DNA of 64,000 bases, from contig DATJAY010000035.1 of the NCBI GenBank assembly GCA_035515795.1, forward strand, positions 62,001-126,000, read 5' to 3'. The position numbers and the translations under genes were made by a program. This document shows, in pieces, positions 1 through 64,000 of the stretch. The notes under the pieces are model-generated. The model saw only the letters and a program-made list of their open reading frames with translations, was not told where the DNA came from and searched no databases. The number at the start of each line of letters is the position of its first letter. The first letter of the stretch is position 1. The stretch comes from Candidatus Acidiferrales bacterium (GTDB taxonomy: Bacteria; Bacteroidota; Ignavibacteria; Kryptoniales; JAKASW01).

Positions 1-702
1 GCACCCGATGCCGGTTGGACCGCACATTTTGTGTCCACTGAAAGCATAAAAGTCGCAGTCTATTTCTTTGACGTCAATGGGCATGTGAGGAACTCCCTGC
101 GCACCGTCGATAATGCAAATTGCCCCCGCTTCGTGTGCGAGCCGCGTAATTTCCGTTACAGGATTTACCGTGCCGAGTACGTTTGAGATATGAACGACTG
201 AAACAACCTTTGTCCTAGAGCTCAGATTCCGCTTCAGCGAATCCAAGTCCAACTGGAAATCATCTCTCAACCTGATAAATTTCAGAATGGAGCCCGTATG
301 TCTCGAAATAATGTGCCATGGCACAAGGTTGCTGTGATGTTCCATCTCGGTTAGAATTATCTCATCGCCCCTATGAAGGTTGTTTAACCCCCAAGCGTAT
401 GCAACTAAGTTTATGGATTCCGTTGCATTTCTCGTGAAGACCAGCGATTCGGGTTTCGGTGCGTTGACAAAACCAGCGATTTTTGTCCTCGATCCCTCAT
501 ACATATCGGTCGCGATTTGACTGAGCTCATAAGCACCTCGATGGACATTCGCGTTGAAGTTTGAATAGTACCCGTCAAGAGCATCGATCACGCACCGAGG
601 TTTCTGAGTGGTTGCCGCACTGTCAAGATAAATGAGCGGCTTGCCTTTTGAAGCCCAGTACGAAAATATCGGAAAATCCTGCTTTATATTATCGAACGTC
701 AT
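1..702 (-). CDS. sufS: Cysteine desulfurase, SufS-like (partial, C-terminus outside window)
   Basis: This is a class V PLP-dependent aminotransferase-fold enzyme that would take sulfur from cysteine for Fe-S cluster assembly. The visible 234 residues read from an ATG at 702 with an AGAGGAAA ribosome site upstream. They show the SufS hallmarks: an N-terminal YLDSAATTQKP segment, HRGAYELS, a TEMEHHSN histidine motif and, at the very edge, SGHKMCGPTGIG, which carries the PLP lysine. The active-site cysteine loop lies beyond the window, so SufS versus a related Csd-type enzyme cannot be settled. It reads in the same direction as the export operon to its right but is separated from it by 143 bases. 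Confidence 0.9.
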   Translation of the reverse strand, partial: MTFDNIKQDFPIFSYWASKGKPLIYLDSAATTQKPRCVIDALDGYYSNFNANVHRGAYELSQIATDMYEGSRTKIAGFVNAPKPESLVFTRNATESINLVAYAWGLNNLHRGDEIILTEMEHHSNLVPWHIISRHTGSILKFIRLRDDFQLDLDSLKRNLSSRTKVVSVVHISNVLGTVNPVTEITRLAHEAGAICIIDGAQGVPHMPIDVKEIDCDFYAFSGHKMCGPTGIGC

Positions 703-845
703 AACTTGTTTCCTCTTCTCCTCAGTAAGGCCAACAAATCCCGCGAGGAAAAGATTCAGTACAAAGTGTAAGCATCAATTTTACCTCTCGCTTTAGAAAG
801 AATGGCGATATCCTCAGCATAAAATAGCATGCCCACGCAACGAAT

Positions 846-1361
846 TCAATGTGTTTTGAGAACAAGGATCAAAGTGCCGACGCCTGAGAGAACCAATGCA
901 ACATCACGAAAGAGAGAGAAAATTTCTTGCAACGCAGTAAATGTAGATCCCGGTACAATGATAGTGTCTCCCGGCAAAAGCAAAGGACTTTTCTGGCCGG
1001 TTCGCTCGAACTCTCGCAGATCAATCGGTATCACATCAGTTTTGTAGGTGGAATCGGGCTGCAAAATTTGACGCACGATCCTCACACCCTCCAGCTGAGC
1101 GTGTTCCAATGGCCCACCCCCGAGCGAGATAAGCTGCACTAAGTCAGTAGAGCCCGGGACTTCATATCGGCCGGGATTCCTGACAAAACCCCAAAGATTA
1201 ACCACGATCGTTAGTCCTTCCTTCCCGCCCAAATAGTAATATGACGGTGCATTTGAGCCGACGGGAGGTATTTGGTTTTCAAAAATTCCTTGAGCGTTGG
1301 CGGTATCTATTCCCAGTGCCGATAATAGTATGAACATAGTAACAAGAAAGTTGATGCGCAT
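846..1361 (-). CDS. Secreted SLBB-domain protein (polysaccharide-export-like)
   Basis: A protein of about 171 residues with a signal peptide ending near ANAQ, one SLBB domain (around VNLWGFVRNPGRYEVPG, then an LGGGP turn and LLLPGDTIIVPG) and a hydrophobic C-terminal helix (VALVLSGVGTLILVL). SLBB domains occur in Wza-type capsule export proteins, but here there is no polysaccharide-export N-terminal domain and no capsule gene nearby. I chose the ATG at 1361 because GAAAGGTAG precedes it and a signal peptide starts there; an in-frame start at 1445 would overlap the upstream gene. It is the last gene of the secA-porU operon, 13 bases after the lipoprotein gene. The function is not known from sequence. 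Confidence 0.8.
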   Translation of the reverse strand: MRINFLVTMFILLSALGIDTANAQGIFENQIPPVGSNAPSYYYLGGKEGLTIVVNLWGFVRNPGRYEVPGSTDLVQLISLGGGPLEHAQLEGVRIVRQILQPDSTYKTDVIPIDLREFERTGQKSPLLLPGDTIIVPGSTFTALQEIFSLFRDVALVLSGVGTLILVLKTH

Positions 1362-1374
1362 TTGGTCTACCTTT

Positions 1375-2172
1375 CTAATTAGCTGTGAAAGTCTGCCAGA
1401 TTGATTTCGCTTGCCCGTCAGTGTTGAGATCGATCCTGTCGACACGCCACTGATAGGAATCTCCTGATTTCAACGGTCTAAACGCGGTGCTGTCGAAATT
1501 GAATTGCGCACTTATCGTGGACCCTCCGTAAATAAGAGTATCCCTGCTTATCCAAACATAAACAGAGGGTATAACAGAAATATCTTTGAGCCGGATAACA
1601 GTGGACCCTCCGTTAGTGTTGTCTTTCCACACAAATGAAAGATTATTCGCGCTTACCGTCGCATTTCTTCCCGGGTAGTTAAGGGTTGGTCTATCCAGCA
1701 ACGTAATATGGGCCGTATCTGATGGATTACTCATGCTCCCATCAGAGGCGTAAGCTTTGACAAAGTAGAAATATCTCACGTTAGTCCTCACAGAATTAAC
1801 GTCCACATACGAGGTGTCTTTCACCGCCGGCGTCGATTTCAAATCAACAACGAGTTCAAACCCGGCGGGGATCCCGTTTGCATCGGTTGTATCGGTGCGA
1901 TAAACCTTATATCCGGCGGCTCCCGATGCTGCAAACCATTGAATGAAAATGTCCCCGGTGTTTGGATCCTGTCCGATCCCGGTTTCGATTGAATCCCGGG
2001 GCTGAGATTGAGGTACGAAATGCGGAGTGCTGAGCGTGAAAATCGGAGTCCCCTTCGGAGCACAACCCACGAAACAAAGTGAAAGCACGCCGATGGCACA
2101 TATGACTAACCTGCCCTGCAACCCCTGCGACTTTTCGATAGCTAGGAGAATGTAGTTATATAGAATTTTCAC
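1375..2172 (-). CDS. Fibronectin type III-like lipoprotein
   Basis: 265 residues. The N-terminus carries a hydrophobic stretch ending in a lipobox-like FVGC, so Cys37 is the probable lipidated residue and the protein is likely envelope anchored. The body has one recognisable FN3-like domain (GAAGYKVYRTD at the start, VRYFYFVKAYASDGSMSNPS near its end), followed by a second beta-rich domain with YQWRVDRID. The start ATG overlaps the stop of the upstream PorV-like gene by four bases (ATGA), which suggests translational coupling. The co-transcribed PorU-like and PorV-like genes suggest a structural or accessory role at the outer membrane; that role is inference only. Confidence 0.75.
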   Translation of the reverse strand: MKILYNYILLAIEKSQGLQGRLVICAIGVLSLCFVGCAPKGTPIFTLSTPHFVPQSQPRDSIETGIGQDPNTGDIFIQWFAASGAAGYKVYRTDTTDANGIPAGFELVVDLKSTPAVKDTSYVDVNSVRTNVRYFYFVKAYASDGSMSNPSDTAHITLLDRPTLNYPGRNATVSANNLSFVWKDNTNGGSTVIRLKDISVIPSVYVWISRDTLIYGGSTISAQFNFDSTAFRPLKSGDSYQWRVDRIDLNTDGQAKSIWQTFTAN

Positions 2173-3179
2173 TTGAAAATTTTGTCCATGTAAAATGATG
2201 CACTCACTCTGTTTACATTTCCGAGGTCTTGGGCAAGAAATGCGTAATCCACGCGTATGAAGTTTAGATTGATTCCTGCTCCGGCCGTGATATTAGAAGC
2301 ATCGGATCCGACTCTAACTGACAGCAGATTTTTATAAACATACTCACCTCCTATGAGAAAATCACCGTATCGTGAATCGCGATTGACTGTAACCACAACA
2401 TCTCCACCGATCACATCGATAGGCGCGTCGTAAGAAACTCCCCAAACGAGACTCCGCTGAATCGATTCGTTCGTCTGGGTGTCCCATGCCATACGAGTGT
2501 TTGTGACGTCCCGGACGTTCATCCCGAAAGAAAACGTTCCAAGGTTTTTCTCACCACTCTCCTCTTCGAAAGGAAGTCTCAACATGAAACCGCCGTCAAT
2601 GCCGACCCCCGATGCCGTCCTCCCGTAAAGCGACCTATGTATGATCTTGAAGTTGATTCCGACGGGGAACTGCACTGGAATTCTGAAGAGCGACCAACCG
2701 AAATCGATATCAAATTTGAACATGCGTGCTATGTTTAAGTAAATCGCATCGTCTGCGCTGCTGAACGACCCGGTATTCGCCAATCCGCTTTTGATAGAAT
2801 CCTCCCTCAGTGCAGGTGACTCAACTTCCGTCAGGTCCAGCGTGGAAGGTATATCATCGACGCTCAACCTCACCCAGTCCACCGAGACGTTCAAGTCCTG
2901 AAGCTTCTGCGCATAACCTAGAAAGAAGAAATTCGACAACGGAGAAAATAATGAACCATACTGCGAAGAATACATCATGGATAATATTTTCGAGTCTATC
3001 AAGGCGGTCCCCGAAGGGTTGTAATGAAATGCAGTGCCATCATCCGCCAGCGAAACAAAAGCGTCGCCCATTCCGAGTGCCTCGGCTCCGACCGGAATCT
3101 CAAGAAAGCTGGCGGCATATTTGGTCTGTGCCAGAGAGACGGAATAAAACACAACAAATATAGTCAGGGCTTTTCTCAT
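2169..3179 (-). CDS. PorV/UPF0164-family outer-membrane protein
   Basis: A FadL-like barrel of about 336 residues. After a signal peptide (MRKALTIFVVFYSVSLAQ) comes the family signature FLEIPVGAEALGMGDAFVS with DDGTAFHYNPSG, typical of PorV/PorQ-type proteins. In type IX secretion, PorV carries cargo between the translocon and the PorU sortase. The ATG at 3179 is preferred over one at 3230 because it begins the signal peptide and leaves only four bases after the upstream porU-like stop. The tandem arrangement with the C25 protein supports a PorU-PorV pair, although several PorV paralogues usually exist per genome, so the exact paralogue is uncertain. Confidence 0.85.
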   Translation of the reverse strand: MRKALTIFVVFYSVSLAQTKYAASFLEIPVGAEALGMGDAFVSLADDGTAFHYNPSGTALIDSKILSMMYSSQYGSLFSPLSNFFFLGYAQKLQDLNVSVDWVRLSVDDIPSTLDLTEVESPALREDSIKSGLANTGSFSSADDAIYLNIARMFKFDIDFGWSLFRIPVQFPVGINFKIIHRSLYGRTASGVGIDGGFMLRLPFEEESGEKNLGTFSFGMNVRDVTNTRMAWDTQTNESIQRSLVWGVSYDAPIDVIGGDVVVTVNRDSRYGDFLIGGEYVYKNLLSVRVGSDASNITAGAGINLNFIRVDYAFLAQDLGNVNRVSASFYMDKIFK

Positions 3180-3183
3180 CTTT

Positions 3184-6100
3184 TTATCTAAGCCTCGCCA
3201 TCTTGCCGATATCTTCAAGCGTTTTTCCACCGCTGCTCACACTTACCTTGTAAAAATATACGCCGTTAGCAACCTGGTTGCCGTAACTATCGGTGCAGTC
3301 CCACCACGCCTCATGATAGCCTACCGCGGTCGGAGAACCTGTACCGCCTTGCAAGAGTCCAACGGTCTCCTCCGGATTATTACTCGGATAACGAATCGTT
3401 CTCACAAGCCTTCCGCTTACAGTATAAATTTTGACCTCGACTGCATCAATCGGATTTGCCGATGTTACTTCAAATGCAATAAGAGTCTGAGAAACGAATG
3501 GATCCGGATAAGCACCGTAGACTTTCAAGCTAAAATCCGATCTTACAACAAAGTCTATTGATGCCGGGTTTGAAACGTTTCCGTTCGCATCCTTCGCCAT
3601 GACTTGAAGGTTATGGGAACCATCTTTTATGGGAAGCTGCACCGTCGCCGCTACGGATGTCGGATTCGTAACGGTGTCGGGGAGTATGACGGATGCCGTG
3701 TCGACTTTCTTGCCATCGACCTCGACGTCAATATCGTTTTTATTCAGATCGATGCCGTCTTCATCATGCAGAAGGAAAGAGAATCGTGGATTTGGTGGAA
3801 CATAATCTCCGCTCGAGAAAAATTGGTCCCCGACAGAAATCGTAACCTGCGGAGAAGTATGATCCGTCGAGAAAGCCGCGGAAAAAATTCCAAGCGAACT
3901 AACATTTGCCGTCACCGCTCCGTTAGCGTAATTCCCGCCCACCAGGTTCAGCGTCTGGCTACGAGGATTGTAGATATATAAATGAAGACCGGACAGGTTG
4001 GCGTTGGTTGCTGAGTCGGGGTCGGAAATTTTCAAAGCGACAGCATAGTTTTCGCCGTTTGAATATTTGACCGGAGTAAACTGGAAATATTGTAAACCTG
4101 CGCTTTTGCTTTTAGCCTGAAATATGGAAGGCTGCGGATAGAGAGGCGGGAATACTCTTTGTGCTTGAAAGATTTCCCCCGGCGAAGCTCCTGACAACAC
4201 CGCCGCTGAATCGAGAGCGACCATTCCGGAAAGATTGGCGACAAAGAAATTTACTAAAATATTGTTATACGCGTAATTATTTCCCGGATGCAAATCATAG
4301 CCGATCGTGAGACTGTCAAAAACGATATAGATATAAATCGTATGACCTCCTCCCGACAAAGTTGCCGGAATTGAAACAACCTTCTGAGAAGTCGTATCCA
4401 TGTTCACTCTTGCGCTTCCGAGGAAATTCCCGGACATGCGCGACCCATCATAGAAATCGACGCGGAGATTCTCTACAGGAACCCGGTTCAAATCATACAC
4501 TTGCGCCTCAAGCTTCACAACGGTGTCTGCAGTAACCATGATTGTGGAGTTGATATTCACAAATCCCTGCGGCGAGAAAGCAGATAAGTCTGCTGCACCG
4601 GGCACAGGATAAGATGCCTGTTGACCTCCCACGACGCTTCCGTCTGAAAGTGTCGCCTGCAAATTTCCCGTTATGATCTCGCCTGGTTTAAGAGTGTCCG
4701 AGCTAATGTAACCGGCGCCGAAATATTTATTCTGTGATAAAGCGAGCGGAATGCTTAATGATGCCACCGGATTATTCGCGCCTGAACTCGCCGACGAATA
4801 AATTTTGCCGACGAATCTGAGAGTGGCTATATTCGAGCTCGAGGTTGCATAGGCCGTGACCGATACTTGAAAGCTGCCGGTACTCTGAGTTATTCCGAAA
4901 TTGGCTATCTGCACGAAAGAATTTCCGGTTGAGTAATCTATGCTTGACGAGCTCTGCAGAGAGCTATTGTAAGTGTACACCTTGACATGACCTGTCCCCG
5001 AGAATCCGCCGGAGAATGGAACACTGAAACTACCCGCACCCGTGTTATCCAAGCTGACATTTGCCTCAGCCAGCATGTCGCTCTCGTTATTCGTCAGCTG
5101 AACTATGCCGGAACCTCCGGGGGGCCCGTTTGAGACATTTCCTGAAACGTTTTGGCCTGAAGAAACGGTATAAGAGTTTAATTGCACCGTGGAGTTGTTT
5201 TGCGGGAGCTGGATAACCAGCGCGGGATCACCAATCAAGTTGTACTGATTCACCATTGTCGTGGGAGTAACAGGCGGCTCCACCCAAGATGCATAATATA
5301 GTGATTTGGCGACCATGAGATCAGAACCGATACTCGAACCTGATGTGGTTGAATCAAAAATCAGGGGGAGAAGCTTGCTGATCATAAGGAAATCGTTATC
5401 TCTCCAGCCCAATCCGGCAGAAGCTAGAACTCCAATCGCTCCTTTATTTTCCCCAAACAAGAGTGTCGATGACAGAGGTAACCCTTCTTGACCGTCAAAC
5501 GCTCCGGAGAAGCATGTCATGCTTGTAATAAAAGGATATTTGTCTTTGTTCGACATGCCTGAAATTTCGTCGTTTGTCAAAATTCCGTTGTCAGCCCAAA
5601 TGGCGCCGCCGCCGTGCCCCATGAAATTCACAAGAGCCAGTCCTTGATTGAAATAACCCAGCAGGTCCTGCGTTGTACCATAATATTTCGTATCGACTTG
5701 AGGATCTTGAATGCTTGTATAAAGCCGTTTTATAAAAAAGTTGGAGGGAATCATCGAATTTACGATCGACTCGGTTTGAGTATGAAATACGTTCTCTTCT
5801 CCTCCGATAAGCAGAGCGGCATTTTGCCAGCCAAACGATTTGTTTGAATAATAACTCAAGATCTTGTCAACGACTGTGTTCAGTTGATCGATGGTGGCTG
5901 CCGGTATTCTTCCCACGGCGATATCCGGAAGCGGATCGTCGCCGTCAACACATGCATAAAAATTATCGGCGGCTGTAGCTCCGAAAGTAGACGTTTGCAT
6001 CATCATCACCGGGATCAAATTTTGGGCGTCATTGCCATTCTTCGTATTCCATGTCCCGATCCCCACCAACAAAACATACTTCGGAATATTGGACCAGTTG

Positions 6101-8064
6101 TGATAGGCATAGGAGATAAATGACTTTATTCCGTAAGGGCTCTTTATCCCATAACTGAATTCGTCATAAATTTCATCTGCGTCCACGACGATGGTTTTTG
6201 TTCCATGCGAATTGTACCATGATGCTAACCGACTTATCGGATTATTCGGATCCGTATTCTTGACGACGTCATCAAGCTGCCTGTTGACGATCATGATATA
6301 ATCCGCTGAATAATCATATGATGACAGGCCGACATTGGGAATCTGCTCGATTTGAACCGGCTTCAGCTTTCCGTCGTCGCTGACCGCGATAAACTGATCT
6401 CCTGTCGACTGGACGTAAGCCTGAAACAATGCGCCGTATCCCCTGGTTGAACCCTGACTGCTCAGAGACTGAATGGTAACGTCGGTTATTCTCGAGACAT
6501 TCAATCTGTAGACTGAAACGGAGGAATTGTGGAAATTCTGAATCGTGAAGTTATAAAATCCCGGCAGGGCATTATCGGGGATGGTAAATCTTATGTAGTC
6601 CTTGTCCGCCACGTAAAGCCTCTGATACTTCAACTCGACCCAATTGAACGCAAAAGTCGTCACTGCAATGGTTCCAGGATTGGCATCGTAAACCTGAAAA
6701 TTATTTGTTCCGTGATGCAGCACGCTTTGCGGGATATTAGCATCGGCGCCGACCTGGGCTATTTGCATGGTCTGGCCGTTCCAGGTCGTGTTCAGAACGT
6801 GGCTCTGGTTTATAAAGAGTTCAGCTTGATGTTCGTTCGGCACGTTTGGTGAGCCATTCTGGCCATCAAGATGAGTCACGCCATGAAAAGCTGCAGTGAT
6901 GAGAAGCGGTTGAATGGAAGTCGTGTCAGGGTAAGACAGATAAAACGGCACAGTCACCATCTGGTTGCTCGATACCTCTGTCCAGTACCAATGATCTCTC
7001 TTGTCGTAAGTTTGATCGGGATCGACCGCGTCGAGGCGAAGAAACTGTCCGTCTTTTTCTAGATGAGCAATCTGAGTAAAGGAATATCCTGAGAGGTCGG
7101 TGGCATTGCTGACGCGGTTCAACGCTCCAGACTCGGTGACGAGGTGCTGGGCAGGCGCTGTAGAATCCTTTGTCAAAAAGTACACGTTATTGTCAGTGAA
7201 CGGATCGAGATACATATCCGGTCTGCCGCCGGAATAATTGATAAGGTTCGGTGTTCCATAAAACTCGAAATAACTGTCCTTCGTAAATTGACCTCCGCTG
7301 GTGGTGTAAACATAAATTGGTATTTGTTTCCCGTGATTCCATAAGGTCATGTTCTCTGAAGTGATGCCGGATATGTTGACTCCGGCCGTATCGAGATCAT
7401 ATCCGGTTATATGATAAATCCCCTCTCGATTAACCACAATTCTTATGTACGATCCGGACGGAAGTTGCTGAGCGCTTGCCTTGCGAAGGTTGACAGGCTC
7501 CGACGATCCCGTCAGTGTCTTTTGCGCTTTCGCAAGATTGTCAAAATCCGGAGGGAACGATCGGTCTGAAGTCAGACTCACATTGACGGTTCGATAGTAA
7601 GTCAATTTCCCGGCGCCCGAATTATAATCGTAAGGGCAGACAATGAGTGAAAAGACTTTTTTCCCCCTCATTATCCCGACCTGCTTGAGCGAGACAACAT
7701 TTGCCGGATTTCGAGAATCCTTTGAGGTAATTACAGAATTTCCTTCCGCGGTATCGACCATGGCAGGTACTTTATTATTGAAGGCAATGGTCTCAGGATC
7801 TCGCCTCTGAACCGTGTAACTGACGTTTCCATCGGCAACAAATGGGAAAGCAATGTATGGAGAACTGCTGCGGATCAAGAAGGCTGATGCGCTTCCCGAA
7901 TCGGATGAAAACGTCAAGATTTTTTGTGTGGGTGAAATTGACTGGACTTTAACCGGCAGATGTCGGGATAAATTTCCATTGGAGGCGACTGCTCCCGGAG
8001 GTAAAAGCGCCGGAGTCAAAAGAAAACCTATCGACAATGCAAAAAATGAAAACTGCTTCGTCAC
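3184..8064 (-). CDS. porU: Gingipain-family (C25) protein, PorU-like type IX secretion sortase
   Basis: 1626 residues, starting at a GTG that overlaps the secA stop by four bases (GTGA). It has a signal peptide, a long beta-rich N-terminal part and a C25 caspase-fold domain. The likely catalytic dyad is His817 (in NFMGHGGG) and Cys851 (in TSMTCFSGAF). Ig-like domains follow, and the C-terminal type IX sorting domain contains VKIYTVSGRLVRTI and ANGVYFYKVSV, with GKMARLR at the end. PorU removes such C-terminal domains from cargo and transfers the cargo to surface sugars. Adjacency to a PorV-like gene favours PorU over a secreted gingipain, but the protein is clearly longer than the well-studied Porphyromonas PorU, so a secreted C25 protease is the main alternative. 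Confidence 0.8.
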   Translation of the reverse strand: MTKQFSFFALSIGFLLTPALLPPGAVASNGNLSRHLPVKVQSISPTQKILTFSSDSGSASAFLIRSSSPYIAFPFVADGNVSYTVQRRDPETIAFNNKVPAMVDTAEGNSVITSKDSRNPANVVSLKQVGIMRGKKVFSLIVCPYDYNSGAGKLTYYRTVNVSLTSDRSFPPDFDNLAKAQKTLTGSSEPVNLRKASAQQLPSGSYIRIVVNREGIYHITGYDLDTAGVNISGITSENMTLWNHGKQIPIYVYTTSGGQFTKDSYFEFYGTPNLINYSGGRPDMYLDPFTDNNVYFLTKDSTAPAQHLVTESGALNRVSNATDLSGYSFTQIAHLEKDGQFLRLDAVDPDQTYDKRDHWYWTEVSSNQMVTVPFYLSYPDTTSIQPLLITAAFHGVTHLDGQNGSPNVPNEHQAELFINQSHVLNTTWNGQTMQIAQVGADANIPQSVLHHGTNNFQVYDANPGTIAVTTFAFNWVELKYQRLYVADKDYIRFTIPDNALPGFYNFTIQNFHNSSVSVYRLNVSRITDVTIQSLSSQGSTRGYGALFQAYVQSTGDQFIAVSDDGKLKPVQIEQIPNVGLSSYDYSADYIMIVNRQLDDVVKNTDPNNPISRLASWYNSHGTKTIVVDADEIYDEFSYGIKSPYGIKSFISYAYHNWSNIPKYVLLVGIGTWNTKNGNDAQNLIPVMMMQTSTFGATAADNFYACVDGDDPLPDIAVGRIPAATIDQLNTVVDKILSYYSNKSFGWQNAALLIGGEENVFHTQTESIVNSMIPSNFFIKRLYTSIQDPQVDTKYYGTTQDLLGYFNQGLALVNFMGHGGGAIWADNGILTNDEISGMSNKDKYPFITSMTCFSGAFDGQEGLPLSSTLLFGENKGAIGVLASAGLGWRDNDFLMISKLLPLIFDSTTSGSSIGSDLMVAKSLYYASWVEPPVTPTTMVNQYNLIGDPALVIQLPQNNSTVQLNSYTVSSGQNVSGNVSNGPPGGSGIVQLTNNESDMLAEANVSLDNTGAGSFSVPFSGGFSGTGHVKVYTYNSSLQSSSSIDYSTGNSFVQIANFGITQSTGSFQVSVTAYATSSSNIATLRFVGKIYSSASSGANNPVASLSIPLALSQNKYFGAGYISSDTLKPGEIITGNLQATLSDGSVVGGQQASYPVPGAADLSAFSPQGFVNINSTIMVTADTVVKLEAQVYDLNRVPVENLRVDFYDGSRMSGNFLGSARVNMDTTSQKVVSIPATLSGGGHTIYIYIVFDSLTIGYDLHPGNNYAYNNILVNFFVANLSGMVALDSAAVLSGASPGEIFQAQRVFPPLYPQPSIFQAKSKSAGLQYFQFTPVKYSNGENYAVALKISDPDSATNANLSGLHLYIYNPRSQTLNLVGGNYANGAVTANVSSLGIFSAAFSTDHTSPQVTISVGDQFFSSGDYVPPNPRFSFLLHDEDGIDLNKNDIDVEVDGKKVDTASVILPDTVTNPTSVAATVQLPIKDGSHNLQVMAKDANGNVSNPASIDFVVRSDFSLKVYGAYPDPFVSQTLIAFEVTSANPIDAVEVKIYTVSGRLVRTIRYPSNNPEETVGLLQGGTGSPTAVGYHEAWWDCTDSYGNQVANGVYFYKVSVSSGGKTLEDIGKMARLR

Positions 8065-11000
8065 TTCCCGTGGCAGTTCTTATATTTCTTTCCGCTTCCG
8101 CAGGGACACGGATCGTTCCGCCCGACTTTTTCCGCAACCCTGATCGGCCGTCGTTTGATCTGGCCCTGCGCTGCCGGTTCCCTATTCGCCTGCATCCCGA
8201 GTCCAACAGCGGAATCATGCTGAAGCTGCATTTGATCCCTTCTCGGCATTTTCGCCGCGCGACGCTGCGGGATTTCTTCCGGCACGGCCGGAAAGGCCCG
8301 AAACACTATCTGCAAAACTTCCTTATTGATCGTTCCTAACATGACCACGAACATGTCGAATGCTTCGCGCTTGTACTCTACGAGCGGATCCTTCTGTCCA
8401 TAAGCTCGCAGATTTATTCCCTCTTTGAGATCGTCCATCTCGCGGAGGTGCTCCTTCCACTTTTCATCTATCACTTGAAGCATCGCCATACGCTCGAGCC
8501 TGCTCATTATCTCAACGCCAAGCTCCTGTTCCTTACGATTATAAAATTCGACCGCGGCAGTGTGAGCCCGTTCCACGACGCCGTCTTTGCCGAGGCGGCG
8601 GAATTCATCCGGCGTAAAGTTGACATCGATAAGGAAAGTCCGTCTCAGTTCATCGACGAGTCCGGCGATGTCGCCGCCGTCGTAGTAATTTTCTACAGTC
8701 TCATTCAAATGCTCACGAAGCATATCGAAAATCTCGTCCTTGAGACGTTCACCTACGAGCGCATGCCTCCTGCGGTCATAGACAACTTCGCGCTGCTGGT
8801 TCATCACATTGTCATATTCGAGCAGCCTCTTACGTATCGCGAAATTATTCTCTTCGACTTTCTTTTGTGCCCGTTCAACACTGCGAGTAATCATCGGGTG
8901 CTGGATCACGTCGCCTTCTTTCATTCCGAATCTATCCATGACCCTTGCAATCCTGTCGCTTCCGAATAACCGCATCAGATCATCTTCGAGCGAAAGGAAA
9001 AATTTCGATGACCCCGGATCGCCCTGTCTGCCGGAGCGGCCTCTAAGCTGCCGATCGATCCGGCGTGCTTCGTGTCTTTCAGTGCCGACGATGCGGAGTC
9101 CGCCCTTCTCGACGACACCCGGACCCAACTTAATATCTGTGCCACGACCCGCCATATTGGTTGCAATAGTAACCGCGCCCGGCATTCCAGCACGCGAGAC
9201 AATTTCAGCTTCGCGCTGGTGCTGTTTCGCGTTCAGGACTTCATGGCCGATTCCGCGCCGCTTCAACATCCGGCTCAGTGTTTCACTGACTTCAACGCTG
9301 GTCGTCCCGACAAGGACGGGCTGCGACTGCTTCTTCATTTCTTCAAGTTCACTTATGACAGCATTGTACTTTTCTCGCTTAGTTCTGTAAATCACGTCGT
9401 CCATGTCGTCGCGAACCATCGGCTTGTTCGTCGGAATAACCACGACATCCAATTTGTAAATGTCATAAAACTCTGCCGCCTCCGTCTCCGCTGTTCCGGT
9501 CATGCCGGCCAATTTCTTGTAAAGCCTGAAATAATTCTGCAGAGTGATGGTCGCAAGCGTTTGAGTGTCACGCTCGACTTTCACACCTTCCTTTGCTTCA
9601 ATTGCCTGGTGAAGACCTTCGGAGTAGCGGCGTCCCTGCAAAATCCTGCCGGTGAACTCATCGACGATCAAGACTTTCCCGTCTTGAACGACATACTCGA
9701 CATCTTTTTCATAAAGTGAATACGCTCTCAGAAGCTGCGACACGGTGTGGATCCGGTCGCTCCTTTCAGCGTAGAGTTTATACAACTCCTCTTTCTTCCG
9801 CTGAACCTGAGATGGAGTCAGGAATTTGTCGTTCTCAATAGCAGCGACTTCGGTTCCGATATCCGGCAAAACGAACATATCTTTGTCCGCCTCGGAAGAT
9901 GCAAGATATTCGCGTCCCTTCTCCGTGAGGTCGATGACGTGGGTTTTCTCATCGATGGAATAGTAAAGCTCGTCATCTATCTCGTGCATCCGCGAGCCTT
10001 GGTCCTTCAGGTACTCAAGCTCGGTTTCCTGCATCAGGCGTTTGTTTGACGGCTCGGTGAGGAGCTTTGTCAATCTCTTGTGTTTTGGAAAACCATGGTA
10101 CGATCTAAGTATTAAAACGCCCGCTTCCTTTTCTTTTTCTTCTGACAACAATTTTTCGGCATCTGCAACGATCCGGCCGATGAACCGGACCTGTTCGTTG
10201 ACAAGCCTCTCGATGCGGGGCTTCATATTGTCGAACGAATGCTCTGTCGATCCGACCGGCCCGCTGATGATGAGCGGCGTTCTCGCTTCATCGATCAGAA
10301 CGGAATCCACTTCGTCGACGATCGCATAATAATGTTCCCGTTGGACGATATCTTCCGGGCCGACGCCCATATTGTCGCGGAGATAATCGAAGCCGAATTC
10401 ATTATTGGTTCCGTAAGTAATGTCACACTCGTACATTCTCCTCCGCTGCGTCGAATCCATGTCCGCCTGGATGCAGCCGATGGTGAGTCCTAGAAACTCA
10501 AAGACCTTTCCCATCCACTCGCTGTCGCGTTTGGCGAGATAATCGTTGACTGTGACAAGATGTGTGCCTCGCCCCGGAAGGGCATTGAGATAAAGCGGCA
10601 TCACGGCTACGAGAGTTTTCCCTTCGCCGGTCGCCATCTCCGCAATCTTTCCTTGGTGCAAGACAAGTGCGCCCATAAGCTGGACGTCAAATGGAACCAT
10701 GTCCCAGACTATTTTGTGTCCCGTTACGTCCCAGCTTTTCCCGACGAGCCGGTGGCAGGCCTCTTTGGCGACTGCAAAAGCTTCCGGAAGAATTTCATCC
10801 AGAATATCTGCAATGACATTATCCCGCTCTTCTTCCAATTCGTCCAGCCGTTGATAGATTCCCTTCCGATCCTCACCCTGGACGTCTTCTTTGAGTTTTT
10901 CCTTCAGCTCATCGATTTCTTTTTCATACTCCGCGGCCTCTTCTTTGATCCTTGAACGAAATTCCTCAGTCTTATGCCGGAGTTCATCGTCGGACAAGCT

Positions 11001-11108
11001 CTGAAGTTTCGCGAAAGCTTCGTTCACTTCTTCCACTATAGGTACAAGTTTTTTGGCGTCGCGCTCATGTTTTGAGCCGAAAATCTTTTTTATTATGGAG
11101 ACAGGCAT
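8061..11108 (-). CDS. secA: Preprotein translocase ATPase SecA
   Basis: 1015 residues. SecA drives secretory proteins through SecYEG. Visible features are the Walker A (MATGEGKT, residues 158-165), the DEVDSVLIDEARTPL motor motif, AGRGTDIKLGPGV and GRSGRQGDPG, and a C-terminal zinc-binding tail CPCGSGKKYKNCHGK. A charged coiled insertion near residues 55-100 and an extra segment around residues 300-390 account for the large size and are typical of Bacteroidota/Chlorobiota SecA. It is the first gene of a five-gene minus-strand run and is coupled by a four-base overlap to the porU-like gene, linking inner-membrane and outer-membrane export in one transcript. Confidence 0.98.
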   Translation of the reverse strand: MPVSIIKKIFGSKHERDAKKLVPIVEEVNEAFAKLQSLSDDELRHKTEEFRSRIKEEAAEYEKEIDELKEKLKEDVQGEDRKGIYQRLDELEEERDNVIADILDEILPEAFAVAKEACHRLVGKSWDVTGHKIVWDMVPFDVQLMGALVLHQGKIAEMATGEGKTLVAVMPLYLNALPGRGTHLVTVNDYLAKRDSEWMGKVFEFLGLTIGCIQADMDSTQRRRMYECDITYGTNNEFGFDYLRDNMGVGPEDIVQREHYYAIVDEVDSVLIDEARTPLIISGPVGSTEHSFDNMKPRIERLVNEQVRFIGRIVADAEKLLSEEKEKEAGVLILRSYHGFPKHKRLTKLLTEPSNKRLMQETELEYLKDQGSRMHEIDDELYYSIDEKTHVIDLTEKGREYLASSEADKDMFVLPDIGTEVAAIENDKFLTPSQVQRKKEELYKLYAERSDRIHTVSQLLRAYSLYEKDVEYVVQDGKVLIVDEFTGRILQGRRYSEGLHQAIEAKEGVKVERDTQTLATITLQNYFRLYKKLAGMTGTAETEAAEFYDIYKLDVVVIPTNKPMVRDDMDDVIYRTKREKYNAVISELEEMKKQSQPVLVGTTSVEVSETLSRMLKRRGIGHEVLNAKQHQREAEIVSRAGMPGAVTIATNMAGRGTDIKLGPGVVEKGGLRIVGTERHEARRIDRQLRGRSGRQGDPGSSKFFLSLEDDLMRLFGSDRIARVMDRFGMKEGDVIQHPMITRSVERAQKKVEENNFAIRKRLLEYDNVMNQQREVVYDRRRHALVGERLKDEIFDMLREHLNETVENYYDGGDIAGLVDELRRTFLIDVNFTPDEFRRLGKDGVVERAHTAAVEFYNRKEQELGVEIMSRLERMAMLQVIDEKWKEHLREMDDLKEGINLRAYGQKDPLVEYKREAFDMFVVMLGTINKEVLQIVFRAFPAVPEEIPQRRAAKMPRRDQMQLQHDSAVGLGMQANREPAAQGQIKRRPIRVAEKVGRNDPCPCGSGKKYKNCHGK

Positions 11109-11388
11109 CTTTTCTCGTTAAATATGATAAAAAATATAGGGAGGCAGATACAGGTAATCAAGGTAAAGAGAAAATGGCTTCATTGGTGCGCGAAGCGAAA
11201 CAAGGACGGAGGAAAGCGATTATACTGGAGGTTATTACTCAAGATTCGAAATAGAAGTCACCCGAAACTATCCAAGCCAGTGCCAGACGTCTCCTCAACT
11301 TCATGGAGAAATTTCTTACGGAACCTCCATAATAGATTTCTCATCGCCGTGCTCCGTCGAGATAACAGTTTGGGAGGCGAAAAGGAAG

Positions 11389-12663
11389 CTATAATTGAAT
11401 TGGCTCGTCGGACCTAATTCCAAGCCAACACGCCGCGGCGAACAGATAGAAAAAGGCCACGGTCAACAGCGGAATGTTCCACGAATGACCCCAGTCGAGA
11501 TAGAAGCCGACCAGCATCGGACCGACGGCGCCGCCGAGGTTTCCGAAAGTGTTCATCGTCCCTGTGACGACCCCTGCATGTGAGCCGCCGATGTCGAGGC
11601 ATGCTGCCCAGGCCGGCGCAACGCCAAAGGTGGCCAACCCGGCGGCTGTGGCAAAGAGAAACGCCGAGACTCTCGCGTCGGCGGTTTCGATAGCCGTCAC
11701 GAGAATCACGGCGGCAAGCGGCAGTCCAATGACTCCGGGAATGCGCCTGCCCCAGCGCCGGCCGATGCGCAGAACCAAACGATCACTTGTCCATCCGGCC
11801 AATGCGACGCCCGCCGCCATGCAAAGCAACGGCAGCATAGCGAGCCAGCCGACGGTTTTCAGGTCAAAGCCTCGCGCACTGAGTAAATATTTCGGCATCC
11901 ACGTCAGAAAAAAATACCAGCCGTAAATCACACCGAAGTACATACCGCATAAGAGTGTCAGAGAACGATTCCGGAACAATTGTTTCCACGGCGTGCGCTC
12001 CCGCTCGGTGGAGCGGGCGGATTCCGGAGAGATGATTTTCAATTCTGATTGATTCACACCGTGATGGCTTTGCGGCTCGTCTCGAAACCACCAAAACCAC
12101 AAAACGGACCATGCCACTCCAGCAAGCGCGTACACGAAAAAAATCGTGCGCCAATGCCAGCGGGTCAGGAGTTCGGCGGTGAGCCATTGCGTCACAGCGC
12201 CGCCAAGCAGTGCGGACATGATGACGAGGCCGAAGGCGTTGCCCCGCCAGTTTTTTGGAAACCATCTTGAGAACGCGCGCGAAAGTCCCGGAAACATGCC
12301 GGCTTCGCCGACCCCAAACAAAAGTCTCACGAGCAAAAGCGAGACAAATCCGTAGGCGAGGCCCGTTGCGGCAGTCATGAGCGACCACCATACCACGACT
12401 CGCGTCAACATCAAACGCGGGCCAAAACGGTCGGCAAGCCATCCTCCTGGAATCTCAAATGCCGCATATGCAAAAGTAAACACGCTGAAGACCAATCCCA
12501 ATTGTAAGTCGCTCAAGTGCAAATCTCTTTCCACAAACGGTGCGGCCATAGAGATGCAAACGCGATCAAGGTAGGAAATAGCAGTGATGGCGAGTGCAAA
12601 GATTAGAACGCCGTAACGCGCGCGGCTCGCCTGAATGGCGGTGGTGTCCGGAGAAATTGTCAT
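11389..12663 (-). CDS. MFS transporter, anion:cation symporter (ACS) type
   Basis: 424 residues with the twelve-helix pattern of the major facilitator superfamily. The ACS-like hallmarks are SYLDRVCISMAAP in helix 1, GWLADRFGPR after helix 2, and FGVGEAGMFPGLSRAFSRWFP in helices 4-5. Relatives move sugar acids such as galactonate or glucarate; the substrate here cannot be told. By eye the gene is richer in G and C than its neighbours, its codons favour GCG/CGC, and no clear ribosome site precedes the ATG at 12663. These traits, and the lack of related catabolic genes around it, suggest acquisition by transfer. Confidence 0.88.
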   Translation of the reverse strand: MTISPDTTAIQASRARYGVLIFALAITAISYLDRVCISMAAPFVERDLHLSDLQLGLVFSVFTFAYAAFEIPGGWLADRFGPRLMLTRVVVWWSLMTAATGLAYGFVSLLLVRLLFGVGEAGMFPGLSRAFSRWFPKNWRGNAFGLVIMSALLGGAVTQWLTAELLTRWHWRTIFFVYALAGVAWSVLWFWWFRDEPQSHHGVNQSELKIISPESARSTERERTPWKQLFRNRSLTLLCGMYFGVIYGWYFFLTWMPKYLLSARGFDLKTVGWLAMLPLLCMAAGVALAGWTSDRLVLRIGRRWGRRIPGVIGLPLAAVILVTAIETADARVSAFLFATAAGLATFGVAPAWAACLDIGGSHAGVVTGTMNTFGNLGGAVGPMLVGFYLDWGHSWNIPLLTVAFFYLFAAACWLGIRSDEPIQL

Positions 12664-12734
12664 CGATAACTATTCAAACAATTTCCCCCTGACTCCAGCT
12701 GTATCCTGATGTTCTTGATTTTCCGTCACACTCC

Positions 12735-13250
12735 TCAGTCTGCGCACGTCCAGCCGTTCTCGAAGCGGTCGACAGCTTCGTTGGCGGCGCTTGCCAGCTC
12801 TTTCTCGATATCTGTGGACGTACCGTCGCTGGAGAAGCGGCACAGGTGGCCTGCACCCCATCCATGCATACAAACGTAAATGCGGTATGTATCATCTTCG
12901 CGATGGTAAACGTCGAGGAACAATGTGAAATTGTAAGTGCTCGGGTCATCATTCCAATCGGCGCCTTCGAACCGTACATTGTAACTCATGTCCCCTGAGT
13001 AGTCATTCATTAAAGAAACCATGGCAGGGACTAAGTTCTTTTTGACCGTTTCTATATCTTCTGCAGTGTAGTGCGTCGTTATATAGAATCGGATTCGCAT
13101 CGCGCCATTCTTACCAGAACCGTCTTTATCTTTGAAGCCATCCGAGTAAGTTCGATTGCACGGATCATTGTCGTACCACTGTGCTTTGATTGGAACCGAC
13201 AACGTCAGAGCCGAAACCAACACCAAGAAAGATAGAGCCAATTTACTCAT
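12735..13250 (-). CDS. Secreted four-cysteine protein of unknown function
   Basis: 171 residues with a clear signal peptide (MSKLALSFLVLVSALTLSVPIKAQ). The mature part is acidic and aromatic-rich and contains four cysteines (in NDPCN, YVCMHG, GHLCRF and WTCAD), suitable for two disulfides in the periplasm or outside the cell. An AAGGAGAC ribosome site a few bases upstream fixes the start at 13250 rather than the longer in-frame start at 13316. I do not recognise a family. It sits between an MFS transporter and an M1 peptidase in the same direction but with gaps of about 70 and 110 bases, so shared transcription is uncertain. Confidence 0.75.
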   Translation of the reverse strand: MSKLALSFLVLVSALTLSVPIKAQWYDNDPCNRTYSDGFKDKDGSGKNGAMRIRFYITTHYTAEDIETVKKNLVPAMVSLMNDYSGDMSYNVRFEGADWNDDPSTYNFTLFLDVYHREDDTYRIYVCMHGWGAGHLCRFSSDGTSTDIEKELASAANEAVDRFENGWTCAD

Positions 13251-13361
13251 TTCATGTCTCCTTCTTTTTAAAACCACGTTGAAATATGTCCTGCCGATGA
13301 AACGGAAGCAAGTCAAACTCTCCCAGGTGTGATTTCTTTTACATGTATGTTCCGAGAGTTC

Positions 13362-15332
13362 CTACTTTCTCGCCCAGGTGTTATTATCCGCATTCACGTC
13401 CGGCAGAATTTTATCCGGATCAACCACCACCGAGTCGATCAGGCCCGTCGAATTATACCTGAACGTGAACAAGCCGCGGCGTTCCCAAACTTCGACAGGG
13501 AAATTCATTCTGCCGGATTTCCCATTCGACTCCTTAACCTCAACCGTCACCGGCATAACCATCCGGTCTTTGTTCTCAATCGTGATCAGTGAACCTTTCG
13601 CAGGATCACCATCGACATATTTCACGCTGTCAACTGCCTGATCTAGTTTATAGTTTTTCACAAACCATCCTTTCCAGAACCAGTTCAGGTTTTCGCCCGA
13701 GGCGTCGTTCATCGTTCTGAAAAAATCTGCCGGCATGGGATGTTTGTACGCCCACCTCTTTATGTAAGTCCGAAATGCATAGTCGAATCTGTCATGTCCG
13801 AGAACGTTCTCGCGAAGCATATAGAGTCCGAGTGCCGTTTTGTAGTATTCAAGCAGATGAGAATACTTTCCGGGAATTGCGTCCGCAAAAGAGACGATTG
13901 GCTGCGATTCCGGATTCATCAAATACGATACTATATCACGGGCGGGATTTTTTCCTTCCGGGTCGAACTCATTGTCCCGCTTCGGTGCGTACTCTCCATG
14001 ATTAAATTCATCAGACGCATAAATGTCTATGAATGTATTGAATCCTTCATCCATCCATGCGTTTGCACGCTCGTTCGATCCGACGATCATCGGGAACCAG
14101 TTGTGTCCGAGCTCATGTGCGGTAACATACCACATCACTTTGTTTTTCATCTGCCACCAGTCGAACACTATCCCGGGGTATTCCATGCCACCGACCGGGC
14201 CTCCAACATCTATGGCACAGGGATACGGATATTCGAACCAATCTTTCGAAAAAATTTCTATGCTCGCTTTGGTGTATTCGGCCGAACGTCCCCACATTGA
14301 ATCCGATGCGCTTTCGATCGGGTATACCGACATGGCGAGTGATTTTTTTCTGCTTGGAAGATTTATTCTCGCGGCGTCCCAGATAAATGCACGCGAACAA
14401 GCCCAGACAGCATCGCGCGAGTTTTTCATTTTGAAATGCCATTTCAGCATTCCACTTTCTCTCGGACGTGTCTGAGGGTTTCCGATCTCGTCCGGACTAA
14501 TGACATAAACCCTATTGTCGCTCTTGCGCGCCTTATCCAGCCGGCCGACTTCATTTTTCGTAAGAACATCTTTGGGATCGACGAGTTCTCCGGAACCGAC
14601 AACGATCATGTCCGACGGAACTGTCACGGTGTAATCGAAGTCGCCGTACTCGCAGTAAAATTCTCCTTCACCAAGAAACGGCAAGCTGTTCCATCCGTTC
14701 ACATCGTCATACACTTCCATGCGCGGATACCATTGTGCAACATCATAGATCGCGCCATTTTTCGTGTACATCCAGCCTGTCCTGCCCAATCCGCCGGGCG
14801 GAATCACGAAGGAATATTCAATCGCGATTTTTATTCTGCCTCCACCCGATTTAATTGAGTGAGGCAAACGTATTTGCATTCGCGTGTCACTGATCAGGTA
14901 ATTCGCCTTAGAAGTTTTACCTTCCCCTTCGACAATCACAGAAGCGATGCTGTCCCCGCCGTAAAAATTTCTTGATGGGTTTCCTGAGACTGACACGCCG
15001 CGCGAATTTTCGCCGAGCTGGTTCTGCTCAAGCTGGAGCCATACGTAAGGAAGCTCATCCGGGCTGGAGTTAGTATAAGCGATTTCAACTTTCCCTTTTA
15101 TGGTTTTTGTCGCCGTGTCGAGACTCGCTTCAATCTTATAGTCGGCACGATTTTGCCAGTAACGCGGTCCCGGAGCGCCGCTTGCGCTGCGATAAGCGTT
15201 CCCGCCATGGCCGTCAAAATTTGGATCGAATATCTCATTCGGATCATAACCGTGTTTCTCCTGAGAGTTAGCTACAGTTAATAGAAAAAACAGCAAAAAA
15301 AATATCGGAACGCATGGCAAAATTCTTTTCAT
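13362..15332 (-). CDS. Exported M1-family metallopeptidase (aminopeptidase-like)
   Basis: 656 residues with a signal peptide ending near VANSQ. The zinc site is HELGH, with His406, Glu407 and His410, and the third ligand Glu429 lies in AWMDEGFNTF, the M1 spacing. The upstream substrate-binding motif is GGMEYPG, a variant of the usual GAMEN. The N-terminal beta domain typical of M1 enzymes precedes it (YTNSSPDELPYVWLQLEQNQ region). This exported type probably trims peptides in the periplasm. It is transcribed alone, divergently from the phosphatase gene at 15559. Confidence 0.92.
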   Translation of the reverse strand: MKRILPCVPIFFLLFFLLTVANSQEKHGYDPNEIFDPNFDGHGGNAYRSASGAPGPRYWQNRADYKIEASLDTATKTIKGKVEIAYTNSSPDELPYVWLQLEQNQLGENSRGVSVSGNPSRNFYGGDSIASVIVEGEGKTSKANYLISDTRMQIRLPHSIKSGGGRIKIAIEYSFVIPPGGLGRTGWMYTKNGAIYDVAQWYPRMEVYDDVNGWNSLPFLGEGEFYCEYGDFDYTVTVPSDMIVVGSGELVDPKDVLTKNEVGRLDKARKSDNRVYVISPDEIGNPQTRPRESGMLKWHFKMKNSRDAVWACSRAFIWDAARINLPSRKKSLAMSVYPIESASDSMWGRSAEYTKASIEIFSKDWFEYPYPCAIDVGGPVGGMEYPGIVFDWWQMKNKVMWYVTAHELGHNWFPMIVGSNERANAWMDEGFNTFIDIYASDEFNHGEYAPKRDNEFDPEGKNPARDIVSYLMNPESQPIVSFADAIPGKYSHLLEYYKTALGLYMLRENVLGHDRFDYAFRTYIKRWAYKHPMPADFFRTMNDASGENLNWFWKGWFVKNYKLDQAVDSVKYVDGDPAKGSLITIENKDRMVMPVTVEVKESNGKSGRMNFPVEVWERRGLFTFRYNSTGLIDSVVVDPDKILPDVNADNNTWARK

Positions 15333-15558
15333 CTTGACGACTTTCTATTGTTTCATGATTTATTTTACGAGTAAAACTGATCGAGGCAGCAACTTTTTTC
15401 CGCAGAAACGTAGGCTTAAATGTGAATTCTACTGTTCCGGTTTATTCAGTATTAAGAATATACTTGCGCGGCACTGTAAAGGCAAAACAGAAGCTTGCCT
15501 CGATGCCTCCGGGTTTTCATTTGTAATCTTGTATCATCAATACTAAATTCTCTGAAAG

Positions 15559-17997
15559 ATGAAACTCTTAAAATCGCCAGCCTTCCTCTGTTTGACAGCC
15601 GTCATCGGCCTCGCAGTTTTTATTTACCTGCTTCCATCCTATTCGACGCTCCGCTCGATCGACAGCAGGCTGACCCGTTCTCAAGTCCGGCAAGATTCAA
15701 GGGATGTTGCAAGCCGGATCGGCTTAAGTTTACCAAACGGCTTGATGGAAAGAACCACTTTTGGAACAGATAATGTTGCAATTACATTCCTTCAGAGCAG
15801 GGCCGGCATACCTCAGATAAATAAGTTGGTCAGAGATGACTCCATAGCGGTGAACCGCTGGACGGTCGTTTGGTTTGATGGTTCCCAACAAACGGATGAG
15901 AGCAGGAGGTTTGAAGTTTCTTTCTCTCAGGCAGGGAAACTGGTATCTTATAGAATTGCGATTCCGGATTCCACGGGCGGAAAATATTTGCGGGAAAATG
16001 AGGCGAGAAATGTTCTCGATTCCTGCTGGCAGAATCGCCACCTAGACGTCATCACCGGTATAAATCTGTCAGACTGGAGTTTAAGAACCTCTGAGCCTAT
16101 ACGGTTAGAACGACGACAGGATTGGACATTCACTTTCGTGCGCAAGAACGAAAATGTTTTCGGGCTGACCGAACAGATTTCCGTTCGAACCAGCGGGGAC
16201 CGGATAATCTCCTACGAAAGATCCTATCAGGTTCCGTCTGAATTCAGTCTTGAGTACAATTCAAGAAGTGCCCCGTTTGTCTTTATTGTTTTTTCGTCAT
16301 GGGTAATCATATTCATTCTCTTTGCGGCAGGTTTGGTGATTTTTCTAAAGCGATACAACGAAGGTGAGGCGGGAGTCGGATCATCGCTGCAAGTGAGTTC
16401 GACATATTACATCATGGCTGCAATATCGATCGTCCTGAGTCTGCCTAATATTTCAAGAGCCGTGCAGATAAGTTCACTAAATTTATTTTATCAGACCATA
16501 GTGGTTGCAGTAGCAATGCTCCTTCTATGGATCCCCCTTCAGGCCATCCTTACTTTCTCGGCATGGGGGATCGGGGAATCGTCGGCACGGGCGCAGTGGC
16601 CTGAAAAACTTTTTACGTTTGATGCGGCTACACATCTAAGATTCCTCAACGAAAAAGTCGGGGTTTCAATACTTCGCGGGTTCGCATTCAGCGGAATTTT
16701 GCTCGGAGTCTATGCCGTCGCACATCCGCTGCTCCACATTTATGCGGTGGATGTAAACATGAGTACCCCGTTAGATACCTATTCACCGACGATTCAATCG
16801 ATCGCCGATTCATTTGCTGTTGGATTATTCTGTGAGACCCTCTACAGATTCGGGGTGCTTTCGTTTTTTGGAAGAAGGCGGCTCACTACCGGGATGATAG
16901 TTTCCGCGGCTCTGTTCATACCATCGGTATTCTATGAGCTTCCCTACGGTGAATACCAGATTTCTACCAGAATATTACTTTCTATCGCATTGTCGGCCGT
17001 CATGATTTTATTGTTCTTGAAATACGACTTCCTGACCGTCCTCGTTGTGAGCGTACTCTTCAATTTGGCCCACAACCTGATTCCGATTTTCGGATCGAAA
17101 GCATCATACTTCGAGTGGAACTCCGTGATTGCCGCCGCCGTCTTAGTCTTACCGATCATAATTTCATTTGTCGCTCTATGGAAGAAGCAGCATTTCGAAT
17201 TGACGGTCGATCTTATGCCGAAACACATTCGAAGAATAAGCGAGCGAGAGCGGATGGCGAGGGAATTGGAGATCGCAAAGAACGTACAAATCAACCTTCT
17301 GCCGCGAAATAGTCCGTCGGTTCCGCAGTTCGAATTCGGAGGAATCTGCATTCCGGCGCTTGAGGTCGGGGGAGATTACTACGACTTCGTTCGAATGAAC
17401 AACGGAATGATCGGAGCTACGATTGCGGATGTATCCGGCAAGGGTTTACCTGCGGCGATATACATGACTCTCACGAAAGGGGCCCTCCAGGCCTACGGCG
17501 AGGAAGAGCCATCACCCAGAAAAGTATTAAACAGGATTAACTCGATAATTTTCCGATCGGTTGCGCGCGGCATTTTTATCAGCATGATTTATGCTGTGAT
17601 CGATACCAAAGCCAAGAAGGTTCTCTTCGCAAGAGCAGGACATAATCCGCTGGTATATTTTTCCACTGAAAAAAATGACGTGAGACTTTTATCTCCATCC
17701 GGCCTCGCGCTCGGACTGGATAACGGCGATAAATTCGAATCAAGCCTCGAGGAGATGGAAATAGTCTTAAAACCCGGTGATTCCCTTATCTTCTACACGG
17801 ACGGATTCAGCGAAGCGATGGATCCCAGAGCAAACGAATTCGGCGAAGACAGATTGATGCGGCTTATCGAGTCGACGAGAAGCCTGTCAGTAAAGGAGAT
17901 GCTGACGAAGATCGAAGACGAGGTAAGGAAATTTGTGAGTGGTGCGCCGCAGCACGACGATATGACAATGCTCGTGGTAAAAGTAAAGCCGGACTAA
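15559..17997 (+). CDS. Membrane PP2C-type (SpoIIE/RsbU) phosphatase with CPBP-like membrane domain
   Basis: 812 residues in three parts. An N-terminal membrane anchor leads an extracytoplasmic region of about 200 residues. A polytopic segment spans roughly residues 230-545. The last 245 residues form a cytoplasmic SpoIIE/RsbU phosphatase (QINLLPR, GGDYYDF, ATIADVSGKGLPAAIYM, FARAGHNPLVYF, FYTDGFSEA, HDDMTML). RsbU-like enzymes dephosphorylate anti-anti-sigma factors in stress signalling. The membrane part resembles the CPBP/CAAX-protease fold, with CETLYR at 425-430 and FNLAHN ending near His505, but the first glutamate of the usual EExxxR is replaced by Cys425, so it may be a sensor rather than a protease. 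No partner switch genes lie nearby. Confidence 0.85.
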   Translation: MKLLKSPAFLCLTAVIGLAVFIYLLPSYSTLRSIDSRLTRSQVRQDSRDVASRIGLSLPNGLMERTTFGTDNVAITFLQSRAGIPQINKLVRDDSIAVNRWTVVWFDGSQQTDESRRFEVSFSQAGKLVSYRIAIPDSTGGKYLRENEARNVLDSCWQNRHLDVITGINLSDWSLRTSEPIRLERRQDWTFTFVRKNENVFGLTEQISVRTSGDRIISYERSYQVPSEFSLEYNSRSAPFVFIVFSSWVIIFILFAAGLVIFLKRYNEGEAGVGSSLQVSSTYYIMAAISIVLSLPNISRAVQISSLNLFYQTIVVAVAMLLLWIPLQAILTFSAWGIGESSARAQWPEKLFTFDAATHLRFLNEKVGVSILRGFAFSGILLGVYAVAHPLLHIYAVDVNMSTPLDTYSPTIQSIADSFAVGLFCETLYRFGVLSFFGRRRLTTGMIVSAALFIPSVFYELPYGEYQISTRILLSIALSAVMILLFLKYDFLTVLVVSVLFNLAHNLIPIFGSKASYFEWNSVIAAAVLVLPIIISFVALWKKQHFELTVDLMPKHIRRISERERMARELEIAKNVQINLLPRNSPSVPQFEFGGICIPALEVGGDYYDFVRMNNGMIGATIADVSGKGLPAAIYMTLTKGALQAYGEEEPSPRKVLNRINSIIFRSVARGIFISMIYAVIDTKAKKVLFARAGHNPLVYFSTEKNDVRLLSPSGLALGLDNGDKFESSLEEMEIVLKPGDSLIFYTDGFSEAMDPRANEFGEDRLMRLIESTRSLSVKEMLTKIEDEVRKFVSGAPQHDDMTMLVVKVKPD

Positions 17998-18020
17998 AAT
18001 TTCTTGGGAGGAGATCGCTT

Positions 18021-18815
18021 CTAAAGCTGCGAGAGCTTTCTCAGAATCGCTTCGTGTATGTAAGGATTTGCCGCAACTCCGGTTCGTCCGTAAACCGTGG
18101 AGTTCCCCTCAAAGTCCGTAAAAATTCCCCCGGCCTCCTCAACTATGATTTTTATCGCGGCCACATCCCACGGACTGACGATCGGGTCAAGCATGGCCTC
18201 CGCTGAACCTTCGACAACGAACGTATAACCGAAGCAGTCGCCGAACCCGCGATCATGGTACGCAGACTTTATGATTTCGTTAAATCCGCTATCGTACTTC
18301 GTTCCGAGAAAATAACTCAACCCGCCGAAAATGATCGCCGACCTTTCCAATTCCTTGACCTTGCTGACTCTTATCCTCTCGCGGTTTCTGTATGCTCCGT
18401 GTCCCTTGGAAGCATAGTAAATCGTTTTCAGTGCGGGGAGTGCCATGATCCCTGCAACTATTTCTCCTTCGCATTCGAGTCCACAGAGTGTACCCCAATA
18501 GGGAATTCCACGTGTAAAATTTCTAGTGCCGTCTACAGGATCGATTATCCACCGCATGGACGTCTCACGGCTCATGCCTTCGCCAAATTCCTCGCCAAAG
18601 AAACCATGGGCCGGAAATTTCTTAGACAACTCACCGACAAGGAATTTTTCGCACAACTTATCGGCAACCGTGACCGGGCTTTTGTCGGATTTGTAGCTTA
18701 CTTTGAGGCGGGAATTAAAATATTTCAGCGTGATGCGCTCCGAATCCTTCACAACCTTCAGAGCGTATTCTAATTCTTTTCCGAATGGATCCCTTCTGGA
18801 GAGGTGAGATTTCAA
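18021..18815 (-). CDS. Inositol monophosphatase-family phosphatase (histidinol-phosphatase-like)
   Basis: 264 residues of the Mg-dependent, Li-sensitive phosphatase family. Metal ligands are visible in FFGEEFG, WIIDPVDGTRNFTRG and SPWDVAAI, and the chain has the usual family length. The SSI-like ending and the specificity region (GDCFGYTFVVEGSAEAMLDP) resemble HisN-type histidinol-phosphate phosphatases, but inositol phosphate or PAP phosphatase activity cannot be excluded. The start is a TTG at 18815, because no ATG gives a full-length N-terminus. It lies seven bases after a 38-residue basic-protein gene, so the two are probably co-transcribed. Confidence 0.88.
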   Translation of the reverse strand: MKSHLSRRDPFGKELEYALKVVKDSERITLKYFNSRLKVSYKSDKSPVTVADKLCEKFLVGELSKKFPAHGFFGEEFGEGMSRETSMRWIIDPVDGTRNFTRGIPYWGTLCGLECEGEIVAGIMALPALKTIYYASKGHGAYRNRERIRVSKVKELERSAIIFGGLSYFLGTKYDSGFNEIIKSAYHDRGFGDCFGYTFVVEGSAEAMLDPIVSPWDVAAIKIIVEEAGGIFTDFEGNSTVYGRTGVAANPYIHEAILRKLSQL

Positions 18816-18822
18816 TAGCTTC

Positions 18823-18939
18823 TTATTGAGCGGCTGCTTTTGCTTTGCCCGCCTGAGAACGTCTTGCTTTTATCTTTGCTTTAATTTTCTTTACTTTGCG
18901 ATGATGTTTTCTTACTGCTGCTTTTGTCTTCTTGTTCAT
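18823..18939 (-). CDS. Small highly basic protein (38 residues)
   Basis: A short gene reading MNKKTKAAVRKHHRKVKK at its start, rich in lysine and arginine, followed by an Ala/Lys-rich tail ending in a TAA stop. An AGGAAAA stretch precedes the ATG at 18939. The composition matches small ribosome-associated or nucleic-acid-binding proteins (compare the bTHX and AURKAIP1/COX24-like peptides), but I cannot assign a family. It sits seven bases ahead of the phosphatase gene at 18815 in the same direction. Its reading frame is open from end to end and the repetitive K/R pattern is not a shadow of another gene, which supports a real product. Confidence 0.6.
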   Translation of the reverse strand: MNKKTKAAVRKHHRKVKKIKAKIKARRSQAGKAKAAAQ

Positions 18940-19037
18940 TTTTTTCCTGTAATTTGTCTCTGCTTAACTCATACCAATTTTAACAAAGCCTGGGAGAAAA
19001 AACAATCCTGACTATTTACGTCGCAGGATCGAAAGCC

Positions 19038-19079
19038 CCAAAACAAAAAGCGCTGACAGCCTTTTCAGCCATCAGCGCT
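19038..19079 (-). terminator. Rho-independent terminator after clpC
   Basis: On the minus strand an AGCGCTGA / TCAGCGCT stem (19050-19079) with a GC inner pair and a roughly 15-base loop is followed by TTTTTGTTTT. It begins about 26 bases after the clpC stop and should end that transcript before the small basic gene. Confidence 0.8.
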
Positions 19080-19104
19080 GTTATACCTTTTGAAGACGCC
19101 CGAT

Positions 19105-21615
19105 CTAGTTGGTACTCACATCGGAAAGATTCGGGTCTTTCGTTTCGGTTTCCGCTTTGAGCTCCGAGAATTTCAATTCGCCGCTCCGCTTGTCGGTCTT
19201 TACCCGTACCACCATGCCTTCGACGAAAGTGCCTTTGAGCATTTCTTCGGCAAGCGGGTCTTCCAGATATCGCTGGATCGCGCGGCGAAGCGGTCTAGCT
19301 CCAAATGCCGGATCAAATCCTTTCTCTGCGAGGAATTCTTTCGCAGGTTTCGTAAGCTCCAGCTTCACTCCGAGACTTCCGAGCCTGTTCCGCAAACTTT
19401 CCGTGTGAATGTCGATTATCTCCTTGATATCCTCGGTCGTAAGCGGCCGGAAAATTATCACATCATCGATCCTGTTCATAAATTCCGGATTAAAGAGTCT
19501 CTTCATCGCCTCTTCTATCACATTTTTCATCGAAGTGTATCTATCCTCCGTGCTCGATTGTCCGAATCCGAACGTGCCTGCAGCCTTGATATCCCGCGTG
19601 CCGATGTTTGTCGTCATTATCAAAATGACATTCTTGAAATCGACACGTCTTCCCAGGCTGTCAGTTAATATTCCATCATCGAGAACCTGCAGCAAGATGT
19701 TGAACACATCGGGATGTGCCTTCTCAATTTCGTCGAGCAAAACGACGCTGTACGGCTTGCGGCGAACTTTCTCCGTGAGCTGTCCGCCTTCTTCATAGCC
19801 GACATACCCCGGAGGAGCGCCCACAAGACGGCTGACGTTAAACTTCTCCATGTATTCAGACATATCGATTCTCACGAGGGCGTCTTCCGAGTCGAACAAA
19901 TATTTTGCGAGCGCCTTCGCGAGCTCGGTTTTTCCAACGCCGGTGGGACCCGCGAAAATAAATGAGCCGATAGGCCTCTTAGGATCTTTCAATCCCGCAC
20001 GTGCTCGTCTGATCGACTTGGTAAGTTTTTCAACCGCCTCTTTCTGTCCGACGACGACTTTATTCAATTCGTCCGTCATCTTCAGCAGTTTCACCGATTC
20101 GCTCTCGGCAATCTTGTTGACCGGGATCCCGGTCATCATCGCGACGACGTCCGCAACGTGGTCCGCAGTTACCTCATGCACCGTTGTTTCGGCCTTCAAC
20201 TCCCACTCGCGCTTTGCAATCTCTAGATCTGAGAGGTATTTCTTTTCGAGGTCTCTCAGTCGAGCGGCTTCCTCAAAGTCCTGCGTCTTCACAACTTTGT
20301 TCTTCTGCTGTTTTATCTTCTCAATTTCTTCTTCGAGCTCGACTATTTCTTTCGGAGCAATAATGTTTGCAAGATGAATTCTAGATCCAGCTTCGTCCAT
20401 GACATCGATCGCTTTGTCGGGCAGGAATCTATCGGTCATGTAACGATCGCTCAGCTTCACTGCTGCCTCTATCGCGGCATCGGCGTACCGAACGTTATGA
20501 TGCTCCTCATATTTCTGTTTAATGTTGTTCAAAATCTGCATGGTTTCCAGAACCGTGGTGGGTTCCACCATGATTTTCTGGAACCGGCGGTCGAGCGCAC
20601 CATCTTTCTCTATATACTGCCTGTAATCGTCGAGAGTCGTGGCACCGATGCATTGTATCTCGCCTCTTGCCAGTGCGGGCTTGAACATGTTCGACGCGTC
20701 CAGCGAGCCCGACGCGCCTCCCGCCCCGACTATCGTATGGAGTTCATCTATAAATAGAATTACGTCTTTTGCCTTCTCAAGTTCATTGAGGACCGCTTTC
20801 ATTCTTTCCTCGAACTGCCCGCGATATTTTGTTCCCGCAACAAGCGCCGCCAAGTCGAGCGTAACGACACGCTTGTTGTGTAGAACACGCGAAACCTTTT
20901 TCTGTACGATCCGGAGTGCAAGGCCTTCCGCAATCGCAGTCTTGCCGACGCCGGGTTCGCCGATTAAAACCGGGTTATTCTTTTTTCTTCTTGCAAGAAC
21001 CTGCGCGACGCGCTCGATTTCTTTTTCGCGGCCTATGATCGGATCAAGTTTATCTTCCACGGCAAGTTTCGTCAGATCTCTCCCAAAATTATCGAGAACG
21101 GGTGTCTTCGATTTTTCAGCCTTTCGTCCTTCGGTTCCCGGTCCATGCTGTGCTGCCTGCGCCGCCGGCTGGGATGGTCTGCCGTTGATAATGTTGTCCA
21201 GCTCCTGGCGAACACTGTCGTAAGTAACGTTAAACTGATGGAGAATCTGCGAGGCGACATTGTCATCGTCTCTCAACAAAGACAAGAGCAAATGCTCGGT
21301 TCCAATCACGTCGGACTTGTAAAGCTTCGCTTCCAAGTATGTGATCTTCAAAACTTTTTCCGCCTGCTTTGTCAGAGGAATGTTTCCGATGGTCAGCGTA
21401 CCCCCCGAAGTGCGGACCGTGTCCTCAACTGCTTTCTTCAGCTTATACAAATCGACCCCGAGGTTCCTGAGGATCTTGACGGCTATGCCTTCGCCTTCGC
21501 GTATGATGCCGAGGAGAAGATGTTCCGTTCCGATAAAGTCGTGCCCCAGTCGCAGCGCCTCTTCACGGCTTAGCCTGATAACATCCTGCACTCGATTAGA
21601 AAAATTGCCTTCCAT
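19105..21615 (-). CDS. clpC: ATP-dependent Clp protease ATPase ClpC
   Basis: 836 residues of the Hsp100 family, which unfolds substrates for ClpP. Order: two N-terminal Clp repeats (residues 1-150, including IGTEHLLLGIIREGEG); first AAA+ module with Walker A GEPGVGKTA and Walker B LFIDELHT; a UVR motif (around QDFEEAARLRDLEKKY); second AAA+ module with GPTGVGKTE and an MNRID sensor segment; C-terminal D2 domain. The central UVR-containing middle domain is the ClpC mark that separates it from ClpA and ClpB. It is a single-gene unit with its own terminator, and no clear CIRCE or CtsR site was seen upstream. Confidence 0.96.
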   Translation of the reverse strand: MEGNFSNRVQDVIRLSREEALRLGHDFIGTEHLLLGIIREGEGIAVKILRNLGVDLYKLKKAVEDTVRTSGGTLTIGNIPLTKQAEKVLKITYLEAKLYKSDVIGTEHLLLSLLRDDDNVASQILHQFNVTYDSVRQELDNIINGRPSQPAAQAAQHGPGTEGRKAEKSKTPVLDNFGRDLTKLAVEDKLDPIIGREKEIERVAQVLARRKKNNPVLIGEPGVGKTAIAEGLALRIVQKKVSRVLHNKRVVTLDLAALVAGTKYRGQFEERMKAVLNELEKAKDVILFIDELHTIVGAGGASGSLDASNMFKPALARGEIQCIGATTLDDYRQYIEKDGALDRRFQKIMVEPTTVLETMQILNNIKQKYEEHHNVRYADAAIEAAVKLSDRYMTDRFLPDKAIDVMDEAGSRIHLANIIAPKEIVELEEEIEKIKQQKNKVVKTQDFEEAARLRDLEKKYLSDLEIAKREWELKAETTVHEVTADHVADVVAMMTGIPVNKIAESESVKLLKMTDELNKVVVGQKEAVEKLTKSIRRARAGLKDPKRPIGSFIFAGPTGVGKTELAKALAKYLFDSEDALVRIDMSEYMEKFNVSRLVGAPPGYVGYEEGGQLTEKVRRKPYSVVLLDEIEKAHPDVFNILLQVLDDGILTDSLGRRVDFKNVILIMTTNIGTRDIKAAGTFGFGQSSTEDRYTSMKNVIEEAMKRLFNPEFMNRIDDVIIFRPLTTEDIKEIIDIHTESLRNRLGSLGVKLELTKPAKEFLAEKGFDPAFGARPLRRAIQRYLEDPLAEEMLKGTFVEGMVVRVKTDKRSGELKFSELKAETETKDPNLSDVSTN

Positions 21616-22056
21616 TTCAAACCTGGTATTTTAGTTCCATATTAACTTTAACACTTTCGTATCCCGGCGAGTTTCAAGCCGCGTTTCAAGACGGCGCCAA
21701 TCACACATATAATTTAAAGTAGCATCAACCTATTATCAATGAATCAGAAAAATGCTCAATTGCAATTTCGTTACTCTTTTAATTTCGGAATATGGCTGAC
21801 AAAATCAAGTCAGCTATCTTAACAATTCCCTCCAGGACAAATTTGAGGCCCTCGCCGATTTACACCGGCTTCCGGAAGAAAACAGACACTCCCATTCTAG
21901 CCTAAATAGGCTCAATTAGAAGAATTGATTCCTTTGAATATTCGGCAGACACAATTAAATTTCAACGCTTCGAATCCCCGTCCCAACGGTATCCCCCGGG
22001 ACAGACTCTTGGGACACTCACGAGGATAAATTAAATCTTTGAACGGTGACATATAA
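21616..22056. other. Intergenic region between divergent clpC and DUF47 genes
   Basis: About 440 bases with no credible gene. It holds two short perfect inverted repeats: GCTGAC-N8-GTCAGC at 21795-21814 and a compact AGCCTA-AA-TAGGCT near 21898. Either could be an operator for the divergent promoters that must lie here, but neither matches a site I know. A stretch near 21966 resembles a tRNA T-arm but lacks the rest of a cloverleaf. Confidence 0.5.
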
Positions 22057-22701
22057 GTGAAAATTGACAGGCTAATTCAAATTCTCCTACCTCACGACGA
22101 AAAATTTTACAGGTTGTTTGAGGAATCGACAAGATTATTGCTCAAAGCGTCGATCGCATTGAAGAAATTATCGGACGCTGATGCAGCAACAACCCAAGCT
22201 CTGGTTAAAGAAATCGAAAACCTTGAACATCAGGCAGACGAAGTCACGCACGAAATCTTCGGCGAGTTAAACGCGACATTCGTTACTCCGTTTGACCGCG
22301 AAGATATCCACGAGCTGGCATCGTCGCTCGACGATATCATGGACTTCATAAATGGCAGTGCATCCCGCCTGACCTTATACAATGTGAAAGTCGATTCGCA
22401 ATACATGCGCAAGCTGATGGAAATTATTCAGGAGCAGGTCGAGGTCATCGGAAAAGGAATTCCGTTTCTCAGGGATTTTAAAGACTCGGACTCGCTTCAA
22501 GAGATTTTAAGAAAAGTAAACGAATATGAGAACGAAGCCGATTCGGTATTCGAGCTTGCGGTGGCCGACCTCTTTGAAAATGAGAAGAACGTCATCGAGC
22601 TTATAAAGAAGAAGGAGATACTGGTAGGATTGGAGACCGCAACCGATAAATGCGAAGACGTCGCCAACGTCCTAGAGTCCATCTTGATAAAACATGCCTG
22701 A
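22057..22701 (+). CDS. DUF47 (PhoU-like) regulator of phosphate transport
   Basis: 214 residues, mostly helical with a PhoU-like three-helix repeat; ATFVTPFDREDIHELASSLDDIMDFI is the family core, shown here only as a marker with its DREDI and DDIMD acidic metal-binding motifs. DUF47 proteins sit beside PiT carriers and tune them. It starts with GTG at 22057 and is followed after 15 bases by the PiT gene, so the pair is a clear operon. Confidence 0.9.
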   Translation: MKIDRLIQILLPHDEKFYRLFEESTRLLLKASIALKKLSDADAATTQALVKEIENLEHQADEVTHEIFGELNATFVTPFDREDIHELASSLDDIMDFINGSASRLTLYNVKVDSQYMRKLMEIIQEQVEVIGKGIPFLRDFKDSDSLQEILRKVNEYENEADSVFELAVADLFENEKNVIELIKKKEILVGLETATDKCEDVANVLESILIKHA

Positions 22702-22716
22702 TTCCATTTTCGCCTG

Positions 22717-23706
22717 ATGCTCCTTCTCGTCACTTCCATAATACTGGTCGCACTTGTTTTCGATTTCCTGAATGGCTTTCACGATTCCGCAAATTCAATA
22801 GCGACCGTAGTTTCGACCCGCGTGCTCTCACCGCGAAAAGCCGTGGCGTGGGCGGCATTCTTTAATTTCGTGGCTGCATTCATGTTTACATTGAAAGTTG
22901 CAGGCACGCTTGGCAAGGGGCTCGTCCAATTGAACGACGTCACCGTTTATGTCATACTTGGTGGGCTGTGCGGCGCCATTATATGGGATCTGATAACATG
23001 GTACTACGGCCTGCCGACAAGCTCATCGCACGCTCTGATGGGAGGATATGCCGGTGCCGCAATCGCGAAAGCCGGTTTCTCCGCAATAATTCCTCATGGA
23101 TGGATTCCTACACTGATATTTATAGTGGTCGCCCCCGTGATGGGTCTTGTGGTGGCTTTTCTTCTGATGGCCATTGTAATGTGGCTTTTCCACAAAAGGT
23201 CCTCTACCAAAGTAAACAGAGGCTTCCGAAGACTGCAGCTACTTTCGGCGGCATTTCTCAGCTTGGGCCATGGTACAAACGACGCGCAGAAAACCATGGG
23301 AATCATAACTGGGCTTCTCGTCACCTCAGGCTATCTCACCACTTTCCATGTGCCAATCTGGGTCGTGCTCACCTGCCATTTTGCAATTGCCATGGGCACG
23401 CTATTGGGTGGATGGAGGATCGTGAAGACGATGGGACAGAAGATCACGAAACTCCGGCCCGTCGATGGCTTTTGCGCTGAGACTGCAGGTGGAATCACTC
23501 TTCTAATTGGAACATTTCTCGGCATTCCAATTAGCACGACGCACACAATTAACGGTGGAATAATGGGAGTCGGTGCAACGAACCGCCTCTCCGCTGTGCG
23601 ATGGGGAGTCGCTGGCAATATAATTATTGCATGGCTCCTTACGATCCCAATGTCGGCGCTGATCGGTGCCGGTACTTACAAAGTCATATCGCTTTTCATA
23701 AAATAG
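22717..23706 (+). CDS. pit: Low-affinity inorganic phosphate transporter, PiT family
   Basis: 329 residues with about ten membrane helices. The family repeats are both present: FLNGFHDSANSIATVVSTR at the N-terminus and GHGTNDAQKTMGIITG in the middle, which line the phosphate and cation path. PTSSSHALMGGYAGAAI and PISTTHTINGGIMGVG are the matching inner-repeat motifs. It moves phosphate across the inner membrane with H+ or Na+. The DUF47 gene just upstream is its usual partner. No ribosome site is obvious before the ATG, so translation may be coupled to the upstream gene. Confidence 0.95.
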   Translation: MLLLVTSIILVALVFDFLNGFHDSANSIATVVSTRVLSPRKAVAWAAFFNFVAAFMFTLKVAGTLGKGLVQLNDVTVYVILGGLCGAIIWDLITWYYGLPTSSSHALMGGYAGAAIAKAGFSAIIPHGWIPTLIFIVVAPVMGLVVAFLLMAIVMWLFHKRSSTKVNRGFRRLQLLSAAFLSLGHGTNDAQKTMGIITGLLVTSGYLTTFHVPIWVVLTCHFAIAMGTLLGGWRIVKTMGQKITKLRPVDGFCAETAGGITLLIGTFLGIPISTTHTINGGIMGVGATNRLSAVRWGVAGNIIIAWLLTIPMSALIGAGTYKVISLFIK

Positions 23707-23814
23707 AGGAACTCAGGCCAACCGGTATCCTCAAAATCTGTCCCTTGTGCTCAACGTGAAATTGTCCTGCCCGTCCCGGTGTTCCCGATTCAACGAACTA
23801 ACCGCTTCGTGCCC

Positions 23815-24147
23815 TCATATTGATTTCGATCTTCTCAACTGAGCATTTTTATTTTTCCCCCGCGTTACACGATGCTTTGTCACGAGCTCAGAAAATTCTC
23901 TTACCGCTGCTTCGCCGTAGACCGGCTGAACGTATTGCGAATGTTTCGGAAACGCCTTGGCTGATCTGAACCCGGCGATCTTTAACAAACTTCTGATTTC
24001 CATCAGCTCTCTTCTGTTCGCCGCGACGAGGCGGACTTCGTAACCTTTCTTATATTTTTGCCTCAATTTTTTGCGACGCTCTTTATCCGGAAGACGGAAA
24101 TAGCCGTTGCGCAAAAAATATTTCAAAAGTTCGGTCTCGGCTTTCAT
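23815..24147 (-). CDS. Basic protein of unknown function downstream of polA
   Basis: 110 residues beginning MKAETELLKYFLRNGYFRLPDK, lysine/arginine rich, with an alpha-beta pattern (EVRLVAANRRELMEIRSLL, then IAGFRSAKAFPKHSQYVQPVYG). I do not recognise the family; it may bind nucleic acid. I chose the ATG at 24147, eight bases past the polA stop, because longer in-frame starts run into polA. It is probably co-transcribed with polA and convergent with the phosphate transporter gene. Confidence 0.7.
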   Translation of the reverse strand: MKAETELLKYFLRNGYFRLPDKERRKKLRQKYKKGYEVRLVAANRRELMEIRSLLKIAGFRSAKAFPKHSQYVQPVYGEAAVREFSELVTKHRVTRGKNKNAQLRRSKSI

Positions 24148-24154
24148 TGTCCCG

Positions 24155-26968
24155 TCAGTGCGCATCCAGCCAGTTCGGTCCCGTGCCGACCTCGACATCA
24201 ACAGGCACACTCAGCTTCATTGCAGTTTTCATCCTGTCGGTTACAAGCTTTTCCAGTTCCTTCACTTCGCTCTTTGGCGACTCGAAAACCAATTCGTCAT
24301 GCACTTGCAGTAACATCCGCGATTTCATGTCCTTCTTCTTCATCTCGTGGTGGATTGCGATCATGGCAAGCTTGATCATGTCTGCGGCGGTTCCCTGTAT
24401 CGGCATGTTGATCGCCTGTCTCTCTTCAGCCATTCTCACGGCAGAATTTTTGCTGTTGATGTTGGCGAGGTACCGGCGTCTTCCGAGAAGCGTCTCGACG
24501 TATCCATGCTTGCGCGCAAATTCAAGCGTACTGTTTATATATTCACGAACCCGCGGGAATCTCCGAAAATATGTATCGATCACGTCCTTGGCTTCACCCT
24601 GCGAAATTCCCAGACGAATTTTTAATCCATACGGACCGATCCCGTACAGCAGCCCGAAGTTTACTTCCTTCGCTTTGCGGCGCATATCGGAAGTGACCTC
24701 GTCGGTGGGAACGCCGAACACTTTTGAAGCTGTAGTCCGGTGGATATCTTCGTGCTTATTGAACGCGTCGATCAAGCCTTCGTCTTTGCAGATGTGTGCC
24801 ATGATACGAAGCTCGATCTGCGAATAGTCAGCAGAAACCATCACCCACCCCTTTTCACCCGGCACAAACGCTTTCCTGATTTCCTTTCCCATCTCACCCC
24901 GAATGGGAATGTTTTGCAGGTTTGGATCTGCGGAGCTGAGTCTTCCGGTAGCCGCCACCGTTTGATTGAACGAAGTGTGGACTCTTCCGGTCCGCGGATT
25001 TATCAAAGTCGGAAGCACATCTACGTATGTCGATTTCAGCTTCGTCACTTTTCTATAGGTGAGAATTTTCTCCGCAATCGGATGCTCTGCGCCCAACTCT
25101 TCGAGCACGAAAACGTCTGTCGAATATCCTGTTTTTGTTTTCTTAGTAGGGGCTATCTTCATCTTCTTGAACAAGATTTCTCCGAGCTGCTTTGGAGAAT
25201 TAATGTTGAATTCTTCGCCGGCAAGTTTGTAGACCTCGTCACCAAGGTTTTCGATCATTCGTTCCAGCTCTTTCGAAATTTGCCCGAGTATCTCCGTATC
25301 GATCTTCACGCCGGTTCTCTCCACCTCCGCAAGAACCTCGATCAGTGGAAATTCCACCTTTTCGCACAGGCCAAGCAGATTTGATTTCTCCAATTTCTTC
25401 TGGAGAACATCTCTCAGCTGCAATGCAACATCGGCATCTTCGCCCGAATATTCCGCGACCACTTCCGGCGAAACCTCGCTCATGTTTATTTGATTTTTCC
25501 CTTTGCCGATCAGCTCCTCGATCGCTATCGGCTTGTATCCCAGATATTCTTTCGCGAGCGCGTCGAGGTTGTGCTGTCCGTCCGGACTAACGACATATGC
25601 TGCAACCATGGAATCGAAAGCAACTCCCTGAGTCGTGACGCCATAGTTGGAAAGTATCAGCATATCGTATTTCAAATTCTGTCCGACCTTTTTGATCTTT
25701 GACGATTCAAAAATTGGCTTCAATAATTTGACAGCATCTTTGACGCTGACACCACGTCTGGCCTCACCGCCCGAGAAGAGATCCCCGCCGTCGGAGGCTA
25801 CGCTGACATAATATGCCTCGCGCGGCTTTACCGACAAAGAAATCCCCACCAAATCGGCAAGAAGAGCGTTCGTCCCTGTCGTCTCCGTATCCATCGAGAC
25901 GAACTCCGACTTCTTCAATTTCTCCACCAACTTTTGAAGATCGGATAAATCGGTTATGAGCTTGTATGAATGCTTGACACTTGATACATCTTTATAATTT
26001 CCATCCTCGAACCGGACTTCAGTAACTGAAGGTTCACCTGCGGTTTCCTTTTCCTCCTCTGCCGGTTCTTTTGTCTTCTCCGACGGTGCAGGAATCATTT
26101 GCTGTGCCCTCTTGATGAGCGAGCGAAATTCCAGCTCATTGAAAATCTTTGTGACCTCAGCACCGTCGGTATTTTTTTCTTTTAGCGAATGAAAATCGAC
26201 GCCGAGCGGCACGTCCGTTTTTATCGTGACCAATTTCTTCGAGAGAAGTGCCATATTCTTTCCTTGCTTCAACTTTTCCTGAAGAGCCGGCTTTTCAATC
26301 TTGTCTGCACTCGCCAGTAATTTCTCCAGCGTGCCATATTGTTGAATCAAGGGAATTGCCGTCTTATCGCCGATCCCTTTGATGCCGGGGACATTGTCCA
26401 CCGCGTCGCCCGTCAACGCCATAACATCGATCACCTGCGACGGCTTCACTCCGAATTTTTTCTCGACACCCTTTTCATCGACTATCTCGACCTCCATCCC
26501 GCTCTTTCCCGGCTTATACATTTTTATTCTCGGAGTTACAAGCTGCATAAAGTCTTTGTCACCCGTCACCATGAAGACATCGATGTTTTCCTTTGCGGCA
26601 AGCTGTGCAAGCGTTCCGATGAGGTCGTCGGCTTCATAGCCTGCCTTTTCAAGTGTCGGCACACCGAAAGCGTTCAGCATTCTCTTTATATGCGCCAACT
26701 GGCCGATCATCTCTTCAGGCATCTTTTCTCGAGTGGCTTTGTATTCCGGATATTCTTTGTGGCGGAACGTCGGTTCGCCCGTATCGAAGACGGCCACCAG
26801 GTAATCCGGCTTTTCATCGCCTATAATTTTCATCAGATAATTTGCAAAGCCGAACGCCGCGCTCGTGTTCTGGCCTTTCGAATTGATGAGGGGGTGGCTG
26901 ATCATCGCGAAATATGCGCGATAAGCGAGTGCTGTTCCGTCGAGTATAAAAAATCTTTTTGCGGCCAC
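24155..26968 (-). CDS. polA: DNA polymerase I
   Basis: 937 residues, full length for the family. Three parts: 5'-3' flap exonuclease (residues 1-290, ILDGTALAYRAYFA, VTGDKDFMQLV, GIKGIGDKTA); 3'-5' proofreading exonuclease with an intact FVSMDTETTG motif; family A polymerase with DYSQIELRIMAH, RRKAKEVNFGLLYGIG and LLQVHDELVFE. The enzyme fills gaps and removes RNA primers. The start is a GTG at 26968 with AGGAG a few bases upstream. A hairpin shared with tpiA and the histidine kinase gene sits just before that ribosome site (26987-27010). Confidence 0.97.
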   Translation of the reverse strand: MAAKRFFILDGTALAYRAYFAMISHPLINSKGQNTSAAFGFANYLMKIIGDEKPDYLVAVFDTGEPTFRHKEYPEYKATREKMPEEMIGQLAHIKRMLNAFGVPTLEKAGYEADDLIGTLAQLAAKENIDVFMVTGDKDFMQLVTPRIKMYKPGKSGMEVEIVDEKGVEKKFGVKPSQVIDVMALTGDAVDNVPGIKGIGDKTAIPLIQQYGTLEKLLASADKIEKPALQEKLKQGKNMALLSKKLVTIKTDVPLGVDFHSLKEKNTDGAEVTKIFNELEFRSLIKRAQQMIPAPSEKTKEPAEEEKETAGEPSVTEVRFEDGNYKDVSSVKHSYKLITDLSDLQKLVEKLKKSEFVSMDTETTGTNALLADLVGISLSVKPREAYYVSVASDGGDLFSGGEARRGVSVKDAVKLLKPIFESSKIKKVGQNLKYDMLILSNYGVTTQGVAFDSMVAAYVVSPDGQHNLDALAKEYLGYKPIAIEELIGKGKNQINMSEVSPEVVAEYSGEDADVALQLRDVLQKKLEKSNLLGLCEKVEFPLIEVLAEVERTGVKIDTEILGQISKELERMIENLGDEVYKLAGEEFNINSPKQLGEILFKKMKIAPTKKTKTGYSTDVFVLEELGAEHPIAEKILTYRKVTKLKSTYVDVLPTLINPRTGRVHTSFNQTVAATGRLSSADPNLQNIPIRGEMGKEIRKAFVPGEKGWVMVSADYSQIELRIMAHICKDEGLIDAFNKHEDIHRTTASKVFGVPTDEVTSDMRRKAKEVNFGLLYGIGPYGLKIRLGISQGEAKDVIDTYFRRFPRVREYINSTLEFARKHGYVETLLGRRRYLANINSKNSAVRMAEERQAINMPIQGTAADMIKLAMIAIHHEMKKKDMKSRMLLQVHDELVFESPKSEVKELEKLVTDRMKTAMKLSVPVDVEVGTGPNWLDAH

Positions 26969-26986
26969 TGGAAACTCCTGTTTTCA

Positions 26987-27010
26987 GCCAAAGGCTGATG
27001 CGCCTCTGGC
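26987..27010 (-). promoter_or_regulatory. 5'-leader hairpin copy 1 (upstream of polA)
   Basis: Read on the minus strand, GCCAGAGGC-GCATCA-GCCTTTGGC forms nine pairs around a six-base loop, ending 18 bases before the polA GTG. The copy upstream of tpiA is almost identical in sequence, and base differences between copies keep the pairing. Confidence 0.6.
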
Positions 27011-27108
27011 GCAGAATCAATTTAGCAAAGATTGCGATTCAGTGGAAGCCAAGCACAGTTTGAACTTAACACAACTCTAATCTATCTTAAAACAAAAAAG
27101 GAGGACTG

Positions 27109-27888
27109 ATGTCAGAACAAACTGGTACTTCGGATCATTCCCAGGCTAATCAACCTGATGGCCAAGAGAAATTATCCTTTATGGATAAAGCAGCAGGAGT
27201 CTTTTACGAGCCGTCGAGAGTCTTTCAGGCTTTGAAAACCTCTCCCGTAAAGGTCGCAGATTGGCTTGTCCCGGTGGCGCTTCTGGCAATCGTCATCGGT
27301 GTCTCGACTTATGTGAGGTTTAGCTCGCCCGATCTCCGTTTCCAGATGGCACAACAGCAAGAACAGCGGTTTGACAAGATGGTGAATGAAGGGAAAATGA
27401 CTGCCGACCAGGCAGAGCAGGCCAAGGAAAGGATGGAAAACGGATCATCCGCGTTCATGGGAATCGGGATATTCGGAGCAGTTGTCGCAACGTTTATAAT
27501 TTTCTTTGCTGCTGCAGGAGTATGGGTCCTTATCGGAAAGATAATCTTGAAGGGAGACGTGAATTATTCCCAGATGATGGGAGTTGCTGGCCTTGCAAGC
27601 TGGATCTCGGTAGTGGGCGTAATATTGTCGATAGTCATTACCGTCGTTCTCTCCAGACTCGACGGAGGTTTGCATCTGGGAATGTTCATGCAGATGTCTT
27701 CCGACAAGACTTATTCACTCTTGAGAAGTGCCGACCTCTTTGCGATCTGGAATCTCGCTGCATCTTCGATTGGGATTGGAACTCTTTCGGGCAAAAAAGG
27801 ATTTTTGCCCGCTGCTTGGGTATTTGGAATATGGATCGTGATAGTTTTGATTGCCGTATTTGTATTCGGCGGCATGTACGGAGGTTGA
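27109..27888 (+). CDS. YIP1-family membrane protein
   Basis: 259 residues. A soluble N-terminal tail (to about residue 45) contains FYEPSRVFQALK, typical of bacterial Yip1-domain proteins. About five membrane helices follow (WLVPVALLAIVIGVSTYV, AVVATFIIFFAAAGVWVLIG, and others), with an FAIWNLAASSIGIGTLSG segment near the end. A charged, possibly coiled loop (QQEQRFDKMVNEGKM) lies between helices 1 and 2. The function of bacterial members is unknown. AAAGGAGGACTG gives a strong ribosome site, and a strong terminator follows the stop. Confidence 0.8.
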   Translation: MSEQTGTSDHSQANQPDGQEKLSFMDKAAGVFYEPSRVFQALKTSPVKVADWLVPVALLAIVIGVSTYVRFSSPDLRFQMAQQQEQRFDKMVNEGKMTADQAEQAKERMENGSSAFMGIGIFGAVVATFIIFFAAAGVWVLIGKIILKGDVNYSQMMGVAGLASWISVVGVILSIVITVVLSRLDGGLHLGMFMQMSSDKTYSLLRSADLFAIWNLAASSIGIGTLSGKKGFLPAAWVFGIWIVIVLIAVFVFGGMYGG

Positions 27889-27913
27889 GCCCTGTCGATA
27901 GTTTTAGAGAACC

Positions 27914-27944
27914 AAAAGGCAGAAGAAAAAACTTCTGCCTTTTT
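27914..27944. terminator. Bidirectional rho-independent terminator
   Basis: A perfect AAAAGGCAGAAG-AAAAAA-CTTCTGCCTTTT hairpin with A and T runs on both sides. It lies between the convergent YIP1-family gene and the FAD oxidoreductase gene and can serve both strands. Confidence 0.93.
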
Positions 27945-27949
27945 CTCAC

Positions 27950-29128
27950 TCAATCTCTTATCAAGCCCTTGAGAGAATCCGGCGCGAACTTTTTCTTCGA
28001 CGTTATCAGCTCACGGGCGGTATCGACCATTCCCCAGGTGTTCCACAATAGTACGCCTCTGACGACTCCGTCCTTGCCGTAATAAATGACGCCTTTGCGA
28101 AATTCTTCTTCCCAATCTTCAAATATCTCAAGCCGGGAATCAGGCTCTCCGACAGCTTCGTATCCAAGCTCGAATAAGTCCGAATAGAAAAATGGAAGAT
28201 GATGGTACGGCTCGGACGAACCGGCCATGTTATGACCTGCAATTTTGCCCATTGTGTTTGCATTGTCTTCATGCTCGACTCTCATGCGCTTGTCCAAGGC
28301 AAGGCTGAAAAAATTTGCGACGTCGCCGGCAGCATAAATATCATGGTTGCTCGTCCTCAAAAACTCATCCACAATAATCCCATTGTCGGCAGCGAGTCCG
28401 CCCGACTTTGCAAGTTCGTCGTTTGGAATTATTCCAAGACCGGCGACTACGGCGTCCGCCGAAATTCCTCCGCCTTTATTCGATTTCACCAAAAGTCTGC
28501 CATCTTTATTGTCGATGTTCATCACGGATGCGCCGGATATAACGTTGACTCCTTTTTCTTTATAAAATGAATTCAAAAATAAGGATAGACCGCGCGGATA
28601 AGATCTCGATCCGATTCCTTCTTCCGGAAAGATCATCGTGACGTTTTTTTCGTTCATCGCGAGAGCGGCGGCGATTTCTGAACCTATGAAGCCTCCTCCG
28701 ATCACGACGAAATCCATGGCATGCCCCGAAAGATCGCGAAGCGTCTCATAATCATCGAAAGTCCGAAAATAAATGATGTCGTCCCCGCCGAACGGAAGTT
28801 TTCTCGGTCTCCCTCCGGTTGCCAGAAGAAGTTTCTCATAGTGGTACATTCCGCCATCGGTAATCTTCACGGTATTCTTAGTGACATCCAGCGACATGAC
28901 AGCGGTGGATTTGAAAAAATCGACGTTATCATCTTCAATTTTTCTCCAAATTGAATCGATAGGGTCGCCTTTCCAAAGGGCTTTCGATAACGGCGGACGA
29001 TTATAAGGCAGATTTTTTTCCTCGCTGAAAACCGCAATGGTTCCCGATTTGTCAACCTCTCTTATTCCTTTTATTGCAGATTCAGCTGCCATTCCGCCGC
29101 CGACAATCACATATTTATAGTCAGTCAT
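27950..29128 (-). CDS. FAD-dependent pyridine nucleotide-disulfide oxidoreductase (AIF/ferredoxin reductase-like)
   Basis: 392 residues. The first dinucleotide fold binds FAD (YVIVGGGMAAESAIKGIRE), the second binds NAD(P)H (FVVIGGGFIGSEIAAAL), and IYAAGDVANF closes the FAD site. NLPYNRPPLSKALWKG is typical of the ferredoxin reductase/AIF group, so it probably passes electrons between NAD(P)H and a small redox carrier. No CxxxxC disulfide centre is seen, which excludes a lipoamide dehydrogenase type. I use the ATG at 29128, which follows GGAGAG; a start at 29212 would add 28 residues without a domain. Confidence 0.88.
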   Translation of the reverse strand: MTDYKYVIVGGGMAAESAIKGIREVDKSGTIAVFSEEKNLPYNRPPLSKALWKGDPIDSIWRKIEDDNVDFFKSTAVMSLDVTKNTVKITDGGMYHYEKLLLATGGRPRKLPFGGDDIIYFRTFDDYETLRDLSGHAMDFVVIGGGFIGSEIAAALAMNEKNVTMIFPEEGIGSRSYPRGLSLFLNSFYKEKGVNVISGASVMNIDNKDGRLLVKSNKGGGISADAVVAGLGIIPNDELAKSGGLAADNGIIVDEFLRTSNHDIYAAGDVANFFSLALDKRMRVEHEDNANTMGKIAGHNMAGSSEPYHHLPFFYSDLFELGYEAVGEPDSRLEIFEDWEEEFRKGVIYYGKDGVVRGVLLWNTWGMVDTARELITSKKKFAPDSLKGLIRD

Positions 29129-29412
29129 TGCTCTCCATCGTTGCAGTATTATGGTATGATTAATACTCAAAACATTAAAGGGAGCGATAAGTTCCATGAC
29201 GATGAAAGCCATGGCAAGTCAATCAGCCTCCTGAAAATTTCAACGTAGGCAGTCGGCGGAGGCTCAGCCGAAGTGATTGAAATCTCCAACAAGCTTCATG
29301 GAAACAAGTTACTTTGTGGTTTTGAATACAGCTTCAAATGGAAATGGCTCGCTGCGTGGCTCGCGGGAATCTTGCAATTTCGCCGGCTGGACTTTAAACT
29401 TAATCGTTTCTT

Positions 29413-30315
29413 ATGAAGCCGGAACTACTCGAACGTGCCAATCGAATTGCAGCCGACAACATTTCAAGCCAGCAGCAAATTTTGAAAGACATGCTGGATT
29501 TGCTCATGAATTTTTCGGCCCAGGATGCCTACGCTCTGAATTTCATTCAAGATCTGAAATTGTTGTCCACAGCAATTGCCAATGCGCAATTACAGATGTC
29601 TGCTTTGTCCAACATGTGCCGGCTTATTGTCTCCGCCTCCGACAAACTGAAACCCGGCGACATCAACACCTATCTGAAGAACCTTTGGGACAAGATTGAG
29701 AATTCGTCATCCATTGCAGCCTCTAAAGCTTCGAAGCTGATTTCGGACGGAAAAAGCTATGCGACCATAAGTCAAAGTGAGTTTGTCACAAAAACGTTTG
29801 AGCGGGCGTCATCCGAGAACAAACATGTCACGATTTTTGTCATGGAATCACGCCCGCTGTTTGAGGGAAGGCAGACGGCGCGAGCGCTCACTAAGATGGG
29901 TCACCGTGTTATACTCCTTTCGGACGCGTCGATAGGATTTTTCATTAACGAGATTGATTCCGCCTTCGTCGGCGCCGACTCAATCCTCTCAGACGGCACG
30001 CTCATCAACAAAATCGGGTCTTATCCCCTGGCGGTATGCTGTGCCGATGCCAAAAAGAAATTCTACGCTGTGACAAGCGTATTGAAATACGATTCCGAAA
30101 AAACATCCGATGACTTCGTCAACAAAGAAGAAAGCGCCGACGAGATTTGTGCCAACCCGGAATTCTCGGAAGGGACTTGCGGCGAAGTTAGAAATTTCTA
30201 TTTCGATAAGATCAAGCCTGAACTCGTCACCGCAATTATAACGGAGACCGGAAGCATTTTTCCTTCTTCGGAGCTTGCCGACTTGAATTCCGCAATGCGG
30301 GAAATTTACGGCTAA
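29413..30315 (+). CDS. eIF2B alpha/beta/delta-like (IF-2B family) protein
   Basis: 300 residues. A helical N-terminal half precedes a Rossmann-like half with the family motifs ESRPLFEGRQTARALTKMG, VGADSILSDG and NKIGSYPLAV. In bacteria and archaea this family includes methylthioribose-1-phosphate isomerase and ribose-1,5-bisphosphate isomerase, both sugar-phosphate isomerases. The sequence looks more like the regulatory eIF2B-like branch than MtnA, and no methionine-salvage or nucleoside gene is adjacent, so substrate and role are open. It stands alone on the plus strand. Confidence 0.75.
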   Translation: MKPELLERANRIAADNISSQQQILKDMLDLLMNFSAQDAYALNFIQDLKLLSTAIANAQLQMSALSNMCRLIVSASDKLKPGDINTYLKNLWDKIENSSSIAASKASKLISDGKSYATISQSEFVTKTFERASSENKHVTIFVMESRPLFEGRQTARALTKMGHRVILLSDASIGFFINEIDSAFVGADSILSDGTLINKIGSYPLAVCCADAKKKFYAVTSVLKYDSEKTSDDFVNKEESADEICANPEFSEGTCGEVRNFYFDKIKPELVTAIITETGSIFPSSELADLNSAMREIYG

Positions 30316-30363
30316 TCATTTAAGGTGTTAGAAATTTCACGGGATCAGACAGGCCAAATTAAG

Positions 30364-30401
30364 AGCCGGCGTCACCCACCATACACAGGGCAACACCGGC
30401 T
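30364..30401. terminator. Possible terminator hairpin between convergent genes
   Basis: AGCCGG and CCGGCT arms with an inner CCC/GGG pair lie between the convergent eIF2B-like and histidine kinase genes. No good T run follows on the plus strand and only a weak one on the minus strand, so this is a tentative call. Confidence 0.35.
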
Positions 30402-30425
30402 CGAGGGGGCGAAAGCGAAGTTTTC

Positions 30426-32705
30426 CTAGGATAGTCGTTGGGATGTGTCGGCTCTATTCAAAGATGCCTCCTCGGGATCCTTGACGTTCGGTAATTTATA
30501 CTCAGGTAAATATACCACCACGGTTGTCCCGACTCCTTGAGTGCTGTCTACCCAGATGGCACCGCCGTGAAGTTCCACGAACTTTTTGGTCAGAGCGAGT
30601 CCAAGCCCGGTTCCGCCATTGTCGCCGCCTAGTTGAACGAAAGGTTTGAACAATTTGTCAAGATCATCTCTTTTAATCCCGATTCCATTATCTATAACCT
30701 TTATCTCTATCCCGTCGGCAGATTTCACCGCCTCAAGTTTTACGATATCATTTTCGCAGCTGAAGGTGATCGCATTGTTTAAAAGGTTATAAAGTATCTG
30801 CTTGAATTTTACCTGGTCCGCGACGAGCGTACTCAGCCCTTCTTCAAGTTTTACCTCCAGTTGAATTTGCTTCCTGTCGAGCATCGGCTTTAAAATTCTC
30901 CTGATGCTTTCTACAACCTCGGAAATGGAAAACTCCTGCGGATCCAGCTTCATTTTGCCCGTTTCGACCTTTGCAAGATCAAGAATGTCGTTTATCAGAC
31001 TCAACAAGTGATCTCCTGCGGTCACAATGTTGCCACTGAATTCATTAAGAAGTTCATGTGAAAGTTCCGGCGACTCGTCGTGGATGATATTTGCAAAACC
31101 GATAATTGAATTGAGCGGCGTCCGTATTTCATGGCTCATGTTCGCCAGGAATTCCGATTTGGAGCGATTCGCTTTGTCCGCCCGTTCCGCTTCCGACGCT
31201 ACTTTTGCTATCTGAAAACGAATGTCGTTGACTTCTCTCTTAATCAACTCGTGGGCTTCCAATATTTTTGTTCCGGCAATAATAAGTTCGACCTCCTCCT
31301 CGCTCGGTCGCAGAGCAATGAGTGCCCCGGTGACCGCATCCTGATGCCTCATCGGAATAACCAAGTAACCCTGATAGTTTATGAGGTCGCGAGACGGCAA
31401 ATCTTCAAAAATAAGCTGCGGAATATTTATGACAAACCCGGCCCTCTCCGTCAAATGGAAGGAGGATGAATCCTCATTTTTCTTTGCTAATGTTATCCCG
31501 TCGGATCGGGTTGCATCTCTTAATTCTTTGAGGTACGAGCGCATGTCGCCGGTTTTGAAAAGACGTTCCGCCGCGTTGATCAATTGACGATAAGACCAGA
31601 TCAAGAGTTGAGAATTTTCCACCGGTTCGAAAACGATCACAAGTGAATTCTCTTCGGCCTTCACGACAGTTAACTTTGCGCGCACTTTGATTCCGTCACG
31701 CCTCATGTAAAAGAAATCAGCCATGGAATGGAACGGCGGTGCAGGAGAGTCTTTCGCTCCGTCGGTTCTCAATGCCGTTGATAGAATCTCGTCGACTTCC
31801 TCCGACTGAGCATTTGAGCCGGCAAGGCCGAAAATCCTGTAGAAAGCTTTGTTGACAGTCGTAATCCTGAATTCCCTGTCGTGCTTATGATCATCTTTTT
31901 CTAAAACCACAACTCCAAGGTTGAGATCGTCGATGGCGCGGAAAAGAAGATTCTCCAGCTTCCCGTTTGTCGTGGAGACAATTTGATCAACCTCATTTGT
32001 AGAAAACAATGAGAATAATCCCTCGCCTATTTTCTGAATAACAACCCTCCGTAGTCTTTTCCCGTCATCTCCGTTCGGAAAAGTCTGAGAAATACTGTCT
32101 CTCTTCGATTCGATTAACTCAGAAACACTCTTGACCAATTCCGTCCCGGCCAACGTCTGAAAATCAAAGTCGAAGTTTTCATTCTTGAGAATTATTTTCC
32201 CTTTCTCATCAATAATGGCACACGGAATATCAGCACACTGGAAAGCGGTCTTTACAGTCTTACTCACCTTGTCGAGCAGGCATCTCGAAATCTTGTCCCG
32301 GACCAATTCCTGGATTTGCCAATGTTCGCTGTGTGACAGTGAAAAGTTTGTATGAAGTTCGACCCTGCACGAGAAGTCTTCATCATCCACCACGAATGCA
32401 AACGGTACGTCACTCTTATCAGTTTCGATTCCATCCCCATCTATCGTGGATGAAAAATCGCCGAAGATTTTCCCGTGTAATTCTATCTTTCCCTTTTTTG
32501 CATAATAAGCACTTGCCAATGAGGCCAAAATCTCATTCAAGGCTGTTTGGATAGGCAACCCGTTTATGATTCTAAGGCCGGCTACCGCTTTGATCCTTCT
32601 CGCGGCTTCTAATTCCGATTCAATCTTACTCTGTCTCTTGACATATCCGTAGACGAACGTGAGCAAGAGTGAAAGAGCGACGGAAATCAATAGAATTTCG
32701 TACAT
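30426..32705 (-). CDS. Membrane-anchored PAS/GAF sensor histidine kinase
   Basis: 759 residues. One N-terminal membrane helix is followed by a PAS-like segment near residues 180-220, a clearer PAS domain around 265-375, and a GAF-like region around 390-500. The HisKA domain has the phosphorylated His525 in ANMSHEIRTP, and the HATPase domain shows NLLNNAITFS, DNGIGIKRDDL and GGTGLGLAL. There is no fused receiver. The adjacent upstream gene encodes a degenerate receiver, and no DNA-binding regulator is next to it, so its output partner is unknown. A leader hairpin shared with polA and tpiA precedes the ribosome site. Confidence 0.92.
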   Translation of the reverse strand: MYEILLISVALSLLLTFVYGYVKRQSKIESELEAARRIKAVAGLRIINGLPIQTALNEILASLASAYYAKKGKIELHGKIFGDFSSTIDGDGIETDKSDVPFAFVVDDEDFSCRVELHTNFSLSHSEHWQIQELVRDKISRCLLDKVSKTVKTAFQCADIPCAIIDEKGKIILKNENFDFDFQTLAGTELVKSVSELIESKRDSISQTFPNGDDGKRLRRVVIQKIGEGLFSLFSTNEVDQIVSTTNGKLENLLFRAIDDLNLGVVVLEKDDHKHDREFRITTVNKAFYRIFGLAGSNAQSEEVDEILSTALRTDGAKDSPAPPFHSMADFFYMRRDGIKVRAKLTVVKAEENSLVIVFEPVENSQLLIWSYRQLINAAERLFKTGDMRSYLKELRDATRSDGITLAKKNEDSSSFHLTERAGFVINIPQLIFEDLPSRDLINYQGYLVIPMRHQDAVTGALIALRPSEEEVELIIAGTKILEAHELIKREVNDIRFQIAKVASEAERADKANRSKSEFLANMSHEIRTPLNSIIGFANIIHDESPELSHELLNEFSGNIVTAGDHLLSLINDILDLAKVETGKMKLDPQEFSISEVVESIRRILKPMLDRKQIQLEVKLEEGLSTLVADQVKFKQILYNLLNNAITFSCENDIVKLEAVKSADGIEIKVIDNGIGIKRDDLDKLFKPFVQLGGDNGGTGLGLALTKKFVELHGGAIWVDSTQGVGTTVVVYLPEYKLPNVKDPEEASLNRADTSQRLS

Positions 32706-32721
32706 GTTTCGCCTCCTCTAC

Positions 32722-32745
32722 GCCAAAGGCACATCTGCCCTCGGC
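32722..32745 (-). promoter_or_regulatory. 5'-leader hairpin copy 3 (upstream of histidine kinase)
   Basis: On the minus strand GCCGAGGGC-AGATGT-GCCTTTGGC forms nine pairs (some G-U) with a six-base loop, 16 bases before the kinase ATG and just ahead of its GAGGAGG ribosome site. It is the most divergent of three copies. Confidence 0.5.
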
Positions 32746-32757
32746 TAAATGTTCAGT

Positions 32758-33138
32758 TCAACTGGAGTACTCAAGCGCGTCTATGATCCAGTTGAAATAA
32801 TTCTTGCGCAGGAGTTTCTCCGCGGCTATTCTGACTTTTTCCGATTCCACGTTTGGTTCGCTCTCTTCACCGCACGCCGACAACTTCGTATTCCCGATTT
32901 GAATATATTCAGGATCAATGACCAGGGTTGGCAAATGATGTCTCACCGTCGCAACCCTCTTATCGTTTAAGAACTGTGAATCCACGACAAGCAGATCGAT
33001 ATGATTTGTGAACGGGATTGTTTCATTTAAGCTGCCAACAAATTCGAGTTCGTACTTTGGACGCTGAAATGCTTCAGAGACAATTCTCACTGTCTCCGGA
33101 TTTTCAACGAATGCGAGTGTTCTACATACAAATGACAT
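32758..33138 (-). CDS. Degenerate receiver-like protein
   Basis: 126 residues whose first half has the alternating strand-helix pattern of response-regulator receivers. Asp53 (in DLLVVDSQ) sits at the phospho-acceptor place, but the usual acidic pair near the N-terminus is reduced to one glutamate (FVENPE) and the conserved lysine is not found, so phosphorylation may not work normally. AAAGGAG precedes the ATG at 33138, ruling out a longer start at 33207. The gene lies directly upstream of the histidine kinase and probably shares its transcript. No output domain is present. Confidence 0.65.
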   Translation of the reverse strand: MSFVCRTLAFVENPETVRIVSEAFQRPKYELEFVGSLNETIPFTNHIDLLVVDSQFLNDKRVATVRHHLPTLVIDPEYIQIGNTKLSACGEESEPNVESEKVRIAAEKLLRKNYFNWIIDALEYSS

Positions 33139-33366
33139 GTTTCTCCTTTGTATCCAACCCTTGCAAAAGTGTGCCACATTATAGCGATCTCCGGATGTGC
33201 CGGACAACCATTTAACTCACTGGAAATGTGAGAGTTACATTTGCAGCCAGAGTACGAAGGGATTTGAAAATCTTAGAAGGGTTGTAAAGTTGACGGGAAG
33301 TCTGAAAAAATTACCACGACTGGACCATGATCTACTTCATGGCTCGGGGTCTCAGAAAAGATCAAG

Positions 33367-34989
33367 TCAAAGCGGAATACCCGGCTTGACGAAAATCACC
33401 TCTTCGCGGTCCAGCAAGACTGCGCCGGGCTGACCTTTTGCTTTCTTCACAAATTTTCTCATAGTGTATGCGACCGGCACGATTCCGCTTGTCCTTGCTT
33501 TACTGTAATGCGCAGCGATGCTTGCGGCAAACTGCAAAATCGGCTTTTGTGGAAACTCACGCGATGGATTTCTTATTATGACATGCGATCCTGAAACGCC
33601 GCGAGCGTGAAGGAAAACGTCGTTGGGCTTTGCAAATCCGAAGGTAAGTTCGTCGTTATTCTTTGCATCTTTCCCGACGTAAATTCTGTACCCGCTTCGT
33701 TCGAATTCACGAAATGGAGAGTGCTTTTCATATCCGACCGCCTTTTCCTCTCTCAGCGAGCTCAGAGAATCGACGTCGTCCTGATGCACCACCTCGTCCA
33801 ACAGAGTTTCAGCCTCACGCAGTTCTTCGGCTATAACTTTTTTTCTCTCCTTCGCTTGTCGCAAAGACTCACGGGCGCGTTTGGCTTTATCGAAATAGTT
33901 CTGTGCATTCCGGACAGGTTTCAACGAGGGATCGAGCTTGATCTCCTCTTCATTTTCTTCGATAAAGACCGATGTATCTCCTTTTTTGATATCGGCAACA
34001 TGGCACATGACGTATTCTCCGAAAGCCTGATATCTTGCGGCGCGATCATCTGCCAAATCCGATTCGATCTTCGCCAGAGTTCGTTTGAGGGAACTGATTT
34101 TCCGGCTCAACTTTCCAAGCACTTCGGTCTTGATATCGGCGATCTTTTTGCTCTTGCCTGCACGAATTACGAAGTTGCGTATACATTCATTCACCGAATT
34201 GTATTCTTCAAACTTTTGTGCTTGCAGGTGTCTCAGCTCGATAAGTCCGAATGCGCTTCCGATCTGCCCGGAAAAATATATGCGAGGCGAAGGGGTTAAG
34301 AGTTCTCTGTGAATGCCGGAAAGTATCCTATCGAGAATTTCAAAATCGATTTGAGCATTCGGCCGTCTAAGATCACGCCTCCCCGAATCGTCAATTGTGC
34401 CCCCCACCGACAAATCATACCTATACAGAATTTCGCGCGCAAGCATTGAATCGACGGTCGGGATGCATTGGGACAGCTGTTGAAGAGCGTTGCCCGTTAC
34501 ACTCATGAATCTTGAACGCAAGTCGATGACATCTCCCGGAAAACCGATTGAATTGACCTCGAAAGGAAGTTTCTTTCCGACCTTAGTAGATGGTTTCAAA
34601 AAGGAATTGATAATAACTCTGTCTAGATCAGCATGATAAATATTTGCCGCCGCGCCGAACAAATTGACCTGGAGGAAATTGCCATCATCAAATTCAAAAC
34701 GGAGTTGTCTCTCGTTGGAAATTGCTTTGATTGCAATCACCACATTTCCGAGGACTTCAGGAAGGACATTGGCACCCTTTAGTTTTCCGCCGGCGGAACC
34801 TTCCATATAAATGAAATTCATTTGCGGTTGACAGGAGATTACCAGTCCGGCGGCGTTGCCATGTTGCGTTTCCAAAAGAATATCGAGGGTACGATCTGAG
34901 CGAGTCGAAGCTTGCAGGATCCTGGCTCCCGATAATGAGCTGCCGAATTCCTTCGAAAGATGAAACAGTGTATAATAGTTGTTAAGCAT
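33367..34989 (-). CDS. rqcH: NFACT-family ribosome quality-control protein (RqcH/Tae2-like)
   Basis: 540 residues with NFACT-N (residues 1-240), a helix-hairpin-helix and long coiled-coil middle (KISSLKRTLAKIESDLADDRAARY and following) and a C-terminal NFACT-R domain (GYRIYVGKDAKNNDELTFGFA, DVFLHARGVSGSHVII). RqcH binds stalled 50S-nascent chain complexes and recruits alanyl-tRNA to tag the chain. The Asp-Arg pair needed for tailing in Bacillus RqcH seems to be Glu93-Arg94 here by eye alignment, so tailing activity is not assured. It reads alone, divergent from the alkyltransferase-like gene. Confidence 0.85.
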   Translation of the reverse strand: MLNNYYTLFHLSKEFGSSLSGARILQASTRSDRTLDILLETQHGNAAGLVISCQPQMNFIYMEGSAGGKLKGANVLPEVLGNVVIAIKAISNERQLRFEFDDGNFLQVNLFGAAANIYHADLDRVIINSFLKPSTKVGKKLPFEVNSIGFPGDVIDLRSRFMSVTGNALQQLSQCIPTVDSMLAREILYRYDLSVGGTIDDSGRRDLRRPNAQIDFEILDRILSGIHRELLTPSPRIYFSGQIGSAFGLIELRHLQAQKFEEYNSVNECIRNFVIRAGKSKKIADIKTEVLGKLSRKISSLKRTLAKIESDLADDRAARYQAFGEYVMCHVADIKKGDTSVFIEENEEEIKLDPSLKPVRNAQNYFDKAKRARESLRQAKERKKVIAEELREAETLLDEVVHQDDVDSLSSLREEKAVGYEKHSPFREFERSGYRIYVGKDAKNNDELTFGFAKPNDVFLHARGVSGSHVIIRNPSREFPQKPILQFAASIAAHYSKARTSGIVPVAYTMRKFVKKAKGQPGAVLLDREEVIFVKPGIPL

Positions 34990-35219
34990 CGTGTCAAATA
35001 CAATTATAAATCTTCAATTTTACGAATGCTTCGGGCCAGGTCCCGCCAAGAGTATTTCACATTCGGGATCACGCCAGGTAGTGATCGCATATTTAATATA
35101 TTAACAATTCAGCGGTAAATTCTAAATTGCAGGAGGAATCAAAAGTTTCCCTATGAATGCTTCTGGAGCAGCAAGAACGATCAGACAATTTTTTAGCAGC
35201 CTTCACCTTATCTTGCCCA

Positions 35220-35579
35220 ATGACTGATACAGAAAAGAGTCTTTACCAAATAATCTATGAAACGGTGAAAAGGATACCGAAAGGGAAAGTGGCAACTTAC
35301 GGCCAAATTGCCCGCTTGTGCGGATTGCGCGAACACGCCAGACTTGTGGGATATGCTCTTCACAACCTTAGGCCGAATTCCGGCGTTCCATGGCAACGCG
35401 TCATCAATTCCAAAGGGATGATTTCGCTGCGAAGAGACACCGGTGCTTACGAGCACCAGAAGAGAATTCTTGAAAAGGAAGGCGTGAAATTCAAGAATGA
35501 GAAAATTGACCTGGCAAAGTACGGGATCATGGCTTCAGAGAAAATAAAAACGCGGCCCGGAGGAGGTGGGCCGCGTTAA
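35220..35579 (+). CDS. Alkyltransferase-like (ATL) DNA-damage recognition protein
   Basis: 119 residues of the MGMT DNA-binding domain. The alkyl-acceptor site reads PWQRV (Trp58) instead of PCHRV, the mark of ATL proteins, which flag O6-alkylguanine for nucleotide excision repair rather than removing the alkyl group. YGQIARLCGLREHARLVGYAL carries the helix-turn-helix and the Arg finger. The start at 35220 gives a normal N-terminus. A 24-codon leader frame from 35153 overlaps this start and lies nearer the AGGAGG motif, so reinitiation is possible; in-frame extension to 35157 is the alternative. The last codons form part of a minus-strand terminator. Confidence 0.85.
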   Translation: MTDTEKSLYQIIYETVKRIPKGKVATYGQIARLCGLREHARLVGYALHNLRPNSGVPWQRVINSKGMISLRRDTGAYEHQKRILEKEGVKFKNEKIDLAKYGIMASEKIKTRPGGGGPR

Positions 35580-35580
35580 G
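35545..35580 (-). terminator. Terminator of the ccmF operon, inside the end of the ATL gene
   Basis: A perfect ten-pair stem, AACGCGGCCC and GGGCCGCGTT around GGAGGAGGT. Read on the minus strand it is followed by TTTTATTTT, so it would end transcripts from the ccmF operon about 130 bases past the Cys-protein stop. The same bases encode the Pro-Gly-rich tail of the ATL protein. Confidence 0.75.
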
Positions 35581-35621
35581 GAGGAGCAGTCGATTTCCCG
35601 TTCCGACAGATCAGAACAGGA

Positions 35622-35655
35622 GGCTGATCGTCACATGGCGTGAATATGATCAGCC
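35622..35655. repeat. Inverted repeat between convergent genes
   Basis: GGCTGATC at 35622-35629 and GATCAGCC at 35648-35655 form a perfect eight-pair stem with an 18-base loop. It may be a second terminator element or a protein site; no T run follows closely. Confidence 0.45.
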
Positions 35656-35706
35656 CTCAGGGAGGAGGATCGTGCTCTGTGTGCAAATCATTTCACAAAA
35701 CATATT

Positions 35707-36036
35707 TTACGCCGCCTCAAGCTCCGCTGCAGCTTTCGCAACGGTTTGAAAAAAAGTTTCAAGCGGACACCCAAAACTGTCTACCGCATAGCAATAACCG
35801 GATTCATTTTTCTCACCGCACACGGGGCATACTTCGGTTCTCAGCGAGACCAAATAATCATTCACACTCGCACCGCGAGCAGTCTCAAGCGCCTTCGCTA
35901 CTTGAGGTAGATAGCGCTCAAGCACACACTCCGTTCCAGGAGAAGCGATGCATTTCCCATTTGCGTCGCTCTTTGAACATTCTTTGCAAACCTTCAGCCG
36001 GATATCGTCGATGAATTGGAAATCAATTTTCGACAT
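35707..36036 (-). CDS. Twin four-cysteine-motif protein next to ccmF
   Basis: 109 residues made of two clear repeats. Each has the pattern C-x2-C-x8-C-x7-C: CKEC...GKC...TEC in the first half and CPVC...GYC...FGC in the second, each followed by a similar helix (VAKALE and VAKAAAELE). Such spacing suits two zinc or iron-sulfur sites; the metal is not known. The ATG at 36036 follows GAGGTGGAGA and overlaps the end of the ccmF gene by 14 bases, so the two are coupled. That points to a role around cytochrome c or its substrates, but this is inference. Confidence 0.75.
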   Translation of the reverse strand: MSKIDFQFIDDIRLKVCKECSKSDANGKCIASPGTECVLERYLPQVAKALETARGASVNDYLVSLRTEVCPVCGEKNESGYCYAVDSFGCPLETFFQTVAKAAAELEAA

Positions 36037-38437
36037 TCTCCACCTCAACTTCCTTCGAACCCATCTCTTCGATCGTCAAAATAGTTTCGGATCTCTTCGC
36101 AACATTGTGAAGATTTTGGTCCCGCATCGGGATACCGGAAACCGAACGCGGGATTTTCCCCTCGGCGAAACGCCTGTACATCGAAATCGCAAGCCCGACA
36201 AAGAGAAGAATCGTACCAGCCCATAAGAAACCGATAAGAGGTTTCTTGCTCACTTCTACGGTCAAAACAGGCAGACTTACACTCTGTACCATGTCAACTG
36301 AATGAACAGCCAGCCTCACACTAGCCGTGCCGTTAGCCCCGCCCATACCGACGTTCATATCCATGACGATCAGCATGTTACCAAAAGCCTGTGCGGGGAC
36401 GGCATTCTCTTTCCCGTTTACAAAATTCAATTCAGGAGAGATCTCGATTGTCTTTCCATTCTTTGATGCATCAATGAGTGACGCAACCATGAAATTGCCG
36501 CCCTGCTGCATTGCGTCATGGCCAGCCGAGTTCATGTCAAACCGCACGAGAATAAGCTGCGTGCCATCATCAAGTTTTACCTGCTTGCCCTTTTGGAGCA
36601 CTACGATCTTCACGGCGCCAGTACTTGTTGAAGCGGCACCTCCATTGTCAACCGCCAACGGACTGACATATAAATCATAACCGAAATAGCTTTTTATGTC
36701 CGGTTCACGCATCGTCCCTTGGCTGTAATAGCTGTAGTACATCGCAGGCTTTAAGTTCGCCTCGGTGCTTCCGTTCCGAAGGTGTACCATGAAAGCGTCC
36801 TTGCCTTCGACTTTTGCATTATGGGCATATGTTATCTCATTGCCAAAGACGCTCACGGGCTTTCCCTGCTGAAGCTGGACAGTCGTTTTCGATTCAAGAG
36901 CGGTTGAAGCGATGATGCCGATGAACATGAGCGCTAGGCCAGCATGCGTTACAGGTCCCCCGATGTATTTAGGATTCCCGCGAACTATTCTCACCGCGGC
37001 AGCGAAGTGCGCCACGAAGGCGAATGCTGCGGCGCTCATTATGAGAATGACAGTCGCGTCCTTCACTGAAAGCGACAGCGCCGCAATCGCCGTGAGTGTT
37101 GCTGCGGCAACAGGCAAAGTAAGGTTTTTTAGGAAAACTTTTCTATCGGAATGGTCCCACCAGACAAGCTGGGCAAATCCGATCAATGCAATTATAAGGA
37201 GCCCGAGCGGGAGGCTTGTCGTCACGTAGTATGAGGAATTAACCGCAGTTGGTTTTCCCTGGAGCAGTCCAGTGATTATGGGAGAGGAGGTTCCTACGAG
37301 GGCGAAAAGCGACAGCACAGAGAGGGAAGCTGCGCCTACGAACATTGCGATTTCTCGTGACAACAAATTGTGGCTTACCCCCGCGCCCGGGATTGAAACT
37401 CTGTTCCTGAAGAACGGAATCAGGCCGAGCAGCAGAAATACACCTATCAAAACTAAAAGAATTGCGTAAACACTTTTTCCCGGATCGACGAATGCATGAA
37501 CCGAGGTATCTCCAAGCACTCCGCTGCGAGTCAAGAAAGTGCTGTAGAGGACCAAAATGAAACTTATGATTGTTAATGAGAAACTTGTCTTAATAAAACT
37601 ATTTGTTCTCTTCCCCACGATGATCGTGTGAAGAGCAGCGGAGGAAAACAGCCATGGTATCAGCGAAGAATTCTCAACCGGGTCCCATCCCCAGAATCCT
37701 CCCCAGCCGAGCGTCACGTATGCCCAGTAACCGCCTATGATTATCCCGGCCCCGAGCGTCAACACATTGAAAAGCAACCACGGCCGCAAGTAAGTCATCC
37801 AGTTGACATAATCTTTCCTGATTAATCCGGTCACCGCAAAAGCGAACGGAATGATCGCCGATGCAAACCCAAGAAACAAAATCGGTGGATGAATCACTAT
37901 CCAGAAATTTTGCAGAAGCGGATTCAATCCTCGGCCATCCTGCGGCATCATCCCAAACTGAACGTCGGAATAAGATTCCCAGACTTTCGCAAATGGACTC
38001 TTCAGGGTCAAGATTGCCAAAACAAAAATCTCGAAGAGAAGAATAATCGGGATGACAATCGATTCATACCGACCTCTTCTCTGCGCAATATCCGCATCGA
38101 CTCTTAGCTGAGAATACCTCAGGACGAAAACGCTGATCACCGCGCTATAGAAGATCCAGAGGATAAAACTTCCCTCCTGTCCGGCATAAGACGCCGAGAG
38201 CAAAAGTGGAATCGAGAGATCGTTCGAACTATAACTCCAGACATAAGTATATTGATACTGATGCGACAAAATCAGGAAAATGAAATAACAGTATAGAACC
38301 ATAATCGAAAGGACGTTGACATAGAAAAACAAACGTGCCGGTCGAAGAAAGTTCTGCGATTTCTCAGACAGTCGATAATAAACAATGCTTGCGACTGCGG
38401 CGAGCAGCGGTATAATTGTTATGTACTGTTCCATCAC
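36023..38437 (-). CDS. ccmF: CcmF/NrfE-type heme lyase for cytochrome c biogenesis
   Basis: 804 residues with many membrane helices. The WWD heme-handling motif reads WGGFWGWDPVENSS, and nearby histidines (HPPILFLGF, LHTIIVGK, TSVHAF) fit the heme ligands of the family. A large periplasmic part occupies the C-terminal region (about residues 500-740). CcmF attaches heme to apocytochrome c. Other Ccm genes are not adjacent, so the system is dispersed or reduced. It starts near 38437 and overlaps the downstream twin four-cysteine gene. Confidence 0.92.
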   Translation of the reverse strand: MMEQYITIIPLLAAVASIVYYRLSEKSQNFLRPARLFFYVNVLSIMVLYCYFIFLILSHQYQYTYVWSYSSNDLSIPLLLSASYAGQEGSFILWIFYSAVISVFVLRYSQLRVDADIAQRRGRYESIVIPIILLFEIFVLAILTLKSPFAKVWESYSDVQFGMMPQDGRGLNPLLQNFWIVIHPPILFLGFASAIIPFAFAVTGLIRKDYVNWMTYLRPWLLFNVLTLGAGIIIGGYWAYVTLGWGGFWGWDPVENSSLIPWLFSSAALHTIIVGKRTNSFIKTSFSLTIISFILVLYSTFLTRSGVLGDTSVHAFVDPGKSVYAILLVLIGVFLLLGLIPFFRNRVSIPGAGVSHNLLSREIAMFVGAASLSVLSLFALVGTSSPIITGLLQGKPTAVNSSYYVTTSLPLGLLIIALIGFAQLVWWDHSDRKVFLKNLTLPVAAATLTAIAALSLSVKDATVILIMSAAAFAFVAHFAAAVRIVRGNPKYIGGPVTHAGLALMFIGIIASTALESKTTVQLQQGKPVSVFGNEITYAHNAKVEGKDAFMVHLRNGSTEANLKPAMYYSYYSQGTMREPDIKSYFGYDLYVSPLAVDNGGAASTSTGAVKIVVLQKGKQVKLDDGTQLILVRFDMNSAGHDAMQQGGNFMVASLIDASKNGKTIEISPELNFVNGKENAVPAQAFGNMLIVMDMNVGMGGANGTASVRLAVHSVDMVQSVSLPVLTVEVSKKPLIGFLWAGTILLFVGLAISMYRRFAEGKIPRSVSGIPMRDQNLHNVAKRSETILTIEEMGSKEVEVENVEN

Positions 38438-38866
38438 ATTTCAAATCTATTTAAAAACTGCCTCATACGATTTGTATTGATTCAACGGCTGTGCCAACAG
38501 CCGGTCATGTAAAATGCCGCTTTTGAGCTATCTTGTGCAAAATCGAATAAAACCAGAGGCAAATAGGAACAAAACACAGGTTAAATTGCCACGCCGTACA
38601 AGCATCGAGGCAAGTCGATACGTTTTCACTCGGCTGTAACGGGCACTCGAAAATTTCAGTGCCAGATATTAGATTCAAGCTGTCTTCCCCGTCCGGACAA
38701 GCAAGACTTTGTCAGGACGGACGGGGTCTTGTCCAAAAGGTGAGACCCTTCAACGAAAGCGTAGACTTCATTCGACGAAGTCTTTATGAAATGATACACC
38801 AAAATTTCATGGCAATAAGCTCATCATGGCACAAACAGATGGTGAGAGAAAAGGAGTTTTCTAAAA
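38438..38866. other. Intergenic region upstream of the proposed hydroxyproline cluster
   Basis: About 430 bases between the divergent ccmF and proline dehydrogenase genes. An 81-codon frame at 38659 runs into the dehydrogenase in another frame and looks accidental. The only structure I see is the imperfect hairpin at 38687-38726. Promoters for both directions should lie here but none is clear. Confidence 0.5.
38687..38726. repeat. Long imperfect hairpin upstream of proline dehydrogenase
   Basis: CCCCGTCC and GGACGGGG arms with an inner ACAA/TTGT pairing. It lies 140 bases before the GTG start at 38867. It could be a leader attenuator, a terminator or a dispersed repeat; nothing here decides between them. 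Confidence 0.5.
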
Positions 38867-39796
38867 GTGGGAATCTCGAGAAACATTTTGCTGTGGGCAT
38901 CTGAAAATCCATATTTACTCAATCATGTTCCGAAATATCGATTCGTCCAAAAGGCATTGAAGCGTTTCATGCCCGGCGAAAATCTGGAGGATGCGATAGG
39001 TGCGGCAAGGATCTTCCGCAGCGATGGAATCCCAACGGTCTTTACGTATCTCGGTGAAAGCATCAAAGATTTGGATGAAGCAAGACAAGTGAGAGACCAT
39101 TACAGCGATCTTCTGGAAAAGATAGCGGGCGAAAATTTAAATATCGAAGTATCGGTCAAGCTGACACAGCTCGGGTTGGACCTGTCGCAGGAAAATACCT
39201 TCGAGAACATAAGGTCGCTTGCCGAAAAGGCCGAGCAACTTAACAACGTCGTCTGGATCGACATGGAACATTCGAACTACGTTGACATGACAATTGATCT
39301 GTACAAGAGAGTAAAACAGGATTATTCAAATATCGGAATTTGTCTTCAATCTTACCTTCGCCGCACCAGACGAGACTTAGAGGAACTGTTGAAGATTTCT
39401 CCCTACATCCGATTGGTCAAAGGAGCTTACAACGAGCCGAAAGAAATTGCGTTCCCGGAAAAAAGCGTGGTGGATTCGAACTACCTTGAGCTTTCCATGC
39501 TGCTTTTGAGAGGCATCGCGGAGAACGGGGTGAGGGCTGCTTTCGGCACCCACGATGTAAAATTGCTTGAACGTATTATTGACGCCGCCGGGAAAACTGG
39601 TATATCAAAAAAGAATATCGAGATACAGATGCTGTATGGAATCAGAACAAGCGAACAAAAACGGTTTGCAAGCGAGGGATACAATTTGCGTGTCCTCATC
39701 AGCTACGGCAAAGCTTGGTACAAATGGTACGTTCGCCGTCTCGCCGAGAGACCAGCGAATATCGGATTTGTGTTGAAAAATATTTTTACGAGTTGA
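38867..39796 (+). CDS. Proline/hydroxyproline dehydrogenase (FAD, TIM barrel)
   Basis: 309 residues, the usual length of single-function proline dehydrogenases. The flavoenzyme oxidises proline to P5C, or trans-4-hydroxyproline to its hydroxy form. Motifs: SVKLTQLG (Lys98), WIDMEH (Asp132), RLVKGAYNEP, EIQMLYG and the substrate-binding RRLAERPANIGFVLKN (Arg290-Arg291). By eye alignment Leu277 (in RVLISYG) takes the place of the tyrosine in the usual RVYVPYG, Tyr540 in E. coli PutA, which favours proline over hydroxyproline. A GTG start follows AAAGGAG by ten bases. It is first of four genes that together resemble the animal hydroxyproline pathway. Confidence 0.93.
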   Translation: MGISRNILLWASENPYLLNHVPKYRFVQKALKRFMPGENLEDAIGAARIFRSDGIPTVFTYLGESIKDLDEARQVRDHYSDLLEKIAGENLNIEVSVKLTQLGLDLSQENTFENIRSLAEKAEQLNNVVWIDMEHSNYVDMTIDLYKRVKQDYSNIGICLQSYLRRTRRDLEELLKISPYIRLVKGAYNEPKEIAFPEKSVVDSNYLELSMLLLRGIAENGVRAAFGTHDVKLLERIIDAAGKTGISKKNIEIQMLYGIRTSEQKRFASEGYNLRVLISYGKAWYKWYVRRLAERPANIGFVLKNIFTS

Positions 39797-39829
39797 ATCG
39801 AGTTTGTCCTTATATCTAGCTGCTGAAAA

Positions 39830-40711
39830 ATGATAAGAGGAATATTTCCACCTGTCACGACTCCGTTCCAAGGCGGTGAAGTGGCATATAGTAAGCTGGC
39901 GCAGAATATCATAAGATGGAACAAAACCGGGTTGAGCGGCTATGTCGTTTTAGGTTCCAACGGCGAAAGCGTTTTCCTGACAAGAGAAGAGAAACTGAAA
40001 CTAGTCGAAGCGGCAAAGAAGAATGCCGATTCCGGTAAATTACTGATTGCGGGAACCGGCTCCGATTCCATCAGAGAAACAATTTCATTATCTAATGAGG
40101 CTGGAGGTCTCGGGGCCGACTATGCGCTTGTTCTTACACCTTCCTTTTACAAGGATCAGATGAAAAGTGCGACATTCATCCGATACTTTACGGAAGTCGC
40201 CGATGGGATCAAAATCCCGCTGATCATATATAATGTTCCGAAGTTCACGGGCGTGAACATAGAAGCAGATGCGGTTGGAAAGCTTGCTGAGCACAAGAAC
40301 ATTGTCGGACTAAAAGATAGCTCCGAGAACGTTGCGCACACCGCGGAAATTATCGGAAGTGTACCTGACGATTTTTCAATCCTCGCCGGCACGGCTTCGG
40401 TCCTCTACCCGGCTCTCGCCGCGGGGGCAGCAGGCGGAATACTCGCGCTCGCAAACATAGCCCCCGCCGAATGCATTGAGGTTCAGAGATTGTTTGAAGC
40501 TGGAAGGCATAATGAGGCGTCAGGACTCCAAACAAAATTGATTCCGCTCAATAAAGCCGTGACCTCAAAATACGGAGTTCCCGGTTTGAAAGCCGCGATG
40601 GATATCCTCGGCTATTTCGGAGGCGAACCACGAAGCCCACTCGCACGACTCAACGAACACGAGCTGGATGATTTGAAGAAAACACTGAGAACGGCGGGAC
40701 TTACTGATTAG
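39830..40711 (+). CDS. 4-hydroxy-2-oxoglutarate aldolase-like (DapA-superfamily) enzyme
   Basis: 293 residues of the class I aldolase DapA/NAL superfamily. The Schiff-base Lys162 is in GLKDSS and the catalytic Tyr134 in IIYNVP. The substrate loop reads GSNGES, the form seen in mitochondrial HOGA1, instead of the GTTGE of dihydrodipicolinate synthase. RLIPLNKAVTSKYGVPGLK-like and GYFGGEPRSPL segments also match HOGA1 rather than DapA; the first is spelled here as KLIPLNKAVTSKYG. The reaction would split 4-hydroxy-2-oxoglutarate into pyruvate and glyoxylate. It follows the dehydrogenase by 33 bases. DapA itself is an alternative but fits the neighbours poorly. Confidence 0.8.
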   Translation: MIRGIFPPVTTPFQGGEVAYSKLAQNIIRWNKTGLSGYVVLGSNGESVFLTREEKLKLVEAAKKNADSGKLLIAGTGSDSIRETISLSNEAGGLGADYALVLTPSFYKDQMKSATFIRYFTEVADGIKIPLIIYNVPKFTGVNIEADAVGKLAEHKNIVGLKDSSENVAHTAEIIGSVPDDFSILAGTASVLYPALAAGAAGGILALANIAPAECIEVQRLFEAGRHNEASGLQTKLIPLNKAVTSKYGVPGLKAAMDILGYFGGEPRSPLARLNEHELDDLKKTLRTAGLTD

Positions 40712-40870
40712 TCATGATAACGAAATCGCAAGTCCAGATAACAAACTCCAGACGCTTTCCGTACTGTTCCGGCATTGTTCATTTAATGATACACAATATC
40801 CTGGAGGTACCGATTTGAGATTCGATCCTTGGTGTTTAGAGACAACTCGTCCTAAAGCAGAAGGGAAAAA

Positions 40871-41992
40871 ATGAAAAAGTACTTTTTCCGTCCTCCAAAC
40901 AGAATTCTTATGGGACCGGGTCCCTCAAACGTGCATCCTCAGGTGCTGGAAGCTATGGCTTCACCAACGATCGGCCATCTCGATCCATCGTTTATAGATT
41001 TGATGGACGATATAAAATCACAGCTGAGAGACACTTTCCTTACTGAGAACGATGTGACATTTCCAGTCTCCGGTCCTGGTTCGGCTGGAATGGAAACTGC
41101 GGTAGTGAATATGGTCGAGCCCGGAATGAAAGTCATTGTCTGTGTTAACGGTGCGTTTGGTGCCCGCATAAAAGAAATGGTCGAACGACACGGCGGCACG
41201 GCCATTGTTGTGGATGCGCCGTGGGGAACGCCGGTCGATCCTCGAAAACTTGAAAATACCCTCGCACAAAACAGGGATGCGAAACTTGTCGCCTTTGTGC
41301 ACGCCGAGACCTCCACGGGTGCTCGCTCAGACGTTAGAGAACTTGCGAGGATTTCACATAAATATGATTGCCTCACCATTGTAGACACTGTTACTTCTCT
41401 TGGTGGAATCCCCGTCAAGGTTGACGAATGGGAACTGGACGTCGTTTATTCCGGAAGCCAGAAATGTCTTTCATGCCCGCCGGGGCTTTCGCCGATCACT
41501 TTTAATGATCGTGCAATTGAGGCCGTAAAGAATCGGAAGACGAAAGTTCAAAGCTGGTTCATGGATGTCGGACTCATATTGAGTTATTGGAGCGGGGCAA
41601 ACAGAACGTACCACCATACTGCTCCGGTGAATGCATTGTATGGACTTCATGAAGCGCTCGGGCTTTTACACAAAGAGGGACTGGACAAAGCCTGGGAGCG
41701 CCATGAAAGGAACTCGGAAATCTTTCGTGCCGGACTGGAAAAGCTGGGACTAAAGACGCTTGTTAACGATGCTGCAAGTCTACCGGAACTTATTGCGGTC
41801 GTTGTACCGGATGGCGTGGATGAGGCAGCTGTGAGGAACCATTTGCTTGACAATTACGATATTGAGATTGGTGCTGGGCTTGGACAGCTTGCCGGGAAGA
41901 TATGGCGTATAGGCTTGATGGGATACACATCAAACGAAAAGAATGTTGGACTATGTCTCAAGGCACTCGAAGATGCTCTTTCTAAGTCTTAA
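40871..41992 (+). CDS. Alanine-glyoxylate/serine-pyruvate aminotransferase (class V)
   Basis: 373 residues. This PLP enzyme family makes glycine from glyoxylate using alanine or serine. The opening MGPGPSNVHPQVLEAM is the family signature, Asp172 (in IVDTVTSLGG) pairs with the PLP ring, and Lys198 (in YSGSQKCLS) is the Schiff-base lysine. The RTYHHTAPVNALY and RIGLMGYTS segments resemble eukaryotic AGXT closely. Placed right after a HOGA-like gene, it would remove the glyoxylate produced there. Plant-type serine-glyoxylate or phosphoserine-like activity is possible. A weak AGAAGGG ribosome site lies before the ATG. Confidence 0.87.
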   Translation: MKKYFFRPPNRILMGPGPSNVHPQVLEAMASPTIGHLDPSFIDLMDDIKSQLRDTFLTENDVTFPVSGPGSAGMETAVVNMVEPGMKVIVCVNGAFGARIKEMVERHGGTAIVVDAPWGTPVDPRKLENTLAQNRDAKLVAFVHAETSTGARSDVRELARISHKYDCLTIVDTVTSLGGIPVKVDEWELDVVYSGSQKCLSCPPGLSPITFNDRAIEAVKNRKTKVQSWFMDVGLILSYWSGANRTYHHTAPVNALYGLHEALGLLHKEGLDKAWERHERNSEIFRAGLEKLGLKTLVNDAASLPELIAVVVPDGVDEAAVRNHLLDNYDIEIGAGLGQLAGKIWRIGLMGYTSNEKNVGLCLKALEDALSKS

Positions 41993-42112
41993 AAAGCTCC
42001 GGATGAAGAACAAGATAGAAGAATTTGCCTGAAAGCGGAATTTGAAGATTTCCTGAAGTAAGTATTCCAAATATTAATTTGTACAGAGTTAAACAAGGAG
42101 AGGAGGATTGAC

Positions 42113-43753
42113 ATGGCTAACGCAAAATTTGAAATCCCGATTCCACCCAATGAACCTATAAAGAGTTATCTTCCCGGTTCGCCGGAGAGGACTTCATTGA
42201 AAACAAAATTGGATGAGATGCAGAGCAAGCAGATAGAAATTCCTCTCATCATAGGCGGTGAAGAAATCAAGACGGGCAAAACCGGAAAATGTATTCTTCC
42301 TCACGACCACAAGACTGTTATCGCGACGTACCATCAGGCTGGCGAAAAGGAAGTCGGCATGGCAATTCAAGCTGCACTCGTTGCCCGCAAGGCATGGGCA
42401 GCGCTGGATTGGGAAGAACGACTTTCAATCTTCATGAAGGCGGCAGCGCTGCTTGCAGGTCCATGGCGCGACACACTCAACGCAGCAACGATGCTCGGAC
42501 AAAGTAAAAATGTTTTTCAGGCTGAAATCGATTCCGCGTGCGAGCTGACGGACTTTTTCAGATTCAATGCATTTTATGCGATGCAGATCTTCGAGATGCA
42601 GCCCCCTCATTCGCCGATGGATGTCAGAAACAAGTTAGAATACCGTCCACTTGAGGGTTTTGTATTTGCAGTCTCGCCGTTCAACTTTACGTCCATCGCA
42701 GGAAATTTGCCGACGGCGCCGGCGATGGTAGGAAATGTCGTGCTCGCGAAACCTGCATCGAGCGCGGTTTATTCGGCTTACCATATTATGAGACTCCTTG
42801 AGGAGGCCGGGGTGCCGCCAGGAGTAATCAACTTTGTTCCGGGCTCCGGCAGCGCGGTCGGTCAACCAGCGATGGCTTCTCCTCATCTGGCCGGCATTCA
42901 TTTCACCGGTAGCACTGCAGTGTTCCAGGATATGTGGAGATGCGTCGGAGAAAATATAAGCGGATATAGATCGTATCCTCGTATTGTCGGCGAAACCGGC
43001 GGCAAAGATTTTATTTTTGCACATAAGAGTGCGGACATCGAAGAGACTGGAGTCGCCATCATTCGCGGTGCGTTCGAATATCAGGGACAAAAATGCTCCG
43101 CTGCATCGCGTGCGTACGTACCGAAGTCAATGTGGGCAAATCTGAAAGATTATCTGGTCAGCGAACTGAGAACGGTAAAGATGGGCGACGTGCGAGACTT
43201 CAGCAATTTCATGAATGCCGTAATTGATAAGAATGCGTTCTCGTCGATCATCGGATACATCGAGTATGCGAAGAAATCAAATGAAGCCGAAATCGTTTTC
43301 GGGGGCAGCCATGATGATTCGAAAGGTTATTTCATCGAGCCGACCATTATCCTGGCGAAGAATCCACATTTCAAAACGATGGAGGAAGAAATCTTCGGAC
43401 CGGTCATGTCCATTTACATTTATGACGACGATAAATATGAAGAGACCCTGCATATCTGCGATGAAACCTCGCCATACAGTCTCACCGGATCTATCTTTGC
43501 CCGCGATCGTTACGCAGTCTCGACCGCGAACCGCATTCTCGTTAACGCTTCGGGCAATTTCTATATAAATGATAAGCCGACCGGAGCTGTCGTCGGTCAA
43601 CAGCCCTTTGGCGGCGCAAGGGCCAGCGGAACAAACGACAAAGCCGGAAGTTTCCTCAATATGGTACGGTGGCTTTCACCGCGAACCACCAAGGAGAATT
43701 TTATCCCTCCAAAAAATTATCGCTACCCATTTATGAGTGAAAAATTGAATTAA
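42113..43753 (+). CDS. Delta-1-pyrroline-5-carboxylate dehydrogenase, ALDH4A1 type
   Basis: 546 residues. It oxidises glutamate semialdehyde (or its 4-hydroxy form) to glutamate (or 4-hydroxyglutamate) with NAD+. Catalytic Cys328 lies in FEYQGQKCSAASR and Glu294 in VGETGGKD; SPFNFTSIAGN and NFYINDKPTGAVVGQQPFGG are typical of the eukaryote-like P5C dehydrogenase group rather than of PutA. GGAGAGGAGG before the ATG is a strong ribosome site. It is last of the four-gene cluster, 120 bases after the aminotransferase gene. The same enzyme handles proline and hydroxyproline intermediates in animals, so it does not by itself tell the substrate. Confidence 0.95.
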   Translation: MANAKFEIPIPPNEPIKSYLPGSPERTSLKTKLDEMQSKQIEIPLIIGGEEIKTGKTGKCILPHDHKTVIATYHQAGEKEVGMAIQAALVARKAWAALDWEERLSIFMKAAALLAGPWRDTLNAATMLGQSKNVFQAEIDSACELTDFFRFNAFYAMQIFEMQPPHSPMDVRNKLEYRPLEGFVFAVSPFNFTSIAGNLPTAPAMVGNVVLAKPASSAVYSAYHIMRLLEEAGVPPGVINFVPGSGSAVGQPAMASPHLAGIHFTGSTAVFQDMWRCVGENISGYRSYPRIVGETGGKDFIFAHKSADIEETGVAIIRGAFEYQGQKCSAASRAYVPKSMWANLKDYLVSELRTVKMGDVRDFSNFMNAVIDKNAFSSIIGYIEYAKKSNEAEIVFGGSHDDSKGYFIEPTIILAKNPHFKTMEEEIFGPVMSIYIYDDDKYEETLHICDETSPYSLTGSIFARDRYAVSTANRILVNASGNFYINDKPTGAVVGQQPFGGARASGTNDKAGSFLNMVRWLSPRTTKENFIPPKNYRYPFMSEKLN

Positions 43754-43906
43754 CTATTATATATTGTATCTGTGAGTATGCATCAAAATGGTCACCCGAC
43801 TTGGTGTGCATTTCCGCAAAGCAAGGGAAGCGAGTATTTCAAACTGGGCTGGATCATCACTCATCGAAACAACTAAACCTTAATAAGAAATGAGAGGTAG
43901 GAAATC

Positions 43907-44524
43907 ATGCGTAAAATATTTCTTCTATTAACCGCATTAACGATTTTGGGCGTTTCTAACGCACAATCTCAAACTGCCAATGTCCCCTCAGCGGGGAACA
44001 AAGCAATCCTCTTCAATTTTACCGGCCTGGGTACAATTAGCCTGACCAATTACGTTGCTCAGTACGGAATCGGCATGAAATATTTTATGTCCGACGCAAT
44101 GGCGCTTCGCGGCATGCTTTTGTTCGGATACCAAGATCAGATCACCAATGGGACTCCGGGATTTAAGGACGCGACACTGATCACCACTAATTTGGGACTC
44201 GGCGGGGCCCTTGAGTACCACCTTCCCGTTTCATCTAAAGTGAGTCCTTATCTTGGCGTTGGAGCGTTCTTCATGACCGGCATCACTACATCCACTCCCT
44301 CTGTGCCCGTCGGGGCTACAGCCACCTCGAACAAATCGACCTCGACGACCGTCGGGGCGGCAGGACTCCTTGGCGTCGAATACTTTTTCAACCAAAACAT
44401 AAGTCTTGGCGCAGAATATCAGCTAGGGCTCGCAATCAATAATAACACTCCGAATCCGCCAGGCCCTGAGGTTATCTCAATTGGCATCCAGACATTTGGT
44501 TTGACACTGGGAGTATATTTCTGA
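43907..44524 (+). CDS. Small outer-membrane beta-barrel protein
   Basis: 205 residues with a signal peptide (MRKIFLLLTALTILGVSNAQS) and amphipathic strands alternating with glycines, ending in FGLTLGVYF, a typical last strand with a C-terminal aromatic. The barrel resembles OmpA-like or OmpW-like eight-stranded proteins with no periplasmic domain. GAGGTAGGAA precedes the ATG. It has its own terminator and is probably a single transcript. No ligand can be named. Confidence 0.85.
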   Translation: MRKIFLLLTALTILGVSNAQSQTANVPSAGNKAILFNFTGLGTISLTNYVAQYGIGMKYFMSDAMALRGMLLFGYQDQITNGTPGFKDATLITTNLGLGGALEYHLPVSSKVSPYLGVGAFFMTGITTSTPSVPVGATATSNKSTSTTVGAAGLLGVEYFFNQNISLGAEYQLGLAINNNTPNPPGPEVISIGIQTFGLTLGVYF

Positions 44525-44567
44525 CGGGATGTTGAACAGGTAAGTTAGACAGGAAGATTACAATACC

Positions 44568-44598
44568 GGGGCGGAGCCCAGCCGCCCCTTCTCTTCTT
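44568..44598 (+). terminator. Terminator after the outer-membrane barrel gene
   Basis: GGGGCGG-AGCCCAG-CCGCCCC with a following TTCTCTTCTT run, 44 bases past the stop of the barrel gene. Confidence 0.8.
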
Positions 44599-44600
44599 AA

Positions 44601-44636
44601 AAAACAGGCGGAGAAAATAATTTCATTTTCTCCGCC
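44601..44636 (-). terminator. Terminator after ssb
   Basis: A perfect twelve-pair GGCGGAGAAAAT / ATTTTCTCCGCC hairpin (44607-44636) with a six-base loop. On the minus strand a TGTTTTTT run follows, ending the ssb transcript about 30 bases after its stop. Confidence 0.85.
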
Positions 44637-44666
44637 CACTTGAAGCTTCACTTATCGATTAAGTTT

Positions 44667-45080
44667 TCAGAACGGCAGATCGTCTTTTTCTTCCGAGACA
44701 GCAGGCGGCGCACCCGGAGCGCCTTCTTCGCCCTGACCCTGCTGACGCTGGCCTCCTAACATAACAAGATCATTAACGACGATCTCAGTGACATAACGCT
44801 TGTTCCCGTCTTTGGTTTCATAGTCCCGGTATTGAACCCGGCCTTCAACATAAACTTTGTGGCCTTTCTTCAAATATTCTGCGGCAATTTCTGCTAGCTT
44901 TCCCCACACGATTATGTTGTGCCATGATGTTCTCTCCTGCGGATTCCCTTCCTGATCTTTCCATTGTTCGCTGGTAGCAAGGCTGAAGGAGGCTACCGCC
45001 GATCCGCTCGGAGCATACCGCAATTCCGGATCCTTTCCCAGGTTACCGATAAGAGTAACTTTGTTTACGCTGCGAGCCAT
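44667..45080 (-). CDS. ssb: Single-stranded DNA-binding protein
   Basis: 137 residues. The N-terminal OB fold (MARSVNKVTLIGNLGKDPELRY, then SWHNIIVWGKLAEIAAEYLKKG) binds ssDNA; a Gln/Gly/Pro-rich linker leads to the acidic tip DDLPF, which recruits repair and replication partners. An AAAGGAG ribosome site stands before the ATG. It has its own terminator and stands alone beside the PUR-like gene. Confidence 0.97.
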   Translation of the reverse strand: MARSVNKVTLIGNLGKDPELRYAPSGSAVASFSLATSEQWKDQEGNPQERTSWHNIIVWGKLAEIAAEYLKKGHKVYVEGRVQYRDYETKDGNKRYVTEIVVNDLVMLGGQRQQGQGEEGAPGAPPAVSEEKDDLPF

Positions 45081-45230
45081 TTTTTCTCCTTTCCTGAATC
45101 ATTTGATGGCTAATTCCCTATACGGGGTCCTGTTGACAAAATAATAGCAGAGTCCGTTTGTATCAACGGTTCTTGATGCTGCCGTCACGTTTGAAGTGTT
45201 TGCTTCAGGTAGTTGACGGCAACTTATCAA

Positions 45231-45458
45231 TCACAAATTAATACCGAACTCAGGTGCCACCTGCTTCATCGCTTCGTAGATCGCCTTAAAATGATCCGAG
45301 AAGACCATTATTCTCTGCTTGTCAAATTTGCCCTCGGTATTCTTCTTGCTTTCGGTGAAAACAAGATACTTATTGCCGTTTTTGGCTTCCTTGACATCGA
45401 TAAAGTAGGTTCTTTGACCCGCTGGGATTGTTATCCCCTTCTCATTTTCCTTTCCCAT
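45231..45458 (-). CDS. PUR-alpha-like (DUF3276) nucleic-acid-binding protein
   Basis: 75 residues beginning MGKENEKGITIPAGQRTYF, with one PUR repeat (FIDVKEAKNGNKYLVFTESK, IMVFSDHFKAIYEAMK). Members found in Bacteroidota and spirochetes bind single-stranded DNA or RNA as dimers. An AGGAGGAA ribosome site just before 45458 decides the start; a longer in-frame version from 45581 adds 41 unlikely residues. It lies about 150 bases upstream of ssb on the same strand; whether they share a transcript is unclear. Confidence 0.85.
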   Translation of the reverse strand: MGKENEKGITIPAGQRTYFIDVKEAKNGNKYLVFTESKKNTEGKFDKQRIMVFSDHFKAIYEAMKQVAPEFGINL

Positions 45459-45926
45459 TAGATTCCTCCTTAGTTTTGAGATGTTTGAATGCACATGATG
45501 GGAATATTTCCAAGATAATATGCCACACCGCGAAAACTGCTCGCTTAGTGCGACTGCCAGCAACACGACTCCCAAAGTCAAGCATTCACGATATGAATGT
45601 AAGAAAGATGATTTGTAAAGTCAAATAAAAAAGGGGATAAGCTTCAAAAACACTGCCGCCATGGTGAGCTCCATGGAGCCTGATGCAACAGGTTTGCTTT
45701 TGCAGCCTTGCGCGATCGAGCATCATTCAATAATTTCATGGTGAGAGCGGGATATCGATTCTTGCCGCTCGCTGCTGAGATGGAATATGCCTGCTGCCGT
45801 CTTCGTTTGCCGCCACGCCGTATCACCAATGTAATAACGTCAAACCGGCAAAGGCGGTGTTTGCACAATGTTAAATGGACAAGTACAATGTCTAGCATTC
45901 AATGAATCAAAAGGAGGTTCTCTAAA
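45459..45926. other. Intergenic region without a recognised gene
   Basis: About 470 bases between divergent genes. Frames of 60-85 codons on both strands overlap one another and lack ribosome sites or recognisable composition. A CCATGG-TGAGCT-CCATGG palindromic repeat near 45659 is the only structure noticed. Confidence 0.5.
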
Positions 45927-46595
45927 GTGTTCATCGGACATTATGGAGTTGCTTTAGCAGGGAAAAAAGTTGATAGTCGTCCTTCGCTCGGGACGCTTTT
46001 TCTTGCGGCACAATTTCTCGACGTACTCTGGCCTGTCTTCATACTTCTCGGCTGGGAACAAGTTGAGATCGATTCCGTGCCGAGGAAATTCTTGACCCTG
46101 CACTTTACGTCGTATCCTTTTTCACACAGCCTGGCAGCAGCTTTGCTGTGGTCCGTTGTGTTCGGCGTTATCTATTACTTGATCAGGAAAAATCTCAAAG
46201 TGTCCGTCCTGCTCGGTGCACTTGTATTCAGTCATTGGTTTTTGGATTGGATAGCTCATGTACCCGATCTGCAATTATTTCCCGGAAGCAATACGAGAGT
46301 TGGATTGGGACTATGGAACTCGACCATGTTGACAATAATAGTTGAGGGATTGATATTCATAACAGGAATATTTTTATATGTTAAATCGACAAACGCGAAA
46401 AACATTCGCGGAAGGATTGCCTTCTGGAGTCTGGCGGTATTCATCGCGCTTGCATACGTTATGAATTTGACGAGCCCGCCCCCACCGTCAGTCAAGGCTC
46501 TCGGCATTGTCGGCTTGTCTCAGTGGCTGATCATCGCCTGGGCTTATTGGGCTGATAGGAACACGAAGGGCGCGAAAGAAGTACAAACCAGTTGA
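45927..46595 (+). CDS. Multi-pass membrane protein (DUF457/YdjM-like)
   Basis: 222 residues with about six membrane helices. Conserved-looking polar residues lie at helix ends: [10 protein letters not shown] at the start, [16 protein letters not shown] and [14 protein letters not shown]. These His/Asp positions recall the YdjM/DUF457 group of predicted membrane metal-dependent hydrolases. The start is GTG with AAAGGAGG upstream. It precedes a cupin gene by about 20 bases and is probably co-transcribed with it. Confidence 0.75.
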
Positions 46596-46614
46596 GTTCG
46601 TGGAAGGTCGCATC

Positions 46615-46980
46615 ATGGAACACAAAGCTATAAGCCTCCAAGAAAAGTTCGGCAAGTTCTCGGATCAATGGGCGCCGAAGATCATCGCTCAGTTGAATAA
46701 CTACCATATCAAACTCGTGCGTGTCAAAGGAGATTTTACCTGGCATGACCACAAAGATACAGACGAGGTGTTCCTGGTCATCGACGGTGAATTGCGGATA
46801 GATTTCAGAGACGGCAACGTTGTCCTGAGGGAAGGCGAGCTGTTTGTCGTTCCGAAAGGTGTCGAGCATAAACCGTTTGCCGAAAAGGAATGCAAGATGT
46901 TGCTTGTCGAACCGGCCGGTACGGTAAATACCGGCGATGCCGGTGGAGATCGGACCGCTCCGAACGATGTCTGGATATAA
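46615..46980 (+). CDS. Cupin-domain protein
   Basis: 121 residues forming one cupin barrel. Motif 1 ([18 protein letters not shown]) and motif 2 (VPKGVEHKP) keep the metal-binding histidines and glutamate. Small cupins of this kind act as isomerases, oxygenases or sugar-binding regulators; none can be chosen here. I take ATG 46615, eight bases after GGAAGG; a GTG at 46600 in the same frame would overlap that ribosome site. Confidence 0.85.
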
Positions 46981-47068
46981 GAACCTGCAAGATATCCACG
47001 CATTCGCTTTTCTTGAGTTACACTCCCTCTTTTGATATATTGATTAGGACACGATTTAAGATTTCGAA

Positions 47069-48232
47069 ATGAAAATCCACGAATACCAGTCGAAAGATAT
47101 ATTAAAAAAGTTCAACGTCGCGATTCCGAAAGGGAAAGTGGCGTTCAACGTTGACGAAGCCGTCCGGGATGCCGTCGAAATCGGAGGTGCGCTCTGGGTC
47201 GTCAAAGCACAGATACATGCCGGCGGCCGCGGCAAGGGCGGTGGAGTCAAGCTCGCAAGAACTATTGACGAAGTCAGAACGCTTGCATCTCAAATGCTCG
47301 GGATGACTCTCATCACCCACCAGACCGGTCCAGGAGGAAAGGTCGTCAAGCGGCTCTTGATCGAGCAGGGAATCAATATTGCGAGAGAGCTTTATGCAGG
47401 AATAGTTCTAGACAGGTCGACCTCGAAAAATGTTTTCATGGTCTCCACCGAAGGCGGCGTCGAAATAGAAAAAGTTGCTGCGGAATCTCCGGAAAAAATT
47501 TTGAAAGAGACGATCGATCCCGGACTTGGATTGATGCCGTTCCAGGCAAGGAAGCTTGCATTTGGCTTGGGACTCGAAGGCGAAGCGTTCAAAAATGGCG
47601 TGAGATTTCTGACTGCTTTGTACAAAGCCTATGAGGCCACCGATGCGAGCCTCGCAGAGATAAATCCTCTCGTGCTCTCCAAAGAAGGTTTCGTCATGGC
47701 GCTCGACGCAAAGATGAATTTTGACGACAACGCCCTATATCGCCATCCGGAAATCGTAGAGCTGCGCGACCTCGATGAGGAATCACCGTTGGAAGTTGAG
47801 GCGTCGAAGTCTCACTTGAATTACATCAAGCTTGACGGAAACGTCGGCTGCATGGTGAACGGCGCCGGACTCGCAATGGCGACGATGGACATCATCAAGC
47901 TTACGGGCGGTGAGCCTGCAAACTTCCTCGACGTTGGCGGCGGAGCGAATGTGGAAACAGTCTCGAACGGTTTCAAAATAATCCTCTCCGACCCGAACGT
48001 GAAAGCAATTCTGATAAATATTTTCGGCGGAATTGTGAGATGCGACCGCGTCGCTCAGGGAGTAATAGAGGCGGCGCAGAGAGTCTCCGTTAATCTTCCG
48101 GTCGTCGTACGCCTCGAAGGCACGAACGCGAAAGAAGGCGCCGAGCTCTTGCAAAATTCCGGACTTAATTTCGCTGTTGCCTCCGGTTTGAAAGACGCAG
48201 CGGAAAAAGTCGCGGCAGCACTGAGGAACTAA
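47069..48232 (+). CDS. sucC: Succinate-CoA ligase, beta subunit
   Basis: 387 residues with an ATP-grasp fold. [17 protein letters not shown] opens the chain, [17 protein letters not shown] holds the nucleotide, and [19 protein letters not shown] marks the C-terminal domain that binds the alpha subunit. The enzyme joins succinyl-CoA hydrolysis to ATP or GTP synthesis in the TCA cycle. The alpha-subunit gene sucD is not adjacent in this window, so the pair is split. gatB follows at 48295 in the same direction. Confidence 0.95.
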
Positions 48233-48294
48233 AGGAACTCTTGATCTCCAACTGGTCATTCAAAATTCAACGCTTAGAATTCACGAAGTGAAAC

Positions 48295-49758
48295 TTGGAT
48301 TGGAATAAATACGAAGTCGTAATCGGTCTCGAAGTTCACGCGCAGATGCTTACTGAGACGAAGACGTTCTGCGGGTGTTCGAACAAATTTGGAGATTCTC
48401 CGAACTCGAACGTCTGCCCGGTGTGCCTCGGAATGCCGGGTGTGCTTCCGGTTTTGAACAAGAAGCTCATCGAGTTCGCGATAAAAATGGGCCTCGCGAC
48501 CAACTGCCGCATTGCGCCCTATTCGATTTTCGCACGCAAAAATTACTTTTATCCGGACCTTCCGAAGGGTTATCAGATTTCGCAGTTCGAGGAGCCAATC
48601 TGCGTCGACGGCTATATAGAGATCGAGAAGAGCGATGGCACGAAAAAGAAAATCGGCCTGATCAGGATCCACATGGAAGAAGACGCGGGCAAGCTCATCC
48701 ATGATCAGGATGTCGATACGCTCGTCGACGTGAACAGGTGCGGCACTCCGCTTCTCGAGATCGTCAGCCAGCCTGACATCCGCTCCGCCGAAGAAGCGTA
48801 TCTTTATCTCATCCGGATAAAACAGATCATCACCTACCTGGGAATCTGCGACGGCAATATGGAAGAGGGTTCCTTGCGCTGTGATGCGAACGTCTCACTT
48901 AGACTTTGCGGCGCAGCTCAATTCGGCACGAAGGTGGAAATCAAAAACATGAATTCCTTCCGCAACGTCGAACGGGCGCTTGACGTCGAGATCGAAAGAC
49001 AATATGCCATTCTCGAACACGGCGGAACGATTCTGCAGGAAACACTCCTCTACAACGCCGACACCAACAGCGTCAGACCGATGCGATCGAAGGAAGAGGC
49101 AAACGATTACCGCTACTTCCCCGATCCCGACCTGGTTCCTGTTCTAATAGATGAACCATGGATCGAAAAGATCAAAGCCGCTCAGCCCGAGCTCCCGGCG
49201 AGACGCCGTGAAAGGTACATGCAGGAATTTTCTCTGCCGAAGTACGATGCCGAGATTCTGACGGGAGACAAAGCTATCGCGGATTACTACGAGAGTATCA
49301 CTACAAATCTGAGATTGAAATCCAAGGACGCCTACAAGCAGGCGAGCAACTACGTGATGACCGACGTACTCCGAGTTGTCGGCGAAGAACACGTTGGGAT
49401 AAATCAGTTTCCAATCGAGGGGAAGAATCTTGCACGGATGATCGACCTTATAAATGAAGGAGTGATCTCGACGAAACTCGCCAAAGATGTTTTCGAGGAG
49501 ATGCTGAAATCAGGCCAGGCGCCTGACTCGATCGTCGAGAAAAAAGGTTTGCGCCAGGTTTCCGATCAAGCCGAAATAGACAAAGTTGTGGAAGAAGTTC
49601 TCCAGTCGAACCCTGAAGAAGTTCAGCGGTATATCGGCGGCAAAGATAAGGTATTCGGATTCTTCGTCGGCGAGGTGATGAAGAAAACCCGCGGCAAGGC
49701 GAACCCGAAAGTCTTGAACGACCTCCTAAGGCAGAAACTGGAGAGGCTGAAAAACTGA
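48295..49758 (+). CDS. gatB: Aspartyl/glutamyl-tRNA amidotransferase subunit B
   Basis: 487 residues. GatB activates Glu- or Asp-tRNA and, with GatA and GatC, makes Gln- or Asn-tRNA. VIGLEVHAQMLTETKTFCGC and VCPVCLGMPG include the zinc cysteines, and RCDANVSLR with KNMNSFRNVERAL completes the catalytic cradle. The C-terminal YqeY-like domain ends at LRQKLERLKN. The start is TTG at 48295, since no ATG or in-frame GTG gives a full N-terminus. gatA and gatC are not present here. Confidence 0.95.
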   Translation: MDWNKYEVVIGLEVHAQMLTETKTFCGCSNKFGDSPNSNVCPVCLGMPGVLPVLNKKLIEFAIKMGLATNCRIAPYSIFARKNYFYPDLPKGYQISQFEEPICVDGYIEIEKSDGTKKKIGLIRIHMEEDAGKLIHDQDVDTLVDVNRCGTPLLEIVSQPDIRSAEEAYLYLIRIKQIITYLGICDGNMEEGSLRCDANVSLRLCGAAQFGTKVEIKNMNSFRNVERALDVEIERQYAILEHGGTILQETLLYNADTNSVRPMRSKEEANDYRYFPDPDLVPVLIDEPWIEKIKAAQPELPARRRERYMQEFSLPKYDAEILTGDKAIADYYESITTNLRLKSKDAYKQASNYVMTDVLRVVGEEHVGINQFPIEGKNLARMIDLINEGVISTKLAKDVFEEMLKSGQAPDSIVEKKGLRQVSDQAEIDKVVEEVLQSNPEEVQRYIGGKDKVFGFFVGEVMKKTRGKANPKVLNDLLRQKLERLKN

Positions 49759-49926
49759 TGTGCTTGCAAGGAGCTTGGTGACCGCTTAAATCACGATGCG
49801 GGACGAAGGATATCGAACAAAGCGATAAATGCAGATCTTTGCGATGTTTGCGGTTAATTTTTTTATGCCCATTACTCTTCAATCAAAAACCATTTAACTT
49901 TAACTTCATTAACATTGACTAACTGC

Positions 49927-49950
49927 GCCGGAGGCGCATCAGCCTCTGGC
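49927..49950 (+). promoter_or_regulatory. 5'-leader hairpin copy 2 (upstream of tpiA)
   Basis: GCCGGAGGC-GCATCA-GCCTCTGGC pairs fully with one G-U, ending 11 bases before the tpiA ATG and immediately ahead of its AGAGGAAA ribosome site. Compared with the polA copy the arms differ at two places yet still pair, and the loop is identical. Confidence 0.6.
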
Positions 49951-49961
49951 AGAGAGGAAAC

Positions 49962-50729
49962 ATGAGAAAGAAAATTATAGCAGCAAATTGGAAAATGAAC
50001 AAAGATGTCAACGAAACATCCGAATTTTTTTCAGCGCTTCAAAAAGAACTGGATGGCTATAGTGGCACAGCGGAGATCGTGGTCTGTCCGCCGTTTACCG
50101 CCCTTCAGACTGCAGTCAAGGCTTCGCAGGGGACTTCATTTAAGGTTGGCGCACAAAATCTTCATTACGAAAACGACGGTGCATATACCGGCGAGATTTC
50201 AGCACGCATGATAAAATCGCTCGGAATTCCCTATGTCATCATCGGCCACTCCGAGCGCCGGCAGTACTTCGGCGAGACCGACGAAATCGTGGCAAAGAAA
50301 GTGAAGAAGGCCTTGAGCGAAGGTCTGAAAGTGATTCTTTGTGTTGGTGAGACGCTCAGCGAACGCGATGGAAACGTCACTGAAAAAGTTTTGGACCGGC
50401 AGGTGAAAGCGGCGCTCGACGGTTTGACCGCGGAGCAGTTGAAGTCGATCGTGATCGCATACGAGCCGGTCTGGGCGATTGGAACAGGACGCAACGCGAC
50501 GCCGCAACAAGCTCAAGAAGCCCATGCTTTCATCAGGAACCTCGTGTCAAAGCTGTTCGGCAACGGCGCCGCCCAGGATTTGACTATCCAATATGGTGGA
50601 AGCATGAAGCCGGAGAACTCCGGGGAGCTCTTATCCCAGGCGGATGTCGATGGCGGTCTCATCGGTGGTGCGAGCCTTAAAGCCGACTCATTCTCGAAGA
50701 TCGTTAAGAGCGCGCCGCCCGCAAAATAG
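49962..50729 (+). CDS. tpiA: Triosephosphate isomerase
   Basis: 255 residues. This TIM-barrel enzyme interconverts dihydroxyacetone phosphate and glyceraldehyde 3-phosphate. ANWKMNKDV holds the catalytic Lys, GHSERRQYFGE the His, and AYEPVWAIGTGRNATPQQAQEAH the Glu and mobile loop; QYGGSMKPENSGEL binds phosphate. The length is normal. No other glycolysis gene is adjacent. Confidence 0.98.
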   Translation: MRKKIIAANWKMNKDVNETSEFFSALQKELDGYSGTAEIVVCPPFTALQTAVKASQGTSFKVGAQNLHYENDGAYTGEISARMIKSLGIPYVIIGHSERRQYFGETDEIVAKKVKKALSEGLKVILCVGETLSERDGNVTEKVLDRQVKAALDGLTAEQLKSIVIAYEPVWAIGTGRNATPQQAQEAHAFIRNLVSKLFGNGAAQDLTIQYGGSMKPENSGELLSQADVDGGLIGGASLKADSFSKIVKSAPPAK

Positions 50730-50758
50730 TCTGAGGCCACCGCTGCACCATTGACACG

Positions 50759-53700
50759 ATGTCAAATGTCAAGTTCGCTCTAATTTTCCTAATTTGCTTC
50801 GCAGCGACATATCAGATATTCTCACCTGAAAATTCCTGTGCACAGGAGACGTATAATTCCGTCGTTGTCAAAAACCTTTCTCCCGACACGCTGGTCCAGC
50901 TGCCGCAAAAATTTATTCTCCGAAATTCCGAACTCGTAGTCTGTGATTCCGTGACGCTAATGCGGAACACGGACTACGTAATAAATTATACCGCCGGGAC
51001 AATCCGCTTTCAAAGAAGCGGCAGCTTCTTTTCACATAAACAAGATTCAACTTATTCCATAAAAATCACCTATCGCAATTTTCCTTTCACCCTTCCGCTT
51101 GAATACGAGCACAATGTCGAGATCGTAAAGTACGATACCGCCGCGAAGAAAAGTGTCACGTTGATCGAACAAAATGCTCCTCTCACCACGTCGGAATTCT
51201 TTGGAAACAATATGCAAAAGAGCGGGAGCATCGTCCGGGGATTTACAATCGGCTCAAATCAGGACCTGACTTTGAATTCCGGCTTCAGAATGCAGCTTGC
51301 GGGAAATCTTACGAACGATGTAAATGTAACTGCCGCTCTCACAGATGAATCGAGTCCGATTCAGCCGGAAGGGAACACCAAAACTCTTCAGGAATTCGAT
51401 AAGGTCTTCGTAACGATAAAATCGCCGCATATTGCCGGAACTCTCGGCGACTTCGAGATGTCCGAACAGGGAACGGAATTCGGCGTCGTGAACAGGAAAC
51501 TTCAAGGCGCGATGGGAAATGCGAACTATGGTGAAACGTCCGTCATGCTGAGCGGTGCGGTGAGCCGAGGAAAATTCCGAACGCAGGAAATAGCGCCGAT
51601 CGATGGGAGCGAAGGTCCATATCAGCTGGTCGGGACAGATGGCAGCGCTGACATCATCGTGATCGCCGGGACCGAGAGAGTATACCTCGACGGGGCGCAG
51701 ATGGTTCGCGGCGAGACCAACGATTACGTCATAGACTATTCAAACGCGCAGGTTACGTTTACCGCAAAACATTTGATCACAAACCTGAGCAGAATATTTG
51801 TCGACTTCGAATATTCGGACGGACAATTCCAGAGAACGTTCTTCGGCGGCAACGCGCAGACTTCCGTCGTTGATGACAAAATCGACGTGGGAGTTTCTTA
51901 TTATCAGGAAAGCGATGATCCGAACAGCGCATTCGGCGTATCGCTCTCCGATTCCGATAAAGCTCTTCTCGGCAATGCGGGCAAGAACAGGCTTGCGGCA
52001 TCGAAGGGCGGAGCCGTCTACGTCGGCCGCGATTCGATCTCCGGAATTGGAAAAGGCCAATACCGTCTCGATTCGATATTGGTATCGGGAAAATCATATT
52101 ACATTTATCGGTTCGTGCTCCCGACCGACACTGCCAACTTAGTAAATGCCGTTTATATCGTTGCTTTTTCGGAAGTCGGCCAGGGAAATGGGGACTACCA
52201 ATCGGTAGGATTCGGACAATTCAATTTTGTCGGAGTCAATCAGGGAGATTACGCGCCGATTGTTGTACTCCCGATGCCGCAATCGCAGCAGCTTGCCGAC
52301 GTCGACACTCGTTATCATTTCGACAAAGAGGGATCGTTCAGTCTCGAATATGCGGCAAGCAGTTTCGATGCAAACAGATTGTCGTCGCTGCCAGGGGTGA
52401 CGACAGACGGCTACGGTATGAAGTTCGGATTGGACTATGCGCCGAAACATCTGCGACTCGGAGATTCAGACATAGGCGCTTTGAACTTCAACGAGATGAC
52501 GCGGTATGAAAATATGAACTTTAATCCGATGGACCGCACGAACGACGTCGAGTTCAATCGTGAATGGGGGATAGACACTTTGACTGCCGGAAACGAGCTT
52601 CTCAATCAGGCTCATATTGATTTCACTCCATCGATGAAGAAAACGCAATTCACCATCGGCGGAGATATCGGCAGGATCGCGCGCGGAAGTGATTTCAGCT
52701 CGGGGAGATATGCAGGCTTTATTACTCTCGGCTCGGACTCGAGCTGGATCCCATCGATAGATTATCATGCGACACTGGTCGACAGCAAAGACAACGCGTT
52801 CTCAAATTCCGGAACATGGTTCACGCAAGCGGGCCTCGCGCAAATCAGATTCGGGAAATTCACTCCGGGCTTCAGGATAGCGAGCGAAGACCGCAGGCTT
52901 GAGACTACCGGCACGGATTCTCTCTGGACGAATTCGTATCGCTACGTAGAGTACGGCCCGAATCTTTCCATCTCGCAAATTTTCGGAATCGACCTCTCGA
53001 CCGATATGTACGTGCGAAATGAAAGCGGAATCATCGGCGGGGAGATGCTCCCTTCGTCCAGCTCGCTGACAAATGATCTCACCATGAAGCTCAATGCACC
53101 TAACAACTTCTCTTCCAATCTGACTTTGACATATCGGAGAAAGACTTACACGGAAGGTTTCCGAAATCTCGGGAATTCCGACAACGAATCTTTTCTATCG
53201 AAATGGGAATCGAATTACGCTCCTCTCGACCGCGGAGTCGAAACAAATTTGTTTTATCAGGTCACGACGGAGCGGGCGGCACGGCTCCAACAAATCTTTT
53301 GGAAGGTGCTTCCCGGCCAGGGACAATACATATGGATCGACTCAAAACATAATGGTCAGGTCGACATTACCGATCCGACTGAGTTTCAGCAGGTAAATTT
53401 CAACGGGGACTATACTCTGCTCACGCGGCCGACAACCACCCTCTATCCAGTCGTGAATCTTCAGACAAATGTCAGACTGGGATTGACGCCGGAGAAATTT
53501 ATCAAAGACGACGGCAGTTTGACCAGCACGGTTTTGCGCGCGCTATCATCAGTAACTCTATGGCAGGTTGCAGAAAATAATCAGACAACGAACGTCAGCG
53601 ATATCTATCTTCTTCACCTTTCAAAATTTCTGAACGACAGTCTTACAATCAATGGCTCGCAGCTTTTCCAGCAGGACTTCTACGTTCTTCAGAACAATCG

Positions 53701-54298
53701 CGATTTCTCGTTGAGGCTGAGATTCTTGCAGAACAAATCCCTGAACCAATATTCGTTCTCCACCGAGCGGGGCTACAAACGCGAACAGAGTATGAGGCTC
53801 CGGACAAAGCTCACCGAAACCTTCTACGAGGAGCTCGACCTTTCGCTCAGCGACGACGATGTTGCAACGACCTACACGGAACGTGCTCACACAATAAGGT
53901 CAAGCGGCGTTGGGTCCGAGCTCTCTTATAAACCGGACGCTAATGTCGAATCATCTTTCAGAGTTCAATTTTCAAAGGGAGTCGATGCATTCCGGTCCGA
54001 CCTAACAAACTCCATGAACACGGAAATCTTAAAAGTGGCCTATTCCATCCTTTCGAGAGGACGATTGACTTCCCAATTGGAACGGGACGAAGTTGTCATT
54101 GAGAATCAGCAGCCTAATGTTTATTTGCCGTTCGAGCTCACTCAGGGTTTCCTGCCCGGCCAGACTTACATCGTTCAGCTTGGATTTGATTACCGGATAA
54201 ATTCCTTCATACAAGCAACGGCGAACTACAGCGGGAGGAGTCAAGCCGGGGGAGCACCGATACACACAATGACTGCCGAGGTCAGAGCTTTCTTCTAA
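50759..54298 (+). CDS. Very large predicted outer-membrane beta-barrel protein
   Basis: 1179 residues with a signal peptide (MSNVKFALIFLICFAATYQIFSPENSCAQ is the region; cleavage near CAQ). An N-terminal beta-domain of about 150 residues precedes RGFTIGSNQDLTLNSG and LTDESSPIQPEGNTKTLQEF, which look like the entry to a large barrel; the rest is long amphipathic strands ending MTAEVRAFF. Size and strand pattern resemble the SprA/SOV translocon barrel only in a general way, and I cannot show homology. It starts 29 bases after tpiA. Confidence 0.75.
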   Translation: MSNVKFALIFLICFAATYQIFSPENSCAQETYNSVVVKNLSPDTLVQLPQKFILRNSELVVCDSVTLMRNTDYVINYTAGTIRFQRSGSFFSHKQDSTYSIKITYRNFPFTLPLEYEHNVEIVKYDTAAKKSVTLIEQNAPLTTSEFFGNNMQKSGSIVRGFTIGSNQDLTLNSGFRMQLAGNLTNDVNVTAALTDESSPIQPEGNTKTLQEFDKVFVTIKSPHIAGTLGDFEMSEQGTEFGVVNRKLQGAMGNANYGETSVMLSGAVSRGKFRTQEIAPIDGSEGPYQLVGTDGSADIIVIAGTERVYLDGAQMVRGETNDYVIDYSNAQVTFTAKHLITNLSRIFVDFEYSDGQFQRTFFGGNAQTSVVDDKIDVGVSYYQESDDPNSAFGVSLSDSDKALLGNAGKNRLAASKGGAVYVGRDSISGIGKGQYRLDSILVSGKSYYIYRFVLPTDTANLVNAVYIVAFSEVGQGNGDYQSVGFGQFNFVGVNQGDYAPIVVLPMPQSQQLADVDTRYHFDKEGSFSLEYAASSFDANRLSSLPGVTTDGYGMKFGLDYAPKHLRLGDSDIGALNFNEMTRYENMNFNPMDRTNDVEFNREWGIDTLTAGNELLNQAHIDFTPSMKKTQFTIGGDIGRIARGSDFSSGRYAGFITLGSDSSWIPSIDYHATLVDSKDNAFSNSGTWFTQAGLAQIRFGKFTPGFRIASEDRRLETTGTDSLWTNSYRYVEYGPNLSISQIFGIDLSTDMYVRNESGIIGGEMLPSSSSLTNDLTMKLNAPNNFSSNLTLTYRRKTYTEGFRNLGNSDNESFLSKWESNYAPLDRGVETNLFYQVTTERAARLQQIFWKVLPGQGQYIWIDSKHNGQVDITDPTEFQQVNFNGDYTLLTRPTTTLYPVVNLQTNVRLGLTPEKFIKDDGSLTSTVLRALSSVTLWQVAENNQTTNVSDIYLLHLSKFLNDSLTINGSQLFQQDFYVLQNNRDFSLRLRFLQNKSLNQYSFSTERGYKREQSMRLRTKLTETFYEELDLSLSDDDVATTYTERAHTIRSSGVGSELSYKPDANVESSFRVQFSKGVDAFRSDLTNSMNTEILKVAYSILSRGRLTSQLERDEVVIENQQPNVYLPFELTQGFLPGQTYIVQLGFDYRINSFIQATANYSGRSQAGGAPIHTMTAEVRAFF

Positions 54299-54364
54299 AG
54301 ATCTCCCGGCAATGTGAATCCTCCGTTTGCCCTAAAAGCAATTCTCCCACAATCCATCTTACTC

Positions 54365-54406
54365 AAGTTATTTAAGTAGTTTTAAAATTCTGGAACTATT
54401 TAACTT
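54365..54406. promoter_or_regulatory. Possible ArsR-family operator
   Basis: Two inverted AAGTTA...TAGTT arms lie 40-80 bases before the ArsR-like ATG at 54446: AAGTTATTTAAGTAGTT at 54365 and the reverse of AACTATTTAACTT near 54394. Such palindromes are typical of ArsR self-operators; binding is inferred. Confidence 0.3.
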
Positions 54407-54445
54407 CCGCACTTGTTGCCATATGTGACAATCCCAGAAGACTAG

Positions 54446-54733
54446 ATGAAAACGATTTTCGATAAACGAGCTGTTAAAGTCTTCAAGGCGCTTGGCGATC
54501 CGAACAGGTACAGCATACTGAGACTTCTTATTGAAAAAGGCGAGCTTTCTTGTGCAGACTTTGACGGCAAGTTCAAACTTTCAAAACCGGCAATGTCTCA
54601 TCATTACAGGATCCTGGAGAATGCAGGATTGATCGAAGTGAGAAAGGAAGGTCTTCATTTCTTCATGAAGGCAAACTCGGCAGTACTCGATCAATTCGTG
54701 CCAGACTTCATCAAGACACATATTAAACGCTAA
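54446..54733 (+). CDS. ArsR-family transcriptional regulator
   Basis: 95 residues forming one winged helix (KALGDPNRYSILRLLIEKG, recognition helix KLSKPAMSHHYRILENAGL, wing VRKEGLHFFMK). There is a single cysteine (SCADF) and no metal-binding pair, so it may sense redox or an organic ligand instead of a metal. It precedes doxX by 14 bases and would repress the four-gene operon through the palindrome upstream. Confidence 0.9.
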   Translation: MKTIFDKRAVKVFKALGDPNRYSILRLLIEKGELSCADFDGKFKLSKPAMSHHYRILENAGLIEVRKEGLHFFMKANSAVLDQFVPDFIKTHIKR

Positions 54734-54747
54734 GAAAGGAGGTAATT

Positions 54748-55122
54748 ATGGAAATTATTTATTTAATCGGCAGAATCTTGTTCGCGGCGGTTTTCGTAAG
54801 CGGCGGATACGGCCATTTGACTAAATCAAAACAGATGGGCGGGTACGCGAAAAGCATGGGTGTTCCTGCATCGGAATTCATGACAATACTGACCGGGATC
54901 ATGATCCTTGTAGGCGGAGTACTGGTAGTTTTCGATTTCTATATCTTCTACGGTGCGCTCCTCATATTTCTTTTTCTGATTCCAACTTCATTCATGATGC
55001 ACGCCTTCTGGAAACTGAGAGACCCCGGAATGAAGCAGGTGCAGCAAATAATGTTCATGAAGAATATGTCAATGGCCGGAGCTGCGCTGATGATAATGTG
55101 CTTCACTTATGGCGTACGCTAA
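54748..55122 (+). CDS. DoxX-family membrane protein
   Basis: 124 residues with four membrane helices and the DoxX signature LIGRILFAAVFVSGGYGHLTK. Relatives take part in quinone-linked thiosulfate oxidation or redox defence. A GAAAGGAGG ribosome site sits before the ATG. The end overlaps the next gene by 14 bases, so translation is coupled. Confidence 0.9.
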   Translation: MEIIYLIGRILFAAVFVSGGYGHLTKSKQMGGYAKSMGVPASEFMTILTGIMILVGGVLVVFDFYIFYGALLIFLFLIPTSFMMHAFWKLRDPGMKQVQQIMFMKNMSMAGAALMIMCFTYGVR

Positions 55123-55735
55123 AATTACGACAGTCAAACTTCCACTTCCTCCGAAGGAAATCTTGGCGGATGTATTTGCTTTTCCGCCAAATCCCGACAG
55201 CTTCGGAGGAATCTCGTATCTAATAAAAGGAGAAAGTCAAAACTTCATGGTGGATGTGCCGGAGCATATAGAGAATAACGTCTCCTTTATCTCAAAGCAC
55301 GGTGTTCCTCAGTTTATTTTTCTTACCCACAGAGACGACGTTGCTGATGCTGAAATGTTTAGGAAAAAGTTTGGAGCAAGGCTGATCATTCATGAATCTG
55401 AAAAGTACGCAGTCGGAAAACCCGATATAACTTTTCGCAGCTTCTATGAGATCGGAGACGCGGTGATAATTCATACCCCGGGTCATTCGCCGGGTTCATC
55501 GAGTCTGTTCTATTCGAAAGAGAAAGTAATGTTTACCGGCGACCACGTCACGGCAGACCGCGGAAAGCCGGTGGCGGAAAATTTCTCATGGACATATGAT
55601 TATGAGCTCCAAATCGAAAGCGCCCGAAGGCTTCTCGATTTCGATTTTGAATATATACTAGCAGGTCATGGCGGCCGATGGCTTATCTCGAACGCTAAAA
55701 ACGAATTGAAAGGATTTTTGGAGAGAAATGGGTAA
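55109..55735 (+). CDS. Metallo-beta-lactamase-fold protein
   Basis: 208 residues. The motif region reads FLTHRDDVADAEMF, a degenerate HxHxDH, followed by HTPGHSPGSSSLFY and FTGDHVTADRG with LAGHGGRW near the end. The usual second histidine and the DH pair are changed, so metal binding may be altered or limited to one ion. Family members include glyoxalases and flavodiiron-type domains. It overlaps the DoxX and DODA genes on both sides. Confidence 0.85.
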   Translation: MAYAKITTVKLPLPPKEILADVFAFPPNPDSFGGISYLIKGESQNFMVDVPEHIENNVSFISKHGVPQFIFLTHRDDVADAEMFRKKFGARLIIHESEKYAVGKPDITFRSFYEIGDAVIIHTPGHSPGSSSLFYSKEKVMFTGDHVTADRGKPVAENFSWTYDYELQIESARRLLDFDFEYILAGHGGRWLISNAKNELKGFLERNG

Positions 55736-56588
55736 GATAGTTTTCACATCATACATTTCTCACGGCGCCCCGACCTCGCTCATCGAAAGAACGAAGATTC
55801 ATGACATTTACGAAAACCTCGGCACGATGTTGAAGGAACATGGAGTCGATACGGTGATAATTTCGTCGCCGCACTATTTCTCAGGCGAAATATTTGAAGT
55901 GGAGTCGAGGGAACACATTCCCTGTATTCAGGATTACATGGGTTTTCCTGAAGAGTTGTACAAATTTTCTTATGATGCAAAAAATAACCTACGCCTGGTT
56001 TCGAAAATAATAGCGCAGTCGAAATCGGTAAGCCTGAACGTGAAGGAGTCTAAATTGTGGGGATTAGACCATGGCGCATGGCTTCCGTTGTATTTCATGT
56101 TTCCCGAACGCAACGCGAAGATCATTCCGGTGTCAATTACGAGCGCAAGTCCGGAAGATCACTTTAGGTTCGGCTCCGCAATAAAATCAGCTGCCGAAAA
56201 GACCGAAGGCACGATAGCAGTTATTGGCACGGGATCGCCGATGCATAGACTCGATCTGATTCGGTACGGATATCATGGAGAGGAACGGTTCGAACCCGGC
56301 GGCAAGTTTGGCGAAAAACTAATTGAAGTGGTCGCGAGCCGCGACTTCGACAAAATCCTGAATATTCAAAGGGAATATTCCTCTCTCTTTCACGCAGCCG
56401 CACCGGAAGGAAAATTGAATCCTTTGTACATCGCACTCGGAGCTTCCGAGAAAAATCAATTTGTCGGAAAAACTATCTTGCATGAATTCATGTATTATGG
56501 GGTTTCTCTTGTCGCGATGATCCTTAGCGCAGAAGAAGGAATGCAGAAGGCATTGGGAGAGATAGAATCGGAGGAAACGGCAGCTTAG
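55728..56588 (+). CDS. DODA-type extradiol dioxygenase (LigB family)
   Basis: 286 residues. The Fe(II)-binding histidines are in SYISHGAP and SSPHYF, with a further LDHGAWLPLYFMFP motif, the family pattern. Relatives open catechol-type rings such as DOPA, or a few related quinols. The start overlaps the MBL gene by eight bases. The ArsR-DoxX-MBL-DODA order suggests a regulated response to quinones, catechols or electrophiles; the exact substrate is unknown. Confidence 0.88.
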   Translation: MGKIVFTSYISHGAPTSLIERTKIHDIYENLGTMLKEHGVDTVIISSPHYFSGEIFEVESREHIPCIQDYMGFPEELYKFSYDAKNNLRLVSKIIAQSKSVSLNVKESKLWGLDHGAWLPLYFMFPERNAKIIPVSITSASPEDHFRFGSAIKSAAEKTEGTIAVIGTGSPMHRLDLIRYGYHGEERFEPGGKFGEKLIEVVASRDFDKILNIQREYSSLFHAAAPEGKLNPLYIALGASEKNQFVGKTILHEFMYYGVSLVAMILSAEEGMQKALGEIESEETAA

Positions 56589-56988
56589 CTGCTTTGCAAA
56601 GGCTTGAAACATTCTCGATGAGCTAGTGTTGAAACTTCCATAAAGTTGCACCAAGATAAGCTTCTCCCCATCAAGAAAATCACCTACCCCAAATTTATAA
56701 ACACATAACCCGACGCAGACTTCCCACATCAAATTCAAAAGGATTGGTTCAGTTTCCCTGAAGCCCAACCTCATTCCGCGATAGAATCCGCGTTCTGATC
56801 TCGACCGAGATCGTGCCGAAAAACTTCGTGATGGTACGAGTGGAATTGGAAACAGCAGGGACAGTGTGATCGATCTTCACATTTCCGTCGAAAGTGCCGG
56901 CGTCGTGATTTGAATGGAGATTTTGATTTGAATTTCAGTTAACTTTAATTGTGACTGACCATTTCGTGTCAGGAAGAAAAGGACGAGC
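56589..56988. other. Intergenic region with no clear gene
   Basis: 400 bases. On the minus strand near 56750-56930 an open stretch of about 60 codons (with TFDGNVKIDHTVPAV) has coding-like composition but no start codon, so it might be a gene remnant. No terminator or repeat is evident. Confidence 0.4.
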
Positions 56989-58131
56989 GTGGATATGCAA
57001 ATCAAAGAAGTAAAAACCCGGCGTCAACTCAGGCAGTTTATAGCGTTTCAATATTCATTATATAACGGGAATGAATATTGGGTGCCTCCGCTTCGCAGCG
57101 ATGAGATGAAATCGTTGAAGAAAGGCAAGAATCCTGCGTTTGATTTCTGCGATGTAAAATATTGGCTCGCAGTCAAAGACGCGAAAATAGTTGGACGAAT
57201 TGCGGGCATAATCAATAAGAAGTACAATGAAAAATGGCAGGCAAAGGCGGCACGGTTCGGCTGGTTTGATTTTGTCGACGACAAGGAAGTATCATCATCC
57301 CTCCTGGATGCCATCGAGAACTGGGCTATAGAAAACGGAATGACCTCCGTCCATGGACCTTTAGGGTTTACCGATATGGACGGCGAAGGGGCACTCGTCG
57401 AAGGCTTCGATGAAGTAAGCACTCTTGGCGCGCTTTATAATTATCCTTACTACGCAGAGCACATCGAGAATGCTGGTTATAAAAAAGATGCGGACTGGGT
57501 CGAGTATCAAGTGACAATGCACTCGGAGATAAATGAGAAGATTAGAAGAATAGCAGAAATTGCATTGAAAAGGAATAACCTGAGAGTATTGAGAGTCAAA
57601 AAAGCAAAGGATATGCTTCCGTACGCCAAGGAAGTGTTTTGTGTGCTCAATGACGCATACAAAGATCTGTACGGTTTTGTGGAATTGTCGGATAAACAAA
57701 TCGATATGTATGTCAGCCAGTACTTCGGCTATATCATCCCGGACTTTGTGCCCGTGGTTCTGGATTGTAAGGATAGGGTTGTAGCATTCGGAATTACCAT
57801 GCCTTCTTTGTCGCGGGCACTCCAAAAAAACAAAGGTAGACTTTTCCCATTCGGGTTTGTTCCGATGTTGAAGGCGATGAGGCACAATAAACATGCCGAC
57901 CTTTATCTCACTGCCGTACGCCCTGACATGCAGAACAGAGGAATAAATGCAATTCTGATGAATGAAGTGAACAAAGTTTTCGTGAGAAACGGGATTGAAA
58001 AAGTCGAGACGAACCGCGAGCTGGAAGGGAACTCCAAGGTACAGGCGCAATGGAAATTTTTTGACAGGCGCCTGCATAAGAGAAGAAGGTGTTACAAAAA
58101 GGAATTAGTTGCGCAACCGGTGAATATCTGA
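56989..58131 (+). CDS. GNAT-like acetyltransferase-fold protein
   Basis: 380 residues beginning at GTG 56989 (or ATG 56995 two codons later). Two halves: an N-terminal GNAT-like region (FIAFQYSLYNGNEYWVPPLR, VGRIAGIINKKYNEKW) and a C-terminal GNAT-like region ending in YLTAVRPDMQNRGINAILMNEV, the acetyl-CoA loop. Bacterial relatives are annotated only as hypothetical or GNAT. Substrate unknown. It stands alone, followed by a repeat-rich intergenic region. Confidence 0.75.
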   Translation: MDMQIKEVKTRRQLRQFIAFQYSLYNGNEYWVPPLRSDEMKSLKKGKNPAFDFCDVKYWLAVKDAKIVGRIAGIINKKYNEKWQAKAARFGWFDFVDDKEVSSSLLDAIENWAIENGMTSVHGPLGFTDMDGEGALVEGFDEVSTLGALYNYPYYAEHIENAGYKKDADWVEYQVTMHSEINEKIRRIAEIALKRNNLRVLRVKKAKDMLPYAKEVFCVLNDAYKDLYGFVELSDKQIDMYVSQYFGYIIPDFVPVVLDCKDRVVAFGITMPSLSRALQKNKGRLFPFGFVPMLKAMRHNKHADLYLTAVRPDMQNRGINAILMNEVNKVFVRNGIEKVETNRELEGNSKVQAQWKFFDRRLHKRRRCYKKELVAQPVNI

Positions 58132-58483
58132 CCATACGCGCGGATAAGGGACCAATTGTGTCTAATCCGTCGCGAAAAAACGCATCACGTGAACCAACAG
58201 TTGGTACTGGCTCAATTTCATTCTCGTGGTCATTCGGCGAAAGCCGGAAACCAGTCTTTAGCTCTGGATGCCAGCTTTCGCCGGCATGACAGTCGTTGTT
58301 TTGTTCGTGACTTTCAAACTGAGCCAGCACCCAACAGTTTGATAATTTCGATATCAGGCGATAAATTATTTGCGATCAATTTTGATCCTGTAGGCTGGTT
58401 AAAAATCTCAGGGAACTCAAACAAAATCTCTGTAAAGCAAAAATGCACGACTACTTGAAGTCTCATACACAGGGAGCAATAAC
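58132..58483. other. Intergenic region holding a REP/MITE-like palindrome
   Basis: 352 bases between the GNAT-like gene and the TonB receptor. No gene is seen. Most of it is taken up by the nested inverted repeat annotated separately at 58200-58335. Confidence 0.6.
58200..58335. repeat. Nested palindromic REP/MITE-like element
   Basis: Outer arms GTTGGTACTGGCTCAATTT (58200-58218) and its imperfect reverse complement (58316-58335) enclose an inner hairpin (58229-58290): GTCAT...GGCGAAAGC...CCAG, then CTGG...GCTTTCGCC...ATGAC. The inner hairpin has the composition of dispersed CGAAAGC/GCTTTCG intergenic repeats found in many genomes. No transposase is nearby. Confidence 0.65.
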
Positions 58484-60589
58484 ATGAAGGCTATCGTTCT
58501 ATCAACTATTATTTTTTTAATACCCATTCAGATTTTGAAATCACAAGTTTTGAAGACGGACACGACAAAATACGAATATCTTCATGAGGTGGTGGTCTCA
58601 GCCCCGAGGATAGACTTGCCTCTCAAAGCAACTCCGTTCTCGGTCAGTCTTGTTGATTCGGAGGAGTTAGGTGTTCTTCCACGCGCCGTCGCGATCGACG
58701 AGGCTTTGAAACTCGTGCCGGGTGTGAAAGTGGACAATCAGGCAAATGGAGAAAGAGTTCATCTTTCGATCAGAGGCCAGGGAATACTTACCGAGACCGG
58801 CATTCGTTCTATTAAATTTTTATTGGACGGGCTGCCGATCAATGACCCGACAGGCTTTGCGCCGGACCTCTTCGATGTCGATTTCGATAACGTAGCTAGG
58901 ATCGAAGTCTTGCGGGGACCGGCGGCGTCCTTTTACGGCGGAGGCGCTGCGGGCGGAATAATAAATATCGGGACACAGAACGCTCCCAACTCACCCTTAT
59001 TCGGAGAAGTCTCCACGACGGGAGGCTCGAATAATTTCTGGAAGGGATTCGGCCGGTTTGGTGGCGACGTCAACGAGGTGAACTACGACATGTCCTTTTC
59101 GAGAACGGGTGGCGACGGGTATAGAGTGCACACGCACTTCTGGGAAAATAATATCTACGCGAAAGCCACGTATACTCCAACCTCATCATTCCAGGTAACC
59201 CCGATCTTGGAATGGTCCGATACCTATCATGAAAACCCCGAAGGTCTCAGCCTTGCACAATACTTGCAAGACCCGAAACTACCGAACGACGATGCGGTTC
59301 CGTACAACGAGCATATGGAAATGAACCGGACGACCGAAGGGTTGACAGGGGTTTATCGATTCCTAGACAATCAGGAAATAAGATTCAACGGCTACGTCAA
59401 ACACTCTCAGTACATCGAAGCGAATAACGCGGTGTTCGACCATCAGCTGCTCACGACTCCGGGCACATCGCTGCAGTATACTCTGACATCCAGTTTGCCT
59501 GGCGGATCGTCGAGGAATGAGTTCAGCATCGGAACCGATCTGCAGTGGCAAACCAACAATGAATACCTCGATCCAAACTATCACTCCATTGAAGGTGACA
59601 CTGTGCTCGGCCGGCAGCGAATCTGGCAATGGGGAACGGGAGTCTTCCTGATCGACATGGTGGACCTTGGCAGCGATTGGAGTTTCATGGGCAGCGTGCG
59701 ATATGATAAGATTCACAACGAGCTCACCGACCTGCTGAACCCCGATTCTACCAGCAATTCCGGCAAAGCTGATTTTGGCAACTTCACCGGACGACTCGGC
59801 GCGACCTATTCTTTGACTCGAGACCTGACTTTCTACGGCAGCTGGGGACAGGGCTTCATACCTCCATCCACCGAGGAGCTGGACAGAAACCCCAACGCTT
59901 ACAGTGGGTTCAATTCAGACCTTGTCCCCGCAACGTCCAACTCATTTGAAATTGGGGCAAGGGGAATCGTCGCTCCGGTGCTTACATACGACGTCACCGG
60001 TTTCTACCTTCTCACCAAGAATGATTTCAACCGGTACAGAGTTCCCGGCCGGGGAAACGGGGAAGAGGGAACATTCTACAACAATGTCGGGGCGAGCAAA
60101 AGGTTTGGACTCGAGTTGTCCGCGACCTGTGAGCCGGCGAAAGCTCTCGTGATTCGGCTGGCATACACATACTCCCACTTCAAATACGATATCGCTTCTC
60201 CCATCCCGATCTTGATGGATGATACGACAATACACAAGTTCATCGAGAATGGAAACTGGCTGCCCAATTCTCCGCAGCACCAACTGATGGTCGACGTGAA
60301 TTATGAAATCCTTCCGGAAGTTTCAATCGGCTTGACGTCGGAGACTCTCAGTAAGACATATATCGATGGAGCCAATATCGAATCCGAAGCCGCAGCGGGA
60401 TATACGTTGTTAGGCGGCCGGATTGTTTACCGCTGGCGTGCCGAAGGTCTCACCGGCGATCTCATGGTCGACGCGCGCAATGTTACGGACAAGACATATG
60501 TTGCTTTCACCGAGCCCGACACAGGCGGCAATTCGTACCAGCCGGGTGCAGGAAGAGAATTTTTCGTCACCGTAAAGATTCTTCTCTGA
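58484..60589 (+). CDS. TonB-dependent outer-membrane receptor
   Basis: 701 residues with a signal peptide (IFLIPIQILKSQV), a TonB-box-like VVVSAPR, a plug domain (ALKLVPGVKVDNQANGERVHLSIRGQG, LDGLPINDPTG, VLRGPAASFYGGGAAGGIINIGT) and a 22-strand barrel that ends FFVTVKILL. It takes up a chelate, vitamin or organic ligand with energy from TonB; the ligand is not seen in sequence. GGGAGC precedes the ATG. No ferric or cobalamin genes are near. Confidence 0.95.
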   Translation: MKAIVLSTIIFLIPIQILKSQVLKTDTTKYEYLHEVVVSAPRIDLPLKATPFSVSLVDSEELGVLPRAVAIDEALKLVPGVKVDNQANGERVHLSIRGQGILTETGIRSIKFLLDGLPINDPTGFAPDLFDVDFDNVARIEVLRGPAASFYGGGAAGGIINIGTQNAPNSPLFGEVSTTGGSNNFWKGFGRFGGDVNEVNYDMSFSRTGGDGYRVHTHFWENNIYAKATYTPTSSFQVTPILEWSDTYHENPEGLSLAQYLQDPKLPNDDAVPYNEHMEMNRTTEGLTGVYRFLDNQEIRFNGYVKHSQYIEANNAVFDHQLLTTPGTSLQYTLTSSLPGGSSRNEFSIGTDLQWQTNNEYLDPNYHSIEGDTVLGRQRIWQWGTGVFLIDMVDLGSDWSFMGSVRYDKIHNELTDLLNPDSTSNSGKADFGNFTGRLGATYSLTRDLTFYGSWGQGFIPPSTEELDRNPNAYSGFNSDLVPATSNSFEIGARGIVAPVLTYDVTGFYLLTKNDFNRYRVPGRGNGEEGTFYNNVGASKRFGLELSATCEPAKALVIRLAYTYSHFKYDIASPIPILMDDTTIHKFIENGNWLPNSPQHQLMVDVNYEILPEVSIGLTSETLSKTYIDGANIESEAAAGYTLLGGRIVYRWRAEGLTGDLMVDARNVTDKTYVAFTEPDTGGNSYQPGAGREFFVTVKILL

Positions 60590-60632
60590 TTACGAGATCC
60601 CTTGCGCGGTGAACTGTTCTTGAGGTAATCAG
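60586..60632. repeat. Inverted repeat at the convergent gene ends
   Basis: CTGATTAC at 60586-60593 and GTAATCAG at 60625-60632 pair perfectly over a 31-base loop. They overlap the ends of the TonB receptor and isochorismatase-fold genes. It may slow convergent transcription; no T run marks it as a clear terminator. Confidence 0.35.
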
Positions 60633-61219
60633 GCCGGCAGTTTTTTCCAGAATGATACGAGCTCGGCTGTTGTAACAAGAGGCAGAATGCTCTTCATGTT
60701 TTCAAGAGAGCGAGAGTGCCCTTCCTGGCTGCGCGATGAAACTGCATCGGATATGACGATCGGGAAGAATCCCTTGGTGCTTGCTTCTCTAGCGCTCGAC
60801 TCGATTCCGAATTCCGTCGATATTCCGGTAAACAAAATCGTCGAGAGGCCCGCATTCCTTATCATGAGCTCGAAATTCGTGCCGACAAAAATGCTTGCGG
60901 TGTTTTTGTTAAGCACGATGTCGTCGGTTTCAGGATTGAGAACCAGCGTGTATGCATCCGGTCCCGGCTTAAATCCCTGAGCACGTCTCCTCATCATGAA
61001 GCGGCTTCCGGGAGACTGGAACCTTTCGGGAAGAGGAGTGATCTTGGTAAGAAATACTGGAACAAGTTTTTCTCTGGCCGATGCCGCTAGCGTTTCGACT
61101 TTTCCCAGAAACTCTTCCCTGTTGAAAATACTCTCCACAAGCATCTTCTGAATATCCCAAAGAACCAGTGCCGTCCTTGCAGGCTGTAGAAATTCAGCTA
61201 TCTCATTAATGTTGTCCAT
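60629..61219 (-). CDS. Isochorismatase-fold hydrolase lacking the catalytic cysteine
   Basis: 196 residues. The family Asp (in ALVLWDIQK) and Lys (in NKNTASIF) are present, but at the nucleophile place TGISTEFGIESSAREA has Gly where cysteine hydrolases have Cys. True isochorismatases also carry Gly there, so it might be an isochorismatase-like or other non-thiol enzyme; nicotinamidase activity is unlikely. It reads toward the TonB receptor gene and is divergent from the FAH-family gene. Confidence 0.85.
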   Translation of the reverse strand: MDNINEIAEFLQPARTALVLWDIQKMLVESIFNREEFLGKVETLAASAREKLVPVFLTKITPLPERFQSPGSRFMMRRRAQGFKPGPDAYTLVLNPETDDIVLNKNTASIFVGTNFELMIRNAGLSTILFTGISTEFGIESSAREASTKGFFPIVISDAVSSRSQEGHSRSLENMKSILPLVTTAELVSFWKKLPA

Positions 61220-61398
61220 GATATCTGGTTGCCTCCATTTGATTAGATTCCTTCAAATAGACGTGCCTGCAAACCCGAGGTTCAATCACATAGTCTTTAG
61301 GACTTCGCCGAAGCGCAAAGAGATCAGAAATTGAAAGGGGGAGCGGACACAATTATTCCTCTTCTTGAATAAAACTCCACCTCCTTTTATATTCGTTC

Positions 61399-62052
61399 AT
61401 GGAGACTGTTCACCTTTCGAGGACCGGTGAGGATATCTTGGTTCCGAAGATTTTTTGTCTCGGAAAAAATTATGCAAAACATGCCGCCGAGATGAAATCC
61501 GATGTACCCAAAATACCGATTGTTTTCATGAAACCATCGAGTGCAATCGTTCACGACGGAGCGAAAATAAAGATTCCGTTAATGACGAACGACCTTCACC
61601 ACGAGACGGAGATTTTTTTTCTTATCGGCAGAGAAGGAAAAAATATTCGAAAGGAAAACGCCAGATCGTTTGTGTCGGGAATGGGTATCGGGCTTGACCT
61701 GACTCTTCGTGACGTTCAGACCAAACTGAGAAATGACGGAAGTCCCTGGCTTATCTCGAAAGGCTTCGATGGTTCCGCGCCGATTTCTAACGCGGCTCCC
61801 GTTGACGGCGTGGATTTCAATTCTCTGGAGTTAACGCTTTCGGTAAACGACAGGATCCGACAGCAAGGAAGTTACAGAAACACCATTTTCAAAATTGAAG
61901 AGGTAGTTGCTTTTATTTCGCAGTTGTTCACGCTTGAGCGAGGAGATTTGATTTTTACGGGGACCCCGGAGGGCGTGGCGCAGCTCGCAGCTGGCGATAA
62001 GCTCCATGCCGAACTAGTCGGCCACGTTTCACTTGACGTGGAGATAATATAA
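61399..62052 (+). CDS. Fumarylacetoacetate hydrolase-family protein
   Basis: 217 residues. FCLGKNYAKHAAEM opens the fold, the metal ligands lie in HHETEIFFLIG and GIGLDLTLRDVQ, and IFTGTPEGVAQLAAGD closes the active site. Relatives hydrolyse acylpyruvates or decarboxylate oxaloacetate; single-domain members such as this one are often acylpyruvases or oxaloacetate decarboxylases. It is followed two bases later by the ParA-like gene, so the two share a transcript. Confidence 0.92.
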   Translation: METVHLSRTGEDILVPKIFCLGKNYAKHAAEMKSDVPKIPIVFMKPSSAIVHDGAKIKIPLMTNDLHHETEIFFLIGREGKNIRKENARSFVSGMGIGLDLTLRDVQTKLRNDGSPWLISKGFDGSAPISNAAPVDGVDFNSLELTLSVNDRIRQQGSYRNTIFKIEEVVAFISQLFTLERGDLIFTGTPEGVAQLAAGDKLHAELVGHVSLDVEII

Positions 62053-62054
62053 CT

Positions 62055-62951
62055 GTGCGAGTCATCTCCATCGCGATCCCAAAGGGGGGGGAAGGAAAAA
62101 CAACAACCGCAGTCAATCTCGCCGCGAGTCTTGCAGCGGCCGAGAAGAAGACTCTTCTGATTGATGCCGATACTCTCGGCGCGAGCGGAATTTCTCTCGG
62201 CTACACAGCCGACCAGGTCAAAAGCGGACTGTACGACGTTTTCAACTATACTCACTCCCTTAACCGAGTGATTTATAAAACGGAATTGACCTATCTCGAT
62301 TTCATTCCTTCGAACATTTCGACTGTCCAGATGGAAGAGCGCCTCCTCCGCCTGAGTGAGAACAGGACAATAATGCGGATTGCACTGCGAGATGTGGAAA
62401 AAAAATACGATTACGTGATAATAGACTGCCCCCCGACTCTCCGGGGAATTACGACCAACGCTCTATGCGCGTCCAACTCAGTCATCGTTCCAATGCGCGC
62501 CAGTCATTTCTCGCTCGATGCAGTGATGAGACTGATGCGCTACATGAAGTGGATCCGGGAAGTCGCAAACCCAAAAATTTATGTCGAAGGAATTATTCTC
62601 ACGATGTACGAGCCGAACACCAAGATTTCTGAAATTACGGGCAGGGAACTTCGTTCGCGTTATTCTAAGTTCCTTTTCAAGATTGTTATTCCAAAAAACT
62701 CAACCCTTGCGGAAGCCGCGTTCTACGGGAGGCCGGTGCTGTTGTACAACATAAACTCGAAAGGTGCTCAAGCCTATTTCGAGCTCGCAACCGAAATAAT
62801 ATCCCGTGAGCATGCCTTCAACGAGATGATGGGTGAAGCAGGCGTCTCCTCCGCGTCGGACTCATCGCAGGCCGATACCAACGGTTCATTGCCACAGGAC
62901 TCTCCAGCAAAGGGAGATAGTGGAGCCTCATTTGAAGGTTCGGTGAAGTGA
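62055..62951 (+). CDS. ParA/MinD-family ATPase
   Basis: 298 residues starting at GTG 62055. A deviant Walker A (PKGGEGKTTTAVNLAA), the DADT switch I region and YVIIDCPPTL mark the ParA/Soj type of ATPases, which place chromosomes, plasmids or protein complexes. A Ser/Asp-rich tail of about 40 residues follows the fold. No ParB gene or parS cluster is adjacent, so the cargo is open. It overlaps the M23 peptidase gene by four bases. Confidence 0.9.
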   Translation: MRVISIAIPKGGEGKTTTAVNLAASLAAAEKKTLLIDADTLGASGISLGYTADQVKSGLYDVFNYTHSLNRVIYKTELTYLDFIPSNISTVQMEERLLRLSENRTIMRIALRDVEKKYDYVIIDCPPTLRGITTNALCASNSVIVPMRASHFSLDAVMRLMRYMKWIREVANPKIYVEGIILTMYEPNTKISEITGRELRSRYSKFLFKIVIPKNSTLAEAAFYGRPVLLYNINSKGAQAYFELATEIISREHAFNEMMGEAGVSSASDSSQADTNGSLPQDSPAKGDSGASFEGSVK

Positions 62952-64000
62952 GAGTTCTGCTGAATTTTTCTCTTGCACTTTTATTTCCTCTGATTCTTTG
63001 TTTTGGTAGAGTAAATACCGGCAACTCGAAGTCGTCTTCCAACGACACTTATCTTTTCCCGACTGATGCTTCGCACAGAATAAATTCAGGCTTTGCAGAC
63101 TACCGCTCTTCCCATTTTCACGGTGGGATGGACATCTCAACGAACGGGAAAATCGGCTACCAGGTTTTCGCCGCTAAATCGGGATATGTCTATCGAGTTT
63201 CCGTTTCACCGTTCGGTTATGGAAAGATGCTCATACTGAAACATGACGACTCGACATTCACTTTGTACGGACATCTCTCCGTATTTTCGGAAAAAATCGA
63301 GGAGATGGTTGGGGCGGCGCAGCGACAGGAGCATAAATACGGTGTGGAATTAAGGTTTAAGCCCGATGAAATCCGGGTCGATCGCGGTGAGGTTGTAGCA
63401 TATACGGGGGCGACCGGCGTCGGCGGTCCGCACCTTCATTTTGAGGTTCGCGACAAAAATTTTGCGTTCATCGATCCACTGGTCTTCGGTTCGCTCGACG
63501 TTCCTGACTACAGAACTCCGAGAATCTTCAACATCGCCGTCCGCGGGTTCCTATCCGGCGAAGCCAAGGTATGCAGCATGAAAAAGTCCGGCGATTCATA
63601 TTCTGCAAAACAGATTTTTCGTATGTCGGAGCCGTTCTATTTCGTGCTCCATGGTGCTGATTCATACGGGGGAAAATTCAAGCGACCGCCCAAATATATT
63701 CGGCTGAAGATAGACGGCAATGATTTTATCTCGTTGAACCTGACTCATTTCGATGCCGATGATTATCTGGACGTCGCGTCCCTTGTCGATCTCGGTCTAT
63801 CGAGGAGACTAAAAACATATTATATCCTTTGCGTGAATCGTGCTATTCCCTTTTCGGTTTTTACACCGGACACCCCGCTGAGCGGGCTAATAGGTGAGAA
63901 CTTCCCTAACGGGACTCATTCCTACGAAATTTCCATCGAAGATGAAGACGGAAACGGCGCCTCTGCTAGCGGGAAATTTGTTCTGAATCTTCCTCGATCT
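62948..64000 (+). CDS. Secreted M23-family peptidase (partial, C-terminus outside window)
   Basis: 351 residues visible. GTG 62948 overlaps the ParA stop (GTGA). A signal peptide (LLNFSLALLFPLILCFG) leads to a LytM domain with zinc ligands in SHFHGGMDIS and GPHLHFEVRD, between which lies LYGHLSVF. A beta-rich domain follows (about residue 195 onward) and runs off the window. M23 enzymes cut peptidoglycan cross-links or activate amidases. Coupling to a ParA-like ATPase may link it to cell division or polarity, by inference. Confidence 0.92.
   Translation, partial: MRVLLNFSLALLFPLILCFGRVNTGNSKSSSNDTYLFPTDASHRINSGFADYRSSHFHGGMDISTNGKIGYQVFAAKSGYVYRVSVSPFGYGKMLILKHDDSTFTLYGHLSVFSEKIEEMVGAAQRQEHKYGVELRFKPDEIRVDRGEVVAYTGATGVGGPHLHFEVRDKNFAFIDPLVFGSLDVPDYRTPRIFNIAVRGFLSGEAKVCSMKKSGDSYSAKQIFRMSEPFYFVLHGADSYGGKFKRPPKYIRLKIDGNDFISLNLTHFDADDYLDVASLVDLGLSRRLKTYYILCVNRAIPFSVFTPDTPLSGLIGENFPNGTHSYEISIEDEDGNGASASGKFVLNLPRS

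Follow-up and report, generated by a model that had tools for sequence, protein, structure and literature searches.

Introduction

Y1 transposases of the IS200/IS605 type recognize hairpins and insert single-stranded DNA beside a short motif without generating a target duplication. Short hairpin repeats are also known as double-hairpin elements from the organelle DNA of fungi and algae, where they have been proposed to be selfish and mobile. The same was proposed for short palindromic repeats of Volvox (PMC2670323). REPINs are inverted doublets of REP sequences featuring compensatory changes and two alternative folds, and they are thought to be moved as single-stranded DNA by RAYT dimers (PMC3116915), with REP transposases cutting at CT beside the hairpin (PMC8266576). 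Furthermore, CGTC-tagged REPs, to which the Rickettsia palindromic elements (RPEs) belong, were reported in Chlorobi and Bacteroidetes (definition from PMC3733652). Here, a 30-bp repeat with similarities to these systems is described, which was met in front of three genes of a Candidatus Acidiferrales bacterium.

Three Hairpins and the 30-bp Unit

The window, i.e., the whole stretch of 64,000 nucleotides analyzed from contig DATJAY010000035.1, features hairpins just ahead of the ribosome binding sites of polA (minus 26987-27010), the triose-phosphate isomerase gene (plus 49927-49950) and a sensor histidine kinase gene (minus 32722-32745). The first-pass annotation had reported these sites, and their coordinates, strands and nine base pairs were all confirmed: nine pairs, some of them G-U, with a six-base loop can be formed in each of the three copies, a Shine-Dalgarno sequence follows directly and the start codon lies 8-15 nt downstream. 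Six motif matches were found in the window at up to three mismatches, which are the three sites counted on both strands; this exceeds chance, as shuffled windows gave 0.23 matches on average and none of 100 shuffles reached six. Regarding the near-identity claimed for the polA and tpiA copies including their loop, GCATCA is indeed common to both, the loop of the kinase copy being AGATGT. The same strand sense of hairpin and gene, which had also been put forward, says little, since the reverse complement of the element gives almost the same sequence.

When three more bases on either side are included, the true unit proves to comprise 30 bp instead of 24, namely a pair of directly adjoining 15-nt palindromes, each of the form T-NN-GCC-NNN-GGC-NN-A. 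The same letters also give two tandem hairpins of 6 bp with 3-nt loops, whose inner letters together supply the nine-pair stem. The features concerned are listed below, a slash marking a junction.

24155..26968, minus: polA (DNA polymerase I), downstream of the first copy (NF004397 and TIGR00593)
26975..26983, minus: polA Shine-Dalgarno sequence AAACAGGAG, adjoining the insertion and kept in congeners
26984..27013, minus: twin-palindrome element of 30 bp ahead of polA, TGCGCCAGAGGCGCATCAGCCTTTGGCTGA (10 congener leaders and two pairwise alignments show a gap of exactly 30 bp)
26984..26998, minus: second mini-hairpin of the polA copy, TCAGCC-TTT-GGCTGA
26999..27013, minus: first mini-hairpin of the polA copy, TGCGCC-AGA-GGCGCA
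27019..27024, minus: TAAATT box upstream of the polA insertion, conserved in the congener alignment
30426..32705, minus: sensor histidine kinase gene
32719..32748, minus: degenerate copy of 30 bp separating the kinase gene from a small ORF (G004 TTGAATTTC/GAGGAGGC; pairwise gaps 27 and 2)
49924..49953, plus: 30-bp copy in the tpiA leader, TGCGCCGGAGGCGCATCAGCCTCTGGCAGA (empty site in G004 with an aligned gap of 29; absent in 11 congeners)
49962..50729, plus: tpiA (triose-phosphate isomerase; TIGR00419)

The TAAATT box is a possible promoter element; a promoter and terminator scan at polA returned nothing, including no sigma-70-type match at this box.

Empty Sites and Insertion Junctions

The polA leaders of congeners align as TAAATT...C/AAACAGGAG (or AAAGAGGAG), and the leader of the genome under study equals this arrangement plus exactly 30 bp, TGCGCCAGAGGCGCATCAGCCTTTGGCTGA, between the C and AAACAGGAG; the gap has exactly this size in 10 congeners. 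Likewise, the tpiA leaders of 11 congeners are devoid of the element, and the kinase leader of the congener G004 reads TTGAATTTC/GAGGAGGC where the genome under study has its degenerate copy, with no hairpin at that place in any other congener aligned. Further empty alleles were sought by joining the flanks of copies minus the 30 bp and searching the collected loci with them. This yielded gaps of exactly 30 bp for G012:C123 compared with G002 and for G004:C75 compared with G011. A gene of G004 whose N-terminus is cyclic-nucleotide-binding-like and whose C-terminus is that of a histidine kinase exceeds its closest orthologues by exactly 30 in-frame bases. In addition, an nrfE/ccmF-like gene of the genome under study includes the element within 33 extra bases, which are missing in 10 of 11 congeners and in seven genomes of the same order. 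The gaps thus measure 27-33 bp at tpiA, the window kinase and the nrfE/ccmF-like gene, and exactly 30 bp at polA and three other loci. The window copies are lineage-specific 30-bp insertions of a REP-like twin palindrome. One copy of G002 is common to G012, so that some copies are inherited.

Two observations concern the nrfE/ccmF-like genes. The eleventh congener (G011, L215) shows a different in-frame 30-bp insertion without palindromes in the same linker. Besides, the window itself contains a second nrfE/ccmF-like gene (36023-38437, minus strand), which is about 50% identical to the C33 gene and inside which no 30-bp element was found.

The empty-allele alignments display a plain 30-bp gap without visible target-site duplication, and a MITE with target-site duplication was rejected on the grounds that no direct duplication flanks the insertions. 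Taking both ends of the copies together, T occupies position -2 in 71 and C position -1 in 68 of 120 flanks. The favored junction is YTC/T...A/GAR, with C/T as its commonest form. A palindromic target, i.e., YTC at both ends of one copy, is not supported, as the two ends behave independently.

Covariation and the Two Folds

The word "covarying" in the first-pass annotation is not supported for the nine-pair stem across 60 genus copies with flanks. At the variable pairs of the mini-hairpins (two per hairpin), Watson-Crick pairing occurs in 46-55 of the 60 copies compared with 25-27 after shuffling, whereas in the long stem the three positions that vary give no pairing signal (p = 0.77, 0.12, and 0.68). 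For the mini-hairpins, 88 two-sided cells were counted versus 39 in shuffled data, with a covariation score of 0.292 versus 0.089 that was reached by none of 500 shuffles; the independent pair count agrees with this first covariation test, and the nine-pair stem scores 0.054 versus 0.058 shuffled. The invariance of the other core columns is uninformative because the search pattern fixed them. All 12 mini-hairpin pairs are formed by 40 of the 60 copies, all nine long-stem pairs by nine. What these data show is a constraint on the two mini-hairpins.

The two-hairpin fold is predicted to be more stable than the long stem in 39 of 60 copies as RNA and in 46 as DNA. For the three window copies the RNA prediction is the nine-pair stem (-17.8 to -19.8 kcal/mol), while the polA copy as single-stranded DNA is predicted to adopt two hairpins. 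With the element the polA stretch folds at -20.6 kcal/mol, without it at -2.3 kcal/mol. An additional outer stem around the twin hairpin, giving a three-way junction, was rejected, since true flanks pair no better than shuffled ones.

Distribution in Genome, Genus and Class

Genome-wide counts are based on pattern searches, for which the twin unit was written as GCCNNNGGC-NN-AT-NN-GCCNNNGGC and the reversed pattern served as control. The 4.08-Mb genome under study has seven exact twin copies; across the genus, 10 of 13 genomes together have 61, compared with two forward matches of the reversed pattern. Allowing one mismatch, the genome under study holds 13 copies versus two in the control, and the single unit TSMGCCNNNGGCKSA occurs 30 times versus once. 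Class-wide, 309 copies were found in 56 of 294 genomes from many families, with 1-31 per carrier and none for the reversed control, a patchiness that is typical of mobile or easily lost elements. Exact 24-mers are also present in MAGs labeled Ignavibacteriales, Bacteroidetes and a few others, and a 1-kb stretch of the genome under study is 67% identical to an Ignavibacteriales record, which together suggest a Bacteroidota/Ignavibacteria-like lineage.

With respect to genes, 15 of 60 copies are located inside coding DNA, a few of them resting on weak calls of the simple heuristic dicodon caller used, although 86% of the sequence is coding; copies are accordingly depleted in genes. Intergenic copies fit the space available in each orientation class (codirectional, divergent, convergent). 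Among the intergenic copies, neither gene starts (nine copies nearby versus 6.4 expected, p = 0.12) nor gene stops (eight versus 5.7 expected) are significantly preferred; small positional biases may be missed due to the heuristic caller. The proposal that the repeat settles before ribosome sites is not general. Genus-wide, copies occupy codirectional, divergent, convergent and coding DNA and do not significantly prefer gene starts, which is the kind of distribution named beforehand as speaking against a leader element. Translation of the coding copies is almost confined to two of the three frames, giving PxADxPLA-like or SAxGxSASGG-like peptides, which suggests that only tolerated coding insertions survive.

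Copies within one genome are rarely identical, so that there is no sign of one active master copy. In G011, about 100 bp around the element are roughly 90% identical among four loci (L105, L107, L109, and L113), and the element therefore rides in a larger dispersed repeat there. Carriage by phages or plasmids was considered and rejected: blastn gave no match, and a search of 2.9 million viral contigs returned only 13 stretches. Two loci adjoin stable RNA genes. In the genome under study, a copy with one mismatch is found immediately beyond the tmRNA 3' end (L137, C36:28899) and adjoins an apparent partial duplicate of this end, and in G011 three copies are arranged in a 75-bp tandem repeat directly 3' of a tRNA gene (L111, C41:7435-7608).

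Relation to Y1 Transposases and Described Repeats

Y1 transposases are present in 53 of 56 carrier genomes compared with 178 of the 238 remaining ones (p = 0.0005, with no correction for phylogeny). At the level of individual genomes and loci, G081 (99% complete) has 11 copies and G003 two copies with no Y1 match in either, copy number and Y1 number are uncorrelated within the genus (rho 0.02), and at 29 of 30 Y1 loci of the genus an exact single unit is absent over a distance of about 1.5 kb. The sole exception is contig C16 of the genome under study, where five single units surround one Y1 gene that is of the IS200 type and not a RAYT according to NCBIfam score. A general linkage to Y1 genes is not apparent, with single units at one locus of 30 and an IS200-type gene there. 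This locus (L168, C16:30909-32174) consists of the Y1 gene amid repeats of about 100 bp with three hairpins each; the middle hairpin frequently reads TCCGCCTCTGGCGGA, a single unit like those that make up the element, and in some repeats other palindromes replace it.

Compared with REPINs and BIMEs, the element likewise unites two inverted short palindromes with a long-hairpin and a two-hairpin fold, the former being formed in some copies only, and it is mostly extragenic, scattered regardless of genes and marked by compensatory changes (PMC3116915). It differs in its 0-nt spacer, its length of 30 bp, its copy number of at most tens per genome and the lack of consistent RAYT linkage. Both tags known from REPs are missing: GTAG occurs at one and CTAC at three of 120 element ends (control positions four and one), CGTC at two of 120, so that the ends qualify the element as neither GTAG-REP nor CGTC-REP. 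As for CGTC REPs and RPEs, short palindromes occurring as dimers, also inside ORFs, with no dedicated transposase known (PMC3733652) are shared traits, including in-frame copies inside ORFs, whereas stems of 6 bp and loops of 3 nt contrast with 8-9 bp and 4-5 nt in these repeats. The likeness to organelle double-hairpin and palindromic repeats is architectural only, as genomes and sequence differ. Insertion in the manner of IS200/IS605 would give the anatomy of the element (PMC8266576), which itself carries no transposase and whose Y1 association is only statistical. Altogether, the repeat is best regarded as a new element of REPIN- or RPE-like character that lacks both GTAG and CGTC tags.

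Possible Origins of the Hairpins

We consider it likely that the three sites belong to a mobile element of 30 bp that is dispersed and non-autonomous, an option that the first-pass annotation had included as a mobile repeat and that the empty sites in congeners support. Its other option, a shared 5'-UTR control element acting on polA, tpiA and the kinase in concert, either as an RNA hairpin or as a stem bound by protein, would explain why all three window copies precede start codons by 8-15 nt and why the nine-pair stem is their predicted RNA fold. Against it, congeners have no hairpin in the corresponding leaders of the three genes, the nine-pair stem does not covary, other copies are coding, divergent or 3' of genes, and no Rfam family applies, since a search at the sites gave nothing above gathering score and only tRNA and tmRNA neighbors. 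A listed RNA was rejected on this basis and, with neither orthologous conservation nor a covarying structure found, a shared control element is extremely improbable. Co-option of selfish insertions at some sites is compatible with the mobile-element explanation: transcription might start at or just before the element, its 5'-terminal hairpin protecting the mRNA or altering initiation. The polA insertion between the conserved TAAATT box and the Shine-Dalgarno sequence would suit this, as would the gain in folding energy there, but the kinase copy is flanked by two ORFs of the same direction and the window insertions are not conserved across species, hence giving no sign of selection to keep them; co-option is thus unlikely.

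Template switching or replication slippage, by which palindromes would arise de novo at quasi-palindromes without transposition, draws on the fact that copies differ mutually yet keep perfect arms. Palindrome correction by template switch yields such covariation without selection for mobility, which to this extent counts against the mobile-element reading. Still, exact 30-bp insertions of one GCC...GGC consensus at unrelated sites and empty alleles in which no quasi-palindromic precursor was seen render this origin very improbable. Within the mobile-element explanation, the mobilizer might be a RAYT-type transposase acting on a REP or REPIN sensu stricto. The inverted doublet with two alternative folds resembles REPINs (PMC3116915), the preferred C/T junction agrees with cutting at CT by TnpA-REP (PMC8266576), and Y1 genes are commoner in carriers; on the other hand, the ends lack GTAG and CGTC tags, Y1 or RAYT linkage is absent except for the single units round the IS200-type gene at C16, and the 30-bp unit has no spacer, so this assignment appears rather doubtful. 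A distinct minimal class of mobile DNA, namely an untagged 30-bp twin palindrome that inserts at YTC/RA without target duplication, whose ten-codon length permits spread through genes and whose mobilizer is other than a RAYT, is a possibility that we regard with some reserve.

In the preferred explanation, the dispersed mobile element consists of two abutting, oppositely oriented 15-nt palindromes, one of the GCC-NNA-GGC type followed by one of the GCC-TNN-GGC type, each of which can fold into a hairpin of 6 bp and a 3-nt loop in single-stranded DNA. It inserts cleanly between YTC and an RA/GA dinucleotide without target duplication, and a copy landing in a gene can add ten in-frame codons. 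The folded DNA would move after cutting at C^T junctions, as proposed for REPINs. The cutting enzyme may be a Y1 (HUH) transposase supplied in trans, a plausible and leading, albeit unproven, mobilizer because Y1 genes are commoner in carriers, but G081 has no Y1 match and copy number does not track Y1 number in the genus; we hold this step only tentatively. The location before ribosome sites in the window would follow incidentally from the junction preference and from the tolerance of spacers for insertions, as YTC/GAR may overlap the Shine-Dalgarno letters at the window copies, e.g., TTTC/GAGG in the kinase leader. Any effect on expression would be secondary.

Conclusion

The element is probably wandering, selfish DNA rather than a shared switch of gene control, and a regulatory reading of the hairpins is unlikely. 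Accordingly, caution is advisable, as hairpins repeated before ribosome sites can represent insertions rather than riboregulators. An apparent regulatory motif has become a documented case of tiny mobile DNA whose empty sites are resolved almost to the single base, while the mobility of REP-like repeats is otherwise mostly inferred from distribution. The element provides a 30-nt substrate together with a junction motif and candidate Y1 proteins for studying how such repeats move.
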